A DNA stretch of 64,000 nt from Chitinophagales bacterium (GTDB taxonomy: Bacteria; Bacteroidota; Bacteroidia; Chitinophagales; UBA10324). How positions within the stretch are numbered: position 1 is the first letter of the stretch; every line of letters starts with the position of its first letter. The notes below the pieces were generated by a model, which was not told the DNA's origin, did no database searches, and saw only the letters and a program-made list of their open reading frames with translations. Positions 1-64,000 of the stretch are shown here, piece by piece. The position numbers and the translations under genes were made by a program. The stretch spans positions 198,582 through 262,581 of the forward strand of contig JACDDS010000003.1 in assembly GCA_013816805.1 (NCBI GenBank). Reading direction: 5' to 3'.

Positions 1-1104
1 CGGAAGCAGTTTAGCAGCATTCTCTTTATTTGAATATAGTTTTCCCAAAACCAATTTCCTGTTTTCAATTTCATTTTCACCAAAGGACTCGTTCATTAAC
101 TCCATCACTGTTTTACGCATATCATCTGCTGTATCCCGAATGGTGCACAATTGCTCTAAGCCTGTGTTCTCCACCATAGGTGAATTAGCAACCACAAACC
201 GTCCGTTAAACAATGCATTCAGTAATTTCAATTTGGTACCTGTATTTTGAAAGGTTGGAAGCAGGTTAATGTGTGCCCTTCGTATTAATCGCATCATTTC
301 CACTTCCCCGGGGTTAATGCGCAATTCTATATTGCGATTTTTCTTCACCGCATCTACCAGCATGTTCGAAGGATCGGAGCCGGCAATGATGAGCTTCAGG
401 TCCGTATTTAAAAAAACTTTCGATACTAAAAAAATAGCAGCCTGGTTATTTTCAACTACCGAAAGATTTCCATGATACAGAATGTAATCGCCTTTACCGG
501 TTATGGATATCACTTCCTCGTTAGGATGAAAAGCAGGGAGATAAGTTACGTTATGGTATCTCTGATCTAAATAATCATAATCATTCCTGGATATCGGAAG
601 CAGGTGATCTGCCTTTAATAGAATTTTTTCAAAATTTTTCAGCTTGATCGATTCTGTAAAAAAATAAAAGCGACGAAACATTCCGCTCTCATTTTTTCCG
701 AGATGGCGGTAATAGTCCCACTCTACATTGTGCATGCGTACTGCTTTCACCCGGTCTTTCAGCGATTCGTTATCCAGGTAATAACAGGTGTGCAATCCTT
801 CAAAAAGAATGGGGTATACATCGAGCTCCAGGTTCTTTAATAGCTGGTCACTTTTCCTGGTCTTTACAATATATGGTTTCGGGGATGTGAAATCCCGAAG
901 GCTGTGTTCCCGCTTGTAATAGCAAACGGATTCACAAAGCTGATCGAGCACCTCCGACTCTTTGCGACCATATTCAAAGCAATGAAGATGAATTTTTACT
1001 CCGTAATCGTGAAGTGCTTTTATTTTATAAAAAACATCCATTACACCTCCATAGTCGGGTGGATAAGGGACGTTGAAGGATATAATGTGAAGATGATAGC
1101 TCAT
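1..1104 (-). CDS. Glycosyltransferase, GT4/GT1-like (3' end cut by window edge)
   Basis: Reading the minus strand from the ATG at 1104 gives an open frame of 368 codons with no stop before the window edge, so the C-terminus is missing. The protein starts MSYHLHIISFNVPYPPDYGG, a typical N-terminal Rossmann strand and glycine loop of GT-B glycosyltransferases. It continues with a segment around YILYHGNLS and LIIAGSDPS, which match the second Rossmann domain, and a later stretch (KLKLLNALFNGRFVVANSPM) that resembles the nucleotide-sugar binding end of GT4 enzymes. Its start overlaps the stop of the upstream glycosyltransferase by ATGA, so the two are probably translationally coupled. The role is presumably transfer of a sugar onto a cell-surface glycan at the cytoplasmic face of the membrane; donor and acceptor cannot be read from the sequence. 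Confidence 0.85.
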   Translation of the reverse strand, partial: MSYHLHIISFNVPYPPDYGGVMDVFYKIKALHDYGVKIHLHCFEYGRKESEVLDQLCESVCYYKREHSLRDFTSPKPYIVKTRKSDQLLKNLELDVYPILFEGLHTCYYLDNESLKDRVKAVRMHNVEWDYYRHLGKNESGMFRRFYFFTESIKLKNFEKILLKADHLLPISRNDYDYLDQRYHNVTYLPAFHPNEEVISITGKGDYILYHGNLSVVENNQAAIFLVSKVFLNTDLKLIIAGSDPSNMLVDAVKKNRNIELRINPGEVEMMRLIRRAHINLLPTFQNTGTKLKLLNALFNGRFVVANSPMVENTGLEQLCTIRDTADDMRKTVMELMNESFGENEIENRKLVLGKLYSNKENAAKLLP

Positions 1105-2228
1105 TTAAGATTTCTGTAGAAAGAAACAAGCTTCACTTCTTCTTTCTGCCAGTTCCATTCAGCACTTGCCCGGATGCAATTTTCACGCAGACGAAAATAA
1201 TACTCTTTGTCGTTGATAAGACGATTCAGTGCGTTAACAATTGTTAATGTTTCGAGGTTATCGATTAACACTGCTACTTTAAACTGAGCATTCAAAGCTT
1301 CATATTCCGGGTAATTCATTGAGATCTGCGGCACCTGTGCGTGCACGTAATCGAAAAACTTATTAGCAAGGGAAAGATAGTAGCTCATTCCCAAATTCTC
1401 AAGTAAGTTTAACCCGATAAAGCTTTGTTTGGTTAGTTCCCTCAATTCACCGGGCTTCTTCATTCCCAGGAATGTTACTTTGTTGTGTAGTTTTTCTTTT
1501 TTTACAAGTTCGCGTAATGAATCAGACAAATCACCTTCGCCGGAAATTTTTAAGTTGAGAGGAATATCTTTTAATGCTATGATTAATTGTTCTAATCCGC
1601 GACCTAGATTGAGTGCCCCCTGGTAAAAAATAAATTTGTCACCATCAAAAGATTTACTCTCTGCGATAGAAAATATTTCGCTTGTATTTAATTTCGGTTC
1701 TTTTATTTCAAGCAAAGGAACATTCCGTATTACGCCGAAATCTCTGCCGTATTTGTTTTTAAAATAAGTGGCGATGCCAAAGCTTACGGTATAGCAATTA
1801 TGTATTCGTTTTACGGCATATCTTTCAATAAGCAACCATATCTTTTTTATTAGCGGGCGGTTAATCACTTCAGGAACTTCCGGAAACAGTTCGTGGGCAT
1901 CATAAACACACTTTGCCTCTTTTATTTTAGAAATTATATAGCAGGGAATAATGGTATCCAGGTCTATTCCGCAGATAATATCGGCCTTTTGAAACAACAG
2001 GAAGATAAGAAGCCGGATGTTGTACTCAATATAAAAAAGCTTTCCCCTGTTAAATGCAAGCTGCAACCTCTTTTGAGTAAACGTTTTTTTTTCAAGGGAA
2101 ACACTGGACTTTAATTTCCTTCCCGTTAAAAGAACATCATATCCTGATGCAGAAAGTGAGGTGCAGATGCGCTGCATACGCTGGTCATAAACAAGATCAT
2201 TGATAACGGTAAAGATGATGCGTGGCAC
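1101..2228 (-). CDS. Glycosyltransferase family 4-like protein
   Basis: This is a 375-residue GT-B type glycosyltransferase. The N-terminal domain opens with RIIFTVINDLVYDQRMQRI. A DAHELFPEVPE segment (about residues 115-125), frequent in GT4 enzymes of surface polysaccharide pathways, sits near the domain junction. The C-terminal domain shows FIFYQGALNLGRGLEQLI, LKISGEGDL and the NKFFDYVHAQVPQI stretch that corresponds to the donor-binding helix. There is no signal peptide, so it acts at the cytoplasmic side. It is followed by a second glycosyltransferase with a 4-bp ATGA overlap, which indicates one polycistronic unit for a glycan. Only about 30 bp separate its start from the end of the barrel gene at 2258-3928, so transcription may come from further upstream. 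Sugar specificity is unknown. Confidence 0.88.
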   Translation of the reverse strand: MPRIIFTVINDLVYDQRMQRICTSLSASGYDVLLTGRKLKSSVSLEKKTFTQKRLQLAFNRGKLFYIEYNIRLLIFLLFQKADIICGIDLDTIIPCYIISKIKEAKCVYDAHELFPEVPEVINRPLIKKIWLLIERYAVKRIHNCYTVSFGIATYFKNKYGRDFGVIRNVPLLEIKEPKLNTSEIFSIAESKSFDGDKFIFYQGALNLGRGLEQLIIALKDIPLNLKISGEGDLSDSLRELVKKEKLHNKVTFLGMKKPGELRELTKQSFIGLNLLENLGMSYYLSLANKFFDYVHAQVPQISMNYPEYEALNAQFKVAVLIDNLETLTIVNALNRLINDKEYYFRLRENCIRASAEWNWQKEEVKLVSFYRNLK

Positions 2229-2257
2229 AAGGTGGTTTAATTAAGCATTCGGTACCA

Positions 2258-3928
2258 TTAAAATTTTAAGTTCACGCCGGCCATTGCCTGGAATTTATAG
2301 GTAGGATAGTTATAATAAAGATCTACAGTCGAGGAGGTAATATTGTTGAGCGCAATCCAGAACCCAACGTTATTCTTGTAATTATAAGTTACGGAAAGGT
2401 TTGCATCAAACCGGCCTTTCAGTTGTAAGGTATCTCTTGGCTCGGGCACAATGGTGTATGTTCCCGTATGACCGAATATGGAAATGGTTGCGAAAATTTT
2501 ATTCTGCAAATTATATTCTGTTGAAAAGGATAGCTGCGACTTTGGAATACCCCACGGCTGGTCATTAAAATCGAGGTCATAAGAATTCGCATCCCCGCTT
2601 AATAAAAAATTGATGTGCTCCGATTCCCGGAAGCCCAGTTCAGCGTGTACATTAATCACTTTAGACTGGTAATAATAGCTGATACGGTAAGTGGTAGGCG
2701 ATCCTGCATCGGGTAAAAAGAAGGGATCATTAGTTTTGGTCTGATAGCTCGCCTTAATGTTATAGGAAAGGTTATTGCCGTAGCTTCCTTTTAAGCCAAT
2801 AAAAGGAGCATTGAATTTTGAATCAGCAACAGAAGCAGCTCCTATAAAAGGGTTGATATGCCTGATCGATTCAATGGTATTTAACATTCTTCCGCCTTTC
2901 CAGCCTGCGTAAGGGATCAGGTAATCACCAATCAGCTTGTATTCGCCCTCTAAATATGGAAAGGGAGTGAAAGTATTATTGAAAAATGTGAGATTGATTC
3001 CCGCAGTAATTTTTCCTTTTGTATGATTTAGCTGATAATACGGAATGACAGAAAAATAATTCAGATCGGTATCTGATGTGCTCCTGAATTTTTCTTTCTC
3101 AAAATCAAATTTCACATTGGCACTGTGAATGGTGAGAATTTTTTTATGAAGATCTGTTCCAAAGTGAAAGTAGTTTTCATTACTGGCAGGGATGGAAGAG
3201 AGTGCAGCAGCTTTTTCGAGATAATGGAAATCAAAATCGAAATGATAATCAAAAAGCTGCTTATTACTTTGTGTGTTTTGAAATTGTAAAGCAACACCGA
3301 TATTCTGAAAACGCTGCTTCAGAAAATCTTTTGAGAGTTGAGAAGAACTGTCGCCCTGCTTTATTCCATAAAAATGATATACATCACGGTCATATGTTAG
3401 CTTGCCTCCCAATGATGTGCCTGCAAAATAGGTGGTTGCTTTTGCTGCAGCGGCATTACTGTTGAAATTCTGAAAATCAAGCTTGCCGTTAGAAGAAAGA
3501 TGGTGAAAATTAAAGCCAAAATTATATTTGTCAGATCGGCCGTTATTGAGATATAGGTCTATTAAAGGTGTAAACTGGGTTCCAAACCCTGCCTTGAGCA
3601 AATTATGCAATAGAGTCTCTGATTCAGGCGCAGGCATTGAAAGAGCCCGTATCTCTGCAGGGGCGAAAGGAACGGCAATCAGGTGCGCATTCACACTGTA
3701 ATTTAAAGGAACAATAGCGGTATCCACCTTTGCAGGAGCGGCTTCAAGATTAATTTTCTGTGCATCGGCAAGCAATGGCTGATAGGGTTTAACAATATCA
3801 ATCTCTTCCGATTTTATATTGGCCTGTGCAATAGCCCTGAATGAAATAAATGGAGAAAGTAAAGAAAGCAAAAAAACTACAGTGAAAAGAGAATCGGATT
3901 TGGAGGCTTTAAAGCGAAAGTGATACAT
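2258..3928 (-). CDS. Outer-membrane beta-barrel protein, TonB-receptor-like without plug
   Basis: The 556-residue product begins with a signal sequence (hydrophobic stretch around residues 15-30 ending in AIAQ). A short periplasmic segment follows, containing EEIDIVKPYQPLLADAQKI. The rest is rich in alternating aromatic/polar strands such as NFGFNFHHLSSNG, FDYHFDFDFHYLE and VTYNYKNNVGFWIALNNIT, and it ends in a terminal aromatic residue (VNLKF), as barrel proteins inserted by BamA do. No TonB box or plug domain is visible, so it is not a normal TonB-dependent receptor, although its barrel resembles that class. It lies 36 bp downstream of a 1055-residue TPR protein on the same strand and is very likely co-transcribed with it. 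I infer a structural or assembly role in the outer membrane; the substrate is unknown. Confidence 0.75.
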   Translation of the reverse strand: MYHFRFKASKSDSLFTVVFLLSLLSPFISFRAIAQANIKSEEIDIVKPYQPLLADAQKINLEAAPAKVDTAIVPLNYSVNAHLIAVPFAPAEIRALSMPAPESETLLHNLLKAGFGTQFTPLIDLYLNNGRSDKYNFGFNFHHLSSNGKLDFQNFNSNAAAAKATTYFAGTSLGGKLTYDRDVYHFYGIKQGDSSSQLSKDFLKQRFQNIGVALQFQNTQSNKQLFDYHFDFDFHYLEKAAALSSIPASNENYFHFGTDLHKKILTIHSANVKFDFEKEKFRSTSDTDLNYFSVIPYYQLNHTKGKITAGINLTFFNNTFTPFPYLEGEYKLIGDYLIPYAGWKGGRMLNTIESIRHINPFIGAASVADSKFNAPFIGLKGSYGNNLSYNIKASYQTKTNDPFFLPDAGSPTTYRISYYYQSKVINVHAELGFRESEHINFLLSGDANSYDLDFNDQPWGIPKSQLSFSTEYNLQNKIFATISIFGHTGTYTIVPEPRDTLQLKGRFDANLSVTYNYKNNVGFWIALNNITSSTVDLYYNYPTYKFQAMAGVNLKF

Positions 3929-3964
3929 TTTGGCTTTTGTTTTTCTTACTTATCTGACACTCAA

Positions 3965-6900
3965 TTATTTTTTCCTGACAATTTTTGAAAGAGAATCAGC
4001 GTCTGTTTCATTTGAAGCGTCATCGGATTTTAATTTAGACTGACCGGATTCCTTTTGCAGTACCTTATCGAGATGATCTTTCGCAGTTGGAATAATATCA
4101 TCACTTCCTTTATAATTATCTATAATGCTTTGAAGTGTTGATTTGGCCTGGAAATAATCATTTTGCACTTCGAAGATATCGGCAATAAGAAGATAGGATT
4201 TTGCAATCCAGTAATCTGAACTGGGAGACTTTTTAATTACCGTATAACACTGTTCGTTGGCCTGCTTATAATTGTTCTGCTTAAAATAAATCAGTGCTAT
4301 CTGGTAACTGGATTCGGCGCCTATAACACTTTTTATTTTGGATGATTTTAAAAATTCATTGTAAGCGGTGTTTAAGTCCTCCCGCGCAAGAGCGGTTTTT
4401 CCGAGGTAATAATGAGCCTCCAGCTCATCAGCAGTGCTTGCATTATTAATTTGCAGAATCAGGTTCGCTGCATTTTCAGCATCTGAATAATTGTTCAGGA
4501 AATAAGCACTGTACATCATACCCTTGTATGCTTCCAGAGCATCACTTTTATAATCGGCCTGCCCGCTTAATATTTTATAGTAATTATAGCTTTTTGTATA
4601 ATCTTTCTTATTATTATAATTCATGCGGGCTGCTTTTAGCAATGCCTTTTCGGAGAAGCGGCCCTGCGGCTGATCTGCCACGAATTCATAATCGCTTATT
4701 GCCTGGTCCATTTGATTTTGCTGATAAAGGCATTCTCCCCTGTAGAAATGCGCGGATAAGGCAAAGGCTCCATTGGGAAATGACTTTAGGTAATCAGAAA
4801 ACTCTTTTACGGATCCATTGCAGTCACCTTTGCTGAACTTTGTTTCTGCCGCAAGATAGGAGACAGAGTCCTGTGAGGCATTGGATACTTTGGCATTTGG
4901 AATATTTTTTAAAAACTCCACGTAACCTGTAGCATTCCCTTCGTCTATAAACACCTCCTTTATTCCATTTAGCGCTTCAGCACTCTCCGGCGAATTGGGT
5001 GCATGGCTTACCACCCATTTATACTCATCCAGTGATTTGGTATTATCATTTAAGTTAAAATAAATTAACCCCATTTTTACGTGTGCTTTTCTGGCGTAGC
5101 TGCTACTGGGATAGCTGGTAATAATCTGACTATATACACTTGCTGCATTCTGGTAAGAAGGAACAGATAAATAAGTTGTCCCCAGCTCATAGAGAGCATC
5201 ATCAAGATAAATAGAGGATGAATATCCGCTTGTAATTTGCTTTAAAGCAGCAATTTTATCTGTGGCATTCCCTTCAACCCCAAAAATTATAGCTCTCTGG
5301 TACAATGCATAATCAGTACCGGGATATTTTAGATCCATTACTTTCTGGTATCCTGATTTTGCTGCTGAATAATTCCTGAGAACAAAATTACAATCAGCTG
5401 CCCTGAGCAAAGCATCCGCAACCATTTTATTGTCGTCGTTCTTTGATGCAGCAAGTGCAGTGCTCACTTTATTAAAATAGGTTATTGCGTCGCCGTATTG
5501 CTGCAATTTTAAGAACGAATAGCCCAGTGTATAATCAGCATTAATTAAAGAAACATTTTCAGGAAGTGAGGATTTAAGTTTGGCTACTTCAAGAAATTGT
5601 AAATGATGCTTAACCGCATCATCATACTTTTTTAAGTTGTAGAAGGATTCTCCCTTCCAGAAATAAGAAGCCCCCTGGATACCAGCGTCCGCGGGATTCT
5701 TCAATGATTCGTCAAACAGGCTGATAGCTCCATCGTAATCACCCTGATTAAATAATTCGGTGCCTCGTGAAAAGGCTATTTTCTGATACGCTTCGCGGAT
5801 ACTGGGTGTCTTATTCGAGACGCTTCTTATCACTCCTAAAGCATCGCGATAATTGCTGGTGTTTAATAGTTCGATACTTAAATGTTCTTTAGCTTCTTCT
5901 ACAAAATCAGATTTAGGATATTGAGCAATGAAATCCTGCAATGATTTCAGTGCTGCATCATGGTAATTCAACTCAGAAGAAAGCTTGGCATATTGAAAGA
6001 ATGAATTTTGCTTCACAAAAGGATCGAATTTCATTTTTGATGCATCGCCAAAAGCCAGCCTTGCATCAGACTTCTGATTGGTTTTCAGATAGCAGTCACC
6101 TAATAGGTATAATGCATTTTGACCAAGGGAATCATTCAGGACATTTAATTGCTTGAAGCTGTTAATAGCATCTGTATAATCTTTTGTTTTATACTGGCAG
6201 AATCCAATCTCATATATGTCTGCTTTTTCCAGCTTTTGAGTGCCACTAAAATATGCATTGAAATAGGGTAACGCTTTATCATACTCGCCCTTTCTGAAAT
6301 ACGCCTTGCCGATTAACTGCTGCATTTCCAGATAATAGGGCAAATTCTCATCTGGCTTCAGTGAAGAAATGTAGTTGATCACTTCATCGTACTTACCCTG
6401 GAGAAAGTCAATATTAGCGATGTAGTACTGAACAAAATTTCCATATAGCTGAGATCCTTCAACCAGCTTAAATGACTTTAAAGCATCAGCAAAATTTCCT
6501 TCCCTGTAGGTGATGTATCCGTAATAGTAGTTTGCCGGATAGTAATATTGGTTATTTACATCTTTGATAAGAGCGAAATACGGCTTGGCATTTTTAAATT
6601 GTTTTTTGAAAAAATAACTATAGCCAAATTGAAAGTTGAATGTATTTCTCTCCTCAGCACTTAAATCATTTGGATCTACCTTTTTATACCAGGGTAATGC
6701 TTTATCATATTTCTTTTGATTGAAATAAATATCTCCCAGCTGAAAATAAGCAAGGCGCGTGGTAGGATTCTCTTCAAAATCTTCAGTGAGACTGGTAAAT
6801 AATAGCTCAGCATCGGGGCGTTTTAACATTTTACTGCTGTAGGCATCGTAGTAACGTGCATTGATCATTAACAGATGATCAGCAGGTTCATTTCCTGAAT

Positions 6901-7132
6901 TGATTTCGTAAATGCTTTCCCTGAACTTTGATTGTGCAGCCCCGTATTTCTGCTGTTGAAATAATTCTAGTCCCTTTTTATAAGCTATATCAGGATCGGT
7001 ATATAGTGAAGTAGCCTGAGAAAAGAGTCGGAAATTTAAAAGCAATAAGATCCAAAAGCAGGAAGTCTTTTTATATAGTATTCTTTTTTCGAAGCTCAAT
7101 CCTTTTAAAATTTTAAAGTGAATTACTATCAA
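3965..7132 (-). CDS. Large periplasmic tetratricopeptide-repeat protein
   Basis: This 1055-residue protein carries an N-terminal signal sequence (hydrophobic FWILLLLNFRLFSQ, cleavage probably after SQ near residue 39). Degenerate TPR and Sel1-like helical pairs then fill nearly the whole length. Repeats can be seen in motifs such as AYKKGLELFQQQKYGAAQSKF, AYFQLGDIYFNQKKYDKALPW, GKAYFRKGEYDKALPYFNAYF and LGYSFLKLQQYGDAITYF. The C-terminus is a charged tail (DDASNETDADSLSKIVRKK). No catalytic motif is present. The protein is probably periplasmic and scaffolds protein-protein contacts. The next gene downstream encodes a plug-less barrel, suggesting that this TPR solenoid docks onto that outer-membrane partner. 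A function in envelope assembly or secretion is inference only. Confidence 0.85.
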   Translation of the reverse strand: MIVIHFKILKGLSFEKRILYKKTSCFWILLLLNFRLFSQATSLYTDPDIAYKKGLELFQQQKYGAAQSKFRESIYEINSGNEPADHLLMINARYYDAYSSKMLKRPDAELLFTSLTEDFEENPTTRLAYFQLGDIYFNQKKYDKALPWYKKVDPNDLSAEERNTFNFQFGYSYFFKKQFKNAKPYFALIKDVNNQYYYPANYYYGYITYREGNFADALKSFKLVEGSQLYGNFVQYYIANIDFLQGKYDEVINYISSLKPDENLPYYLEMQQLIGKAYFRKGEYDKALPYFNAYFSGTQKLEKADIYEIGFCQYKTKDYTDAINSFKQLNVLNDSLGQNALYLLGDCYLKTNQKSDARLAFGDASKMKFDPFVKQNSFFQYAKLSSELNYHDAALKSLQDFIAQYPKSDFVEEAKEHLSIELLNTSNYRDALGVIRSVSNKTPSIREAYQKIAFSRGTELFNQGDYDGAISLFDESLKNPADAGIQGASYFWKGESFYNLKKYDDAVKHHLQFLEVAKLKSSLPENVSLINADYTLGYSFLKLQQYGDAITYFNKVSTALAASKNDDNKMVADALLRAADCNFVLRNYSAAKSGYQKVMDLKYPGTDYALYQRAIIFGVEGNATDKIAALKQITSGYSSSIYLDDALYELGTTYLSVPSYQNAASVYSQIITSYPSSSYARKAHVKMGLIYFNLNDNTKSLDEYKWVVSHAPNSPESAEALNGIKEVFIDEGNATGYVEFLKNIPNAKVSNASQDSVSYLAAETKFSKGDCNGSVKEFSDYLKSFPNGAFALSAHFYRGECLYQQNQMDQAISDYEFVADQPQGRFSEKALLKAARMNYNNKKDYTKSYNYYKILSGQADYKSDALEAYKGMMYSAYFLNNYSDAENAANLILQINNASTADELEAHYYLGKTALAREDLNTAYNEFLKSSKIKSVIGAESSYQIALIYFKQNNYKQANEQCYTVIKKSPSSDYWIAKSYLLIADIFEVQNDYFQAKSTLQSIIDNYKGSDDIIPTAKDHLDKVLQKESGQSKLKSDDASNETDADSLSKIVRKK

Positions 7133-7235
7133 CTACTATGCTCAAAACTTATGCTTAAAATAATTGAACATTTCTCTTAAGGAACCAGCTAATAGCTGAA
7201 TAATTAAAGTAATTCTACGCCAGGGCTTTTCAATT

Positions 7236-9521
7236 TTAGAAGCTAAACGTTAAACCTATGCTCGGTAGTATGGGTAATTGATTGACGCGTATGTAGCGTA
7301 TCCTGTCGAAATAAAAAATATTTTCACGGTCAAATACGTTGATGATGCTCACATTGGCTTCAAGAGTCGAATTCTCGGAAATTTGCCAGTGTTTTTTTGC
7401 TGCAATATCCATACGGAAATATGAAGGCAGACGGCCGGTATTCAGGCTATCATCGTACAGGATACCTAAGGTTCCGTTTTGAGTGATATAAGATGTGTTA
7501 ATGCCATTCAGAAAATTTACATTTTCATAAAAGCCCTGGGTTTTTGTAAAAGGGAAACCAGAGCCATAATTAAACCGCGCATCAATTTCCCAACTGTTTG
7601 CCTTCCCCCATGTGTACGAGGCAACCACATTTATATTATGACGGCGATCGTAGTGAGTAGGATAAATCTGCGTACCGTTATTATGCCGTACAAAGCCGAG
7701 GGAGTAGGCTATCCACAAGTAATAATGGCTGTAATTATATTTTGCGAGAAAGTCTACTCCGTATGCTTTTCCTGTTTCAACTTGGTAGTCCGGATCTGTA
7801 GGCAATAACTTATTCCTGTTCAATTCAATCAGTTCCCCGAAGTATTTATAATAAGGCTCCACGGTCAATTCGAGGTTTTTATTTATATCCACTTCCGCTC
7901 CCAGCACAGATTGATAAGCCCTCTGCAAGTTGGTATTTACAGGTTGACCGTTAATGTCTTTTAATGTCTGATCCGGCCCTGAGAGAAATCCTGTAAAGAG
8001 ATTCACTATATCCTGATCAGACTTAGTGCTGATGAGATTTTGCGAATAAATTCCGGCAGCTGCCTTTAAACGGAATGACTCGGAGAAGCTATATTTTATC
8101 GACAGGCGCGGCTCCGGTGAAAAGGCAGGAAGTGAGGCATAATACTGCAAACGTATACTAGGTTCTATTACGAGGCGATCGCGGATAACCTGGCGATATA
8201 AAAAATAACCGGATAGCTCTGTAGTATTTTGATGGTCTCCTACATTTAAGTTGAGAACGGTATTATACAAATTGAAATCTGTGCTGATTCCGCCTATATC
8301 GAAACCATATTTTATTTCTCCATGAGAAATGAAATAGGTGAAATCTGTGTTCAGATCAAATCCATTAATGTTACTGGTCCTTGGTTTTCCATCTGCTTCT
8401 TTGAGGGAAATCTTATAATTTGAATAGGAAAGGGTTCCTCCTATCAGCACCTTGGAACTCCCCGGTACAACTACGAATTTAGCCCCGAACCCGAATGAGT
8501 TCCAATTGAATTTCGAAATGTGCTGGTAGTTCACATTATCCCTGTAGTTGAATCCAAAAAGGGAGAGCTTGCTGCCGTTTGCCCCGTTGAAGGATATCTT
8601 TCCATACAAATCGGTGAAGCTGTAGGGTAAGCCGCTTGAATCGATATAACTGTAAAGTGCCTTTGAAGTTTGATCGAGGTAAGAAGTTTTTCCCGTGAAC
8701 AAATAGGAAATACTTGAGCCATTCTCTTTTTGTTTTGAGAGAGGACCTTCCAGAATGAGTTTACCTAAAAATGGACTTGCTCCAATAATACCCGCAAAGC
8801 GTTTTTTATTTCCATCACGTGTAGTAACATCAATAACCGCCGAAAGCCGGTCACCATATTCGCCGCTGAAGCCACCTGTAAAAACATTTACACTGCGAAT
8901 TATATCGGTCTCAAACACAGAAAATAAGCCGATGGAGTGGAATGGATTATAAATAGTCATGCCATCGAGCAGCACTTTATTCTGAATCGGCGTACCTCCG
9001 CGGATGTATAATTCACCTCCCTGATCTCCTGTGGAAATAACTCCCGGAAGCACCTGCAGGTACTGAGCAAGGTCCGCCGAACCGCCAATGGAAGGGATGC
9101 GATAGATATCCTTAGTAGAAATTTTTGTCATGGAAACCTGGGTCTCGGTCTTCTTCTCTTCGCGCCGTGCAGTGATATCAATATTCGTCAGCTCTATTGT
9201 GAGTTTTTTAAGGAAAATTTTTTCATTTATAATTTGATTGCTTTTTAGGGTCAATGTAATTTGTACAGTATCGTAGCCTATTTGACTGCAGAAAAGGGTA
9301 TAATCGCCAGGAGGAACACTTGAAATATTATAGATACCGTCTTCATTCGTTTGAGCCCCAAGCGTAGTGCCTTTTAACACTACATTCGTATAGATTACCG
9401 GTTCGCCGTTGCCTTTATCATACACTACACCTCTGATGATGCCGCTAGGCGCCTGCGCGTGAGTGGTAACTGAAAACAATGCTACAAAAATCATCAGGGT
9501 AAAAATTTTTCCGGGTTGCAT
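7236..9521 (-). CDS. TonB-dependent receptor with carboxypeptidase-regulatory-like N-domain
   Basis: The 761-residue protein has a signal peptide (MQPGKIFTLMIFVALFSVTT, cleavage near HAQA). A CarboxypepD_reg-like beta-sandwich follows at about residues 28-110 (IIRGVVYDKGNGEPVIYTNV, TNEDGIYNISSVPPGDYTL). Next comes a plug domain at about 115-235 with ELYIRGGTPIQNKVLLDGM and GFSGEYGDRLSAVIDVTT, then a C-terminal barrel ending in the aromatic IGLTFSF. This is the classic layout of Bacteroidota outer-membrane receptors that import ligands using TonB-ExbBD energy. It has no SusD partner next to it, so it is not an obvious PUL pair, and the ligand cannot be predicted. It stands about 100 bp upstream of the TPR/barrel pair on the same strand and may or may not share its transcript. 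Confidence 0.9.
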   Translation of the reverse strand: MQPGKIFTLMIFVALFSVTTHAQAPSGIIRGVVYDKGNGEPVIYTNVVLKGTTLGAQTNEDGIYNISSVPPGDYTLFCSQIGYDTVQITLTLKSNQIINEKIFLKKLTIELTNIDITARREEKKTETQVSMTKISTKDIYRIPSIGGSADLAQYLQVLPGVISTGDQGGELYIRGGTPIQNKVLLDGMTIYNPFHSIGLFSVFETDIIRSVNVFTGGFSGEYGDRLSAVIDVTTRDGNKKRFAGIIGASPFLGKLILEGPLSKQKENGSSISYLFTGKTSYLDQTSKALYSYIDSSGLPYSFTDLYGKISFNGANGSKLSLFGFNYRDNVNYQHISKFNWNSFGFGAKFVVVPGSSKVLIGGTLSYSNYKISLKEADGKPRTSNINGFDLNTDFTYFISHGEIKYGFDIGGISTDFNLYNTVLNLNVGDHQNTTELSGYFLYRQVIRDRLVIEPSIRLQYYASLPAFSPEPRLSIKYSFSESFRLKAAAGIYSQNLISTKSDQDIVNLFTGFLSGPDQTLKDINGQPVNTNLQRAYQSVLGAEVDINKNLELTVEPYYKYFGELIELNRNKLLPTDPDYQVETGKAYGVDFLAKYNYSHYYLWIAYSLGFVRHNNGTQIYPTHYDRRHNINVVASYTWGKANSWEIDARFNYGSGFPFTKTQGFYENVNFLNGINTSYITQNGTLGILYDDSLNTGRLPSYFRMDIAAKKHWQISENSTLEANVSIINVFDRENIFYFDRIRYIRVNQLPILPSIGLTFSF

Positions 9522-9611
9522 TTATAGAGTTGATAGGGTATGGAAAATAACTGATTAAGCTATATTGTTTGAATCAAAAAATCGGTTCCTGAATATTTGC
9601 TGTATACTTAT

Positions 9612-10805
9612 TTAATTGGTAAGGACTTTATTAATCAGATCCGCAGCTTCTTTAAGCTCAATGGCACTATAAACTTTTAGTCCCGATTTATCAATGATCT
9701 CTTTTGCCAGCTCCGCGTTTGTTCCCTGCAGGCGCACTATAATAGGAATATGGATAGTACCGATATTTTTATATGCATCTACTATTCCCTGCGCTACCCG
9801 GTCGCATCTTACAATGCCTCCAAAAATGTTAATTAATATCGCTTTCACATTAGGATCAGCAAGAATGATTCGGAATCCGGCTTCGGTAGTTTGAGCATTC
9901 GCCGTTCCGCCAACATCCAAAAAGTTTGCCGGAGATCCTCCGGCCAGTTTAATCATATCCATGGTGGCCATTGCCAGCCCCGCCCCGTTCACCATGCATC
10001 CTACATCCCCATCGAGCTTGATAAAATTTAAATTATACTTACTTGCTTCTACTTCTGCCGGATCTTCCTCCGATACATCACGTAAACCCGGATATTCTTT
10101 GTGCCGGAATATTGCATTATCATCTATCCTTACCTTAGCATCCACAGCAATAATACGGTTATCAGCAGTTTTTAATGCAGGGTTTATTTCAATCATGGCT
10201 GCATCCAACTCCATGTATGCTTTATAAATATTAGTTATAAAATTTACCATATTCTTATAACTAATGCCAGACAACTGCAATTTAAAAGCGATTTTCCTTG
10301 CCTGAAAAGATTGCAATCCTCCTTTCGGATCAATCCATTCCTTATGAATGCGTTCAGGAGATTTTGCCGCTACCTCTTCAATATCCATTCCTCCCTCAGT
10401 TGAATAAATAATTACGTTTCTTTTCATTTCACGGTCCAGCAAAACGCTTATATAAAATTCCTTCCTCTCCTTTTCATCACCGAGGTACACATCTTCTGCA
10501 ATTAAAATTTTATTTACCTTTTTTCCTGCCGGACCTGTTTGAGGTGTGATGAGCTGCATGCCCAGGATCTGCTCTGTTTTTTCTTTTACTTTATCCATTG
10601 AGGTTGCCACCTTTACTCCACCTCCTTTTCCCCGTCCCCCCGCGTGGATCTGTGCCTTCACAACCCACGTTTTAGTACCCCTTTCTCTTTGCAATTGTTT
10701 TGCGGCATTAATTGCCTCATCAGTTGTTTCAGCTGCTATGCCTTCCTGCACAGTTACTCCGTGAAGCTTTAACAATTCCTTGGCCTGGTATTCATGCAGA
10801 TTCAT
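9612..10805 (-). CDS. sucC: Succinate-CoA ligase (ADP-forming) beta subunit
   Basis: The 397-residue protein matches SucC along its whole length. The ATP-grasp domain starts NLHEYQAKELLKLHGV and has the nucleotide-binding loop AQIHAGGRGKGGGVK at residues 51-65. EINPALKTADNRIIAVDAKV carries the Mg-binding residues. The C-terminal CoA-ligase domain contains GGTANAQTTEAGFRI and the loop IFGGIVRCDRVA. With SucD it interconverts succinyl-CoA and succinate with nucleotide phosphorylation in the TCA cycle. The sucD gene is not adjacent here, so the two subunits are encoded apart; this separation occurs in other Bacteroidota as far as I know. A -7 promoter-like TATTTTTG lies at 10824-10831 on the minus strand. 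The gene is divergent from the LolD-type ATPase gene. Confidence 0.97.
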   Translation of the reverse strand: MNLHEYQAKELLKLHGVTVQEGIAAETTDEAINAAKQLQRERGTKTWVVKAQIHAGGRGKGGGVKVATSMDKVKEKTEQILGMQLITPQTGPAGKKVNKILIAEDVYLGDEKERKEFYISVLLDREMKRNVIIYSTEGGMDIEEVAAKSPERIHKEWIDPKGGLQSFQARKIAFKLQLSGISYKNMVNFITNIYKAYMELDAAMIEINPALKTADNRIIAVDAKVRIDDNAIFRHKEYPGLRDVSEEDPAEVEASKYNLNFIKLDGDVGCMVNGAGLAMATMDMIKLAGGSPANFLDVGGTANAQTTEAGFRIILADPNVKAILINIFGGIVRCDRVAQGIVDAYKNIGTIHIPIIVRLQGTNAELAKEIIDKSGLKVYSAIELKEAADLINKVLTN

Positions 10806-10823
10806 AGGTGCTCTTTAAGCGGT

Positions 10824-10831
10824 CAAAAATA
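10824..10831 (-). promoter_or_regulatory. Probable -7 promoter element of sucC
   Basis: On the minus strand the octamer TATTTTTG matches the Bacteroidota -7 consensus TAnnTTTG and lies about 20 bp upstream of the sucC start. No good TTTG -33 element is found at the usual 19-21 bp distance, so the assignment rests on one half-site only. Confidence 0.4.
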
Positions 10832-11004
10832 GTTTGAATAATATTAAACTTAAGAAGTTAAAAACTTCGAATTAAAAATAAAAAAAGGATCAACTAGGTA
10901 ATGGCTCAAAAAGTGTTTCTTTGCGCAGCACGGAATAATTTTATAAAAAATGCTATTGCTACACGGATTATTTACAGCTGTTTGAATATGCTATTTGAAG
11001 CTTT

Positions 11005-11655
11005 ATGATTCGCGCTGTTAACCTTCATAAATATTATGGCGATCTGCATATCCTGAAAGGTGTTTATCTGAAAATTGAAAAAGGGGAAATCATTTCTATT
11101 GTGGGTCCTTCGGGCGCTGGTAAAAGCACACTATTGCACATTTTGGGAACCCTGGATCTGGCAAATGAAGGCAAAGTATTTTACGAAGAAGAGGATGTTT
11201 TTCTTCTTAAAGAGAAGAAGCTGGGATCTTTTCGGAATAAAAATATCGGGTTTGTTTTTCAATTTCATCATTTGCTTCCGGAATTTTCTGCTTTGGAAAA
11301 TGTATGTATTCCTGCATACATCGGGAAAAAAAATATAAAAGACACAAAGGAAAAAGCTACTGCGCTTCTGAAGTATCTGGGATTAAATGAACGATTATCC
11401 CATAAACCTGCTGAGCTATCCGGTGGTGAGCAGCAAAGAGTAGCAGTTGCGCGCGCCTTAATTAACGACCCTAAAATAGTGCTTGCAGATGAACCTTCAG
11501 GAAACCTGGATTCAGATGCAGCACGCGATCTTCATCAGTTATTTTTCGAGCTAAGAAAAACATTCAACCAGACTTTCGTAATCATCACTCATAACGAGGA
11601 ACTCGCAAACCTTGCTGACAGGAAACTGACGATGAAAGATGGCGTAATTATTTGA
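11005..11655 (+). CDS. lolD: ABC transporter ATP-binding protein, LolD/MacB type
   Basis: The 216-residue protein is a single ABC ATPase domain. It has Walker A GPSGAGKST at residues 34-42, a Q-loop in FVFQFHHLLPEFSALENV, the signature LSGGEQQRVAVARAL, Walker B IVLADEPSGNLDS and the switch His in FVIITHNEELA. The length and the ENV segment after the Q-loop fit the LolD/FtsE/MacB group, which powers release of lipoproteins from the inner membrane by LolCE or mechanotransmission by MacB-like permeases. The permease partner is not in the neighbourhood, so naming it lolD rests on family resemblance. It converges with the DUF4412-like gene, only 4 bp separating their ends. Confidence 0.85.
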   Translation: MIRAVNLHKYYGDLHILKGVYLKIEKGEIISIVGPSGAGKSTLLHILGTLDLANEGKVFYEEEDVFLLKEKKLGSFRNKNIGFVFQFHHLLPEFSALENVCIPAYIGKKNIKDTKEKATALLKYLGLNERLSHKPAELSGGEQQRVAVARALINDPKIVLADEPSGNLDSDAARDLHQLFFELRKTFNQTFVIITHNEELANLADRKLTMKDGVII

Positions 11656-11659
11656 GGTA

Positions 11660-12325
11660 TCAGTTTCCTCCCACCATTTTCATAAAGTCATCAAAGTTCA
11701 TTTCCTGGTAGCCTTCGGTCGAAACATGGAACACATCGTCCTTCACAGGATCCGTATTGACTTTGGTTGCGGTAAAGGTCATTACAATACCTTTTCTTGA
11801 AATCTGGTACTGTAATGGAAAACCATCAACCTTTGAATATTTTTTCCATGCGGATCCGGGTGTTTGAATATCATTCGTATACCAGAATTCCAGTTGAGTG
11901 TCATCTTTTATTTTAATAATTGCATTTTTGCAGTTAAACCCGGCAATTTGCTTTGTTTCATCCGTTAGATTAACATCATAATTTTTAGGGTCTTCCTGCC
12001 GCTGTTTCAGCTGATCTTCATTCATTTTTATAAAGGCCTTGTTGCCCATAGCATCCATAAGTATAACCCCTGAATTATTGTTTGCATCTATTAAAATCTG
12101 CGTCTTGCTCATTGCAATGCTCATTACCTGGGCAATATGTCCCGGTTTGAAACTTACCGTGGAAGTGCTTCCGGCGAACATATTTGCTACTTCCGGGTGC
12201 TCAGGCATGTCTGCAGTAACTGCATATATCACTGTTCCTTCCTTTATAGCATCTTGAGCATGAATGGGTTTATTTGTTAAGGTGAGTGTTGTTAAAGCTG
12301 CAATCACCATAGCGAAAATTTTCAT
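11660..12325 (-). CDS. Secreted DUF4412-like protein
   Basis: The 221-residue product has an N-terminal signal peptide (KIFAMVIAALTTLTLTNKPI, cleavage near HAQ). The mature domain is beta-rich with a pattern typical of Bacteroidota DUF4412 proteins: EGTVIYAVTADMPEHPEVA, VMDAMGNKAFIKMN-like strands, IAGFNCKNAIIKIKD and LEFWYTNDI, followed by FPLQYQISRKGIVMTFTATKV. The central GFNCKNA motif and the WYT segment recur in this family, which is structurally reminiscent of LolA/LppX-like lipid-binding folds. I cannot show lipid binding from the sequence. It is probably periplasmic. It is divergent from recQ, 56 bp away, and convergent with the LolD-type ATPase gene; the proximity to an ABC ATPase may be coincidental because the strands oppose. 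Confidence 0.75.
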   Translation of the reverse strand: MKIFAMVIAALTTLTLTNKPIHAQDAIKEGTVIYAVTADMPEHPEVANMFAGSTSTVSFKPGHIAQVMSIAMSKTQILIDANNNSGVILMDAMGNKAFIKMNEDQLKQRQEDPKNYDVNLTDETKQIAGFNCKNAIIKIKDDTQLEFWYTNDIQTPGSAWKKYSKVDGFPLQYQISRKGIVMTFTATKVNTDPVKDDVFHVSTEGYQEMNFDDFMKMVGGN

Positions 12326-12381
12326 AGTATTAGGGAGTTAACATTTAAAGAAAAAATAAGCCGTTTAGGAATGGGTTTACA

Positions 12382-14319
12382 ATGTCTGATGTAGTTTATA
12401 AAAGTAAATGTTCTGTGTCAGTTTACGAATTACTAAAAAAATACTGGGGTTTCAGCGAGTTCCGTGCATTACAGGAAGACATTATAACGTCTGTTTTAGA
12501 AGGAAATGATACACTGGCATTAATGCCTACAGGCGGAGGAAAATCACTTTGTTTCCAGATACCGGGCCTTTACAAAGAGGGTATTTGTATTGTAGTATCC
12601 CCGCTTATCGCCTTAATGAAAGATCAGGTTGCCAACCTCCATAAAAAGAATATTAAAGCAATTGCCGTTTACAGCGGTATGAGTTCGGGAGAAATTGATG
12701 TTGCTTTGGATAATTGCATTTACGGCAGATATAAATTCCTCTATTGTTCTCCGGAGCGGCTGACAACTGAAATATTCAGGGTTCGTTCCTCAAAAATGAA
12801 TATCAATTTAATTGCCGTAGACGAAGCGCATTGCATTTCACAATGGGGATATGACTTCCGGCCACCTTATTTAAAAATAGATGAATTCCGTAAAACGCTT
12901 CCGCCAGTTCCGGTTATTGCGCTTACTGCTACTGCCACTCCTGCTGTAATGGAAGATATAATCGGGAAGCTGGAGTTCACCAGGAAAAAGGTATTTCGAA
13001 AAAGCTTTGAGAGAAAAAATCTTTCCTATTCGGTATTGTTTGAGGAAAATAAAAATGACCGGCTGGTAAAGATGCTCAATAAGGTGAAAGGAAGCGCTAT
13101 AGTGTATGTTCGTAACCGCAGGAAAACCAAAGAGATTGCAGAGTTTCTCAGGAAAAAAAATATTGCTGCAGATTATTATCATGCGGGTTTAGAATATGAG
13201 CAGCGCAGCATGAGGCAGGAATCATGGATGAAGGGTAACACACGTGTAATAGTCTGCACCAATGCCTTCGGTATGGGCATCGATAAGCCCGATGTCCGAC
13301 TGGTTACTCACATGGATGTGCCAGATGACATTGAATCTTATTTCCAGGAGGCCGGGCGTGGAGGCCGGGATGGAAATAAATCATTCGGAGTGTTGCTTTA
13401 CAGTAATAGTGATATAATCAATCTTACAGACCGCTTAGAGCACGGGTTACCTACGGTTGAAATGCTTCGTACTATTTACCAGGCACTTGCAAATTACTAT
13501 CAGATTGCAATTGGGGCAGGGGAGAATGTTTCTTTCGATTTTGAAATCTCACCTTTTTGCAAAAGTTACAGGATAAACCCGCTGGAAACATTGCAATCAC
13601 TTAAAATTCTAGAGCAAGAGGGCTACATCTCTGTCACTGATGCGGTTTATATTCCATCGAGGCTGATGATTACAGTAGATAAGGAAACGCTTTATAAGTT
13701 CGAGGTAGAAAATAAAAAGTATGAATTGCTGCTGCGGACCCTGCTGCGCGCCTATTCTGGTATTTTTGAAGAGTTTATTAACATTAATGAGCATGAAATC
13801 GCGAGGTTTACCGAGTCTAAATGGGAACATGTTATAACTCACCTCAAAGAACTTCAGCATTTTCACCTGCTGCAATACCAACCTACAAAAAATGCTCCGC
13901 AGCTGCTTTTCCTGCAAGCCAGGGCAGACAGCCATGTAATGAAGTTTGATTATACGGCGTTAAAAAAAAGACATAATTCCCACAGCTTCAGGCTTACTGC
14001 AATGAAGCAATATGTAACCACAGCTTGTAAATGCAGAAGCCAAATGCTGCTTTCTTATTTTGGAGAAAAAGGTGCTCCGCGATGTGGCATCTGTGATGTT
14101 TGTCTTAAGCGAAACCAGTTCGGATTAACAGACTTCGAATTTGAAGAAATCACTTTGCAGATAAAAAAGATGCTCAGCTTAAAGCCCTGCACCATACAGG
14201 AGCTGGTGAATAATAATATAAAAGTGAAAGAGCAAAAAACATTGAAAACTATTCAATGGCTGCTTGACAATGAGCAATTGAATTTAAACGATCAGAATGA
14301 AATAATCTGGAATGAATAA
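12382..14319 (+). CDS. recQ: ATP-dependent DNA helicase, RecQ family (no HRDC domain)
   Basis: The 645-residue protein is a superfamily-2 3'-5' DNA helicase. The RecQ motif 0 region (YWGFSEFRALQEDII) precedes Walker A TGGGKS at about residues 50-55. The DEAH box is at 147-150 and is followed by CISQWGYDFRPPY, the aromatic-rich loop of RecQ enzymes. Motif III-like LTATATP, and motif VI in the stretch FQEAGRGGRDGNKS, are intact. A RecQ zinc site follows at about 549-574 (CKCRSQM then CGICDVC). After a winged-helix-like region the protein ends without a recognisable HRDC domain. It probably unwinds recombination or replication intermediates. Bacteroidota commonly carry a longer RecQ as well, and this one may be the accessory copy. 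Confidence 0.93.
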   Translation: MSDVVYKSKCSVSVYELLKKYWGFSEFRALQEDIITSVLEGNDTLALMPTGGGKSLCFQIPGLYKEGICIVVSPLIALMKDQVANLHKKNIKAIAVYSGMSSGEIDVALDNCIYGRYKFLYCSPERLTTEIFRVRSSKMNINLIAVDEAHCISQWGYDFRPPYLKIDEFRKTLPPVPVIALTATATPAVMEDIIGKLEFTRKKVFRKSFERKNLSYSVLFEENKNDRLVKMLNKVKGSAIVYVRNRRKTKEIAEFLRKKNIAADYYHAGLEYEQRSMRQESWMKGNTRVIVCTNAFGMGIDKPDVRLVTHMDVPDDIESYFQEAGRGGRDGNKSFGVLLYSNSDIINLTDRLEHGLPTVEMLRTIYQALANYYQIAIGAGENVSFDFEISPFCKSYRINPLETLQSLKILEQEGYISVTDAVYIPSRLMITVDKETLYKFEVENKKYELLLRTLLRAYSGIFEEFININEHEIARFTESKWEHVITHLKELQHFHLLQYQPTKNAPQLLFLQARADSHVMKFDYTALKKRHNSHSFRLTAMKQYVTTACKCRSQMLLSYFGEKGAPRCGICDVCLKRNQFGLTDFEFEEITLQIKKMLSLKPCTIQELVNNNIKVKEQKTLKTIQWLLDNEQLNLNDQNEIIWNE

Positions 14320-14342
14320 CCAGAAACTGCAGGCATGCTTGT

Positions 14343-14374
14343 AAAAAAAAGAGACCACCCTTTTGGATGGCCTC
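14343..14374 (-). terminator. Rho-independent terminator of the T9SS gene
   Basis: Read on the minus strand, GAGGCCATCC and GGGTGGTCTC form a 10-bp stem with two G-U pairs around an AAAA loop. A run of eight T follows. It lies about 20 bp beyond the stop of the T9SS cargo gene at 14394, the expected place for its terminator. Confidence 0.7.
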
Positions 14375-14393
14375 AAAGTATTCTAGAAAAAAT

Positions 14394-16313
14394 TTATTGC
14401 ACTATCATCTTTTTAGTGATTTGCTCTTCATCCATTTGAACAGTGTAATAATAAACGCCACTACTGAAAAGGTTCTTTGATAAGCTAATATTATGAGCTC
14501 CTTTACTGAAAGAATAGTTATTTTTCATAACCACGCTACCCAGAACATCGGTAACCTTAAAGGAAACAGTTCCCTGTTTTTGTAATATAATTTGAACAGT
14601 TGACTGATCATTAAATGGGTTTGGAGCATTTTGATTTACTTCCATATTATGTACAGCATTTACATTCGGAATGCCTACATTAATATATAAGGGATTAGCT
14701 ACTGCCAGATAATTAATGTTGTTTAACGCATCAGGGTCTCCACTGTTAATAGCTGTTCCCGGATCAAAATCTTCCTGGTATTCAAAGCGAATGGAATCCG
14801 TTGTTTTGCGCGCGCAGGTAGCATAAGCTTGCTCAACAAAAGTAGTAGGAGTGATATCAGAAATGTCCCACATGCTCCATGGATCTTCTGACTTATGCAT
14901 AGCAAGATAAATATTACGATACGTTTGTCCGTCATCGGTAGTATCTGCATCATGCGCAAGCATAAACGTAATGAAAACGTTACCTAAATAGTCGTAGCTG
15001 ATACTTGGTGCTGTTAGCAAGCTTATATTAACCGTGTACCTGTTATACGTATCACCGGAAGCACCATCACCATTTAAGGTGCTGTTTACACCCACATCGT
15101 ATGTTCCATCTCCGTTTGCGTCAATAACCGAGGGTAAGCTGTCGGGATTAATCACCCATATAGGAGCGGTCATACCTTCTTCCCAATATTTTAATCCCAG
15201 TACTCCTATTAATAGGAATGAACCAGGTAATCCGGTAGTTGCATCAAGTTCCTTAGTCACTGCTCCGATAGCATACGCTACGTGGGTTTTTCCGGAATCG
15301 TCAATTACCACTGATTCTGTTCCATCGCTGGTATAGAAAACTGAATCAAGCGGTTGCTCCTCAAAATTTCTGAATGGAAAAGGATCAACCATCTCTTCTG
15401 TCCAGCTGGTTCCGCCATCTGAAGAATTCCATAGGGTAACATCAGTTCCTAAAAAACCTATTACGGCAGACATTTTTCCGTTATTGGCATCAATGTCGTA
15501 CATATCCTGCAATCCGAAATCCCACCTGGTAGAATCAAAACCCGGAAAAAGATTGTTAGCAGTCCAGGTAGCTCCTCCATCTGAAGAATGAGCATAAACT
15601 ACCGGACGCTGAACCCCGTTCATATACACTGCAGTGTCGCCAAAGTTACTTAAAACAACTATGTTGCTACCGTCTATAGCCATTCTGGGCCAGATAGTGC
15701 CCTGGGCTGAAGAGGCATCTGCAGGAGGCATAGAAGCACCAGATACTGTAAACGTCCAGTCCTCAGGCGTACAGTTAGTGGTTCCTGAGCTGGTACCTTG
15801 CTCCAGAGTATAATCAGTACCATTATGTGAAACAATAAATTCTGATCCGTTCAGCATGTCAATGCAGGGCCATCCGGTTCTAATTGGTTCAAGGCGCAGC
15901 TGAGGATCAATACAATCCCATGTAACGCCATTATAGTGTGCATAAAAAGTGCCTCGATCAGTATAGCCGGCGGGCGTTTTAGAGCCTGTCCATACTATCG
16001 ACATAGACCCATCTTCACGACGCAATACGCGTCGTGCAACGGATAATCCGGTCTGCAAATCATAATAAGTGGTGCCTAAAATGATGCTTCCTGGCACTTC
16101 ACCGCCTGTACGACCTACAACCTTTGCAGCCTGATTAGCTAATGAAGGTTGCTCTGTATTGTTAGATAACAGTACTGACCTGTCAAATTTTATTTCATGG
16201 TTGCGCATCGCTGGTACATTTAAAATTCCATGCGATGTGGAAGGGTGAGTCTGTGCCTGCAATAAACCTGTCATTGCAAATAGGCACAAGAACAAAAGTA
16301 AATTCTGTTTCAT
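14394..16313 (-). CDS. T9SS-secreted protein with Asp-box (BNR-like) repeats
   Basis: I place the start at 16313 because the residues there (MKQNLLLFLCLFAMTGLLQA then Q) form a normal signal peptide, while the longer frame to 16421 adds 36 residues that look non-coding. The 639-residue protein carries Asp-box repeats, SSDGGATW and SSDGGTSW, as in sialidase/BNR beta-propellers. It ends in a type A T9SS sorting domain (NAPNPFNDQSTVQI, VSFKVTDVLGSVV, GVYYYTVQMDEEQITKKMIV). It is expected to cross the outer membrane through the type IX system and be anchored or released. No sialidase catalytic arginine triad can be assigned, so the enzymatic role is unknown. It is a tandem paralogue of the next gene, 16599-18536. 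Confidence 0.87.
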   Translation of the reverse strand: MKQNLLLFLCLFAMTGLLQAQTHPSTSHGILNVPAMRNHEIKFDRSVLLSNNTEQPSLANQAAKVVGRTGGEVPGSIILGTTYYDLQTGLSVARRVLRREDGSMSIVWTGSKTPAGYTDRGTFYAHYNGVTWDCIDPQLRLEPIRTGWPCIDMLNGSEFIVSHNGTDYTLEQGTSSGTTNCTPEDWTFTVSGASMPPADASSAQGTIWPRMAIDGSNIVVLSNFGDTAVYMNGVQRPVVYAHSSDGGATWTANNLFPGFDSTRWDFGLQDMYDIDANNGKMSAVIGFLGTDVTLWNSSDGGTSWTEEMVDPFPFRNFEEQPLDSVFYTSDGTESVVIDDSGKTHVAYAIGAVTKELDATTGLPGSFLLIGVLGLKYWEEGMTAPIWVINPDSLPSVIDANGDGTYDVGVNSTLNGDGASGDTYNRYTVNISLLTAPSISYDYLGNVFITFMLAHDADTTDDGQTYRNIYLAMHKSEDPWSMWDISDITPTTFVEQAYATCARKTTDSIRFEYQEDFDPGTAINSGDPDALNNINYLAVANPLYINVGIPNVNAVHNMEVNQNAPNPFNDQSTVQIILQKQGTVSFKVTDVLGSVVMKNNYSFSKGAHNISLSKNLFSSGVYYYTVQMDEEQITKKMIVQ

Positions 16314-16531
16314 CTTATGTTGGTTTAGTTGGGTTGAAATTAAATTAAAAAAATTAAATAGAGTATTACGAAGAAAGGTTAAAGTATTTTTTTTTGATTT
16401 TAAAACTCGTTTTAGTTTCAAGTAGCTGAAAGTTTAATTATGGTTCCTGAATTACGTAATCTTAATTCTCAAGTTCCATGCCTTAAAGCCATTATATGCA
16501 TTTAAGACAGATCTTAATTTCATATAAAAAG

Positions 16532-16567
16532 AAAAACCTCAAAAGTTTCTAAACTCCTGAGGTTTTA
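16532..16567 (-). terminator. Probable terminator after the upstream T9SS gene
   Basis: Arms AAAACCTCA and TGAGGTTTT (9 bp) flank a loop of about 16 bases, and the minus-strand 3' arm runs into a short T tract. It lies some 30 bp after the stop of the gene at 16599-18536. The long loop makes this weaker than the terminator at 14343-14374. Confidence 0.5.
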
Positions 16568-16598
16568 AATAAGGAAAAATTAAATTTATACAGGCTTA

Positions 16599-18536
16599 TT
16601 AATTGCCCGAAATTCTAATAATAGTATTATAACTTTTTGTTCCTGCTCTGGCTGAAAGCAAGTAATTACCACTTGGCAGAGTGTTTAAGTCAACAGTCAC
16701 CTTTGAATTAGTCAGGTTTTGATTATTTAACTCCCTAACGGTTTGACCCAATACATTAGACACTTTGATGTCCATCTGATTTACTACAGATCCATTTATT
16801 GCTATTGTAAATACGCCTGTTGAAGGATTAGGAAAAACGTGTATATCCTCATTATTAGCCTTAATGGAGGGTATACCTACTGAAACTCCCAAATCTGAAA
16901 CAGGAAATTCAACATAAGCTATAGAATTAAGCTCATTATCATTACATGGATCGGGATCATTAGTCGCAATGAATAAGCCTGAAATACCTGCACAAAAATC
17001 TTTTTGATATACGATATGAACTTTATCATCTACATAACGTGCAATAGATGCATAAACCCCCTCCTGTGTAATATCGTCCACAACATCTATAACACTATCG
17101 CCCCATGTTTGACCATGATCCTTGGTTACTATAACATAAGTATGACGGATGGCCTTTCCCACTAAATCAGTGGAGTTCTCTACCGCTGCACTATAAGCTA
17201 AATAAATATTACCATTAGAATCTATGCCGGCATTGGGCATAGTGGCCAGAGAAGAAAATCCAAATTGCCCTATAAGCAACTGCCCCGATAAATCATCAAT
17301 AGGAAGATCGAGGGTATCATTTCCATTTAAATCGAGTGCACCGGTAATAGCAGCCGGAGCATTTTCTCCGAAGCTTTCGTTCCAGTACATTATAGAATTA
17401 ATGCCCGGGTAGTATGAGTACAATGCATCTCCGGCAACATCATTTAAAATAAAAGCATCACCCCACCATACGTGTACCATGTTTTGGTCATCAATTAAAA
17501 CACTCAGACTGCCATCACATACTTCAATACTATCCGCGTTGCCATCACCATTAATATCTGTAATGGTATCATCAGTAAAAAATGGGAAAGGATGCTGTAG
17601 AATGATGGTCTTTGTCCATGTGGATCCGTTATCCATCGACTTCCATAAAATCACATCATAGCTGATATCACCGGTTACAATAGCAACAGTATTCCCCCGG
17701 GCATCAATTTGATACGAATCACCATTGAAACCATCATAATGAGCAGTATCTTCATCAGGCAATAAAACATTAGTAGCATCCCATGTTACACCGCCATCAG
17801 TGGATCTATCATACAAAAGAGCGCCATCAAGGCCATTATAAGTAGTTCCTCCTGAAATAACAGGTGTAGTAAGCGAAATAACATGAAAATTTTCTCCCCA
17901 TACTGCTGTCTTAGCCCATAAATCTCCACTCGTTGCGGGACTCTCGAGGGCTGTAGTATTAGTAATCCATTCCCCCATGCCTTTTGGCAACCGGCGGGCC
18001 TCCAGCAATTGTGCGGTAGTTGAACTGTGACCTACAACTACTTCGGCGCCACTGCTTGTAACGCCAATATTGGTAAAACCACTTCTGTTATTGCCTTCTA
18101 TTCGCGTAGTAGGTTGTGACTCCCAGGAAGTACCGTCAAAATAATTATATCCTGTTCCCCTGTTCGGGAAGCCATTGGTCCAATCAGGAGAAAAAGTCCA
18201 TACGGCGGATATAGTGCCATCTCCGTTATTGGAAATGCGATCGTTAACCGAACCATTCGTTTGCAAATCGTAATAGGTAGTTCCAATTGTAGTTTCAGTT
18301 ATATCCCGCGCAGTTGTCGGCTGGCCTGATACTATGTGGGAAGTTTTTGCTTTTGGCACAATACCATTCCCTTTCATTTTTACATCACCTGTAAAACCAT
18401 TTGCAGGAATTTTAACTGGCTTAAGTAAAGCAGGGTTTATCAGCGGTACAGTATGGTTTCTTCCTGCGGGAACACTTTGAGCAAACGCCGATCCGGTCAA
18501 AAGAGCAGCCATAATAATCATTGTAAACTTTCTCAT
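16599..18536 (-). CDS. T9SS-secreted protein with Asp-box repeats (paralogue)
   Basis: The 645-residue protein has a signal peptide (MRKFTMIIMAALLTGSAFAQ). Its body carries Asp boxes STDGGVTW, SMDNGSTW and TKDHGQTW, which mark BNR-type beta-propeller blades. Aspartate-rich stretches such as DINGDGNADS and DLNGNDTLDLP may bind calcium. The C-terminal T9SS type A domain contains VFPNPSTGVFTIAI, VSNVLGQTVREL and LPSGNYLLSARA. Both paralogues share a TTYYDLQT-NG-type N-terminal segment and a phrase about events and dates near the C-terminus (EQAYATCARK versus EGVYASIARY), so they arose by duplication. The gene's upstream region holds an 11-bp direct repeat with 20-bp period (18545-18575). Ligand and activity are unknown. 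Confidence 0.87.
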   Translation of the reverse strand: MRKFTMIIMAALLTGSAFAQSVPAGRNHTVPLINPALLKPVKIPANGFTGDVKMKGNGIVPKAKTSHIVSGQPTTARDITETTIGTTYYDLQTNGSVNDRISNNGDGTISAVWTFSPDWTNGFPNRGTGYNYFDGTSWESQPTTRIEGNNRSGFTNIGVTSSGAEVVVGHSSTTAQLLEARRLPKGMGEWITNTTALESPATSGDLWAKTAVWGENFHVISLTTPVISGGTTYNGLDGALLYDRSTDGGVTWDATNVLLPDEDTAHYDGFNGDSYQIDARGNTVAIVTGDISYDVILWKSMDNGSTWTKTIILQHPFPFFTDDTITDINGDGNADSIEVCDGSLSVLIDDQNMVHVWWGDAFILNDVAGDALYSYYPGINSIMYWNESFGENAPAAITGALDLNGNDTLDLPIDDLSGQLLIGQFGFSSLATMPNAGIDSNGNIYLAYSAAVENSTDLVGKAIRHTYVIVTKDHGQTWGDSVIDVVDDITQEGVYASIARYVDDKVHIVYQKDFCAGISGLFIATNDPDPCNDNELNSIAYVEFPVSDLGVSVGIPSIKANNEDIHVFPNPSTGVFTIAINGSVVNQMDIKVSNVLGQTVRELNNQNLTNSKVTVDLNTLPSGNYLLSARAGTKSYNTIIRISGN

Positions 18537-18544
18537 TGAGTTTT

Positions 18545-18575
18545 AGTTTAAGTTTTATACTATAAGTTTAAGTTT
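18545..18575. repeat. Direct repeat AGTTTAAGTTT x2 in the T9SS gene leader
   Basis: AGTTTAAGTTT occurs at 18545-18555 and again at 18565-18575, exactly 20 bp apart, which is about two helical turns. The pair sits 9-39 bp upstream of the start codon of the T9SS gene (minus strand). It may be an operator or only AT-rich coincidence. Confidence 0.45.
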
Positions 18576-18610
18576 AAAAGTAAGATGAAATAAAACAAAA
18601 ATTAGTTGTC

Positions 18611-20449
18611 TCACCTTCTTTTTTGCTGCTGTGATTTGGTCATTTCCTCCAGTCGTTGCTGGAAACGTGATTTTTTTACAGGTTTCTTTTTATTTTCCTG
18701 GATCTGGCGGTGGATGGCTGTTTCATCAATAATATAATTTTTTACAACCCATTGCTGGATGAAAGAAAATATATTGGTAAGCGTATAATAATAGGTAAGT
18801 GCTGCAGGCAGCGAATTAAAAATTCCAAGCAACATTAATGGCATCAGGTATGTCATCCATTTCATCTGGCCGGTAACACCTGATAACTGGTTATTGTAGA
18901 GCGCAAATAAAATAGAACTGGCTGTCATAATTAATGTAAACAGGCTGACATGACTTCCATAGAAAGGAATCGCAAAATTCAGATTGGCAACGGAGTCATA
19001 TGTGCTTAAATCCTTTGCCCATAAAAAAGATTGCTGCCTCAATTCAATAGAGCTTGGAAAGAATGAATACATAGCCGCGAGGATAGGCAGCTGCAATAGT
19101 AACGGAAGGCATCCTCCAATTGGATTTACACCTGCCTGTTTAAAAAGCTTCAGCTGCTCTTGCCCGAATTTCGCCTGGTCATCTTTATATTTCTCGCGCA
19201 ATTGATCCAATTCAGGCTTTATAACTTTCATTTTTGCTGCTGAAACAAAAGACCTGTACGTAAAAGGAGACAGAATAAGCCGCAATGCAAGTGTCATCAA
19301 CAAAATAATGACCCCATAATTAATATTGAACCTGCTTAAAAAATTAAAAATGGGAATAATGAAGTATTTATTAATTGGTGCGGCAATGAAATAAAATATA
19401 CCAACACCAATAGGAATAATCTCCTGCATACCGTTGTTAAATTTTTTAAGATCCTGATAATTATTTGGACCGAAATAAAACTGCATGGGATAAGTAACCT
19501 GCGGTTCATTTTTATAAGGCAATACAAGACTCGCCGTCATGTTTTTTACGAAACGGGAAGTGTCTTCCATAGCAGTGGAAAAGTTTCCCTGGTCGAAAGG
19601 AGATTTTGTTATCAGAGTACAATTAAAAAAATGCTGTTTGAAAGCAACCCATTGGAGTGCTCCGGGAGCGCTCATTTGCCCTGTGCTGTGTTCTGAAATC
19701 TCGTCTACATCCTCATTCGTGTAACGGAAATAAACCGAGGAATAATTTCGCTCCGAAACAAGATCATTTTCCAGGTGGTTGAATTTGGTCTGCCATTCCA
19801 GGTTCAGATAGGAGTTATTACTTCGGATTACGCTATCCATTCCTACCAGCGAAAATTGGTAGCCCATCAGATATGAATTTCCTCTCAGCGTATATTTTTG
19901 TTCTATAAAACGGTTCGGTGCACTATAGGCACGGAAAATAATTGAGTTAGAATCTGCATTAAAAACCGTAAAAGAATTGCCAATGGTTTGAAAGAGCAGG
20001 TTATTCGTTTCTACCTGATTAGTTCCAGCAAAAAAAACATAATTGAATTTATTGTTGGATTCATTAAATAATATGAGCGGGCGCTGTTCAGATGTTTTAT
20101 ATTTTTTTAATTCAACCGAAACTACTTTGCCCCCCTTATTAGAGAGGATAACCTTTATCAGTTCATTTTCTATAGAATAATTTTGAGCTGCTTTCACAGC
20201 AGTATCTTTAAAAATGTTTTGAGCGGTGGATGGCTCAGGTGCATTATTAATAGCAGGTGCAGGTGAATTCTGCATTCCGGTTTCACCGGATGAATCTTGT
20301 ATGGAATGCTGATTATTTAGTAAGGCAATTGAATCCTGCCGGTGTTTTATTTTCGCATTTTCTTCCTGAGAAGGTGTATTATAGAATATATAAGCGATCA
20401 GTAAAAGAAAAATCAGTACAAATCCAATAACTGAATTTCTGTCCATCAA
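18611..20449 (-). CDS. yidC: Membrane protein insertase YidC
   Basis: The 612-residue protein has the Gram-negative YidC layout. An N-terminal anchor helix (VIGFVLIFLLLIAYIFYN, residues 6-23) is followed by a long periplasmic beta-sandwich to about residue 340. The conserved five-helix insertase core then begins near FNINYGVIILLMTLALRLIL. The cytoplasmic hairpin AAKMKVIKPELDQLREKYKD and the GVNPIGGCLPLLLQLPIL segment are intact. The tail is very basic (KKPVKKSRFQQRLEEMTKSQ then QQKRR), as is usual for ribosome contact. It inserts and folds inner-membrane proteins with or without SecYEG. A good Bacteroidota promoter, TTTG-N19-TACGTTTG, lies just upstream at 20482-20512. The usual rnpA/rpmH neighbours are absent, which is common in Bacteroidota; pyrG lies upstream on the same strand. 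Confidence 0.97.
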   Translation of the reverse strand: MMDRNSVIGFVLIFLLLIAYIFYNTPSQEENAKIKHRQDSIALLNNQHSIQDSSGETGMQNSPAPAINNAPEPSTAQNIFKDTAVKAAQNYSIENELIKVILSNKGGKVVSVELKKYKTSEQRPLILFNESNNKFNYVFFAGTNQVETNNLLFQTIGNSFTVFNADSNSIIFRAYSAPNRFIEQKYTLRGNSYLMGYQFSLVGMDSVIRSNNSYLNLEWQTKFNHLENDLVSERNYSSVYFRYTNEDVDEISEHSTGQMSAPGALQWVAFKQHFFNCTLITKSPFDQGNFSTAMEDTSRFVKNMTASLVLPYKNEPQVTYPMQFYFGPNNYQDLKKFNNGMQEIIPIGVGIFYFIAAPINKYFIIPIFNFLSRFNINYGVIILLMTLALRLILSPFTYRSFVSAAKMKVIKPELDQLREKYKDDQAKFGQEQLKLFKQAGVNPIGGCLPLLLQLPILAAMYSFFPSSIELRQQSFLWAKDLSTYDSVANLNFAIPFYGSHVSLFTLIMTASSILFALYNNQLSGVTGQMKWMTYLMPLMLLGIFNSLPAALTYYYTLTNIFSFIQQWVVKNYIIDETAIHRQIQENKKKPVKKSRFQQRLEEMTKSQQQKRR

Positions 20450-20481
20450 ATAAATTATTTATATCAAAAATTTTAAGCCCG

Positions 20482-20512
20482 CAAACGTACGCGAAATTTA
20501 ATGAAAGACAAA
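20482..20512 (-). promoter_or_regulatory. Bacteroidota-type promoter of yidC
   Basis: On the minus strand TTTG (20512-20509) and TACGTTTG (20489-20482) are separated by 19 bp, matching TTTG-N19-TAnnTTTG exactly. The -7 box ends 32 bp upstream of the yidC start. This predicts that yidC has its own promoter rather than depending on pyrG. Confidence 0.7.
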
Positions 20513-20679
20513 GGTGGAGCCTATCTTCAGGATTGTAGAAATTAAGACTAGTCGCTTACTCTATTGGATAAATTGGAGTAAAAATTTAGCAGCTAAATGT
20601 GGAGATTTATAAGACCTAATCCTAAATTACTCAATATAAATTCTTATATCTTAAGGTTGCGAATTATAAGATTAAAGTA

Positions 20680-22362
<1,683 letters not shown>

Positions 22363-22372
22363 TTACGGAATA

Positions 22373-22406
22373 TAAAGGTACTATTTGATTTGATGATTTT
22401 GACAAA
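22373..22406 (-). promoter_or_regulatory. Weak promoter candidate for pyrG
   Basis: On the minus strand TTTG (22406-22403) is followed after 22 bp by TACCTTTA (22380-22373), which differs from TAnnTTTG at the last base and has a slightly long spacer. It ends about 25 bp before the start codon of pyrG. Confidence 0.3.
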
Positions 22407-22553
22407 TTCAGAAGATCCCACTTTGTTTTTAATTGATATTTTAGATGCCATAACTGGCTATATACAAGGTTGATTTGGAAAATCATATCCCGATTTCAAA
22501 AATAATAATATAAGAATTTAATTAAAATGTAGAGTAATTCCTACAAAACATGT

Positions 22554-22585
22554 TTTGAAAATACACTTTTAATTTTTTAGATTTT
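22554..22585 (+). promoter_or_regulatory. Probable promoter of the DUF2382 stress module
   Basis: TTTG (22554-22557) is followed after 20 bp by TAGATTTT (22578-22585), one mismatch from the TAnnTTTG consensus. It would give a leader of roughly 90-100 nt before the TTG start at 22687. Confidence 0.45.
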
Positions 22586-22686
22586 TATAAAGTGTCACAT
22601 AATCATTGCGTTAATCCAAAATAATTTTTGGCGTGAAATTCTATGTAACGGATAAATAGTGATGCAACAATTTAAGCATAAATATA

Positions 22687-23136
22687 TTGGAAAACGAAAA
22701 TGTTTTTGAGCAGAAAAAAGAAGAAAATAATTTAATTGCGTCGAATGCAATAGAGCAGAAGGGGCAAGTCATTATTCCTGTTATCGAGGAGCAATTAAAT
22801 GTCAGGAAAGAAATAATAGAGACAGGAAAAATTCACGTCTCAAAAACAATAAGTAAAGAGACTGAGATAGTTACCGTTCCTTTTATTAAGGAAGAAGTTA
22901 AAGTAGAGCGAATAGAAATTAATCAGATAGTGAGTGAGCAACCATCCGTACGGTATGAGGATAACGTTATGATAATACCGGTTGTAAAAGAAGTAGTAAT
23001 AGTGGAGAAGCGGTTACTGCTTGTGGAAGAGTTGAGGGTGACTAAAAACACTGTCCAGGATGAATTTAAGCAGGAAATAATTTTATCTAAAGAAAATATA
23101 AATATTGAGCGGATACCTTCCAGCCAAAATGAGTAA
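22687..23136 (+). CDS. DUF2382 (YsnF/AvaK-like) domain protein with TTG start
   Basis: The 149-residue protein is a single DUF2382 domain, known from YsnF/AvaK stress proteins. It consists of alternating short beta strands: VIIPVIEEQLNVRKEII, IHVSKTISKETEIVTVPF, KEEVKVERIEINQIV, then a second round VMIIPVVKEVVIVEKRLLL. In the family this domain often follows a PRC-barrel or a 17M-like domain; here it stands alone. No ATG is available before the domain: the frame is closed by a TGA at 22660 and the only usual start in it is TTG at 22687, so the start is non-ATG. There is no signal peptide or membrane segment. It is followed 41 bp later by a second, larger DUF2382 protein, so the pair forms one stress-response unit. 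Molecular function is unknown. Confidence 0.75.
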   Translation: MENENVFEQKKEENNLIASNAIEQKGQVIIPVIEEQLNVRKEIIETGKIHVSKTISKETEIVTVPFIKEEVKVERIEINQIVSEQPSVRYEDNVMIIPVVKEVVIVEKRLLLVEELRVTKNTVQDEFKQEIILSKENINIERIPSSQNE

Positions 23137-23177
23137 TAGAAAAATTTAATTTAATCATTAACCAAAAGAAAAAAACA

Positions 23178-23999
23178 ATGACACACACAGTTATAGGTAT
23201 GTTCGACGATGCATCGCAGGCCGAACAAGCAATTCAGGAATTAACAAATAATGGATTCAATATCGATAATATTGATATTGCAAAAAGAAGCAGCTCCGGT
23301 GAAGCAAATAATACAGGAGGCAGTTATCGCGGATCAACAAGCGATGCAACGGAATCCGAAAGTGGTATTGGCAGATTTTTCAACTCCCTTTTCGGGAATA
23401 CAGAAGAGGCCAGCAGTTACGCTGAAGTGGCTCACAAAAGCAGTTCTATTGTAACTGTTCATGCAGAAACAGAAGAGTCAGCTACATTAGCATCGGAGAT
23501 ATTAGACAGATATGGATCTGTAGACGTGAATGAGCGTGCTAATCAATATGGATATTCCGGTGATTCAGGAAATAGCAGAGGTAACAGCACTATGGAAGAT
23601 ACCAACGAGTCTCGTTCTATTCCTATAATTGAAGAACAAGTTCAAGTGGGCAAACGTGAAGTAGAAACAGGTGGAGCACGTGTACGCAGCCGTATTGTGG
23701 AGCGTCCCGTAGAAGAAAATCTGCGCCTTCGCGAAGAGAGAGTTTGGGTAGAGAGGAATCAGGTTGACCGTGCAGCTACAGAAGAAGATTTGGCCAATTT
23801 TCAGGAGGAGGATATTGAAATAGTAGAGCATGCAGAAATTCCTGTTGTTTCAAAAGAAGCACGCGTGGTAGAAGAAATAAAAATTGGCAAAGAAATGAAT
23901 GAGCGCGATGAAACAATTCGGGAAACAGTGCGCAAAACTGAAGTAGACGTGGAGAACCTTCAAAAGAAGGAAAAGTCAAAAAAGAAAAATAATTTATAA
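23178..23999 (+). CDS. General-stress 17M-like and DUF2382 domain protein
   Basis: The 273-residue protein has two parts. Residues 1-120 resemble the general stress protein 17M-like/heat-induced YflT domain (HTVIGMFDDASQAEQAIQEL, then GFNIDNIDIA and IVTVHAETEESATLASEIL), interrupted by a Ser/Gly-rich linker. Residues 145-265 form a DUF2382 domain (RSIPIIEEQVQVGKREVETG, RVRSRIVERPVEENLRLREE) with many charged residues. This is the YsnF/AvaK arrangement found in stress- and desiccation-induced bacterial proteins. It ends in a lysine-rich tail. It is cytosolic by absence of a signal. The upstream 149-residue DUF2382 protein is probably co-expressed, and a strong terminator follows at 24017-24053. 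The biochemical role is unknown. Confidence 0.85.
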   Translation: MTHTVIGMFDDASQAEQAIQELTNNGFNIDNIDIAKRSSSGEANNTGGSYRGSTSDATESESGIGRFFNSLFGNTEEASSYAEVAHKSSSIVTVHAETEESATLASEILDRYGSVDVNERANQYGYSGDSGNSRGNSTMEDTNESRSIPIIEEQVQVGKREVETGGARVRSRIVERPVEENLRLREERVWVERNQVDRAATEEDLANFQEEDIEIVEHAEIPVVSKEARVVEEIKIGKEMNERDETIRETVRKTEVDVENLQKKEKSKKKNNL

Positions 24000-24016
24000 C
24001 CCACCGGAATTGATTT

Positions 24017-24053
24017 GAGGATGGCAACTGTTAAGTTACCATCCTCATTTTTT
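24017..24053 (+). terminator. Rho-independent terminator of the DUF2382 module
   Basis: GAGGATGG pairs with CCATCCTC (8 bp). After one C-A mismatch, AACT pairs with AGTT around a GTTA loop. Six T follow. It lies 18 bp after the stop codon at 23999. Confidence 0.85.
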
Positions 24054-24134
24054 GTATAGATCTAAGAAGAAATAAATAAAAACTTAAAAATTAAATCACA
24101 GACCTAACTTAATTGATTGTCACAATATATTGGT

Positions 24135-24166
24135 TTTGAGTATTGTGATCATCTCCTCTATCTTTG
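24135..24166 (+). promoter_or_regulatory. Bacteroidota-type promoter of tRNA-Ser
   Basis: TTTG (24135-24138) and TATCTTTG (24159-24166) are separated by 20 bp, a full match to TTTG-N19-20-TAnnTTTG. The mature tRNA begins 6 bp after the -7 box, so the tRNA has almost no leader. Confidence 0.75.
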
Positions 24167-24171
24167 ATTCC

Positions 24172-24256
24172 GGAGAGATGGCAGAGCGGTCTAACGCGGC
24201 GGTCTTGAAAACCGTTGTCCTTCACGGGACCGGGGGTTCGAATCCCTCTCTCTCCG
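24172..24256 (+). tRNA. tRNA-Ser (anticodon TGA)
   Basis: The 85-nt cloverleaf has a perfect 7-bp acceptor stem (GGAGAGA with TCTCTCC) and discriminator G. The anticodon loop CTTGAAA places TGA at 24206-24208. The long variable arm (around GTCCTTCACGGGAC) is typical for serine, and the T arm contains GTTCGAAT. No CCA is encoded after the discriminator (GCAA follows), so CCA is added enzymatically. It reads UCA and related serine codons. It has its own promoter immediately upstream. Confidence 0.96.
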
Positions 24257-24304
24257 CAACCTGGTGGCAACGTATGTTTCAGTATTAGTGTATTAAGTGT
24301 AAAT

Positions 24305-25798
24305 CTATTTCTGATAAAAGACTACTGGCTTTTTGGTAATGCCCCAATCATACAGCATCTGCCGTACATAATAAGATTTTTCCGGCGTGCTTATTTTTTC
24401 CCATGAAAAAAAATTGGCGGAATAAGGCAATACGATAACAGAGTCCGTATTTGCACGGGAAAGTATTCGAAGCATACTCTCTTGCTCCTTTCTGGAATTA
24501 TTAATTGGCAAATTTTGATACCATAAAACAGCAAGCAAAACTAAGGAAATACCTGAATATGCTGCAAGCGCCTGTCCTTGTAATTTATCCATCAACAGGG
24601 AAGTGCCAGATACAATGGTGATTACCAGCAATAAGGTTAAGGGCATAGTAACATCATATCTGAGAATAGCAGGGCGGTAAACCCGGTATCCTCCAAGCGG
24701 AACCAGGATTATGTATATCAGAACGGTGAGTGCCAAAAGCTTTAATATTCCAAACGATCTGGTGTTAAATTGTACAGGAAAAAATTTTTTAAAAAAGTAA
24801 AAATTTATAATTAAGAAAGCGTAGAAGTAAGGAAGGCCATAGTGAAAAAAATAGGGAATCAACCCTTTCAGCATTAGCTGATACCGCTCAGCTATGGTAA
24901 CCGTAGTTACATTTTCAATATTAAATCTGCCGATATAAAAATCATATGCGCAAATAATAATAAATGGAATCAGCATTCCTTTTACAAGTGATGGAATGTT
25001 TTTAATGCGGCTGGACAGAGAAGCTATTTCAAAAAACGATTCATTATTTATAGCTTTCTGATAATATAATAAAAGCAGTATGCCGCTAACCATTATTCCA
25101 ATTACGGGAATTAATGGTCCGGAAAAAGCGACACAAATCCCCAAAAAAATTATTCCAAACAAAGAGATATTGGAGAGAAACAATGGGTTAGGGAAAAACA
25201 AGGAACGGAAGAAAGGGTAAAAGAAGAGTAACAGCAATGAAAGAGGAAAAGCATAAAACGCAGTGTAGGTTACGGAGTGATCAATAATTGCGGCATTGTA
25301 ATAACCGTGATTATACTGGAAAAAAGGGATGGTAAGCACACATCCAAAAAGAAATCTCTTCCATGAACTTTTGTGGCTGATATTTGCATACAGTGCTATT
25401 ATGCAAGTCATCATCCAGTGGTTGATCCATTGAAAAATGGATGCTGTAAGAAAGAGTGCTTTAATCCTGTCCGCTACTAAGGTTGTAATAAAAGAATAGC
25501 CCTCATGAAAAAGAGAATATACAACAGCATGGCAAAACCAGCGACCTGCACCACTGTATCTATCTCCCTTCAATAATGCATCTAAACCGAAGGGATCATG
25601 AAGTATCTGGGAATGGCTTTCCATCGGAAATACAACCGGCAACACATCACCATCAATCGATGTTTGATAATATTCACTGAAAGTAAAAACCATATCACCC
25701 GCAATTATAAATACTGCTGCAATGCAAAATATTGCGGATATGTTTTTGGCAGCATTTAACATAGTATGACTGGTAAGACCAATTGAATTGGATACCAT
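24305..25798 (-). CDS. Polytopic membrane protein of unknown function
   Basis: The 497-residue protein has about ten to twelve predicted membrane helices (for example FCIAAVFIIAGDMVF, FGIIFLGICVAFSGPLIPVI, LLALTVLIYIILVPL). An early luminal/periplasmic loop after the first helix contains SIDGDVLPVV and DALLKGDRYSGAGRWF. An acidic early loop and a C-terminal soluble tail after the last helix (residues about 440-497) are reminiscent of GT-C glycosyltransferases or O-antigen-type integral enzymes, but I do not see a diagnostic motif, so this is only a suggestion. It stands alone, converging on tRNA-Ser and divergent from murB. Nothing in the window identifies its pathway. Confidence 0.7.
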   Translation of the reverse strand: MVSNSIGLTSHTMLNAAKNISAIFCIAAVFIIAGDMVFTFSEYYQTSIDGDVLPVVFPMESHSQILHDPFGLDALLKGDRYSGAGRWFCHAVVYSLFHEGYSFITTLVADRIKALFLTASIFQWINHWMMTCIIALYANISHKSSWKRFLFGCVLTIPFFQYNHGYYNAAIIDHSVTYTAFYAFPLSLLLLFFYPFFRSLFFPNPLFLSNISLFGIIFLGICVAFSGPLIPVIGIMVSGILLLLYYQKAINNESFFEIASLSSRIKNIPSLVKGMLIPFIIICAYDFYIGRFNIENVTTVTIAERYQLMLKGLIPYFFHYGLPYFYAFLIINFYFFKKFFPVQFNTRSFGILKLLALTVLIYIILVPLGGYRVYRPAILRYDVTMPLTLLLVITIVSGTSLLMDKLQGQALAAYSGISLVLLAVLWYQNLPINNSRKEQESMLRILSRANTDSVIVLPYSANFFSWEKISTPEKSYYVRQMLYDWGITKKPVVFYQK

Positions 25799-25906
25799 AG
25801 TTGTATTGCACTGAAAGATATAAGAATTAAAATTCTCAGGGATTTTATAACAGTAGTTTTTATCTTTTACTTTATCCTCTCAACAGCAGCAGTGTAAATT
25901 AGTGTA

Positions 25907-26920
25907 ATGGTTATTCAGCACGACAAATCTCTACGTTCTTTTAATTCATTTGGTATTGATGCTTCTGCTAAATTCTTTGTTGAAATAAAATCAGCTGAGG
26001 AGTTTCGGGAATTAATCTCTGACCAGAATTTCAAAAAGGAGAAAAAATTAATTCTGGGAGGAGGAAGCAATATTCTTTTTACAAAAGATTTCAACGGTCT
26101 TGTTATTAAGAATGCAATTCCTGGTATAGAAGTAACAAAAGAAGACAGTTATTACCATTGGGTAAAGGCAGGTGCAGGAGAACCATGGCACCCGTTTGTA
26201 ATTTTTTGCGTTAATAAAAATTTTTCAGGCATTGAAAATCTTTCTCTGATCCCGGGCCTTGTTGGTGCAGCACCGATGCAGAATATTGGTGCTTATGGAG
26301 TGGAAATTAAGGAAACCTGTGAAGAGGTGGAAGCCATTCACATAGATACCGGGGTATTACAGGTGTTTAAAAATGCGGACTGCGAATTTGGTTATCGCGA
26401 AAGTATTTTTAAAAATAAATACAGGGATCAGTTTCTTATATCGGCAGTTACCTTTAAGCTGAATAAAATATTTAAGCCAAAAATAGCATATGGCGATATT
26501 TCCCGCATGCTGGCAGAAATGCGGGTGGATGAAATCACCATTAAAGCAGTGAGTGAAGCGGTAATTAAAATCCGGTCAGCAAAGCTTCCTGATCCGGCTA
26601 AAATTGGAAATGCGGGAAGCTTTTTTAAAAACCCTGTGGTGAATAAAAAACAGTTTGAAGCTTTAGTTGCAAAATATCCTCTTATGCCGAATTATATTCA
26701 GAATAAAGGAATAAAAATTCCTGCTGCCTGGCTGATAGAGCAATGCGGTTGGAAAGGGAAAGCTGTCGGCAATGCGGGAGTACATATGCAGCAGGCACTT
26801 GTATTGGTAAATTATGGCGGTGCTACCGGTGATGAAATTATGGCACTTGCTATACAGATAAAAAATTCAGTGAAGGAAAAATTTGGGATTGAAATTTCAT
26901 CCGAAGTAAATTTGGTTTAA
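25907..26920 (+). CDS. murB: UDP-N-acetylmuramate dehydrogenase
   Basis: The 337-residue flavoenzyme reduces UDP-GlcNAc-enolpyruvate to UDP-MurNAc with NADPH in peptidoglycan precursor synthesis in the cytoplasm. The FAD-binding domain has LILGGGSNILFT (about residues 47-58) and LSLIPGLVGAAPMQNIGAYG. FGYRESIFK carries the conserved Tyr-Arg, GNAGSFFKNP carries the catalytic Ser, and the C-terminal IEISSEVNLV contains the conserved Glu. The length and the Tyr-containing loop fit the type I MurB of E. coli. It is a single gene here, not in an mra cluster, which is common in Bacteroidota. Confidence 0.97.
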   Translation: MVIQHDKSLRSFNSFGIDASAKFFVEIKSAEEFRELISDQNFKKEKKLILGGGSNILFTKDFNGLVIKNAIPGIEVTKEDSYYHWVKAGAGEPWHPFVIFCVNKNFSGIENLSLIPGLVGAAPMQNIGAYGVEIKETCEEVEAIHIDTGVLQVFKNADCEFGYRESIFKNKYRDQFLISAVTFKLNKIFKPKIAYGDISRMLAEMRVDEITIKAVSEAVIKIRSAKLPDPAKIGNAGSFFKNPVVNKKQFEALVAKYPLMPNYIQNKGIKIPAAWLIEQCGWKGKAVGNAGVHMQQALVLVNYGGATGDEIMALAIQIKNSVKEKFGIEISSEVNLV

Positions 26921-26959
26921 GAACCTTGCTTAATGTTTGAACCGAACTGTTTCTGATTA

Positions 26960-28390
26960 TTATTTAATGAATTCATAGCAGCCGATATCCGGATTGTCTG
27001 CTCTTATATTTCCCTCCAGGTCAAAAGCAATATCATTTGGAACTCCCGCATTTATACACGGTGAATTTTCTTTCAGATGGTAATCATCTTTTTGAAAAGG
27101 ATCTGTAAAGAGTGACTGATCATCAATATTGAATAAATCTTGGCTAAATGAGGATGTAGTAGTATCTATATCTGAATTAACTTTTAATAAACAGTGATCG
27201 AAGCTGAAATTAAACAGTGAGGAAGTTTTACTTTCCAGATCTATCTCTTTTTCCAATGATCCATATACAATGCAATTTTTGAATATCGCATTCAAATCAG
27301 CTGTTTTATATTGGGTTACTCCGAATGAGTCTGTGTAGCTATAAAAGTTACTTAGTAACACCACCGGATCATTATGGCTGGTGATAGCAGATGAATAGTC
27401 TGCAAGCGTACAATCCTCAAAATGGTATGTACCACCATAGCCCATTGCTATATCGTTGCTTCCGCAACTATGAATCAGGCAATTTTCCCCATAGATGTCC
27501 CCGGTTAAGCTTAAAATTCCATATCCAAAAGAATAGCGGATAATAGAATTTCGAAGGGTAAGCTTAAAATTTGCAGTTTCACGAAGAGAATCCACCCGTA
27601 TCGCCCAGTTATTTGTTTCCTTAATCAATGCATAGTTTATCTCATTATCATGGCTGCTCCTCAAAAACCAGATACCCTCCCATTGACCAGGAAGGTCAAC
27701 ATAAAATTGCTCCAGCCTGTCTCCCCTGAAAATGACAGAGTCATCCTGCTGTCCGAGGACCTTTAGTGTTCCCTGCACAAAAAAATAGGAATTGCCATGC
27801 ATATATATCCTGCATCCTGGCTGAATAGTTAATGTTTGATTGGAATCCACTAAAATGGAATTCACAATCACGTAAGGCTTATCATTGATCCATGTTTGCG
27901 TTTCAATGCCAACTCCATTATAAAAATGAGCATTTTGCCCCCAGGCTTGTAAAATTACCCTCTGTTCATTTCCATTACTTTCAAACATTACCGAATCATA
28001 TATCACAAAAGGATTGTCCTGGAGGTTAGGGTCTACAGTCACCGATGCAAAGATATAAATGCTGTCTTTTGCCGGAATTTCAACATTTGATATTTCATCA
28101 ACCTGCCTTCCATCGATGTTAAGCCTGAAATAGGAGCTGCTTCCGTTAATGAGACGAATATTAGAGACTTTGATTTTTTTATTATTTGAATTTATCACCT
28201 TAAAATAACGGGTTGCAGAACCAACACTGGTAAAAACAGTATCAAAGGTGAGCGTATCTATCGAGAATGAAAGCTGATCAGAGGGATTGCTGGTGACCAA
28301 ATCCTTCCTGCACGAAGAAAATATACATCCAAAAGCTATTAAAACACACAGAAAAAAGAACAGTCTTAACATGGATTTCACGAACGGCAA
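26960..28390 (-). CDS. Lipoprotein with right-handed beta-helix (parallel beta-helix) domain
   Basis: The 476-residue product starts with a lipoprotein signal ending in the lipobox FSSC (Cys near residue 27), so it is probably lipid-anchored. The N-terminal third is beta-sandwich-like (FKVINSNNKKIKVSNIRL, IFASVTVDPNLQDNP). The middle and C-terminal parts are a repetitive parallel beta-helix (FILRNSIIRYSFGYGI-type turns, ENCLIHSCGSNDIAMG, IFKNCIVYG). The end, SPCINAGVPN then GNIRADNPDIGCYEF, is the typical terminal segment of choice-of-anchor-Q/pectate-lyase-like helices. It may sit on the outer membrane and bind or cleave glycans, but no catalytic residues can be named. An alternative start at residue 7 (MLRLFFFL) is possible. 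Confidence 0.82.
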   Translation of the reverse strand: MPFVKSMLRLFFFLCVLIAFGCIFSSCRKDLVTSNPSDQLSFSIDTLTFDTVFTSVGSATRYFKVINSNNKKIKVSNIRLINGSSSYFRLNIDGRQVDEISNVEIPAKDSIYIFASVTVDPNLQDNPFVIYDSVMFESNGNEQRVILQAWGQNAHFYNGVGIETQTWINDKPYVIVNSILVDSNQTLTIQPGCRIYMHGNSYFFVQGTLKVLGQQDDSVIFRGDRLEQFYVDLPGQWEGIWFLRSSHDNEINYALIKETNNWAIRVDSLRETANFKLTLRNSIIRYSFGYGILSLTGDIYGENCLIHSCGSNDIAMGYGGTYHFEDCTLADYSSAITSHNDPVVLLSNFYSYTDSFGVTQYKTADLNAIFKNCIVYGSLEKEIDLESKTSSLFNFSFDHCLLKVNSDIDTTTSSFSQDLFNIDDQSLFTDPFQKDDYHLKENSPCINAGVPNDIAFDLEGNIRADNPDIGCYEFIK

Positions 28391-28442
28391 AGATCCTTTT
28401 TTATTTCAATTATAGCGACAGATGAGTACGCTGTACTAAAGA

Positions 28443-29143
28443 TTATTGTACTGCACAGGCTATTGTTGCAATGCTTACTGTTGTGGCAGGTATTTCTAAT
28501 ATTGCTCTCGCACTTGCTTCCAGAGTAGAGCCGGTTGTGATAACATCATCACATAATAGAATATGTTTCCCTCAACGGAAGAAGGATGATTAACCATAAA
28601 AAGGGTTTCTACATTTTTCCATCGCTCAAACCTTGATTTATGAGTTTGTGTTTCGGATGCTTTTACCCTTTCAAGGGTATCTTTTTTCCAGGGTTTATTC
28701 ATAGAAATGGATAAGCCCTCACAAAATAAATCCACCTGGTTATAAGCGCGCTGCAGTTCTTTTGAGTAATGGAGAGGCACAGGAGCAATAAGGTCAATAT
28801 TCTTAAAATCTTCGCAATTAACCAGTTCGGAGCCGTAGATCATTCCTATTTTTATTCCTACTTCTTTTTTCCCTTTATATTTAAGCTGGTGAATCAAATG
28901 CTGAACGCTGTTACCCCGCTGAAAAAAATAACACGATGCCGCGCGGTGTATATCTACTCGTCCCCAAAAATGTTTTTCGATAGCATTGTTTTTTTCAAGA
29001 TGAAAATTTGTTTTAGGAAGATAGTATAGGCAAAAGGTGCAGATCACATCTTCACCGCTATTTAATGCGTTTCCGCAGGAAGCACATAATTTCGGGTAAA
29101 AAAGTGAAATAAAGTCACCAATATATTGTGAAGCAATATTCAT
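28443..29143 (-). pseudogene. ComF-family phosphoribosyltransferase-like protein, frameshifted
   Basis: The frame begins at MNIASQYIGDFISLFYPKLC (29143; an ATG at 29182 adds 13 unlikely residues). It has the ComF zinc finger CASCGNA then CTFC, the APVPLHYSKELQRAYNQ motif and the ASETQTHKSRFERW motif. After GVEGN-like residues near 28565-28572 the original frame goes to a premature stop at 28496. The -1/+1 shifted frame instead continues with ILLCDDVITTGSTLE, the exact PRPP-binding loop of ComF, to a stop at 28443. One missing base near the GGGAAAC run explains everything: the restored protein would be 233 residues, or 246 counted from the ATG at 29182, either way a normal ComF length. ComF supports DNA uptake and transformation. 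It may be a true pseudogene, a recoding site or a sequencing error. Confidence 0.8.
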
Positions 29144-29315
29144 AGGCTTATTTAATATACTAATTAACAATATAATGTACAATTAAATGTTTGTTGAGAT
29201 GTTAATATTTATCAGATATTATGTCCGCTCTCACTCATATTAGTTAAGCCTAAATTTATTTTTTTTAAAGTGTTTAGCATTGCATCTTCGTTATGTAATT
29301 TTTAATTTTCTTTAA

Positions 29316-29573
29316 ATGGATAATAAAACACAGGAACTTAAGCAATTTGAAATACCACCCGAAGGGTCTTTAGGTCTTCTGGCGCTTGGAGCTGTAGGCC
29401 TTAGGGCATGGAGACAAGTACGTTCTAAATCCGATTATGAACAAAAATTAATTGATCGGTCTAAGGAGATGGAGAAGGAAATGCAGAAAAAGATGGAAGA
29501 AAGGAAAGTAAAACAGGAAGAAGAAAAAGCGAAACAGCAAGAAATAAAAAACAATGAGCAAACGAATAGCTAA
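29316..29573 (+). CDS. Small protein with conserved hydrophobic core and coiled-coil tail
   Basis: The 85-residue protein has a short glycine/leucine-rich segment, PPEGSLGLLALGAVGLRAWR (residues 14-33). It is followed by a highly charged amphipathic helix (KEMEKEMQKKMEERKVKQEE and beyond), predicted as coiled coil. It is not a classical signal peptide, because charged residues follow the apolar stretch and no cleavage site is seen; it could be a short membrane anchor or a docking segment. Its last 20 bp overlap the start of the phosphodiesterase-TPR-sulfotransferase gene, so the two are translationally coupled and the product is probably an accessory or anchor of that enzyme. I recognise no described family for it. 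Confidence 0.7.
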   Translation: MDNKTQELKQFEIPPEGSLGLLALGAVGLRAWRQVRSKSDYEQKLIDRSKEMEKEMQKKMEERKVKQEEEKAKQQEIKNNEQTNS

Positions 29574-32121
29574 AAAGGTTCTGCTGGTCGGGTGGGATGC
29601 CGCAGACTGGAAAGTGATAAATCCTCTTATGGATAATGGTATTATGCCTACTTTAAATCAGTTCGTTAACGATGGTGTTATAGGAAATCTCGCAACCCTC
29701 GACCCGCCTTTATCACCCATACTCTGGACCTCCATTGCTACCGGCAAGCTGGCTGACAAGCATGGGATTCTTGGATTTGTTGAACCAGACTCTAAAAAGA
29801 TGGAAGTGCGCCCTTCTCTTTCTACGTCGCGCAAAGTGAAGGCAATCTGGAATATACTTTCGCAGGAAGGTTTTAAATCCAATGTAGTTGGATGGTGGCC
29901 CAGCCATCCTGCTGAACCAATTAATGGAGTGATGGTTTCTAATTTCTATCAGAAAGCAGTAAGCGTTTACCATAAGCCATGGCCAATGGCAGCAGGCACA
30001 GTACATCCTAAGGATATGGAAGAAGTAATGCGGGAGATGAGAGTCCATCCCGCAGAACTCACACTTTCTCACATGGCACCTTTTTTCCCAAACTATAAAG
30101 ATATTGATCAGGAAAAAGATGGGCGCATGGCGGCAGGAGCTAAAATTTTAGCCCATTCAGCCAGTATTCATAATGCCGCTACCTGGATCATGGAAAACAC
30201 GGAATGGGATTTCATGGCAGTTTATCATGACGCTATAGATCACTATAGCCATAGTTTTATGAGATTTTATCCTCCCCAACGGCCGGGCATTCCTGACGAT
30301 TTATATCATGCCTATAAAGATGCGGTAAGCGGCATGTACCGGTTTCATGATATGATGCTTGAACGCTACCTTGAACTGGCAGGTGAAGACACTACGGTGA
30401 TTATTATGAGTGATCATGGATTCCATTCTGATCATCTTCGGCCCAACAGATTGCCTAAAGAGCCGGCAGGACCCGCATATGAGCATTCTCCCTATGGAAT
30501 TGTTTGCATTAAGGGCCCGGCTATTCAGACTGACCAGAGGGTTTATGGCGCAACATTGTTGGATATTACTCCAACCCTGTTGACAATGTTTGGATTGCCG
30601 GTGGGAAAAGATATGGATGGAAAGGTGCTTTCTCAAATATTTGAGGAGCCGGTGCAACCAGAGTTTATTGAAAGCTGGGAACAGGTTCCAGGTGATTCAG
30701 GTATGCATGCTGCCGATCAGCAGGAAGATCCATGGGCAGCGAAAGAGGCAATGCAACAATTGGTAGAGCTGGGCTATATTGATGCTCCAGGCGAAGACAA
30801 GCAAAAAAACCTGGATAATGTTACCAGTGAATCTCAGTATTATCTCGCAAGGGTGCTTACTTACCGGAAAGATTGGGCAAAGGCAGCAGAAATACTCGAA
30901 GAGATTTTTACAAAGAACCAGGAGTTGCGCTATGGTCTTGCTTTAATTAATTGCTATCAGAAAATGCGCAAGGTGGCAGAGTACCGCTCAACGCTCGATA
31001 AGGTTAGGGCGCTGGAAGCAGGTAACATGGTAAAGGTAGATATCATGGAGGCTTCACTTCTTTTATTAGAATACAAACCCAGAAAAGCCCTAGAACTGCT
31101 GTTAAAAGCAGAACAGGAAGCAGGCCACATCTCCCAGTTGCATGTACAGATTGGAAGGATTTATCTTAAAAGCCAGCAATATGAAGCTGCAGAGCGTGCT
31201 TTCATCAAGGCTTTGTCAATTGATTCCCAGCAGGCGAATGCACATCATGGTCTTGCCCTTACTTATCTCCGGCAGGAAAAATTTGAAGAAGCGGCTGAAG
31301 AATGCCTTAACGCAATTGGTCTCTCCTATTACTATCCAATTGCACATTTTCACCTCGGCGAGGCGCTCATGAACCTGGAGGAATATGAACGTGCTGCAGA
31401 TGCCTTTGAAGTGTGCTGTGCTATTGCGCCCGGTAATAGAAAAGCGCATTTATGGCTCATTAAATTGTACGAAGAAAAATTAAATAATAATTCGAAAGCA
31501 GAGGAGCATCGCAAATTTATTAATGAAAGAATAAAGGGCACCATAACCGTGGTTACCGGTTTGCCTCGTTCCGGAACATCTATGATGATGCAAATGCTGG
31601 AGGCCGGTGGTGAGGAAATTCTTACTGATAAAATACGCACTCCTGATGAAAATAATCCGAAAGGCTATTGGGAATTTGAGAAGGTAAAAAAAGTGATGAC
31701 CGATGTATCCTGGCTTGATGAAGCAACAGGTAAAGTTGTGAAGATAGTGGCTCCGCTTTTAAGTTACCTTCCTCCGAAATATGATTATAAAATTATTTTT
31801 ATGCAAAGGGATATGGCGGAAATATTACGCTCGCAGCAAATTATGCTTGGCAAAAAAACTGAAATCAGGAAGAATGCCTATCCTATTGTATTAAGCGAAG
31901 CCTTTAAAAAACAGTTAGAGCAGGCTGAGGCATGGCTGAAACGTTCTCCTAATGCAGAGTTGTTGTATGTTGATTATACCAGTGTAATTGATAACCCCTC
32001 TGAATCGGCAGAAAATGTAGCAGAATTTTTAGGGGCAGAACTTAATATTCAGGCTATGACCGAAGTCGTTGATATTGCATTATATCGAAACAGAGCATCT
32101 GTTGGAGATGAAAAAAAATAG
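29554..32121 (+). CDS. Alkaline-phosphatase-superfamily phosphodiesterase / TPR / sulfotransferase-like fusion
   Basis: The 855-residue protein combines three parts. Residues 8-390 form a type I phosphodiesterase/nucleotide pyrophosphatase-like domain with the metal ligands visible: WDAADW (Asp15), nucleophile Thr59 in ILWTSIATGK, DKHGI at 68-72, YHDAIDHYSH and MSDHGFHSDH. Residues about 428-645 hold TPR-like helical repeats (for example GRIYLKSQQYEAAERAFIKA and ALTYLRQEKFEEAAEE). Residues about 660-855 begin with VVTGLPRSGTSMMMQML, the 5'-phosphosulfate-binding P-loop of sulfotransferases, followed by RTPDENNPKGYWEFE and IIFMQRDMAEILRSQQ, which resemble the 3'-phosphate-binding Arg/Ser region. 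There is no signal peptide. The chemistry suggests hydrolysis of a phospho- or sulfo-ester plus sulfuryl transfer, but substrate and pathway are unknown. Confidence 0.9.
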   Translation: MSKRIAKKVLLVGWDAADWKVINPLMDNGIMPTLNQFVNDGVIGNLATLDPPLSPILWTSIATGKLADKHGILGFVEPDSKKMEVRPSLSTSRKVKAIWNILSQEGFKSNVVGWWPSHPAEPINGVMVSNFYQKAVSVYHKPWPMAAGTVHPKDMEEVMREMRVHPAELTLSHMAPFFPNYKDIDQEKDGRMAAGAKILAHSASIHNAATWIMENTEWDFMAVYHDAIDHYSHSFMRFYPPQRPGIPDDLYHAYKDAVSGMYRFHDMMLERYLELAGEDTTVIIMSDHGFHSDHLRPNRLPKEPAGPAYEHSPYGIVCIKGPAIQTDQRVYGATLLDITPTLLTMFGLPVGKDMDGKVLSQIFEEPVQPEFIESWEQVPGDSGMHAADQQEDPWAAKEAMQQLVELGYIDAPGEDKQKNLDNVTSESQYYLARVLTYRKDWAKAAEILEEIFTKNQELRYGLALINCYQKMRKVAEYRSTLDKVRALEAGNMVKVDIMEASLLLLEYKPRKALELLLKAEQEAGHISQLHVQIGRIYLKSQQYEAAERAFIKALSIDSQQANAHHGLALTYLRQEKFEEAAEECLNAIGLSYYYPIAHFHLGEALMNLEEYERAADAFEVCCAIAPGNRKAHLWLIKLYEEKLNNNSKAEEHRKFINERIKGTITVVTGLPRSGTSMMMQMLEAGGEEILTDKIRTPDENNPKGYWEFEKVKKVMTDVSWLDEATGKVVKIVAPLLSYLPPKYDYKIIFMQRDMAEILRSQQIMLGKKTEIRKNAYPIVLSEAFKKQLEQAEAWLKRSPNAELLYVDYTSVIDNPSESAENVAEFLGAELNIQAMTEVVDIALYRNRASVGDEKK

Positions 32122-32179
32122 GTGATCGCCAATGATATAAAGATACCATCAGCCATCACCCATTAGAATCTGGTATATC

Positions 32180-33073
32180 CTAATTTGTTAATGCAATTTT
32201 AACCGAAAATGTTTTCCCGTCATTATATACAGTGGCTATATATACACCCATTGGTAAATCGGATACGTTAATGTGACTGGTCGACTTCGACAACTCAACA
32301 TTTTTTACTATTTGACCCAACACACTTCTAAGTTCTAATTGAGCATTGTTTAAAACAGAATTATCCATTATAATATTAAGTATGCCGTCATAAGCATAAA
32401 TATTTATCTTTAAATCAGCTACAGCATTAATTCCTGTCGGATCACCCTGGCCTGCAAAAACAGGCTGCCCGGCTTTAGGATTATAGGCATAGTCTTTCAA
32501 TTTTATAGATTGTCCGTCTTCACTGACTGAACAGCGAACCCATCCATAAAATTGGCTGCTGTCTTTTGTTATGCGAAGAGGCATATACATGTCTTCTACA
32601 CCAAACCAATTTCCATAAGGACTGGCTTTATAGGTATAAGCAATTTGGGCAGGAAAAAAATAGGTTTGATTATTATATTGAAAAAGCAGGTCTTTTAAGT
32701 CAAAAAATTTAACTGCGGTATCAATTTTCTCACTCATGGAAAAGACATACGGATAGCCGTAATTTCCATCAAATGCATTCTTTTTTAAAGACCCCCCAAC
32801 AGCATTATATACGCCGGCTGCCTGACTATAGCCAGGTGTCATTACAGCACCTTTGCCATTTCCGGCTAAATCCATTGTAAATGTATAATCACCAGTTCCA
32901 TCATTATTCAGATCCAGAATATATTGAGCCTGGTCTGTGTTCAGTGTTGTATCCGGTGAAATATCTGTATATACTACCTGCGCATTTGCAGCTGCAGCGC
33001 TTGAAAGCACTGTTCCTACAGAAGCAGAATAGGCTTTTAGTTTGTTTAAAAGTGTAGATTTTTCGTTTTTCAT
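32180..33073 (-). CDS. T9SS-secreted protein with KLKxYSA-type leader
   Basis: The 297-residue protein begins with the atypical leader KNEKSTLLNKLKAYSASVGT, then SSAAAANAQ, where cleavage is expected after ANAQ. The body opens VVYTDISPDTTLNTDQAQYI and has DLNNDGTGDYTFTMD, an Asp-rich calcium-binding-like loop. Mid-protein, WFGVEDMYMPLRI and GWVRCSVSEDGQSIKLKDYA suggest a beta-sandwich. The C-terminus is a T9SS sorting domain (IYAYDGILNIIM, LELRSVLGQIVKN, LPMGVYIATVYNDGKTFSVK). The divergent neighbour at 33334-34215 is a clear paralogue, so the pair arose by duplication with inversion. The domain is not a recognised enzyme family. A -7 box TAAGTTTG lies upstream at 33088-33095. Confidence 0.85.
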   Translation of the reverse strand: MKNEKSTLLNKLKAYSASVGTVLSSAAAANAQVVYTDISPDTTLNTDQAQYILDLNNDGTGDYTFTMDLAGNGKGAVMTPGYSQAAGVYNAVGGSLKKNAFDGNYGYPYVFSMSEKIDTAVKFFDLKDLLFQYNNQTYFFPAQIAYTYKASPYGNWFGVEDMYMPLRITKDSSQFYGWVRCSVSEDGQSIKLKDYAYNPKAGQPVFAGQGDPTGINAVADLKINIYAYDGILNIIMDNSVLNNAQLELRSVLGQIVKNVELSKSTSHINVSDLPMGVYIATVYNDGKTFSVKIALTN

Positions 33074-33087
33074 GAATTTGATTTTTT

Positions 33088-33095
33088 CAAACTTA
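33088..33095 (-). promoter_or_regulatory. Probable -7 element of the T9SS gene at 32180-33073
   Basis: On the minus strand TAAGTTTG fits TAnnTTTG, 14 bp before the start codon. At the expected -33 distance only TTTT is found, so the match is partial. Confidence 0.45.
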
Positions 33096-33333
33096 GATCA
33101 AAATGGGACTTAAAAAAAATTTCTTTTGAAATGAAATTTTATTGCAGCGGGAAGTAAAGCAGAAATTGCTTTTTTCTGAATGATTGCAACACTGTTACTT
33201 TTAGGAATTGATTTTATTAATTTCAATACTTAAGCTCATCTTCAGATGGTATAATTTTAGTATATATAAGCTTCTAATTTTTGCATTTCTCTGTTATAAA
33301 TATTTCTTAGTTTTAAAATCAAAACCTATTCAC

Positions 33334-34215
33334 ATGAAAAAAGATTACTCTAGTCTCATTAAAAAGTTAAAACAATATTCAGCCCTTGCTGCTCCTTTAA
33401 TAGGGGCTGCAACTGCAGCCAACGCTCAAATTGTTTATACAAATGTTCAACCTGATGCCACCATTTCAAAAAATCAGCAAGGTTATCCCATTGATTTGGA
33501 TCAGGATGGCACAAATGATTTTATTATCGGTGTAATAGATACAGTGGTTCAATTTAGCGATAAAGATTACTTCTTCCATGAAGTTCTCGCTGATCCTTAT
33601 AATGACAATTCTGTTGTAGCTACCACCTTTCAAAGTAATGGATTCACCTTTGTTTACCCTATATATTTTAATAAAGGAAACGTTATTAAGCCTGAGTTAG
33701 GATGGAATAATGCAGCTTCTCAGACAATGGCTGATTTCCAGGGTTACGTATCAACCAACGGAAATGGATATGGCAGCTGGAATAATGTTACAGATAAATA
33801 TCTGGGTTTACGGATTAAAAAGGGCAGCAAGGAATATTATGGTTGGGCCCGGTTAGATATAAAAGCATCAAAGGATACCGTTTATTTCACACTAAAAGAT
33901 TATGCTGTTCAATCTACTCCGGATACAGCCATCGAGGCAGGGGATAATGGTGGTGTACCCACAGGAATTTTTCAGACTACAACTAATGACATAGCCATTT
34001 TTGCATACGAAAATCAGGTACACGTTTCGGCTCCTTCTTCATCGAAAGGCTCAATGCTGATCCGCTTAATGAATATGCAGGGGCAGGATGTAAAAGTTTA
34101 TTCTGTTAACCAAAATCAATATCAATTTACAGTTGCGGATCTTCCAAGAGGGCTCTACATGGTATCTGTAGAACAGGAGGGGACTATTAAAACCAGGAAA
34201 ATTTCTTTAAGATAA
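33334..34215 (+). CDS. T9SS-secreted protein with KLKxYSA-type leader (paralogue)
   Basis: I place the start at 33334 (MKKDYSSLIKKLKQYSALAA) because the upstream 42 residues of the open frame lack coding character and the leader here aligns with that of the divergent paralogue. The leader ends near ATAANAQ. The body starts IVYTNVQPDATISKNQQGYP and has DLDQDGTNDFIIG, again a calcium-loop-like motif. YLGLRIKKGSKEYYGWARLD matches a conserved position of the paralogue. The 293-residue protein ends in a T9SS type A domain (FAYENQVHVSAPSSSKGS, LMNMQGQDVKVYSV, LPRGLYMVSVEQEG). It is exported by the type IX system; its target is unknown. A strong bidirectional terminator follows at 34227-34272. Confidence 0.86.
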   Translation: MKKDYSSLIKKLKQYSALAAPLIGAATAANAQIVYTNVQPDATISKNQQGYPIDLDQDGTNDFIIGVIDTVVQFSDKDYFFHEVLADPYNDNSVVATTFQSNGFTFVYPIYFNKGNVIKPELGWNNAASQTMADFQGYVSTNGNGYGSWNNVTDKYLGLRIKKGSKEYYGWARLDIKASKDTVYFTLKDYAVQSTPDTAIEAGDNGGVPTGIFQTTTNDIAIFAYENQVHVSAPSSSKGSMLIRLMNMQGQDVKVYSVNQNQYQFTVADLPRGLYMVSVEQEGTIKTRKISLR

Positions 34216-34226
34216 TCTATACTGTC

Positions 34227-34272
34227 TAATAAAAAGGAGAAGCCTCTTCAGAGAGGCTTCCCCTTTTTATTA
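34227..34272. terminator. Bidirectional terminator between convergent genes
   Basis: Arms 34227-34247 and 34252-34272 are complementary over 21 positions with a single mismatch, around a TCAG loop. The GC-rich core (GAAGCCTCT with AGAGGCTTC) is flanked by A/T tracts on both sides. It can therefore stop both the T9SS gene (plus) and the WG-repeat gene (minus), whose stop codon is 6 bp away. Confidence 0.9.
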
Positions 34273-34277
34273 GTCAC

Positions 34278-35147
34278 TTATTTAGGGCAGTTAAATTCTT
34301 CTGTATTCAGGCAATGTCCTTTCTTATCAATATAAAATTGCTTGCTTTTCATCTCTACAAGGGCACGGCCATCTTCAAACGTTCCCAGCTTATCATAAAC
34401 CATAGGAATAGTGATCGTATTATTTAAATCAATATAGCCACCCTTATCCCCAATCATAACACCGGCTAAATCCTCTGAAAAAAGAAATGCGTAATCGTAT
34501 TCAGGTTTTATTATTTCTGCACCCTGACGGTTTATATATCCCCATTTATTGCTTTTGTTAACCGGTGCGAGCCCTTCTGAAAATTCACCTATCTCCAGGT
34601 ACTTCATAGGTATTACAAAATTTCCTTTTTGATCGATTATGCCGGCTAAACCATTTTTTTCAACTACAGCCAAACCCTGGGAAAAAGGCATGCAATAATC
34701 ATAAGTAATCGGAATTACCACAGTTCCGGATTTATCGAGATACCCAGCCTCTTCATCTTTTATGATTACAGCAAGACCTTCACTAAAGCTATTCACCTCT
34801 TCATATTGCAATGGCACAACTATTTTTCCGGATTTGTCTATAAATCCCCAACTATTTCCATCGCTTACTGCAGCCAGGCCTTCAGAAAAAGAATTCACTT
34901 CTGCAAACTGAGGTGGAATAACCTCTTTCCCTGATTTATCAATAAAGCCAAATTTATCTCCTCTCTCAACGGCGGCCACACCTTCTGCAAAAGAAAATAA
35001 CTGCTGGTATTTTGCAGGTACTATTACTTTGCCACCGACGGATTCTTTAATCCCATAAAGGTTGTTTTCTTCAAAAGATTCGAGTTGCTGCGCCACGGCA
35101 CGTAAACCTATAAATGTAATTAATATACAAGCCAATAGTTTGTTCAT
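34278..35147 (-). CDS. Exported WG-repeat protein
   Basis: The 289-residue protein has a signal peptide (MNKLLACILITFIGLRAVAQ). It is then composed of seven to eight repeats of about 34 residues with consensus WGFIDKSGKxVIPxxYxxxxxFSEGLAxV (the KWG/WG repeat family). The repeats are spaced regularly from about residue 30 to 275, forming a beta-rich solenoid. The C-terminus carries two cysteines (HCLNTEEFNC). WG-repeat proteins are common in Bacteroidota and usually surface or periplasmic, but their function is not established. It converges on the T9SS gene and is divergent from guaB. Confidence 0.88.
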   Translation of the reverse strand: MNKLLACILITFIGLRAVAQQLESFEENNLYGIKESVGGKVIVPAKYQQLFSFAEGVAAVERGDKFGFIDKSGKEVIPPQFAEVNSFSEGLAAVSDGNSWGFIDKSGKIVVPLQYEEVNSFSEGLAVIIKDEEAGYLDKSGTVVIPITYDYCMPFSQGLAVVEKNGLAGIIDQKGNFVIPMKYLEIGEFSEGLAPVNKSNKWGYINRQGAEIIKPEYDYAFLFSEDLAGVMIGDKGGYIDLNNTITIPMVYDKLGTFEDGRALVEMKSKQFYIDKKGHCLNTEEFNCPK

Positions 35148-35246
35148 AGCAGTGTTGAAATTTTAATTACAATAGGCCATTGTAAGGCGGAAAAATATTT
35201 TCAAGCCGGCTGCAAATATCTTCATAGTTCTCAAATTTCCATTATC

Positions 35247-35278
35247 TTTTATAGGGAAACCCAATTACTTTATCTTTG
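35247..35278 (+). promoter_or_regulatory. Bacteroidota-type promoter of guaB
   Basis: TATCTTTG at 35271-35278 matches TAnnTTTG. The -33 position 20 bp upstream reads TTTT (35247-35250), one base from TTTG. The predicted transcript start leaves only about 10 nt before the ATG at 35294, a very short leader. Confidence 0.55.
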
Positions 35279-35293
35279 CACAACCGTTTTATA

Positions 35294-36763
35294 ATGACTT
35301 CTGAAGCTGATAAAATTATTCTGGATGGATTAACTTATGAGGATGTACTGCTGCTTCCCGCCTATTCTGAAGTGCTTCCCCGTGAGGTAAAGCTGAATTC
35401 GCGCCTTACAAAAAATATTGAAATAAGCGTACCGATTATTTCAGCCGCGATGGACACAGTTACAGACTGGGAAATGGCCATTGCTATGGCAAGCAATGGC
35501 GGCATCGGAATACTTCATAAAAATATGAGCATTGAACGGCAGGCTGAAGCAGTCCGGAAGGTGAAGCGCAGTGAAAGCGGGTTGATTATTGATCCGATTA
35601 CCCTGCATCCTGATGACACACTTGGCATAGCACGTCAGCTGATGAAGGACCATAAAATAGGAGGGATACCAGTAGTAGATCAGTCTGGTTTACTGGTTGG
35701 AATACTTACCAATCGGGATTTGCGCTTTGAAAAAAATATGAAGCGTAAAATTTCAGAAGTAATGACCAGGGGACAGCTCATCACGGCTCCCGAGGGAACT
35801 GATTTAAAAAAAGCGGAAATAATTCTGCAGGAGAATAAAGTGGAGAAGCTTCCCGTAGTCGATACCAAAGGTTACCTTAAAGGACTAATTACCTACAGGG
35901 ATATTATCAATTTAAAAAGCCATCCTAATGCGTGCAAAGACAGATATGGAAGATTACTGGTAGGGGCAGCGGTCGGTGTCACGTCAAATATGCTTGATCG
36001 GATCTCAGCACTGAAGCAAAACGGAGTCGATGTGGTTTGCATCGATACTGCACATGGGCATTCCCGTGGTGTTTTAGATTCAATAAGGAAGGTGAAGGAT
36101 AATTTTAAGGATCTCGAGATAATTGCAGGAAACGTAGCAACCAGGGAAGGTGCTCTTGCCATAGCAGAAGCGGGTGCAGATGCAGTAAAGGTTGGCGTAG
36201 GCCCCGGTTCGATTTGCACCACCAGGATTGTAACAGGAGCAGGTGTACCACAGCTCACCGCTGTTATGGAGGCTGCAAAAGGATTGGAACATACTGATGT
36301 TCCAATAATAGCTGATGGCGGGATACGCTTTACAGGGGATATTGTAAAGGCAATTGCAGCAGGAGCGGATACTGTAATGGCAGGATCTCTTTTTGCAGGC
36401 GTTGAAGAGTCTCCCGGTGAAACTATAATTTTTGAAGGAAGAAAATTTAAGTCATACCGCGGTATGGGTTCCGTAGAGGCTATGCAGGAAGGATCTAAAG
36501 ACCGGTATTTTCAGGATGCGGAAGATGATATTAAAAAATTAGTGCCGGAGGGAATTGTAGGAAGAGTGCCTTTTAAAGGCTCACTTACCGAAGTGATGAT
36601 TCAATACATTGGCGGATTACGTGCAGGCATGGGATACTGCGGTGCACCTGATATTCCAACTCTTCAGAAAGCAAAATTTGTAAGGGTTTCGGCGGCCGCT
36701 ATGCGCGAAAGCCATGTACATGATGTAGTAATTACTAATGAGGCACCTAACTATTCAAGGTGA
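35294..36763 (+). CDS. guaB: IMP dehydrogenase
   Basis: I choose the ATG at 35294 ([20 protein letters not shown]) over the upstream one at 35276, which would lie inside or right at the promoter box. The 489-residue enzyme oxidises IMP to XMP with NAD+, the committed step of GMP synthesis. A TIM barrel is interrupted by two CBS domains at about residues 95-215 ([20 protein letters not shown] and [20 protein letters not shown]). The catalytic Cys is in [11 protein letters not shown], and the mobile flap contains [19 protein letters not shown] with the Arg-Tyr catalytic pair. It is the only purine gene here. Regulation by nucleotides through the CBS pair is expected from the family. Confidence 0.98.
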
Positions 36764-36835
36764 TCTTTTTAATCGCTAGCTGAATGTGTCGAATCTGATA
36801 TACAGAGATTTCATAATCTCAAAATTGTTCAATTT

Positions 36836-37831
36836 ATGGAAGTGCTTAAAAGCATAGAGGATATACAAGCTGAAATAAATAATACGCCGATAACGGATAG
36901 TACCTCGTTAGAGCAGTTCAGAATAAAATACTTGGGGAGCAAAAATGTTTTGAAAGACCTTTTTGCAGAAATAATAAATGTTCCATCTTCTGAAAGGAGA
37001 GAATTCGGTCAGCTGATTAATACGCTTAAGCTAAAAGCAGAAGCAAGGTTTGAAAAAGAAAAAAAGGATTTAGAATTTTCTAGCGAAAAAGTAAATGAAG
37101 AAATTGATGTAACCCGTCCCGCAAATTTTATCCGTATCGGATCCCTCCATCCTGTCTCTATTGTTAAAAACAAGGTGATTGATATTTTTTCCCGTTTAGG
37201 GTTTACTGTTGCCGAGGGTCCGGAGATTGAAGATGAGTGGCATAATTTTACTGCTCTGAACACCCCTGAAAATCATCCTGCGAGGGACATGACGGATTCA
37301 TTTTACATCGAATATCCAAACGTGATTTTACGCTCTCAAACCAGCAATGTACAGGTCCGGGTTATGGAAACCCACAAACCACCCATAAGGATTATCGCCC
37401 CGGGTCGTGTTTATCGCAATGAAACCATAACCTATAAACACCACATTATTTTCCACCAGTTAGAAGGGCTTTATATTGATAAAGATGTCTCTTTTGCCGA
37501 CCTGAAGCAAACGCTTCATTATTTTTTTTATGAATTTTTTGGAGCAGAGTATGAATACCGTTTGCGCCCATCCTATTTTCCATTCACCGAACCTTCTGCA
37601 GAGATGGATATTCGAAAAAAAGGCAATACCGAATGGATGGAGCTTCTTGGTTGCGGGATGGTGCATCCTAAGGTTCTGGAAAATTGCGGTATAGATCCTG
37701 CAATATATTCGGGATATGCATGGGGAATGGGCATTGAGAGATTGCCCTTGCTAAAATATGGTATAACTGATATCCGATTATTGTTTGAAAACGATGTGCG
37801 CTTTCTCGAACAGTTTGAGGGTGTATGGTAA
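36836..37831 (+). CDS. pheS: Phenylalanine-tRNA ligase alpha subunit
   Basis: The 331-residue class II aminoacyl-tRNA synthetase subunit charges tRNA-Phe together with PheT. An N-terminal coiled-coil domain (residues 1-85) binds tRNA. Motif 1 is followed by RSQTSNVQVRVMETHKPP, and motif 2 lies in APGRVYRNETITYKHHIIFH. RPSYFPFTEPSAEMDI carries the phenylalanine-binding region. Motif 3 is in GYAWGMGIERLPLLKYGITD. The zinc-less bacterial length is normal. pheT is not next to it in this window, so the subunits are encoded apart, as in several Bacteroidota. It follows guaB by 72 bp on the same strand and converges with the alpha-solenoid gene at 37859. Confidence 0.97.
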   Translation: MEVLKSIEDIQAEINNTPITDSTSLEQFRIKYLGSKNVLKDLFAEIINVPSSERREFGQLINTLKLKAEARFEKEKKDLEFSSEKVNEEIDVTRPANFIRIGSLHPVSIVKNKVIDIFSRLGFTVAEGPEIEDEWHNFTALNTPENHPARDMTDSFYIEYPNVILRSQTSNVQVRVMETHKPPIRIIAPGRVYRNETITYKHHIIFHQLEGLYIDKDVSFADLKQTLHYFFYEFFGAEYEYRLRPSYFPFTEPSAEMDIRKKGNTEWMELLGCGMVHPKVLENCGIDPAIYSGYAWGMGIERLPLLKYGITDIRLLFENDVRFLEQFEGVW

Positions 37832-37858
37832 TTTATTTTAAACTCATTTATTCCCATT

Positions 37859-39274
37859 TCAGAAGATCACCTTATTCAATTCTTTAACCATATTCCTCCT
37901 ATGGCTGTACTTCACCTTAAACTCGTTTACCAATAACCTGATTGTCTCATTGCCGGAAGGAAGAGATTGAATCTTTTTCATGGTTGTGCACAGATAAATA
38001 TAATGATTTCGGCCTAAGTTGTGTTCTGCGTAACGCCTCAGTGCTTCTTTATAGACTTCTACCACTTCCACCGGAAATTTATCTTTTAAATATTCGAAAC
38101 AGGATTCTGCAAACCCGAGCGATTCATTTTTTTTAAGGAGCTGCAATAATTTTAAAAAATCCTGCTCTTCTATATATAGTGATGAAAGCGCGTAAATATT
38201 TTTTATTCCAAAATTCCGTTCACTTTTTATTTTATCAGCTATAGATTCTGCTTTCTCTTTCCAATCACGCAGAGAATAAGTTTCTTTTACAATGCGATAA
38301 TAATTTATGTCGTAGCCCTCAAAAAATAGCCTTAAGGCAATGTTTCTGATATTTCGAATATCATTTTCCTTTTGAGCAACCATAAGCAGCATTTTATCCC
38401 ACTGTGAGCTTACATTCAGGCGGGACTGCTGTTCTTCAATCAGCTTACTTTCTTTAATCAGTTTTTTAGCCATACTGAAATTTTCCTGCAGGATTGCGGT
38501 GTCTATCAACTGCGCGCGGAAAGATGAAATATGAAGATTCCCCGATATCACTTTTTGAGCTTCCTCTTTTAAATTCATTATTTCAAGCAGCTCGACTTTT
38601 CTTCGCAATAAATACTCTTCAAAATATTTGATTCTTGAAAGCTCACCTTGATTTTTTAATGTTTCAATATAGTTGTTTATAATCTTCAGCAGCTCGTTGA
38701 ATTTACTTTTTTCAATGAAGTCATTAGCGAGTAAATTCAGCCAATAAATATTTTTTTGGTCTTGTTTCGTGATCGCGGCCACAGCAAGATTTATTATTTC
38801 TTCTTTTAAATCGTAACCGGCATCAGAACTTAATATGGCTTGAAGAATATCAAAAGACCGACCGATGCAACTTTCAAACAGTTCCGGAATTTCATCTGTA
38901 TCAAAATTTTGTAATGGCAATTCTATCAGCGTAACAGCTAAATGAAATGGATCCAGAAAATTGTTTTCTAAGAGTTGATCATCTGCCTCATTAAATAAAT
39001 AATTCAACCTGTCACCCAATTGTTTTTCTCCGGATTTTGAAATGAATCCTTTCTCATCTGCGGCACTGTATAAGATGCTGCTGAGCAAAGTGAGAAACTT
39101 TTTGGTGCCATGTCCGGGTAACTTATCGGTAAAGTGCAGTAATAAATCCGTACGGAATCCTTGATTAAGAACAGCAAATTCTTCGATGAATTTTTTCAGA
39201 TCGCGACTCCTTATTTTTTTCATCAGTATACGAAATGAATCCATTCCTGATGATGATGTCAAATCCTTTTCCAC
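37859..39274 (-). CDS. Alpha-solenoid protein of unknown function
   Basis: The 471-residue protein is almost entirely helical with irregular helix pairs. Examples are NYIETLKNQGELSRIKYFEE, ENFSMAKKLIKESKLIEEQQ and SLYIEEQDFLKLLQLLKKNE. No signal peptide, membrane segment or catalytic motif is seen. The C-terminal part, containing RYAEHNLGRNHYIYLCTTMK and ending in an RR-rich stretch (KYSHRRNMVKEL), resembles the helical C-terminal region of SWIM zinc-finger proteins, but no SWIM CxC-H motif exists here, so this is only a possible distant relation. It is divergent from the hydroxyacyl-CoA dehydrogenase gene and convergent with pheS. Function is unknown. Confidence 0.72.
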   Translation of the reverse strand: MEKDLTSSSGMDSFRILMKKIRSRDLKKFIEEFAVLNQGFRTDLLLHFTDKLPGHGTKKFLTLLSSILYSAADEKGFISKSGEKQLGDRLNYLFNEADDQLLENNFLDPFHLAVTLIELPLQNFDTDEIPELFESCIGRSFDILQAILSSDAGYDLKEEIINLAVAAITKQDQKNIYWLNLLANDFIEKSKFNELLKIINNYIETLKNQGELSRIKYFEEYLLRRKVELLEIMNLKEEAQKVISGNLHISSFRAQLIDTAILQENFSMAKKLIKESKLIEEQQSRLNVSSQWDKMLLMVAQKENDIRNIRNIALRLFFEGYDINYYRIVKETYSLRDWKEKAESIADKIKSERNFGIKNIYALSSLYIEEQDFLKLLQLLKKNESLGFAESCFEYLKDKFPVEVVEVYKEALRRYAEHNLGRNHYIYLCTTMKKIQSLPSGNETIRLLVNEFKVKYSHRRNMVKELNKVIF

Positions 39275-39377
39275 CGTTTTCTATTAAGTAAACCTATAAA
39301 GATAGGCCTTTGCAGAAAGCGTTTTTCTGTTATCCCAAAAGATGGGAACCTATAAATCCTATCATCCTTATAAAAAT

Positions 39378-39385
39378 TATCTTTG
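39378..39385 (+). promoter_or_regulatory. Probable -7 element of the hydroxyacyl-CoA dehydrogenase gene
   Basis: TATCTTTG fits the Bacteroidota -7 consensus and lies 17 bp before the chosen ATG at 39403. It falls within the longer open frame, supporting the internal start. No TTTG is found at the -33 distance. Confidence 0.45.
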
Positions 39386-39402
39386 AAAAAAGACAAATCA
39401 TT

Positions 39403-40257
39403 ATGAAACTGGATGAAGTAAAGTGTATTGCAGTTATAGGGTCTGGTATTATGGGTTCCGGTATCGCACAAATCATTGCTCATGCAGGTTATAAAACTAT
39501 CTTGTATGATGTGCAGCGTGAGGCGACACTGAAAGGCCTTGATATCATTAAAAAAAATCTGCAAAGTGCAGTAGAAAAGAAAAAAATTTTAAAAGAAGAA
39601 CAGGATCAATTGCTTTCGAGAATAACACTTTCATCCAATTTTTCTGATTTAAAATGTGAATTAGTCATTGAAGCAATAATAGAAAGGCTGGAGACCAAAT
39701 CAGAACTTTTTACTAAGCTTGAAATGCTAAATGATCACAACACTATTATCTGTACGAATACATCTTCTATTCCCATCACTCTTCTTGCAAAAGAATTACA
39801 CCATCCTGAACGATTGGTAGGAATGCACTTTTTTAATCCTGCCCATATAATGACATTGGTGGAAGTGATATCAGGCCCGGCAACAAGCAATGAAAATGCA
39901 ACCACTGTTTTTCTTCTTGCTCAAAAAATGGGAAAAAGCCCCGTAATGGTAAAAGATGCTCCCGGCTTTATTGTAAACAGAATTGGGAAATTATACCATA
40001 CAGAATCATTAAAAATCCTGGAAGAGCAGATCGCGGCAATGGAGGCCATTGATGCATTACTGGAATCAAGCGGATTCAAAATGGGCCCATTCAAGCTGAT
40101 TGATCTTATCGGGGTCGATGCAAATCTGAATGTTACAAAATCTCTTTATGATTTATTTAACCAGGAACCAAAGTTTCGGCCCAGCCGTATTCAACAGCAG
40201 CTGGTTGATGCCGGATCATTAGGAAGAAAAACAGGTGCAGGGTTTTATCAATACTAA
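39403..40257 (+). CDS. hbd: 3-hydroxybutyryl-CoA dehydrogenase
   Basis: The start at 39403 (MKLDEVKCIAVIGSGIMGSG) removes 31 residues that precede the Rossmann fold and cross a promoter-like TATCTTTG. The 284-residue enzyme oxidises (S)-3-hydroxyacyl-CoA with NAD+. The NAD-binding motif GSGIMGSGIAQ is at about residues 13-23. The catalytic His-Glu region is in GMHFFNPAHIMTLVEVI, and DAPGFIVNRIGKLYHTESL begins the C-terminal helical domain. It ends GRKTGAGFYQY, typical for this family. It takes part in beta-oxidation or butanoate metabolism; the acetyl-CoA acetyltransferase at 52085 could supply the neighbouring step, though it is 12 kb away. Confidence 0.95.
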   Translation: MKLDEVKCIAVIGSGIMGSGIAQIIAHAGYKTILYDVQREATLKGLDIIKKNLQSAVEKKKILKEEQDQLLSRITLSSNFSDLKCELVIEAIIERLETKSELFTKLEMLNDHNTIICTNTSSIPITLLAKELHHPERLVGMHFFNPAHIMTLVEVISGPATSNENATTVFLLAQKMGKSPVMVKDAPGFIVNRIGKLYHTESLKILEEQIAAMEAIDALLESSGFKMGPFKLIDLIGVDANLNVTKSLYDLFNQEPKFRPSRIQQQLVDAGSLGRKTGAGFYQY

Positions 40258-40298
40258 TTATTTGATTTAAACAGTCAGATGTAATTGTAAACCAGTTC

Positions 40299-41528
40299 AT
40301 GAAAAAAGTAAATATTAACGCAATCGGAATTCTATTTTTAATTTTTATATCCTGTTCATTCAGGAACGAAAAAAAAGGTGTTAGCAATGCTGCTGATTCT
40401 TCCATCAGCTACGGAGTTACTTTAAAACTCATTGCTTCCGGGCTGGAAGGTCCAATTGGTATGGCTGTTCCGGCAGATAAAAGCGGAAGGTTATTTGTAG
40501 TGGAACAAGCAGGAACGGTTCGCATTATTAAAAATGGTCAATTACTTACCACTCCTTTTATTAACATTTCATCAAAGCTGGATAAACTAAGCGGCTCTTA
40601 TTCTGAGAAAGGATTGCTTGGCATGGCATGTCATCCGGATTTTAAAACAAACGGAAAATTTTATCTCTACTATTCAGCACCGCCTTTTCAAAAAAATATG
40701 GACAATACAAGCATAATTGCTGAATATACTGGTTCACCTAATGCAGATCTTGCTACCAACAGTGAGCGGATATTGTTCAAAATTGATGAGCCAGAGTCCA
40801 ACCACAATGGAGGTCAGCTAGTTTTTGGGCCGGATGGTTATTTATATGCAGGCGTAGGTGATGGAGGAGGTGCAGGTGATCATCATGGATCTACCGGAAA
40901 CGGACAGAATATTAATACACTGCTCGGAAAAATTTTAAGAATTGATATAAATGCTGCCACAGGACCTGTAGCTCCGGGTGATAATCCTTTTGTAAATAAA
41001 TCCGGTCAGGATGAAATTTTTGCTTATGGATTAAGGAACCCGTGGCGTTTCTCTTTCGATCGAACAACCGGAAGGCTGTTTTGCGCAGATGTAGGCCAAA
41101 ATGATTATGAAGAGGTGGACATTATTGAGAGGGGAAAAAATTACGGATGGCGCATTATGGAAGGAAGCCATTGTTATAATCCTTCCCATAACTGCAATAC
41201 GCAGGGACTAATTTTTCCCATTCATGAATATGATCATACAGTTGGAAAAAGTATAATTGGTGGTTTTGTTTATCGTGGAACAAAATACCCTGAGATGGAA
41301 GGAAAATATATTTTCGGAGATTGGACAGGAAAAATTTTTGTGTTAGTGCAGCAGCCAGCAACCGGATCATGGGAGCGCAGGGATTTAGCTATTGCAAGTG
41401 CTGATTTAAAAAATAATTTTTACATAAACAGCTTTGGAGAAGATGAAAATGGTGAGCTCTATGTATTGGGTCAAAATGGTATTGGTCCTAAAAAATCCGG
41501 AGTTGTATATCGCCTGGAATTTAACTAA
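40299..41528 (+). CDS. PQQ-dependent sugar dehydrogenase-like lipoprotein
   Basis: The 409-residue product has a lipoprotein signal (LFLIFISC, Cys near residue 20). The mature part is a glucose/sorbosone dehydrogenase-type six-bladed beta-propeller: GLEGPIGMAVPADKSGRLFV, ESNHNGGQLVFGPDGYLYAG, GDGGGAGDHHGSTGNGQN and AYGLRNPWRFSFDRTTGRLF carry the calcium/PQQ loops. DYEEVDIIERGKNYGWRIME and GGFVYRGTKYPEMEGKYIFG are also family signatures. It presumably oxidises a sugar or aldehyde in the periplasm or on the cell surface with PQQ. No PQQ biosynthesis genes are in the window, so the cofactor would be scavenged or made elsewhere. Confidence 0.9.
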   Translation: MKKVNINAIGILFLIFISCSFRNEKKGVSNAADSSISYGVTLKLIASGLEGPIGMAVPADKSGRLFVVEQAGTVRIIKNGQLLTTPFINISSKLDKLSGSYSEKGLLGMACHPDFKTNGKFYLYYSAPPFQKNMDNTSIIAEYTGSPNADLATNSERILFKIDEPESNHNGGQLVFGPDGYLYAGVGDGGGAGDHHGSTGNGQNINTLLGKILRIDINAATGPVAPGDNPFVNKSGQDEIFAYGLRNPWRFSFDRTTGRLFCADVGQNDYEEVDIIERGKNYGWRIMEGSHCYNPSHNCNTQGLIFPIHEYDHTVGKSIIGGFVYRGTKYPEMEGKYIFGDWTGKIFVLVQQPATGSWERRDLAIASADLKNNFYINSFGEDENGELYVLGQNGIGPKKSGVVYRLEFN

Positions 41529-41557
41529 GCGGGTGAATATATGCTTATAGACTGAAA

Positions 41558-41779
41558 TTATATCTGACCGTTATCTAGTTTTTTCATTTCTCCAGTAATC
41601 ATTGCCGAATTAATATCATTTAGCTTCTCTAGCTCACTGATAATGTTCTTATAGTTTTTATCATCCCGGTTTTGCGATATCTTCCACGCTCCCTCAATGG
41701 CAGTAATATCCTCATTTCGATATATTTTCAGAGCATGCAAGATTAGGTTTGTTAAACAGTTGTCAAAGAAATATTTCAA
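41558..41779 (-). CDS. Small hypothetical protein
   Basis: This 73-residue frame (MKYFFDNCLTNLILHALKIY...) has an ATG start, lysine/asparagine-rich helical composition, and ends without a recognised domain. A perfect 17-bp palindrome lies 17-33 bp upstream. Its composition is protein-like, but neither a clear promoter nor homologues can be shown here, so it could be spurious. It stands alone between the sugar dehydrogenase and the GNAT gene. Confidence 0.4.
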   Translation of the reverse strand: MKYFFDNCLTNLILHALKIYRNEDITAIEGAWKISQNRDDKNYKNIISELEKLNDINSAMITGEMKKLDNGQI

Positions 41780-42113
41780 TAAATTTCTTTTGAAGTTGCT
41801 TTATTAAAGCAAGTATTAAATTCTTAAAAATTTTTATTGTGGGAAAACTCCCCCTGGACTTACAGAAAACCTGAAAATATTTTAATGTTAAAAAATGAGA
41901 GAATATGCAAGAATAAAGTAACAAAGGTGCCCGTATCAGATTTTCAACTATTGGAAAATATAAATATTAATTTTATTTTGAGCTGAATATACTTATGAAA
42001 GGAGTTCAGGCTATCACTTATTCCTTGAATTTCATCAATATGAATTCACAAACTACACGGCTTTATTTCCGGATTAAAATGGCAGTATTATTTTAATATA
42101 AAAGGAACGTGCC
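41780..42113. other. Gene-free region
   Basis: This AT-rich stretch of 334 bp contains the palindrome at 41796-41812 but no plausible gene, RNA or terminator that I can recognise. It may hold the promoter for the GNAT/RraB-like pair. Confidence 0.5.
41796..41812. promoter_or_regulatory. Palindrome upstream of a small ORF, possible operator
   Basis: TTGCTTTATTAAAGCAA is a perfect inverted repeat: 8-bp arms around one central base. It sits just upstream of the 73-residue frame at 41558-41779 and in an AT-rich gene-poor region. Dyads of this size often bind dimeric repressors, though nothing identifies the factor. Confidence 0.4.
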
Positions 42114-42566
42114 ATGAAAATTGTTGAAGCCGAACTTAATAGGTTGGATGAATTGTCCGTCATGTTTGATGCCTATCGGATTTTTTACCATCGATCATCA
42201 GACATAGAAGGTGTCCGAAATTTTTTACATGACCGGATTATTAACAGACAATCTGTAATTTTTCTCGCAATAGAAGAACATCAAAGTGCCGTTGCATTTG
42301 CCCAACTTTATCCGTTGTTCTCCTCTATCAATATGAAACCGGTCTGGTTGTTAAACGATCTTTTCGTCAGGCCGCAGTTTCGGAACAAGGGTATTTCAAA
42401 ACTGCTGTTGGAAAAATGTAAAATATTGGCTGCAGAATCTATGGCACATGGAGTGCTTCTTGAAACGGAAAAAACAAATATGGTTGGAAACCATTTGTAT
42501 CCGTCTGCTGGATTTAAGTTATATGACCAAACTAATTTCTACTTCTATGAAAATCCAAACTATTAA
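42114..42566 (+). CDS. GNAT-family N-acetyltransferase
   Basis: The 150-residue protein is a single GNAT domain. Strand 4 and motif A are visible in VWLLNDLFVRPQFRNKGISK (about residues 80-99), where the QxxGxS-type loop binds the pyrophosphate of acetyl-CoA. Motif B-like VLLETEKTNMVGNHLYPSAG and FKLYDQTNFYFYEN follow. Substrate is unknown. It is followed after 6 bp by the RraB-like gene, so both are probably co-transcribed. Confidence 0.88.
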   Translation: MKIVEAELNRLDELSVMFDAYRIFYHRSSDIEGVRNFLHDRIINRQSVIFLAIEEHQSAVAFAQLYPLFSSINMKPVWLLNDLFVRPQFRNKGISKLLLEKCKILAAESMAHGVLLETEKTNMVGNHLYPSAGFKLYDQTNFYFYENPNY

Positions 42567-42572
42567 TACCAT

Positions 42573-42965
42573 ATGGCACATTACAACATTTTTCGTTCCG
42601 GTAAGTATCGCTTTATTTCTGAAGATGAATACCGTGAAAAGCGAGTACTGCAGCGCTTTTTTAATTCAAAAGTGTTAAACCAGTTCCGGGAGCAGGGCGG
42701 GGGCAGAGGGAAAGTGTTGCCGGTTGAATTTTTCTTCTATACGGATGATGAGGATAAAGCTATAAATCTGGCGATAGAAATTTCAAAATTACATTATGAA
42801 ATCTCGGGTATTGATCGGGATCGGAGTGATAATAAATGGCAGGTAAAAGGGCGTGCTCCGATTATGAAGATGGAAAACAAGACACTTACAAAATGGTCTA
42901 AGCAAATGGTAGATCTGGGATATGAAAATGATTGTGATTTTGATGGCTGGAATATCCTTCTTTAG
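42573..42965 (+). CDS. RraB-like (ribonuclease E inhibitor fold) protein
   Basis: The 130-residue protein resembles the RraB family along its C-terminal two-thirds. It has a VEFFFYTDDEDKAINLAIEI start, an alpha-beta pattern with WQVKGRAP, and the characteristic acidic DGW end (NDCDFDGWNILL). RraB in E. coli binds RNase E and changes its substrate choice. Similar folds also occur in proteins of unknown role, so the target here is uncertain. The N-terminus (MAHYNIFRSGKYRFISEDEY) is a Bacteroidota-type extension. It is co-directional with the GNAT gene 6 bp upstream. Confidence 0.72.
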   Translation: MAHYNIFRSGKYRFISEDEYREKRVLQRFFNSKVLNQFREQGGGRGKVLPVEFFFYTDDEDKAINLAIEISKLHYEISGIDRDRSDNKWQVKGRAPIMKMENKTLTKWSKQMVDLGYENDCDFDGWNILL

Positions 42966-43046
42966 AGCAAGATTTACCATAAAATATTCTCTGCACAGGA
43001 ATAGCTCTTCCGGCTTTTATTACTTTTAGCACGATCAATATTTTTT

Positions 43047-44303
43047 ATGTCCGGAACAAAAGTGTTGTCAACCAACATTCTTAACCTTGCAGTAATCATT
43101 GCTGCACTCGGTTATTTTGTTGATATATATGATCTTCTATTGTTTGGAATAGTGCGGGTGCCAAGCTTACAATCATTAGGTTATAGTGGAGATGAGTTAC
43201 TAAATAAAGGCGCATACTTACTCAACTGGCAAATGAGCGGAATGCTGATTGGAGGTATTATTTGGGGAATTATAGGAGATAAACGCGGAAGATTGTCAGT
43301 ATTATTTGGCTCTATATTTTTATATTCTTTAGCAAATATTCTGAATGGTACTGTGCAATCGCTTGAAATGTATGCGGTCTATCGTTTTATTGCAGGTGTT
43401 GGCCTGGCCGGAGAATTAGGTGCCGGAATTACACTGGTCTCTGAGGTAATGACCAAAGAACGTCGTGGTTATGGTACTACTTTAGTTGCAGCTTTTGGAA
43501 TTTTTGGCGCTGTTGCCGGAGGCATCGTAGCAAAGGAATTTGACTGGAGAACAGCTTATTATGTCGGTGGTGCCTTGGGTATCGGATTGCTGATCCTCCG
43601 TGTAGGAGCTTATGAATCCGGAATGTTTCACCAGGTAAAAAAAGAGGCAGTACCGCGTGGAAATTTTTTGAGCTTATTTAGTAACCGGAAACGCTTTGCT
43701 AAATATGGTAAAGGCATTTTAATCGGTATTCCCATATGGTATGTAATTGGTATTTTAATCACTTTCGGACCCGAATATGCACAAAAGCTTAACATCGGAG
43801 TCAATTCTTCTACCGGGAAAACCATCATTACGGGAGGAAATACAATAATGTACCATTATGCTGGAGCTTCTATCGGAGCATTGTTTTGCGGATTGCTGAG
43901 CCAGTATTTGAAAAGAAGAAGATCTGCATTGTTTTATTTCCTTTTGGCTGATGCAATATGTGTTTTTATCTATGTCTCATTGAAAGGCTCTTCAGTACCA
44001 TTTTTTTATTTCTTTGTTTTTTTATTTGGCATTGCAAATGGGTATTGGTCAGTATTTATGACGGTTGCCTCTGAACAATTTGGAACCAACATCAGGGCCA
44101 CAGTTACTACAACTACCCCTAATTTCGTGAGAGGCTGTGTAGTACCAATGACTTCACTTTTTTTATTTCTGAAAACACAATCCGGCAATATAATAACCGC
44201 ATCGCTTTCGGTGGGTATCATTGTTTTAGTAGTATCCTTTTGGGCTTTATGGAGAACAGATGAAACTTTTGGTAAGGATCTTGACTACCTTGAAACTATG
44301 TAG
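43047..44303 (+). CDS. MFS transporter
   Basis: The 418-residue protein has about 12 membrane helices. Helix 1 has FVDIYDLLLFG, whose DxxD pattern resembles the aromatic acid/sugar:H+ symporter branch. Motif A between helices 2 and 3 is GDKRGRLSVLFG. GLAGELGAGITLVSEVMTKE in helix 4 and the following loop (ERRGYGTTLVA) are typical of the SP/AAHS families. A C-terminal acidic tail follows. It moves a small organic solute using the proton gradient; the solute is unknown. It ends 3 bp from the convergent envC-like gene. Confidence 0.9.
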   Translation: MSGTKVLSTNILNLAVIIAALGYFVDIYDLLLFGIVRVPSLQSLGYSGDELLNKGAYLLNWQMSGMLIGGIIWGIIGDKRGRLSVLFGSIFLYSLANILNGTVQSLEMYAVYRFIAGVGLAGELGAGITLVSEVMTKERRGYGTTLVAAFGIFGAVAGGIVAKEFDWRTAYYVGGALGIGLLILRVGAYESGMFHQVKKEAVPRGNFLSLFSNRKRFAKYGKGILIGIPIWYVIGILITFGPEYAQKLNIGVNSSTGKTIITGGNTIMYHYAGASIGALFCGLLSQYLKRRRSALFYFLLADAICVFIYVSLKGSSVPFFYFFVFLFGIANGYWSVFMTVASEQFGTNIRATVTTTTPNFVRGCVVPMTSLFLFLKTQSGNIITASLSVGIIVLVVSFWALWRTDETFGKDLDYLETM

Positions 44304-44306
44304 AAT

Positions 44307-45611
44307 TTATTTGCGAAGAAGCCAGTTCTCAGGATCGAGTAGTGTAGTACCCTTCCAGATTTCAAGATGTACCGTTGTAATTCCATTTTCATTATTATAA
44401 ACCGTTCCTATGGATTGTTTGGTTGAAATTTCTTCTCCGGTTTTTACATTCACAGATGCTAAATTGCTGTAGACTGTAAAATATTCCCCATGCTTTATCA
44501 ATATTGCTTTATGATATCCTGGGTTTGACAATATGCTTACCACTTTGCCTTTGAATAAAGCACGTACTGAAGCGCCAGTACCTGTTTTAATATCTACACC
44601 ATTATTTTTCATTTTTACATTTTCAAGTAAAGGATGCGGATGCTCTCCAAATGATTCAATAATCTCCCCTTTTTCCACAGGCCAGGGCAGCTTGCCCTGA
44701 TTGTTTTCAAAGCTTGCAGAAAGCGCAGCAGCTTCAGGAGTTAAGGCAAGAGAGGATGAAGAGCTATTGGTTTTACCTGCTGACGCAGCAATTTTTTTTT
44801 GTTCTTCAATCTCTTTACGGATAAGGTCAGCGATCTGTTTTTTTAATTGCGACTGCTCCTGCTTTTTTTTACTAAGATCAGCCTTAATTTTTTTTTCCTG
44901 CCCGGAAAGGGTTTTAACCATCTTATCTTTTTCCGATTTTTCTGCTGCTAATTGATCTTTCTGCTGTGTTTGCTGCATTACCATTTGCAACTTATCTTTT
45001 TTTGCAGTTTTTAAAACTCCCATCTGTTTTTTTAAGCTTTCTTCAGTTGCTAGTATAAGATCTGCCTGCATATGCCGGTACGCAGTATAACGCTTGAGAT
45101 ATTTAAGGCGAATAAAAGCTTCATTAAAATTATCAGCAGAAAAAAGAAAAATCAATTTGTCGTATGAGCTCCGGTGTTTGTAAGCATAGTAAATCATGTT
45201 TGCATAATTTTTCTTCAGGGTATCTAAATTCCGGTCAAGCATGCGAATCGTTCTCGACTTCTCATTAATCTGTTTATCAAATTGATTAATCTGAACCGTA
45301 TACTCATGGATCAACTTCTGGCGTACCTCAATTTTTTTTTGAAGAAGTGTAAGCTGTGTCAGGTTTACTGATTTTGATTTTTTAGTCTGGTTTAACTGTT
45401 TCTGCAAATCATTAATCTGGTTTACAATCTGATCACGCTTTTTTTCAAGGTCTTCTTTATTCTGACCGTTTTGGGCATACGAGGAAGGAGCGAGCAGTAT
45501 TAAAAAAAATGAAAAACTCAGTATGATTTTTAAATAGAAACAGAAAGATTTTACAGGCACTAAAGGCCGGGATGCAGGTTCTTTAACATTCAGCACAAAA
45601 AGAAAACACAT
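44307..45611 (-). CDS. EnvC-like murein hydrolase activator with degenerate LytM domain
   Basis: The 434-residue product has a signal peptide (IILSFSFFLILLAPSSYAQ). The ATG at 45611 gives a long basic prefix, and a GTG at 45560 (MPVKSFCF) would be a more usual start. Residues about 45-275 are a long coiled coil (KRDQIVNQINDLQKQLNQTK). A C-terminal M23/LytM domain follows at about 310-434 (GEIIESFGEHPHPL, NNGVDIKTGTGASVRALFKG, VHLEIWKGTTLLDPENWL). The first zinc His is replaced by Asn (NNGVD instead of HxGxD) and HxH is reduced to TVH, so it is probably not a peptidase. This is the EnvC/NlpD pattern, activating cell-separation amidases in the periplasm. It is the last gene of the envelope operon. 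Confidence 0.87.
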   Translation of the reverse strand: MCFLFVLNVKEPASRPLVPVKSFCFYLKIILSFSFFLILLAPSSYAQNGQNKEDLEKKRDQIVNQINDLQKQLNQTKKSKSVNLTQLTLLQKKIEVRQKLIHEYTVQINQFDKQINEKSRTIRMLDRNLDTLKKNYANMIYYAYKHRSSYDKLIFLFSADNFNEAFIRLKYLKRYTAYRHMQADLILATEESLKKQMGVLKTAKKDKLQMVMQQTQQKDQLAAEKSEKDKMVKTLSGQEKKIKADLSKKKQEQSQLKKQIADLIRKEIEEQKKIAASAGKTNSSSSSLALTPEAAALSASFENNQGKLPWPVEKGEIIESFGEHPHPLLENVKMKNNGVDIKTGTGASVRALFKGKVVSILSNPGYHKAILIKHGEYFTVYSNLASVNVKTGEEISTKQSIGTVYNNENGITTVHLEIWKGTTLLDPENWLLRK

Positions 45612-45652
45612 ATCTATTTTAGAAAATTGTTGAAGTCTCTTTAATCTTTAAC

Positions 45653-46405
45653 TCAATTAAAGGGCATGTTTTGAGGATCATTGATCTTTACTTTGCTAAA
45701 AGTAAGAATGATTACTGCCGGGTGTGGTTTAAGTAATTCAATTTTTCTCCACATGGCTATGGAGGGAGAATAACTTGTATCGAACTGACCATTTGTTAAA
45801 ACCACTAAACCGGATGATGGTTCCAGTATCGTTTGCGTAAGGTATTGAAACTGACGATTGAGCAATATTAAATTTTGTAAAGAATCCTGTGTCCATTCGA
45901 GCTGTAGTGTAGAATCTCCTAATTCAGGAATGAATTGTTTATCCGTTAGAAAAAGCGGGTTTCCTTCAATTAAGTCCTGCAATGTTTTTAAATCAATATG
46001 CTGCGAAGTATATTTTTTAAAAAAGTCAAACCCTTCACTATAGTGTTTTTGATGTATTCGGTCTATTCCACGAATGGAGTCTGAAGTAATTAAAATGCGG
46101 GCTACTTCAATGCCTAATCCGGGAGATACAGAAATCCATATCGCACTGTCCTGTCGAATGCGAATGGTAGCTGTGAGCTCAGTTTGATCTCCGCTGTCTT
46201 TAATTAAGATTTTAACTCTTGCAGCATACCAATCAAAATGCTGCAGATGCAAGTTCATGCTATCCTGCAATGCATTTACTTTTTTTGATGCAGCCGGGGG
46301 AATACTGATTTTTGAAATTACAGATGGGGTTTTACAGGAAGCGCAAAGCAATAATAAAAGCGCTATGCCTGGGAAACTTATATGATACCGGCATTTTTTA
46401 AACAT
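45653..46405 (-). CDS. DUF4292 lipoprotein, LolB-like fold suspected
   Basis: The 250-residue product starts with a lipoprotein signal (GIALLLLLCASC, Cys near residue 24), so it is probably anchored in the outer membrane. The mature sequence matches Bacteroidota DUF4292. Strands run YAARVKILIKDSGDQTELTA, AIWISVSPGLGIEVARILIT, then DFFKKYTSQHIDLKTLQDLI and EGNPL. This order resembles LolB (a long strand pair, an xxPLGxxxxR segment, a conserved loop, and a helix with L..WL.G.P), so I suspect the same convex beta-sheet that receives lipoproteins from LolA. It lies between a TPR lipoprotein and the EnvC-like gene in one operon. Function is inferred, not shown. Confidence 0.78.
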   Translation of the reverse strand: MFKKCRYHISFPGIALLLLLCASCKTPSVISKISIPPAASKKVNALQDSMNLHLQHFDWYAARVKILIKDSGDQTELTATIRIRQDSAIWISVSPGLGIEVARILITSDSIRGIDRIHQKHYSEGFDFFKKYTSQHIDLKTLQDLIEGNPLFLTDKQFIPELGDSTLQLEWTQDSLQNLILLNRQFQYLTQTILEPSSGLVVLTNGQFDTSYSPSIAMWRKIELLKPHPAVIILTFSKVKINDPQNMPFN

Positions 46406-46454
46406 TCAAATACTTTCCTGAAATCCTTTTACACTCAGTCAGTTACATTTTTAT

Positions 46455-48248
46455 TTATTCAAATAATTTTTGCTCGGCAATTTTTTTATCAATGGTATCA
46501 CTATCCACATGTTTGTCTTTTGCTTTTAGCCAATATTGAACAGCTCCATTTGTTTCACCCAGCTTATACAATACATTTCCATAGTGTTCCAGAATGGTTC
46601 CATCCTGGTCACCACCATTTTTCAGTGCTTTATCAAGCCATGTTTTTGCTTCCTGAAAGTCACCGGTCTTATACAATACCCACCCATAAGTATCTTCATA
46701 AGCGGGACTGTCCGGAACAAGCATATTTGCTTTCTCTGCCATGCTTTTTGCAATGGTCAGCTTTTCATCCCTTACAGAAAGGAAATAACTATAATTATTA
46801 AGTACATAAGCATTTTCAGGATCAAATACTAAAGCTAAGTCATAACTGCTATCAGACGCCTGGTTATTTTTGAGATAATAATAGGCATCCCCTATAACTG
46901 AATAAAATCCTGCAATTTGCTTCTTATCATCAGAGCCTATCTGAATGGCTTTTCCTATTGCAGTTATGGTTTCATTATACTTCTTCAATTGCATATTGGC
47001 ATATCCGTTAAAGTAAAATGCCAAAATCTGGTCAGGAAACAATTCTATTGCGCGGTTGCTGATTACCAGCAGTGAGTCATAGTTATTAATTCGGTCATTC
47101 AAATACATGATCTGTTGCCACACAGCAAATTTGCTGTTGTCAATTGCAACTGATTTTTTGTATTCAGTGATTGCATCCCCGAACTGATCCAGCTGGTTTA
47201 ATATGTCACCATATATGGCATGAGCTTTAGCATCATTGAGATGAGCATTTACCAGTTCCTTGCCCAGCTCTAATGCCTCCTGCTTTTTCTTCCCGTCTTT
47301 TTGAAGATAAGGAATATAAGAAAGCAAGGCCGGGATTTTTACATCGATATCCAAATCCGGGCTTGCAAAGGCTTTTTTTAAGGATTCAAAAGATTTTTCA
47401 TCTTCACCTTTTCTTGAATAATAAGTTGCCAGTACGAGGTTTGAACGGGGATCATCCGGGTCTATTTTTATCATTTCCTGAAGCACCTGGTAGGCTTTAT
47501 CATCCATTTTATTCGCTAAATAAAAATCAACAAGACGCGAATAGTTTCTCAGGTCATCCGGATTGTTATTTATTAATTTCTGAAGTTCTGCAGCGGCCTT
47601 ATCTGCCTTATTTAATTTGAGCCATAATTTTACTTTTTCATTTATAACATCTTCATTTACCCCAAATTTTTCTTCAATCTGATTGAAAATTTTTATCGAT
47701 TCTTCCGTCTGGTTATTCTGGTCAAGGAAGAAAGCTTTATTATACCATGCCATGGAATTGTCGGGATCTAACTGCAACATTTGATCGTATATCCTGATCG
47801 CTTCTTTATAGTTGCCGGTTCCGCCAAGTAGTGTACTATAAAGGTCCAGGTACCATTCATTTTGCGGATTCAGCTTGCCGGCCTGAGCAGCAAACGCAAG
47901 CGCATCCCCATACTGCTTCTGATCATAAAAAATTTTTGCAGCATTATAAAATGCCGCTGCATTATTCGGATCAATTTTTATACATTCTTTAAAAAGATTT
48001 AATGCCTGTTGGTTTTCTCCCAGCATTTTCATTTTCATTGCCTCAATAAATTTCTCCTGAGATGCAAGTGTTGCCGGATCAATCTCTTTCGGAGTGCGTG
48101 AAGCAATACTTGGATTTATTTTATTCTGACTAAGCGAGCCATGCTGTGATGAATCAGCTGAAGCCGGCTTTAAGGCTGAACAGGACGAAAATGCGACCCA
48201 CACTGAAACCAATAATCCATAATAAAAAAACAATTTCCTTTTCATCAT
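46455..48248 (-). CDS. TPR-repeat lipoprotein
   Basis: The 597-residue product has a lipoprotein signal (MKRKLFFYYGLLVSVWVAFS then SC). After a Ser/Pro-rich linker it carries about a dozen TPRs, for example QALNLFKECIKIDPNNAAAF, YKEAIRIYDQMLQLDPDNSM, DAITEYKKSVAIDNSKFAVW and AVQYWLKAKDKHVDSDTIDK at the end. It is anchored in an envelope membrane with the solenoid in the periplasm. Its position between the nucleotidyltransferase and the DUF4292 lipoprotein, on one strand and with gaps of about 40-50 bp, indicates co-transcription. It is probably an assembly or docking factor for the envelope; no direct evidence of partner. Confidence 0.88.
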   Translation of the reverse strand: MMKRKLFFYYGLLVSVWVAFSSCSALKPASADSSQHGSLSQNKINPSIASRTPKEIDPATLASQEKFIEAMKMKMLGENQQALNLFKECIKIDPNNAAAFYNAAKIFYDQKQYGDALAFAAQAGKLNPQNEWYLDLYSTLLGGTGNYKEAIRIYDQMLQLDPDNSMAWYNKAFFLDQNNQTEESIKIFNQIEEKFGVNEDVINEKVKLWLKLNKADKAAAELQKLINNNPDDLRNYSRLVDFYLANKMDDKAYQVLQEMIKIDPDDPRSNLVLATYYSRKGEDEKSFESLKKAFASPDLDIDVKIPALLSYIPYLQKDGKKKQEALELGKELVNAHLNDAKAHAIYGDILNQLDQFGDAITEYKKSVAIDNSKFAVWQQIMYLNDRINNYDSLLVISNRAIELFPDQILAFYFNGYANMQLKKYNETITAIGKAIQIGSDDKKQIAGFYSVIGDAYYYLKNNQASDSSYDLALVFDPENAYVLNNYSYFLSVRDEKLTIAKSMAEKANMLVPDSPAYEDTYGWVLYKTGDFQEAKTWLDKALKNGGDQDGTILEHYGNVLYKLGETNGAVQYWLKAKDKHVDSDTIDKKIAEQKLFE

Positions 48249-48285
48249 AATTCTTTATACAAGATGTCAGCCTGTTTATTGAAAC

Positions 48286-49287
48286 TTAAAAATTAGAAGA
48301 ATAATCTCCAATGCTTAATTCATCCATATGTCCAGTCATGATAACGTGATTTCCTATCATAGAGTTTTGTATTAAACGATTTTTTATCCTGGAATGTGTC
48401 TGAACAATAGAATTTTTCAAAATGCAATTTTCAATAATAGATTTTTCACCTATAGAAACATGAGGGCCTACTATGGAATTTTTTATTGAGGCACCTAAAC
48501 CTATAAAAGCAGGAGGGATAATTGTGGAATTCTCGATGATGGCACTTTGATCTATTAAATGATCATTTCGAAGATAATCCAGTACCTGGCGGTTAGTAGC
48601 AACTGTAGCATCCTTATTCCCACAATCGAGCCACTGCTTTACCTCGCCTGGGTAGAGCCGTAAACCTTTATTTTTCATGTGTTCCATCGCTGTTGTTAAT
48701 TGAAATTCACCCTTTTCCCGAATATCATGATCAATTAAATACTGCAATTCGTGTTTCAGATTTGCCCCATCCTTGAAATAATAGATACCGATTATTGCGA
48801 GGTCTGAGATTATTTCGGGAGATTTTTCAATAAATTCTATAATATAGCCTTCCTGTCCAATTTTCACGACTCCAAACTGCTGAGGATTCTCAACTTTATG
48901 AACCCAAATTACACCATCTGCCTCCTTATTAATTTTAAAGTCGGTATAAAAAAGTGTATCAGCAAAGGCGATAATTACATGTTCTTTTAGATACTCTTCT
49001 GCGCAAAGAATTGCATGAGCGGTGCCGAGTGGGTCAGCTTGTAAGTGAATGGATCCCGTGGCGCCAAGATTTTGTGCAATTTTCAATAAATTTTTTTCTA
49101 CCTCTTTTCCAAAATCACCAACAATAAAGGCAATATGGTCTATTTTATCTTCGCACATTTCTGCGATATATTCTACTAATCGCTGAACTATAGGTTTTCC
49201 CGCAATAGGTATTAACGGTTTTGGTGTTGTTAATGTATGAGGGCGCATACGCTTGCCCAGGCCCGCCATTGGAACAATAATTCTCAT
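48286..49287 (-). CDS. Sugar-phosphate nucleotidyltransferase with left-handed beta-helix
   Basis: The 333-residue protein starts RIIVPMAGLGKRMRPHTLTT, the GxGxR nucleotide-binding loop of NTP:sugar-1-phosphate transferases, followed by KPLIPIAGKPIVQRLVEYI. IIAFADTLFYTDF carries the metal-binding Asp. The C-terminal 90 residues are hexapeptide repeats (IIENSTIIPPAFIGLGASIK, SIVGPHVSIGEKSIIENCIL), forming a left-handed beta-helix as in GlmU- or GMPP-type enzymes. It activates a sugar-1-phosphate as NDP-sugar for surface glycans; the sugar is unknown. It belongs to the minus-strand envelope operon, downstream of dut and the flippase. Confidence 0.9.
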   Translation of the reverse strand: MRIIVPMAGLGKRMRPHTLTTPKPLIPIAGKPIVQRLVEYIAEMCEDKIDHIAFIVGDFGKEVEKNLLKIAQNLGATGSIHLQADPLGTAHAILCAEEYLKEHVIIAFADTLFYTDFKINKEADGVIWVHKVENPQQFGVVKIGQEGYIIEFIEKSPEIISDLAIIGIYYFKDGANLKHELQYLIDHDIREKGEFQLTTAMEHMKNKGLRLYPGEVKQWLDCGNKDATVATNRQVLDYLRNDHLIDQSAIIENSTIIPPAFIGLGASIKNSIVGPHVSIGEKSIIENCILKNSIVQTHSRIKNRLIQNSMIGNHVIMTGHMDELSIGDYSSNF

Positions 49288-49389
49288 TCTTTTCGCTGCT
49301 TTGTTAATACTGCAATTATTTTTTATACATTAAAAGCTTTAAAATGGTGAGTGACGGAAATGCATCAATTATTCTGTAGGATTGCGCCG

Positions 49390-49824
49390 TCATTTTAACC
49401 CGGTATGTCCGAATCCACCTGCGCCGCGATCGGTAGTTTCCAGTTGCTCTACTAAATTCCATTCAATCCTTTCATATTTTGTAATGATCATTTGAGCTAT
49501 CCGCTCTCCGTTTTCTATTACCTGCAATTCATTTGAAAGGTTGATCATGATAATCTTAATTTCTCCCCTGTAATCTGAATCTATTGTACCGGGTGTATTA
49601 AGCAACGATATCCCCTTTTTTAAGGCCAGCCCGCTGCGGGGTCGGATTTGTGCTTCGAACCCATCCGGTAATTCCACGGAAAATCCCGTTGGAATTAACT
49701 TTCTTTCCAATGGCTGTAAAACTACCTGCTCCTCAAGATGGGCTCTCAAATCCAATCCTGCCGATCCACTGGTTTCATATGCAGGCAATGGATTTTGGGA
49801 GCGGTTAATTACCTTTATTTTCAT
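49390..49824 (-). CDS. dut: dUTP diphosphatase
   Basis: The 144-residue enzyme hydrolyses dUTP to dUMP, preventing uracil incorporation and feeding dTMP synthesis. Motif 1 is AGLDLRA (residues 23-29), motif 2 is [12 protein letters not shown], motif 3 is [14 protein letters not shown], motif 4 is GERIAQMII and motif 5 the C-terminal [10 protein letters not shown] arm. All five trimer motifs are intact. It lies between the flippase and the nucleotidyltransferase on the minus strand, an arrangement often seen in Bacteroidota. Confidence 0.97.
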
Positions 49825-49953
49825 AGGTCGGGATAATCAGATTGATGATAAGAATAACAAGTTAAGTAATACCATATTCCTACTATATAACTATTAAATT
49901 AATCAGCAATCAAACTTTCACGTAATTAACAAAAGATAATAGTCAAAAAATCC

Positions 49954-51462
49954 TCATCCTATAGCTTTAAATATTTTGATCTGACCAGTTTCAAAAATAT
50001 AAACAATAAATAAAAATGCAGCCAGAAATAAAGTTCCAACCAGGTAATTCAGATAATGGATAGATGCATTACTTAAGCTTATAATCTGGTTTCCGGATAT
50101 AAAAAGAATTACCGAAATGATTAAATAAGTAAAAAATCTTTTCACATCGTACGGAACAGGGTAGTATCGTTGTCCAAGCAAAAATGATACTATCATCATG
50201 GATCCATAACAAATGAATGTTACCCACGAGGAGCCATAGTAGCCATATGTTGGTATCCAGAGCCAGTTAAGTAAAAATGTAATGATCACTCCACCAAAGG
50301 CAATCAGGGACCCTGCAAAGTTTTTATTAGTGAGCTTATACCAGATTGTAAGGTTATAATAGACACCAAGAAAAAAGTTGGCCATCAGTAAAACAGGTAC
50401 TACACGAACGCCTTCATAATATTCCTTCCCCATAAAAATTTCCTTAAAAAAATCCATAAACAAGGTAACGAGTAAAAAGATAAAGCAGCAGAAAATCACA
50501 AAGAAATTCATGGTGCGGGCATAAGTGAGCTGTGGATTCTGTTTCTTTGATTCGCCAAAAAAGAAAGGCTCCGCTGCCATGCGATATGCCTGCACAAAAA
50601 GGGTCATTAGCAGGCTCATCTTATAACAGGCTCCGAATACACCCAGTGCATGAAGAGCTTCATCATATGTTCCATTCCACCTTCGTGTGAGAAGGATTCT
50701 GCTCAATAATTCATTTCCCATTCCTGCGAGTCCCACTATAATAAGGGGCCAGGCGTATCTAAGCATTTCCTTCCACAAGCCGATGCTGATTTTCCAATGT
50801 CTGATAAAAAAATATCGTGACATTGCTACTATGGTAGCAATGCTGGCTATAAGGCTTGAAATAAAAATATACTTTACCCCAAGCGCGGGATTGTAAATGA
50901 CGTGGATAAAGCCACAAATTGAAGAAAAAGACGGATACTCTAATATGCACGGGCATACAATAAGAAATAAAATATTGAAAAAAACATTGAAGCTGATGTT
51001 AACCACCTTGAAGGTTGCAAAACGGATGGGCCGGTTTTCTTGCCTCAGATGCGCAAAAGGAATGGTGACAATTGCATCAAGACCGAGTATCAGGGCAAGT
51101 ATGGTTACATATTCAGTATGACCATAAAACTGCATTGCGGAAGCAATTGGAACCCTGAAAACTATAAGTGTAGCAGAAAACAGCAGTGAGGTAAATAATA
51201 TGGATGCTATGCCGGTATCGTACACCGGCTTTTTATCTTCCCGGAGTGTAGCATAGCGAAAAAACGCAGTTTCCATACCATAGGTAAAAAGGATATTTAG
51301 AAAACCTGCATAAGCATAAAACTGCGTTACTACTCCGAATGCTTCCGGATGGAAAACACGGGTTTGTATAGGTACTAAGGCATAATTAAGAAAGCGTGCA
51401 AGAATACTGCTGACACCGTAAATCGCCGTTTGTTGAGCAAGCTTCTTAACAAGAGAATTCAA
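49954..51462 (-). CDS. Polysaccharide flippase (Wzx/MATE-like oligosaccharide exporter)
   Basis: The 502-residue protein has about 14 membrane helices in the MOP-superfamily pattern. The N-terminus QTAIYGVSSILARFLNYALV is the conserved first helix of Wzx/RfbX proteins (polysaccharide biosynthesis family), and QTRVFHPEAFGVVTQFYAYA follows. It flips lipid-linked oligosaccharides across the inner membrane. Its place at the head of the dut/nucleotidyltransferase/TPR/DUF4292/EnvC operon suggests a glycan linked to the general envelope rather than a large variable O-antigen locus. There is about 90 bp to the DUF4293 gene upstream. Confidence 0.88.
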   Translation of the reverse strand: MNSLVKKLAQQTAIYGVSSILARFLNYALVPIQTRVFHPEAFGVVTQFYAYAGFLNILFTYGMETAFFRYATLREDKKPVYDTGIASILFTSLLFSATLIVFRVPIASAMQFYGHTEYVTILALILGLDAIVTIPFAHLRQENRPIRFATFKVVNISFNVFFNILFLIVCPCILEYPSFSSICGFIHVIYNPALGVKYIFISSLIASIATIVAMSRYFFIRHWKISIGLWKEMLRYAWPLIIVGLAGMGNELLSRILLTRRWNGTYDEALHALGVFGACYKMSLLMTLFVQAYRMAAEPFFFGESKKQNPQLTYARTMNFFVIFCCFIFLLVTLFMDFFKEIFMGKEYYEGVRVVPVLLMANFFLGVYYNLTIWYKLTNKNFAGSLIAFGGVIITFLLNWLWIPTYGYYGSSWVTFICYGSMMIVSFLLGQRYYPVPYDVKRFFTYLIISVILFISGNQIISLSNASIHYLNYLVGTLFLAAFLFIVYIFETGQIKIFKAIG

Positions 51463-51555
51463 CAGTAGGTTTTTTCGGGCGCGAAGATAGGTGTATTGTT
51501 TTAAGAAGAACCATGGCAGACCCTGATGCCGGCGAAATAATAAAAACGATCAAGT

Positions 51556-51990
51556 TTAACGCAGCCTGTTCATAGATCTTATGAGGGCTTCGTCCTTCAA
51601 AATTCCTATTCGTGCAAGAATATTTAAAATCATTCCGATTAAAGGTAAATAAGCACCTGTTTTAAATTCAGCAATATTAAAATTTTGGAAAATATGACTT
51701 TCAGTTTGGATAATTATAAGTGCCCAAATGAGGTAAATAATAAAGAGGAGAATATTTCCTGTGCAGAATTGCAGTTGCCTTTTTCTGTTTTTGAAAAGAA
51801 AAATAGCAACCAGATGTGAAAAAACTAAGATCGCCGCCACTGGCATTAAAAATATATGGGTGCCTGCACCTACTGTATTAAGCCCTTCCGCGCTGTATCC
51901 TCGTGTAGTTTGCCAGACAGGGAAAAAAAGTAAGAGAACTATACAACCTAAGGAAAGCAGCAGGTACACAGTTTGAAGACGCTGTAGCAT
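51556..51990 (-). CDS. DUF4293 four-helix membrane protein
   Basis: The 144-residue protein has four hydrophobic segments (VYLLLSLGCIVLLLFFPVW, IFLMPVAAILVFSHLVAIFL, ILLFIIYLIWALIIIQ and YLPLIGMILNILARIGI). The start MLQRLQTVYLLL and the end DEALIRSMNRLR are typical of the Bacteroidota DUF4293 family. It sits in the inner membrane. Function is unknown. It is divergent from the thiolase gene, 94 bp away, and upstream of the flippase on the same strand. Confidence 0.88.
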   Translation of the reverse strand: MLQRLQTVYLLLSLGCIVLLLFFPVWQTTRGYSAEGLNTVGAGTHIFLMPVAAILVFSHLVAIFLFKNRKRQLQFCTGNILLFIIYLIWALIIIQTESHIFQNFNIAEFKTGAYLPLIGMILNILARIGILKDEALIRSMNRLR

Positions 51991-52051
51991 ATTGGGGCGA
52001 ATATTTTAACAATCCGGGCAGAGTTGGCAAATGTATCTGCCTTACTAATAG

Positions 52052-52059
52052 TAATTTTG
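52052..52059 (+). promoter_or_regulatory. Probable -7 element of the thiolase gene
   Basis: TAATTTTG fits TAnnTTTG, 25 bp before the ATG at 52085. The nearest -33-like TTGG is about 24 bp away, so spacing is loose. Confidence 0.4.
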
Positions 52060-52084
52060 CGGGCTGCAAGTTAAATAAGATTGA

Positions 52085-53287
52085 ATGAATACCGTATATG
52101 TTATTGATGCTATTCGGACCCCTATAGGAAAATACGGAGGCGCTTTAAGTTCTGTTCGTCCTGACGATCTTGCTGCTACCGTTATTAAATCTATTATAGA
52201 ACGGAATCCTAATATAGATACAGACCTTATCGAAGATGTAATATTGGGCGATGCCAACCAGGCTGGTGAAGACAACCGTAATGTAGCAAGGATGGCGCTT
52301 CTCCTGGCTGGATTACCTGTACATATTGCTGGTTCCACAGTAAACAGGTTGTGCGCTTCCGGACTTGATGCAATAATAAATGCAAGCCGGGCTATTCGCT
52401 GTGGTGATGGAGATGTGTATTTAGCAGGAGGTGTTGAAAGTATGAGCCGCGCTCCTTTTGTAATGGCGAAATCAGAAACTCCTTTTGATAGAAAGCCCGA
52501 GGTTTTTGACACCACCATTGGCTGGCGCTTTATAAATAAAAATCTGGCCGACAAATATTACCCTTTTTCCATGGGTCAAACAGCTGAAAATATTGCTAAG
52601 AAATGGAAAATTAAAAGGGAGGAACAGGATGAATTTGCTTTCCATTCATCATCAAAATATGAAAAGGCTTTTGAGAAGGAAAAATTTAAAGAAGAAATAG
52701 TTCCTGTTTATGTCAGAATAAATAAAGAGGAGGAAATTTTTGTTATAAAAGATGAGCAACCACGTCTTCCATCCCTGGAAAAGCTTGCAGCTTTAAAACC
52801 CGCCTTTATGGAAAATGGAACTGTTACGGCGGGTAATTCTTCCGGCATAAATGATGGAGCTGCCATGCTGCTGCTCGCTTCTGAAAATGCAGTAAAAAGA
52901 TTTAATTTGATGCCTATGGCCCGAATAGTGGGCAGTGCAGTAGCCGGAGTGGAGCCCGAATTTATGGGCATTGGGCCTGTTCCTGCCACACAAAAAGCGT
53001 TGAAACGGGCGAATGTTGATTTGGAGGATATTGACCTTGTTGAGCTAAATGAAGCTTTTGCCTCTCAATCTATTGCATGCATCCGGGAGTTGGATTTAAA
53101 TCCAAAGAAGGTTAACGTGAATGGAGGTGCCATAGCAATTGGCCATCCATTAGGCTGCAGCGGTGCAAGAATTTCCACCACTTTGCTTCATGAAATGAAG
53201 CGTAATAAAGCTAAATATGGATTGGCGACCATGTGTGTAGGTGTTGGGCAGGGTGCATCTGTTATTTATGAAGGCATTGATCTATAG
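52085..53287 (+). CDS. Acetyl-CoA/3-ketoacyl-CoA thiolase
   Basis: The 400-residue protein is a thiolase. The N-terminal VYVIDAIRTPIGKYGGALS is the family opening. The nucleophile Cys lies in NRLCASGLDAIINA at about residue 90. NEAFASQSIACIREL carries a conserved substrate-binding loop. The C-terminal GGAIAIGHPLGCSGARIST carries the catalytic His and second Cys. It cleaves or condenses acyl-CoA with acetyl-CoA in beta-oxidation or ketone/aromatic degradation; the sequence resembles beta-ketoadipyl-CoA thiolase (PcaF-like) as well as FadA/AtoB, so I leave the symbol empty. It has its own probable promoter and stands about 100 bp upstream of truA. Confidence 0.95.
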   Translation: MNTVYVIDAIRTPIGKYGGALSSVRPDDLAATVIKSIIERNPNIDTDLIEDVILGDANQAGEDNRNVARMALLLAGLPVHIAGSTVNRLCASGLDAIINASRAIRCGDGDVYLAGGVESMSRAPFVMAKSETPFDRKPEVFDTTIGWRFINKNLADKYYPFSMGQTAENIAKKWKIKREEQDEFAFHSSSKYEKAFEKEKFKEEIVPVYVRINKEEEIFVIKDEQPRLPSLEKLAALKPAFMENGTVTAGNSSGINDGAAMLLLASENAVKRFNLMPMARIVGSAVAGVEPEFMGIGPVPATQKALKRANVDLEDIDLVELNEAFASQSIACIRELDLNPKKVNVNGGAIAIGHPLGCSGARISTTLLHEMKRNKAKYGLATMCVGVGQGASVIYEGIDL

Positions 53288-53390
53288 TAAGATATATGAT
53301 TGGTAAAAAAAATAAACTTCGGGGTCAGGGTGAGACAATTCTAACGGATCCCTTTAAGTTGTTACCTCGTAAAGAAAAAAATAGCTCCCG

Positions 53391-54161
53391 GTGATCCGCA
53401 GAGTTGTTATAGAACTCTGTTATAATGGTAGCAGGTACCAGGGCTGGCAAATTCAAAAGAATACAGATAATACCATACAGCGTGAGGTTAATGAAAAGCT
53501 TTCTATATTATTCAGGGAAAAGATAATGGTATTGGCATCCGGGCGCACTGATTCCGGAGTGCATGCCAGACAAAATTTTGTTCATTTTGATACAGACAAG
53601 GAAATTTTACCTGATTTTTTAAGAAGAATGAATTTTTTGTTGTCACGTGATATTTCGTTGAAAAATGTTTTTATTGCTAATGAAAATTTTAATGCCCGAT
53701 TTGATGCCAAAGCCCGCAGCTACCAATATTTAATTTCTTATGAAAAAAACCCTTTCATTTCAGAATTCAGCTGCTATTATCCCTATCCGGAATTATCCGT
53801 GACCACGTTGAACGAGGCAGCAAAACTCTTTCAATCCCATACCGACTTTGCCGCTTTTAGTAAAAGAAGGACGCAAGTAAAAACCTCTCTGTGTAAAATC
53901 AGTTTTGCATGCTGGCATTTTGACGCAAAAGAAAATCTTTTGACATTCAACATTACGGCCAACCGGTTTCTGCGCGGTATGGTTCGTGGTATTGTTGCAA
54001 CATCTATTCGTTATGCAAGGCAAAAAATAACACTGGAAGATTTGAATACTATCCTTAAAAGCGGACAGCCACACAAAACTGACTTTTCGGCTCCTGCACA
54101 GGGATTAACATTAATGAGCGTAGAATATAAAAAGGACCAATTGCAAAAATTAAAATTTTAG
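53391..54161 (+). CDS. truA: tRNA pseudouridine synthase A
   Basis: The 256-residue enzyme converts uridines 38-40 in the tRNA anticodon stem-loop to pseudouridine. The start is a GTG at 53391 (MIRRVVIELCYNGSRYQGWQ). The catalytic Asp lies in ASGRTDSGVHARQNFV at about residue 55. RSYQYLISYEKNPF and FLRGMVRGIVATSIRYARQK are later conserved motifs. Length is normal. It is followed by the ABC exporter gene on the same strand. Confidence 0.95.
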   Translation: MIRRVVIELCYNGSRYQGWQIQKNTDNTIQREVNEKLSILFREKIMVLASGRTDSGVHARQNFVHFDTDKEILPDFLRRMNFLLSRDISLKNVFIANENFNARFDAKARSYQYLISYEKNPFISEFSCYYPYPELSVTTLNEAAKLFQSHTDFAAFSKRRTQVKTSLCKISFACWHFDAKENLLTFNITANRFLRGMVRGIVATSIRYARQKITLEDLNTILKSGQPHKTDFSAPAQGLTLMSVEYKKDQLQKLKF

Positions 54162-54215
54162 TCCGGAACTATGCCTTTTAGAAATTGATTTAATTTTAAT
54201 TCCAAAATATAAATT

Positions 54216-55979
54216 CTGAAAAAGTTTATTAATAAGGTAATTGATATAACGCTGCTTCGCAGGATTCTGCGGCTTGCATCTCCTTATAAAAAACAGTTCT
54301 ACGTGGCCGTTACTATTGCGGTACTTATGGCTTCCCTTTCTCCGTTAAACCCTTATCTGATCCAGATTACCATAGATAAATATATTATCAATGGTAATTG
54401 GAACAAGCTTCTGATGATGACAGGTATTTTATTTGGCATTCTTACTATACAGGCAATTCTTACCTATAATTTCACTTTTACTACCAATTGGTTGGGACAA
54501 TCCATTGTTCGGGATCTCAGATCAAAAGTTTACGACCATTTACTACATCTGAACCTTGGTTTTTTTGACCGTACACCTTTAGGTACCGCTACCACTCGCA
54601 CTATTAATGATGTAGAGGCAATCAACGACATATTTGCTGAAGGAGTAATAACCATTTTAAGTGATTTATTAACCATCGTCGCCGTGTTGGGAATGATGTT
54701 TTATTTATCATGGCAGCTCACCTTTGTTTGTCTTTCCGTATTGCCGATCCTTTTCGTGGCAGCATATATTTTCAAAGAAGGTATTCGAAAGTCTTTTACT
54801 GAAGTAAGGAATCAGGTGGCGCGGCTGAATGGGTTTTTACAGGAGCATATATCAGGAATGAGCGTGGTGCAAATATTTAATGCTGAAAGCCGCGAAATAA
54901 AAAAGTTTGAGCTTATCAATCGCGATCACCGCGATGCAAATATCCGGTCTATCTGGTATTATTCTATATTTTTTCCGGTAGTGGAAATAATCTCATCTAT
55001 GGCCCTTGGCTTACTGGTTTGGTACGGTGCATACGAGGTGCTTAAAGATAAGACTACAGTAGGCGTAATGATTTCTTTTATCTTGTATATCAATTTACTT
55101 TTTCGCCCTATTCGAATGCTTGCAGATAAGTTCAATACGTTGCAAATGGGTATGGTTGCCAGTGAGCGGGTATTCAAGCTTCTTGATCACCGCGATAAAA
55201 TGGTTAATACAGGTGCAAAAATAGCAGAGCACATTCACGGTGACCTTGAATTCGACAAAGTTTGGTTTGCTTATACCGAGGAAAATTTTGTTTTAAAAAA
55301 TGTATCGTTTGATATGGAAGCGGGCCAGACACTTGCGATAGTGGGAGCAACCGGGGCAGGAAAAACTTCTATTATCAGCATATTAAACCGTCTTTATGAA
55401 ATTCAGAAAGGAGCTATTTTTTTGGATGGAGTGAATCTGAAGGAATATGATTTGCTATCACTTCGCAGCAAAATAGCGGTAGTCCTGCAGGATGTATTTC
55501 TTTTCTCTGGTTCGGTAATGGATAATATTACTCTTAGAAATCCCGGCATTTCGGAAGAACAGGTGCGACATGCTGCAAGGCTCTGCGGCATAGATCAGTG
55601 GATAGAAAGGCTTCCTGATAAATATCATTTCAACGTGATGGAGCGCGGCGCAACGCTTTCCATTGGACAGAGACAATTAATTTCTTTTGTCCGTGCCCTG
55701 GTGTTTAATCCTAAGATTCTTATTCTGGATGAAGCCACTTCTTCCATAGATACGGAATCTGAACTGTTAATTCAAAATGCAATTGAGAAACTGATTGAAG
55801 GAAGAACGTCTATTATCATAGCTCATCGCCTCTCCACCATTCAGCATGCAGACAAGATACTGGTATTGGATAAAGGTGAAGTAAAAGAGATGGGAACCCA
55901 TGAAGAACTGCTTGCCCGCGACGGACATTATAAAAATTTATATGAGCTCCAGTTTAAGAAAAAGGAAGTTACGGTGTAG
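54216..55979 (+). CDS. ABC transporter, fused permease-ATPase exporter (non-standard start)
   Basis: The half-transporter has six membrane helices (VTIAVLMASLSPLNPYLIQI, then others) and a C-terminal ATPase. It has Walker A GATGAGKTS, a Q-loop in VLQDVFLFSG, the signature LSIGQRQLISFVRAL, Walker B ILILDEATSSIDTES and switch His in IIAHRLSTIQ. The MsbA/lipid-A-like exporter family begins with a conserved segment that here is LLRRILRLASPYKKQFYVAV. This segment lies upstream of the first GTG (54303), in the same frame, but no ATG/GTG/TTG precedes it before the stop at 54210. The likely starts are CTG at 54216 or ATT at 54213, giving 587-588 residues. The exported substrate is unknown. Confidence 0.88.
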   Translation: MKKFINKVIDITLLRRILRLASPYKKQFYVAVTIAVLMASLSPLNPYLIQITIDKYIINGNWNKLLMMTGILFGILTIQAILTYNFTFTTNWLGQSIVRDLRSKVYDHLLHLNLGFFDRTPLGTATTRTINDVEAINDIFAEGVITILSDLLTIVAVLGMMFYLSWQLTFVCLSVLPILFVAAYIFKEGIRKSFTEVRNQVARLNGFLQEHISGMSVVQIFNAESREIKKFELINRDHRDANIRSIWYYSIFFPVVEIISSMALGLLVWYGAYEVLKDKTTVGVMISFILYINLLFRPIRMLADKFNTLQMGMVASERVFKLLDHRDKMVNTGAKIAEHIHGDLEFDKVWFAYTEENFVLKNVSFDMEAGQTLAIVGATGAGKTSIISILNRLYEIQKGAIFLDGVNLKEYDLLSLRSKIAVVLQDVFLFSGSVMDNITLRNPGISEEQVRHAARLCGIDQWIERLPDKYHFNVMERGATLSIGQRQLISFVRALVFNPKILILDEATSSIDTESELLIQNAIEKLIEGRTSIIIAHRLSTIQHADKILVLDKGEVKEMGTHEELLARDGHYKNLYELQFKKKEVTV

Positions 55980-56101
55980 CTGGCTCTCCCGTCTCATTCC
56001 AGATTTTTTGACCTGCAGCTTCATTTAAGGTAACCTATAGTGCAGAAAAGAAACTACGGATGAATCGACAGGTCCTATCAAAATTATCAACTGATACATT
56101 A

Positions 56102-57028
56102 TTAATCATAGATCTTCTCATCCGTTTTTAATTCATGGATAATAGATAAATAATTGATGTATCGCGATTCAGCAATCTCACCCTGACTAACTGCGTCCTT
56201 TACCGCACAATCCGGCTCATCTATATGCAGGCAATTGTGAAACCGGCAACTATGAAGCTGCTTTTCCATCTCAGGAAAATAGTGTGAGACTTCTGCTTCT
56301 TCAATATCCAGAATTCCAAATTCTTTAATACCAGGAGTGTCTATAATGAATCCGCCGAATGGTAATTCCAGCATTTCCGCAAAGGTGGTAGTATGTTTGC
56401 CTTTATCATTATAGCGAGCCAGTCCGTCAATTTTTAAATTTAGCCGGGGATCAATTTTATTGATAAGTGTTGATTTGCCCACTCCGGAATGACCGGCGAC
56501 CAAAGTGATTTTACTTTGTAAAATTTCTCTTACCGCACTGATGTTTTCCTCTTTTTCAGCGGAAACATGGATCACTTTATAGCCTGCAGATTCATATATT
56601 TTTTGCCATTCATGCAACACACTAAATTCTTCTTCACTATATAAATCTGTTTTATTGAAAACAATAACAGCAGGCACATGATATGCTGTGGCGGTAACTA
56701 AAAACCGGTCAATAAAACCTGTGGATGTCCTTGGAAGAATGATAGTAGCAATAAGCATTGCCTGATCAAGGTTTGCAGCCAGTATATGCTCTGCTGTTCT
56801 GTTGCGCGATGACTGACGGATAATATAATTTGTACGCGGCAGCACTTCGGTAATCTGTGAATCTTCCTCTCCCGATTCTATCATAACCAGGTCTCCGATA
56901 TTAACCGGATTTGTAGTGCGCCTGTCTATCAGGCGTAATTTACCCTTCGTGCGTGCTGAAACTACCGTTCCGTCATCCAGCCGTACATGGTACCAGCTTC
57001 CCGTCGATTTAATAACGCGGCCCCGCAT
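56102..57028 (-). CDS. rsgA: Ribosome small-subunit GTPase RsgA
   Basis: The 308-residue protein is a circularly permuted GTPase that matures the 30S subunit. An N-terminal OB fold (residues 1-70; GRVIKSTGSWYHVRLDDGTV) is followed by the permuted G domain. G4 is FNKTDLY, G5 lies near HVSAEKEENI, G1 is AGHSGVGKSTLINK, and G3 is IDTPGIKEFG. A zinc-binding C-terminal domain has CRFHNC and HIDEPDCAV. All motifs are intact. It is downstream of the GGGP-synthase gene on the same strand, separated by only 47 bp. Confidence 0.97.
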   Translation of the reverse strand: MRGRVIKSTGSWYHVRLDDGTVVSARTKGKLRLIDRRTTNPVNIGDLVMIESGEEDSQITEVLPRTNYIIRQSSRNRTAEHILAANLDQAMLIATIILPRTSTGFIDRFLVTATAYHVPAVIVFNKTDLYSEEEFSVLHEWQKIYESAGYKVIHVSAEKEENISAVREILQSKITLVAGHSGVGKSTLINKIDPRLNLKIDGLARYNDKGKHTTTFAEMLELPFGGFIIDTPGIKEFGILDIEEAEVSHYFPEMEKQLHSCRFHNCLHIDEPDCAVKDAVSQGEIAESRYINYLSIIHELKTDEKIYD

Positions 57029-57075
57029 ATTATGGTTTTGTCATTTGTATCATTTGGAGTACTGTCACTATAAGT

Positions 57076-57828
57076 TTAAACGGAAACTGCAGCGTGCACA
57101 GCATTTGAAAGCTTACCAATCAATGCAAAGTCTTTCTCGATTGCATTTCCCGCCACGATTATATCGGCTCCTGCCTGGCAAAGGTCGTAAGCTTTTTCAG
57201 CAGATCTGATTCCTCCTCCTGCAATCAGAGGTACGGATGTGGCTGTGCTTACTTTGCTCACCATAGACGTGCTAACAGAATTTAATGCGCCGCTTCCTGT
57301 ATCAAGGTACAATATTTTCAATCCTAAATATTCACCTGCAAGTGCGGTGCATACTGCAATTTCATCCTTATCCCAGGGGATGGGTATGGTATTACTAATA
57401 TATGAAACAGTGGTTGGTGCACCACCATCCACAAGCATATAACCTGTTGGAATAATTTCAAGCGAACTTGCTCTTAGAAGAGGTGCTGCAATAACATGCT
57501 GGCCTATCAGCAATTCCGGATTTCTCCCGGAAATAAGGGAAAGGAACAGTATGGCATCGGCATCTTCCTGGACCTGCATAGCATGGGCAGGAAAAATAAT
57601 TATGGGAATTTCACAGCAACTTTTTAAAATGTATACGCATTCATTAAACGTATTATTAATCACCAGGCTTCCACCTAAAAATAAAAAATCGACAGCAGCC
57701 TTTTGTGCAGCATCTGCTATTCGCACTAAAGATTCAGCCGATACACGGTCAGGATCAATGAGCATTGCAAATTTCTTCTGCCTGTTATTTTTAGCTGAAA
57801 GAAAAGATTGGTATACCGGTTGTTTCAT
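57076..57828 (-). CDS. Geranylgeranylglyceryl phosphate synthase family protein
   Basis: The 250-residue TIM-barrel protein matches the bacterial GGGPS/PcrB family. It has FAMLIDPDRVSAESLV with the Mg-binding Asp, FLFLGGSLV, PAHAMQVQEDADAILFLSLI, ILYLDTGSGA, and the phosphate-binding LIAGGGIRSAEKAYDLCQAG and DIIVAGNAIEK. Archaeal members make geranylgeranylglyceryl phosphate, the first step in ether-lipid synthesis, and Bacteroidota and some other bacteria carry members of the same family whose product is thought to be a prenylglyceryl phosphate. The gene lies upstream of rsgA. Prenyl-chain length cannot be told from the sequence. Confidence 0.92.
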   Translation of the reverse strand: MKQPVYQSFLSAKNNRQKKFAMLIDPDRVSAESLVRIADAAQKAAVDFLFLGGSLVINNTFNECVYILKSCCEIPIIIFPAHAMQVQEDADAILFLSLISGRNPELLIGQHVIAAPLLRASSLEIIPTGYMLVDGGAPTTVSYISNTIPIPWDKDEIAVCTALAGEYLGLKILYLDTGSGALNSVSTSMVSKVSTATSVPLIAGGGIRSAEKAYDLCQAGADIIVAGNAIEKDFALIGKLSNAVHAAVSV

Positions 57829-57956
57829 TTAACAATCAGGGTTAGAACCTACATTCAGTGAAGCCTACAAATATCTGTTCCGGATAATTGGTAGATCAAT
57901 TTTAAAGAATAAAATTTAATTGTTCACAGTTAGCAGGATAAAGAATACAAAGCTGT

Positions 57957-60806
57957 CTAAACTTTTACTTCTGAATCCTGAGGTGCAAGTTTATTTTTTA
58001 AGAATTGGCCGGTAAATGATTCTGTTACCTTAGCCAATCCTTCGGGTGTGCCTTCATATAAAACATAACCTCCACCGTTACCACCCTCAGGACCAAGATC
58101 AATTACATGGTCGGCACATTTTATTACTTCCATGTTATGCTCAATAATTATGACTGTGTGATTATTTTTAATAAGCATTTCAAATGCCCCCAATAGTTTA
58201 CCAATATCATGAAAATGCAAGCCTGTGGTAGGTTCATCAAAGATGAATAAAACCGGGTTATTGGAATTTCCCTTGCCAAGAAAGGAAGCGAGTTTCACGC
58301 GTTGCGCTTCACCACCACTCAGTGTACTTGACGACTGCCCAAGTTTAACGTAACCCAGGCCTACGTCCTGTAAAGGCTTAATGAGGTCGACAATTTTATT
58401 TTCATCCCAGAAAAATTCTATTGCTTCATCTACACTCAATTCCAGCACATCAGCAATATTTTTCTCTTTATAGGCGATATCCAAAACTTCCTGTTTAAAA
58501 CGTTTACCGCCGCAATCTTCACACACAAGATGTACATCAGCAAGAAATTGCATTTCAACAATTATTTCTCCTTCCCCCTTGCATGTTTCGCACCTGCCCC
58601 CCTCTACATTAAATGAAAAATGCTTCGACTTAAATCCTTTCATTTTTGATGCATGCTGAGCGGCAAAAAAATCGCGGATAGCATCGTAAGCTTTTATATA
58701 GGTTACAGGATTTGATCGGGAAGATTTTCCCAAAGGGTTCTGATCTACCATTTCTATTTGCGAGATCATTTTATAATCACCCCGTATCTCCTTATGCAAG
58801 CCGGCTTTTTCTCCATAGCCATTCATTAATTTTTGAAGAGCGGGGTAAAGGATCTTACGAACAAGGGTTGTTTTTCCCGAACCGCTTACTCCGGTAACAA
58901 CAGTTATGGCATTTAATGGAAAAGTAGCATTCACGTTTTTAAGGTTGTGCTCACTTGCCCCTATTATCTGCAGAAAAGACAGCCACTTGCTTCGTTGCCT
59001 GGGAACGGGTATGAAAAGGTCACCCGTCAGATATTTTGCTGTCAGGCTTTTTTCATCGGTTAAAATATCTCTGAAGCTACCATTAAAGGTGATTTCACCT
59101 CCGAAAAGACCAGCCAGTGGGCCCATATCAATAATATGGTCGCTATGACGCATAATTGCTTCTTCGTGCTCCACAACAATCACCGTATTACCAAGGTCAC
59201 GGAGCTTGTGCAAAACTTTTACAAGCCGCTCCGTATCGCGAGGATGTAAACCTACGCTGGGTTCATCAAGCAAATAAAGGGATGAGGTAAGGTTACTTCC
59301 CAGCATTCTTGTAAGGTGTATACGCTGGGTTTCGCCCCCTGAAAGTGTAGATGACAAACGATTCAGAGTTAAATAACTAAGTCCCACATCCATCATAAGC
59401 TGCAGTCGGTTGCTAATTTCAATTAAAATGCGCCTGCTTATTTCTTGTTCTTTTGAGGAAAGCTTTAATGACTTAAAAAACTCATAGACTTCATTGATGG
59501 GCATTAAAACCAGATCAATAATGGATATACCATTCAGCTTTACATATAAAGAATCTTTTCGCAGCCGGGTGCCTTTGCAGTCAGGACAGGTGGTTTTTCC
59601 CCTGTATCTTGAGAGCATTACCCTGTATTGAATTTTATAAGATTGGGATTCTACCCATTTAAAAAATTCGCTGATTCCATGAATGGTTTCACTTCCCTGC
59701 CATAATAATTTTTTGTGCAGTTCAGATAAATCTTTATAAGGGCGATGAATGGGAAAATCATTTTTTCTCGAATAGCGGATAAGCTCCTCGTTCCATTCCT
59801 TCATCTTTTCTCCTTTCCAGCATGCGACGGCTCCTTCATATACAGAAAGGTTTTTATCGGGTATCACCAGATCTTCATCAATGCCGATAACCGCTCCGAA
59901 CCCTTCACACATTTTACATGCACCGTATGGGTTATTGAAGTTAAAAAATTGAGGAGTAGGTTCTTCAAAGCACATCTCATCCATTTCAAAGCGGTTGGAA
60001 AAACTTTTTTCACCCGATTCTTTTGAATGAATGATGCAATCACCTTCACTTTCAAAAAATGCAATCTGAACAGAATCTGCCAGCCGGGTTTGAGTGTCGG
60101 AATCCGATTTATTCCAGGAGATACGATCAATCACCACTTTTATTTTCTTGTAGAAAGTCTCTGTACGATCGGAGTCGATTTCGGAAAGAAAATCTTCTAC
60201 TTTTTTAATTTCGCCATCTATAAAAACCCGTGAAAATCCCTTCTGAAGAATAATATTTAGTTCCTCCTTAAAGCTGCGGTTATGTATTTTTTTTAGGGGA
60301 ATTAATACTAAGAGTGTTATTTTGTCCTCTAATGTGTTAGCATAATTAACTACATCGCTAACATCATTTTTAATCACCACTTCTCCAGAAATAGGCGAGG
60401 TAGTTTTGCCAATTCTTGCAAACAAAATCCGGAGGTAATCATAGATTTCAGTCAAGGTTCCTACTGTAGAACGTGAAGTTCGGGTGCTGACTTTTTGCTC
60501 GATTGCTATAGCAGGGGAAATGCCTTTTATATAATCCACATCAGGCTTATTCATTCGCATTAAAAACTGGCGCGCATATGAAGATAAAGATTCAACATAA
60601 CGTCTTTGACCTTCTGCATACAATGTATCAATGGTAAGAGATGATTTCCCGGATCCTGAAACTCCGGTTATCACTACTAATTTATTACGTGGAATCTCTA
60701 CATCAATATTTTTTAGATTGTGGGTTCTTGCACCCTTGATAAAAATATTTCTGGAATTGTTAAGTTTTGTTTTTTCAGAATTTAATTTTGATATTTGATT
60801 TGTCAT
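57957..60806 (-). CDS. uvrA: Excinuclease ABC subunit A
   Basis: The 949-residue protein is the damage-recognition ATPase of nucleotide excision repair. The first Walker [11 protein letters not shown], is at about residues 48-57 and the second is [10 protein letters not shown]. Two ABC signature/Walker B sets occur ([16 protein letters not shown] and [31 protein letters not shown] and [14 protein letters not shown]). Zinc modules are visible in [26 protein letters not shown] and CEDCGG. The region between the zinc modules carries the UvrB-binding domain. It is a single gene here; uvrB is not adjacent. Length is normal. Confidence 0.98.
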
Positions 60807-61094
60807 TTCAAGCAGGCAACCATTTATATCAGGAAATCATCTATTATTGCACTTAGTTTACACTTATAAAACATAATATAAAGCTATAAGTTGCAATTCT
60901 ACTCCATTTAGTTAATTGTTGAAAATTTTTTCATCAGAATTCATTTTCTGCAGTTAGCATCATTCGTCATCAATACATTTACCTCACATAAATAGTTACT
61001 ATAAGCCTCATATCTACACGCTTTAATAAATAAATCGCATGCTGGTAATAATAATGTACCGTGCATTTATCCATTCACCCAAAACGCAGTAGAT

Positions 61095-61673
61095 ATGCAA
61101 ACCCAAATTCTTAATGATGAAGCCCTGGTGCTTCAATACATGAACGGTAATGAGCAGGCATTAGAGATATTAGTGCGGCGCCATAAGAGCAAAATTTTTA
61201 CATCCATTTTTATGTTTGTGCGGGATCAATACCTCGCTGAAGATTTGTTCCAGGATACCTTTATTAAAGTGGTCAGGAAATTAAGAGCTTCTGAATACCA
61301 GGAAGAAGGTAAATTTCTTCCGTGGGTGATGCGTATCGCCCACAATCTATGTATCGACTATTACCGCAAGACTAAGAGAATGCCTCAGATCACAACGGCT
61401 GATGGCTTTGACATTTTTAACGTGCTCAAATTCTCTGACGGCAATCCTGAAAAATTGGTTATCAGGCAGCAAAGCCATAATAAGGTAAGGGAAATGATAG
61501 ACCGTCTTCCCGGGGAACAAAAGGAAGTAGTGATATTAAGGCACTATTCTGATCTCAGCTTTAAAGAAATTGCAGATATCACCAATGTGAGCATTAACAC
61601 TGCCCTGGGTCGCATGCGGTACGCTCTTATCAATTTGCGAAAAATGCAAAAAGAAAAGCAAATAGCACTATAG
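61095..61673 (+). CDS. ECF RNA polymerase sigma factor
   Basis: The 192-residue protein has the two-domain sigma-70 layout. Region 2 has ALEILVRRHKSKIFTSIFMF followed by DQYLAEDLFQDTFIKVVRKL. The linker contains FLPWVMRIAHNLCIDYYRK. Region 4 has RLPGEQKEVVILRHYSDLSF and KEIADITNVSINTALGRMRY, the helix-turn-helix that reads the -35 element. It directs RNA polymerase to a stress or envelope regulon. The 79-residue protein that follows after 81 bp is probably its partner. Anti-sigma control is inferred from context. Confidence 0.95.
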   Translation: MQTQILNDEALVLQYMNGNEQALEILVRRHKSKIFTSIFMFVRDQYLAEDLFQDTFIKVVRKLRASEYQEEGKFLPWVMRIAHNLCIDYYRKTKRMPQITTADGFDIFNVLKFSDGNPEKLVIRQQSHNKVREMIDRLPGEQKEVVILRHYSDLSFKEIADITNVSINTALGRMRYALINLRKMQKEKQIAL

Positions 61674-61754
61674 CCTTTTAAAAAAAACAAAGCGTCATAC
61701 AATAAGAGGCAAATCGGACGTTACTGTATTGTCCGAACAATTAAACCCTTATTC

Positions 61755-61994
61755 ATGACAAACACCTTTACATCTGATGATTTAATCCGTTTCATTTACC
61801 GTGAAACATCTCCTGAAGAGGACCATCTTATAAAACTCTGGATACAGGAAGATGCAGACGCAGCATTATCTTTTCAGCAGTTTGCTGAAGCTGCACAGCT
61901 TCTTGATGTGGATGATCTAAAGCCAAGTGAATCGTCCGTAAGCATCATTCTTAATTATAGTAAAACAACTGCCCGGCAAAGAACGCATGCATGA
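61755..61994 (+). CDS. Small sigma-factor-linked protein
   Basis: The 79-residue protein (MTNTFTSDDLIRFIYRETSP...) is helical and acidic, with the RFIYRETSPEEDHLIKLWIQ segment that resembles the N-terminal helices of Bacteroidota anti-sigma factors. It lacks the transmembrane helix and the zinc-binding HxxxCxxC motif of classical ones. It lies directly after the ECF sigma gene on the same strand and could be a soluble anti-sigma factor. This is inference from position and composition. Confidence 0.7.
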   Translation: MTNTFTSDDLIRFIYRETSPEEDHLIKLWIQEDADAALSFQQFAEAAQLLDVDDLKPSESSVSIILNYSKTTARQRTHA

Positions 61995-62073
61995 TGATGC
62001 ATCCTTGCTGTCTTACCATTAATGTCAATTCAATACCCCTTTATAAGGCAGGCGCTCGTGTATATTTGTGGGC

Positions 62074-62733
62074 ATGACTTTAAAGGAGCGATACCATGGG
62101 GTACTTGAGTATTTCAGCAAGCATCAGCCCCTTGCTGAAACGGAACTGGAGTACCAATCACCGTATCAATTATTGGTGGCTGTAATCCTATCGGCTCAAT
62201 GTACCGATAAGAGAGTTAACATTACCACACCTGCTTTTTTTTCAAGGTTTCCTGATGCGGCATCCCTTTCCAGAGCTCAGACAGAAGAAGTTTATCCTTT
62301 AATCAAGAGTATCAGCTATCCCAACAATAAAACAAAGCACCTTATAGCTATGGCTAAAATGCTGATGGATAATTTTAATGGAGAGATTCCATCAGACGTA
62401 GATGAGCTGCAGAAGCTTCCGGGTGTAGGAAGAAAAACGGCCAATGTAATTGCAAGCTGTATCTATAACCAGCCAAGAATGGCAGTAGATACACACGTCT
62501 TTCGGGTGTCAGCAAGATTGGGTTTAACGCGTAACGCCAGAAATCCTTTGCAGGCAGAAATGCAGTTGATCAGATATATTCCTGAAGACAAAATTTCATT
62601 GGCCCATCACTGGCTCATCCTGCATGGAAGATATATCTGCATAGCCAGAGTGCCTAAATGTGGCATATGCCCTATTAAGGATTGGTGCAGATATTATGAA
62701 AGAAATTTTAAAGCACCAGCGCTTGATAACTGA
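62074..62733 (+). CDS. nth: Endonuclease III
   Basis: The 219-residue enzyme is the DNA glycosylase/AP lyase that removes oxidised pyrimidines. I choose ATG at 62074 (MTLKERYHGVLEYFSKHQPL); a GTG at 62068 would add two residues. The HhH motif is LPGVGRKTANVIAS, with catalytic Lys; the catalytic Asp follows in PRMAVDTHVFRVSARLGL. SAQCTDKRVN is the DNA-lesion loop. The C-terminal iron-sulfur cluster ligands are C-x6-C-x2-C-x5-C (CIARVPKCGICPIKDWC). All key residues are present. Confidence 0.97.
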   Translation: MTLKERYHGVLEYFSKHQPLAETELEYQSPYQLLVAVILSAQCTDKRVNITTPAFFSRFPDAASLSRAQTEEVYPLIKSISYPNNKTKHLIAMAKMLMDNFNGEIPSDVDELQKLPGVGRKTANVIASCIYNQPRMAVDTHVFRVSARLGLTRNARNPLQAEMQLIRYIPEDKISLAHHWLILHGRYICIARVPKCGICPIKDWCRYYERNFKAPALDN

Positions 62734-62958
62734 TCTTACAAATTCCATCTTCGTTCGAACAATGCACAAATAACAAATTTCCGAAATAACCCTTCAAATA
62801 AAGGGAAATCGTATACTGTCCTTGATTCACCGCCAAAAGATTTTTGGCAGAAAGTAAGTGAAGATATGGTGAAGCTTTGGAAGATCATGAACAACATTGA
62901 ACCGGAGAATAAAACGGAAGATTTTCTCACATCTGGCATATTATCCCTCCTCCGATAA
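62734..62958 (+). pseudogene. Start-less ORF following nth, probable gene remnant
   Basis: Directly after the nth stop, the same frame stays open for 74 codons to a stop at 62956-62958, with a hydrophilic protein-like sequence (SYTVLDSPPKDFWQKVSEDM, then VKLWKIMNNIEPENKTEDFL). It has no ATG/GTG/TTG before an internal Met near the middle. It could be a decayed gene fragment or a read-through tail. I recognise no family. Confidence 0.4.
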
Positions 62959-63016
62959 TTACTATACCAAGGTATGCTTCACCATAGTCAAGTTTTTATT
63001 CTTAAACGAAATAAAT

Positions 63017-63241
63017 ATGCCTAATAAACTACGTGAATATCGCAAACGCCAAGGATTGAGACAGCTTGATGTTGCTACAAAATTAGGGTTCTCGAGTACG
63101 GACAGAATCTCAAAGTGGGAGCGACGACTAACCTACCCACACTTATTGAACTTATTTAAGCTTTGTGAACTGTATAACGTATATCCCCATGAACTCTATG
63201 ATGGATTACTATCCAACACTGCATCCCAGAAGAAAATTTAA
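63017..63241 (+). CDS. XRE-family helix-turn-helix regulator
   Basis: The start at 63017 (MPNKLREYRKRQGLRQLDVA) gives a 74-residue protein; the longer frame from 62897 adds unlikely residues. The HTH spans LRQLDVATKLGFSSTDRISK, and the recognition region continues with WERRLTYPHLLNLFKLCELY then NVYPHELYDGL. This is a typical small Cro/C1-type DNA-binding domain of Bacteroidota, often near mobile or accessory genes. The protein has no sensor domain. It lies in a sparse region between nth and a T9SS protein; a regulatory target is unknown. Confidence 0.87.
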   Translation: MPNKLREYRKRQGLRQLDVATKLGFSSTDRISKWERRLTYPHLLNLFKLCELYNVYPHELYDGLLSNTASQKKI

Positions 63242-63415
63242 ATCATAAATAACTAGATCAACGATAGTAGATACCACGAATCTTATTCTGTTAATGATTT
63301 TTATAATTGCTTAAGCTTTGAGTATATGTATGACTTATCTGTTACTCTTTATCATCTAATTCTTGAAAAAACTATTCTATAATGTTTTGCCATTAGTCTA
63401 TTTTCACATCTTATT

Positions 63416-64000
63416 TTATTTTGTTGTTATTACCAATTTTTGACTTGTTCTGGTGAGTGCAGTTTGCAGCGTTACCAAATATGTACCAATTGTAAGGTCT
63501 CTAACATCGACCTTTGTATTGTTTGAAGATGACGATAATATCATAGATTTTACTATTCTGCCGTATATATCGCTAATGAAAAGACGGGCTGCTTGTTGAA
63601 TAGGATTATTCACGGAAAAATAATCATTAGTTAAATTTGGAAAAATTTTAAGTTTCTCTGTCATAATCGGTACTACAGTCGTAGCAATATCATTGACATA
63701 TTTTACTATTCCGTGTGCGGTTGTATCATTTAAGAGATAGAAGCGCCCCGCCGCATATAGTTCATCATCAAAAAATGCCACGGAGTATACGTCTAAATCA
63801 ATATCTAAATTCAGATTATACCAATTAGCTCCATCCCATTTCCCCACTCTTAAAATCTTACAATATTGATCTACACCAAATAAACCTCCGCCGACATACA
63901 AAAAGCTGTCATTGGCAACCATAGTATACGTATTTCCGCAAATGGTCTTAGGACCTACACTATCCCATTTAGAGCCATTCCACCGAGCTATATCATAACA
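63416..64000 (-). CDS. T9SS-secreted protein, C-terminal part (5' end beyond window)
   Basis: The minus-strand frame is open to the window end: upstream of the internal ATG at 63922 it continues for 26 more codons (CYDIARWNGSKWDSVGPKTI and onward), so the true start lies outside. The visible 194 residues have repeat units of the form RWNGSKWDSVG and VGKWDGANWYNL, typical of beta-propeller delta-60/kelch-like repeats. They end in a T9SS type A sorting domain (IFPNLTNDYFSVNNPIQQAA, LFISDIYGRIVKSM, TIGTYLVTLQTA). The protein is exported across the outer membrane; the full architecture cannot be seen. Confidence 0.85.
   Translation of the reverse strand, partial: CYDIARWNGSKWDSVGPKTICGNTYTMVANDSFLYVGGGLFGVDQYCKILRVGKWDGANWYNLNLDIDLDVYSVAFFDDELYAAGRFYLLNDTTAHGIVKYVNDIATTVVPIMTEKLKIFPNLTNDYFSVNNPIQQAARLFISDIYGRIVKSMILSSSSNNTKVDVRDLTIGTYLVTLQTALTRTSQKLVITTK

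Follow-up and report, generated by a model that had tools for sequence, protein, structure and literature searches.

To our knowledge, very few worked examples of protein sulfation are known in bacteria. Human TPST1/2 are Golgi membrane enzymes, the characterised phosphodiesterases of the NPP type are extracytoplasmic, and in O-GlcNAc transferase (OGT) and SPINDLY, a TPR superhelix is fused to an enzyme that transfers a sugar to proteins. In the PEP-CTERM/exosortase system, a common tag places many secreted proteins under one enzyme. For bacteria, sulfation of tyrosine in a secreted peptide is described with RaxST/RaxX of Xanthomonas (PMC6637879). Here, we describe a locus in a window of 64,000 nucleotides (the whole stretch of DNA that was analysed), in which one gene, referred to as B, is predicted to encode a phosphodiesterase, a TPR region, and a sulfotransferase in a single polypeptide and is accompanied by a small gene (A) and by genes of secreted proteins (C). 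Because the partner genes A and C indicate secreted proteins as the likely target, an undescribed system that modifies such proteins is probably built around B.

Gene B is an ATG-to-stop ORF, which a preliminary description of this DNA had placed at the same coordinates, and its features were located as follows.

29554-32121, forward strand: gene B, a PDE-TPR-sulfotransferase protein of 855 amino acids (from the ORF, Pfam, and AlphaFold2)
29578-30648, forward strand: NPP-type phosphodiesterase (PDE) domain, approximately residues 9-365 (from PF01663, Foldseek, and conservation)
30799-31527, forward strand: TPR superhelix, approximately residues 416-658 (from the TPR Pfam models, paired helices in the model, and Foldseek)
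31537-32073, forward strand: sulfotransferase (ST) domain, approximately residues 662-840 (from PF13469, PF00685, the model, Foldseek, and a profile against PDB sequences)
31558-31599, forward strand: predicted 5'-phosphosulfate-binding P-loop GLPRSGTSMMMQML, residues 669-682 (intact in approximately 95 of 105 homologues)
31807-31833, forward strand: predicted 3'-phosphate-binding segment R752...S760, RDMAEILRS (from homologue conservation)

The order of domains was NPP-type PDE, TPR superhelix, and C-terminal PAPS-type ST. Each Pfam match of B (PF01663, the TPR models, PF13469, and PF00685) exceeded its curated cut-off, and the AlphaFold2 model, built from a 22-sequence alignment, reached a mean pLDDT of 85.6. 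As 105 distinct full-length homologues were aligned with B from end to end, the layout is due neither to chance nor to an assembly fusion.

Phosphodiest (PF01663) was matched by residues 9-291 (E=3.4e-25, 89.8 bits against a cut-off of 23), and the Foldseek search against the PDB assigned the N-terminal part to the AlkP/NPP fold, with snake-venom PDE, ENPP1, and Xac NPP (2gsn) as matches. The conserved set of the site comprised the Thr nucleophile T59 and six metal ligands, D15, D229, H233, D287, H288, and H311; D229, D287, H288, and H311 were kept in 99 of the 105 full-length homologues, and T59 was replaced by Ser in nine. By profile, predicted fold, and ligand set, the N-terminal domain is a type I phosphodiesterase/NPP.

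Residues 666-840 matched Sulfotransfer_3 (PF13469, E=4.9e-11) and Sulfotransfer_1 (PF00685, E=1.3e-7). GLPRSGTS of the P-loop was nearly invariant, as were R752 (kept in 104 of 105 homologues) and S760 (100 of 105), and the conserved residues D692, R695, D698, N701, and E707 are candidates for the catalytic base. A separate model of the C-terminal 211 residues (pLDDT of 89.8) had sulfotransferases as its top Foldseek matches, several of them with PAP; Teg12 and human TPST2 came first, and StaL, 3-O-sulfotransferases, and NDST were also matched. A profile of the domain searched against the sequences of solved structures retrieved essentially sulfotransferases only. From its profile and predicted fold, the C-terminal domain is a sulfotransferase and not a kinase or other NTPase.

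Several TPR Pfam models matched at approximately residues 425-650, and the TPR proteins found by Foldseek included OGT and SPINDLY among the closest folds. As these two modify proteins, a scaffold role of the TPR region, judged from the model, is plausible.

The preliminary description had called these three domains from the letters alone, and the calls were borne out by Pfam, the predicted folds, and conservation. All motifs that it quoted for an intact phosphatase-superfamily site were present; D226, the first Asp of DAIDHYSH, was rejected as a metal ligand because it is replaced in some homologues, and it does not belong to the core set. The sulfotransferase idea, set there against a kinase or NTPase fold of the P-loop segment and against homologues with an always separate and unlinked ST, agreed with the predicted fold, and a detached ST was confined to a small number of derived loci (L128, L133, and possibly L112), where it adjoins the PDE-TPR protein. 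The statement that no characterised member has this layout also holds: in the open-access literature, no description was found of the domain combination, of the GSLGLLALG motif of A, or of PEP-CTERM together with a sulfotransferase. No whole-protein name for B, A, or the N-terminal region of C was found in Pfam, NCBIfam, PHROGs, or PADLOC. Assignment of B to an anti-phage defence system was rejected, with 0 PADLOC families matching, and so was an origin as a phage or plasmid gene: there was no phage match, and the plasmid matches listed covered the PDE region only, mostly in haloarchaea.

B was present in 43 of 399 genomes of the same order and in two of 396 genomes of a phylum sample. When 84,980 species genomes were scanned, 508 relatives were obtained. 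Among the best 80 of the 508, the match spanned nearly the whole length, and these were assigned to Bacteroidota, Acidobacteriota, Thiotrichales (relatives of Beggiatoa, Thioploca, and Thiomargarita), a Nitrospirota, a Planctomycetota, and a Kryptoniota bin; most of them are metagenome bins, and single phylum placements may be wrong. Across the phyla, single-copy B proteins almost always had both active sites intact.

The preliminary description was correct in its domain calls for B but had overlooked a small ORF directly upstream, as well as the kinship of the downstream genes. This ORF, A, overlaps the start of B by 20 nt.

29316-29573, forward strand: A, a small ORF of 85 amino acids plus stop with the motif EGSLGLLALGAVGLRAWRQVR, overlapping B (HMM match in its own genome, E=2.3e-19)

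The A motif is near-constant (EGSLGLLALGxxGLxAWRxxR), and A was located upstream of B in most loci. Counts of A by a simple motif regex are lower bounds, as the strict pattern misses divergent copies. When the A HMM was run over the 399 genomes, A was found in 41, B in 43, and both in 40 (hypergeometric p ~3e-50, phylogeny not corrected for). Three genomes had B only: in two of them B was fragmentary or lay at the beginning of a contig, and the third was 72% complete; the single A-only genome had a weak HMM match. In the family of the window, A was found in 11 of 12 genomes with B and in none of the four without it. A is thus near-obligately paired with B.

In one bin (L092), the A motif precedes B in a single reading frame as an N-terminal fusion. 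In the acidobacterium Candidatus Sulfotelmatobacter (L112:1-495 and L166), the motif, there PQPATLGLLANGACGLKAWRRREEMN, was the C-terminal end of secreted proteins of the C type, which suggests a new family of C-terminal tags. As a PEP-CTERM-type signal, A did not reach the NCBIfam cut-off; the best match was NF050011 PFE_CTERM (15.6 bits against 24, E=0.019). The Ser of the motif (G[S/T]LG) was rejected as the modified residue, as Met or Ala takes its place in Thiotrichaceae and further groups, and A is therefore unlikely to be modified there. We propose that the motif is a docking helix and not a modified residue.

Two members of the secreted C family follow B.

32180-33073, reverse strand: C1, a secreted protein with the N-terminus KLKAYSA...ANAQVVYTDISPD and a C-terminal T9SS sorting domain (HMM match, E=2.6e-26)
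33334-34215, forward strand: C2, a second secreted C member, with the ORF called from 33208 and a likely start at 33334 (HMM match, E=1.4e-28)

Both matched Por_Secre_tail (PF18962; 31.9 and 33 bits against a cut-off of 27), which marks them as type IX secretion cargo. The N-terminus of the family is roughly KLxxYSAxA...AxAQ[VI]VYTD[IV]xPD...LDLNxDGxxDF, and members in Bacteroidota end in a type IX sorting domain. C was encoded within 300 bp of B on the same strand in 52 of 99 loci; 38 loci had no C neighbour, some of them being short contigs. A strong C N-terminus was found in 30 genomes, 25 of which had B (p ~2e-23, phylogeny not corrected for). The genome of the window has nine strong C members (13 in all), spread over several sites, against a single A and a single B, as would be expected if one enzyme served many clients. 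At 306-332 kb of its contig C1 (G000), away from the A-B locus, six or more secreted proteins of the C family are clustered. Within the acidic QVVYTDIxPD of the mature N-terminus, a Tyr was nearly invariant in one branch only, and its candidacy as a sulfation site is doubtful. As the divergent N-terminus of C in Saprospiraceae has no YTD motif, a Tyr acceptor would not be general.

An operon of the window extending beyond A-B-C was rejected, as ComF, murB, and other housekeeping neighbours recur in close relatives only. The gene of a ComF-like phosphoribosyltransferase (28380-29182, reverse strand) is frameshifted near its end, with the conserved GKHILLCDDVITTGSTLEASA in another frame, and is intact in a relative (L007); the frameshift reflects either a pseudogene or a sequencing error. 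A WG beta-repeat protein with seven repeats is encoded beside the C genes (34278-35147, reverse strand). Small Phage-tail-collar-like (Mdp-like) proteins were observed near B in seven to eight loci.

The supply of PAPS was examined through APS kinase, which adjoins B in six loci and is fused to ATP sulfurylase in one of them (L113). APS kinase was encoded in 28 of 28 genomes with B and in 30 of 52 without it, a contrast confounded by phylogeny, as most negatives belong to one family. The genome of the window carries cysC-sat, so PAPS is available, and no member of the PAPS-reductase family (PF01507) was found in it; its PAPS is therefore probably made for sulfation. As approximately eight other sulfotransferases are encoded in this genome, cysC-sat does not point to B alone. 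A cluster of PF13469 sulfotransferases lies beside cysQ at 28-49 kb of contig C1, with cysC-sat elsewhere.

Seven genomes had two copies of B, present or traceable and mostly adjacent (L034/L035, L031/L036, L037, L040, L041, and L032, in which the partner is truncated; L038 and L039 lie on separate contigs of a single genome). Every complete pair included a copy that had lost the PDE ligands (SDHG changed to SQGG, SECG, or similar, and D15 to G or S) yet carried GLPRSGTSMMMQML. The other copy kept every PDE ligand and had a relaxed or destroyed P-loop (GFARSGTS, FKRGGST, FKEGGDH, RRAGTS); in the L031 copy, the P-loop was still near intact (GFPRSGTS). All the PDE-dead copies fell in one clade of the tree and all their partners in another, and the simplest reading of these sequences is thus one duplication followed by complementary decay of the two copies. 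An independent case was found in Flavobacteriales (L128 and L133), in which an ST-dead B stands beside a separate intact ST gene of 191-196 amino acids. One PDE and one ST were kept per genome in every split or decayed case seen, and loss of an active site was seen only where a neighbour retains that site. The complementary loss in tandem paralogues and the separate ST of L128 and L133 support the view that the two predicted activities serve one pathway but do not prove that they share a substrate.

Two further observations were made at such loci. A stand-alone ST domain with a C-terminal extension, perhaps methyltransferase-like, is encoded near a tandem pair (L040:1340-2488), and secreted proteins of approximately 1100 amino acids with FG-GAP-like repeats occur at tandem-pair or Saprospiraceae loci (L035:2925-6338, L040, L041, and L044:4067-7384).

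Our main reading, to which we assign a probability of roughly 0.5, is that a cytosolic B, as the centre of the module A-B-C, modifies the secreted C family before or during export through sulfation and phosphodiester hydrolysis. No signal peptide was evident in B, and from this we infer its cytosolic location. The TPR superhelix would hold the client, which may be a C protein or an A peptide presenting C. The C-terminal domain would transfer sulfuryl from PAPS to the client itself or to an attached moiety, with the PAPS supplied by APS kinase, sometimes encoded adjacent. The NPP-type domain, with its Thr nucleophile and two-metal site, may hydrolyse or transfer a phosphodiester, either of the same client or of a pathway intermediate. 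We likewise infer C as the client, the order of the steps, and the substrate of the PDE. A more specific form of this reading is put forward tentatively: the docking motif A, either a small protein acting in trans or a C-terminal tag acting in cis, may bring C to a two-headed B that rewrites a phosphodiester to a sulfate mark, the heads being split into a paralogue pair in some lineages of this undescribed system of several phyla.

Somewhat unlikely, although the best surviving of the alternatives, is that the substrate of B is a small molecule, glycolipid, or glycan which C then displays or carries, with C as the carrier and A as an accessory. Such substrates are frequent for bacterial sulfotransferases, lipid or sugar phosphates are frequent substrates of AlkP-fold enzymes, and the matches of the ST fold to Teg12, StaL, 3-O-sulfotransferases, and NDST would fit, as would the glycosyltransferase-like genes near B in three loci. 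However, no conserved glycan operon accompanies B, whose constant partners are A and C only, and a protein client fits better with the TPR array and with the TPST-like fold of the ST.

The main role of B could also be that of a TPR targeting factor by which C is exported or attached to the surface, with A as a PEP-CTERM-like docking or sorting signal and the enzyme domains as sensors or gates. The resemblance of the A motif to a short sorting tag (the PFE_CTERM match below the cut-off), its place as the tail of C-type proteins in one acidobacterium, and the T9SS sorting domains of C in Bacteroidota are in line with such a role, which we nevertheless regard as quite unlikely: the two complete active sites are strictly conserved and each is retained by a different paralogue, which favours catalysis.

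Sulfotransferases are inhibited by PAP, and nucleotide phosphodiesters are substrates of NPP-type enzymes, so the PDE might merely service the ST, for instance by degrading PAP or surplus PAPS, and leave a single product-forming reaction. The fusion and the complementary retention fit such coupled chemistry, but this is improbable given that CysQ, a dedicated PAP phosphatase, was found in the genome of the window and in nearly all B-containing genomes tested, and that other sulfotransferases occur in the same genome. That the PDE-ST fusion is incidental, with one or both domains inactive relics, can practically be dismissed, for although some paralogues have lost one site, single-copy B proteins nearly always have the two sites intact, and loss was observed only where a neighbour keeps the site.

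A-B-C can be regarded as a widespread module with defined partners and, in some loci, its own PAPS supply, and A as an unnamed small-protein family whose near-constant motif is unrecognised by Pfam and NCBIfam. The complementary decay of the paralogues provides a natural 'mutant series' for the keeping together of two chemistries. The module also opens a directly testable route to the identity of the sulfated surface proteins in Bacteroidota and other phyla, and to the purpose of their sulfation.

We know of no system that combines features of TPST/RaxST, OGT/SPINDLY, and PEP-CTERM as A-B-C does. Human TPST1/2, among the top structural matches, have the ST fold, the PRSGT P-loop, and the 3'-phosphate Arg/Ser in common with B but are without TPR or PDE domains. 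In RaxST/RaxX, compared by description, a bacterial sulfotransferase gene likewise adjoins the gene of a secreted polypeptide client; RaxX is, however, unrelated to the C proteins, and RaxST presumably has no PDE, TPR domain, or A-type partner. Xac NPP (2gsn) and ENPP1 share the fold, the Thr nucleophile, and the two-metal ligand set with B, which, unlike the characterised extracytoplasmic NPPs, lacks an evident signal peptide and carries TPR-ST in the same chain. OGT and SPINDLY resemble B in joining a TPR superhelix to a protein-modifying group-transfer enzyme, whereas their transferase fold is a different one, the group is a sugar, and a second enzyme is absent. Finally, although A is mostly a free protein instead of a C-terminal tail and falls below the NCBIfam cut-off, its motif resembles the PEP-CTERM tag in its P/E, hydrophobic stretch, and basic end, and the module resembles PEP-CTERM/exosortase in pairing a common tag and many secreted proteins with one enzyme.
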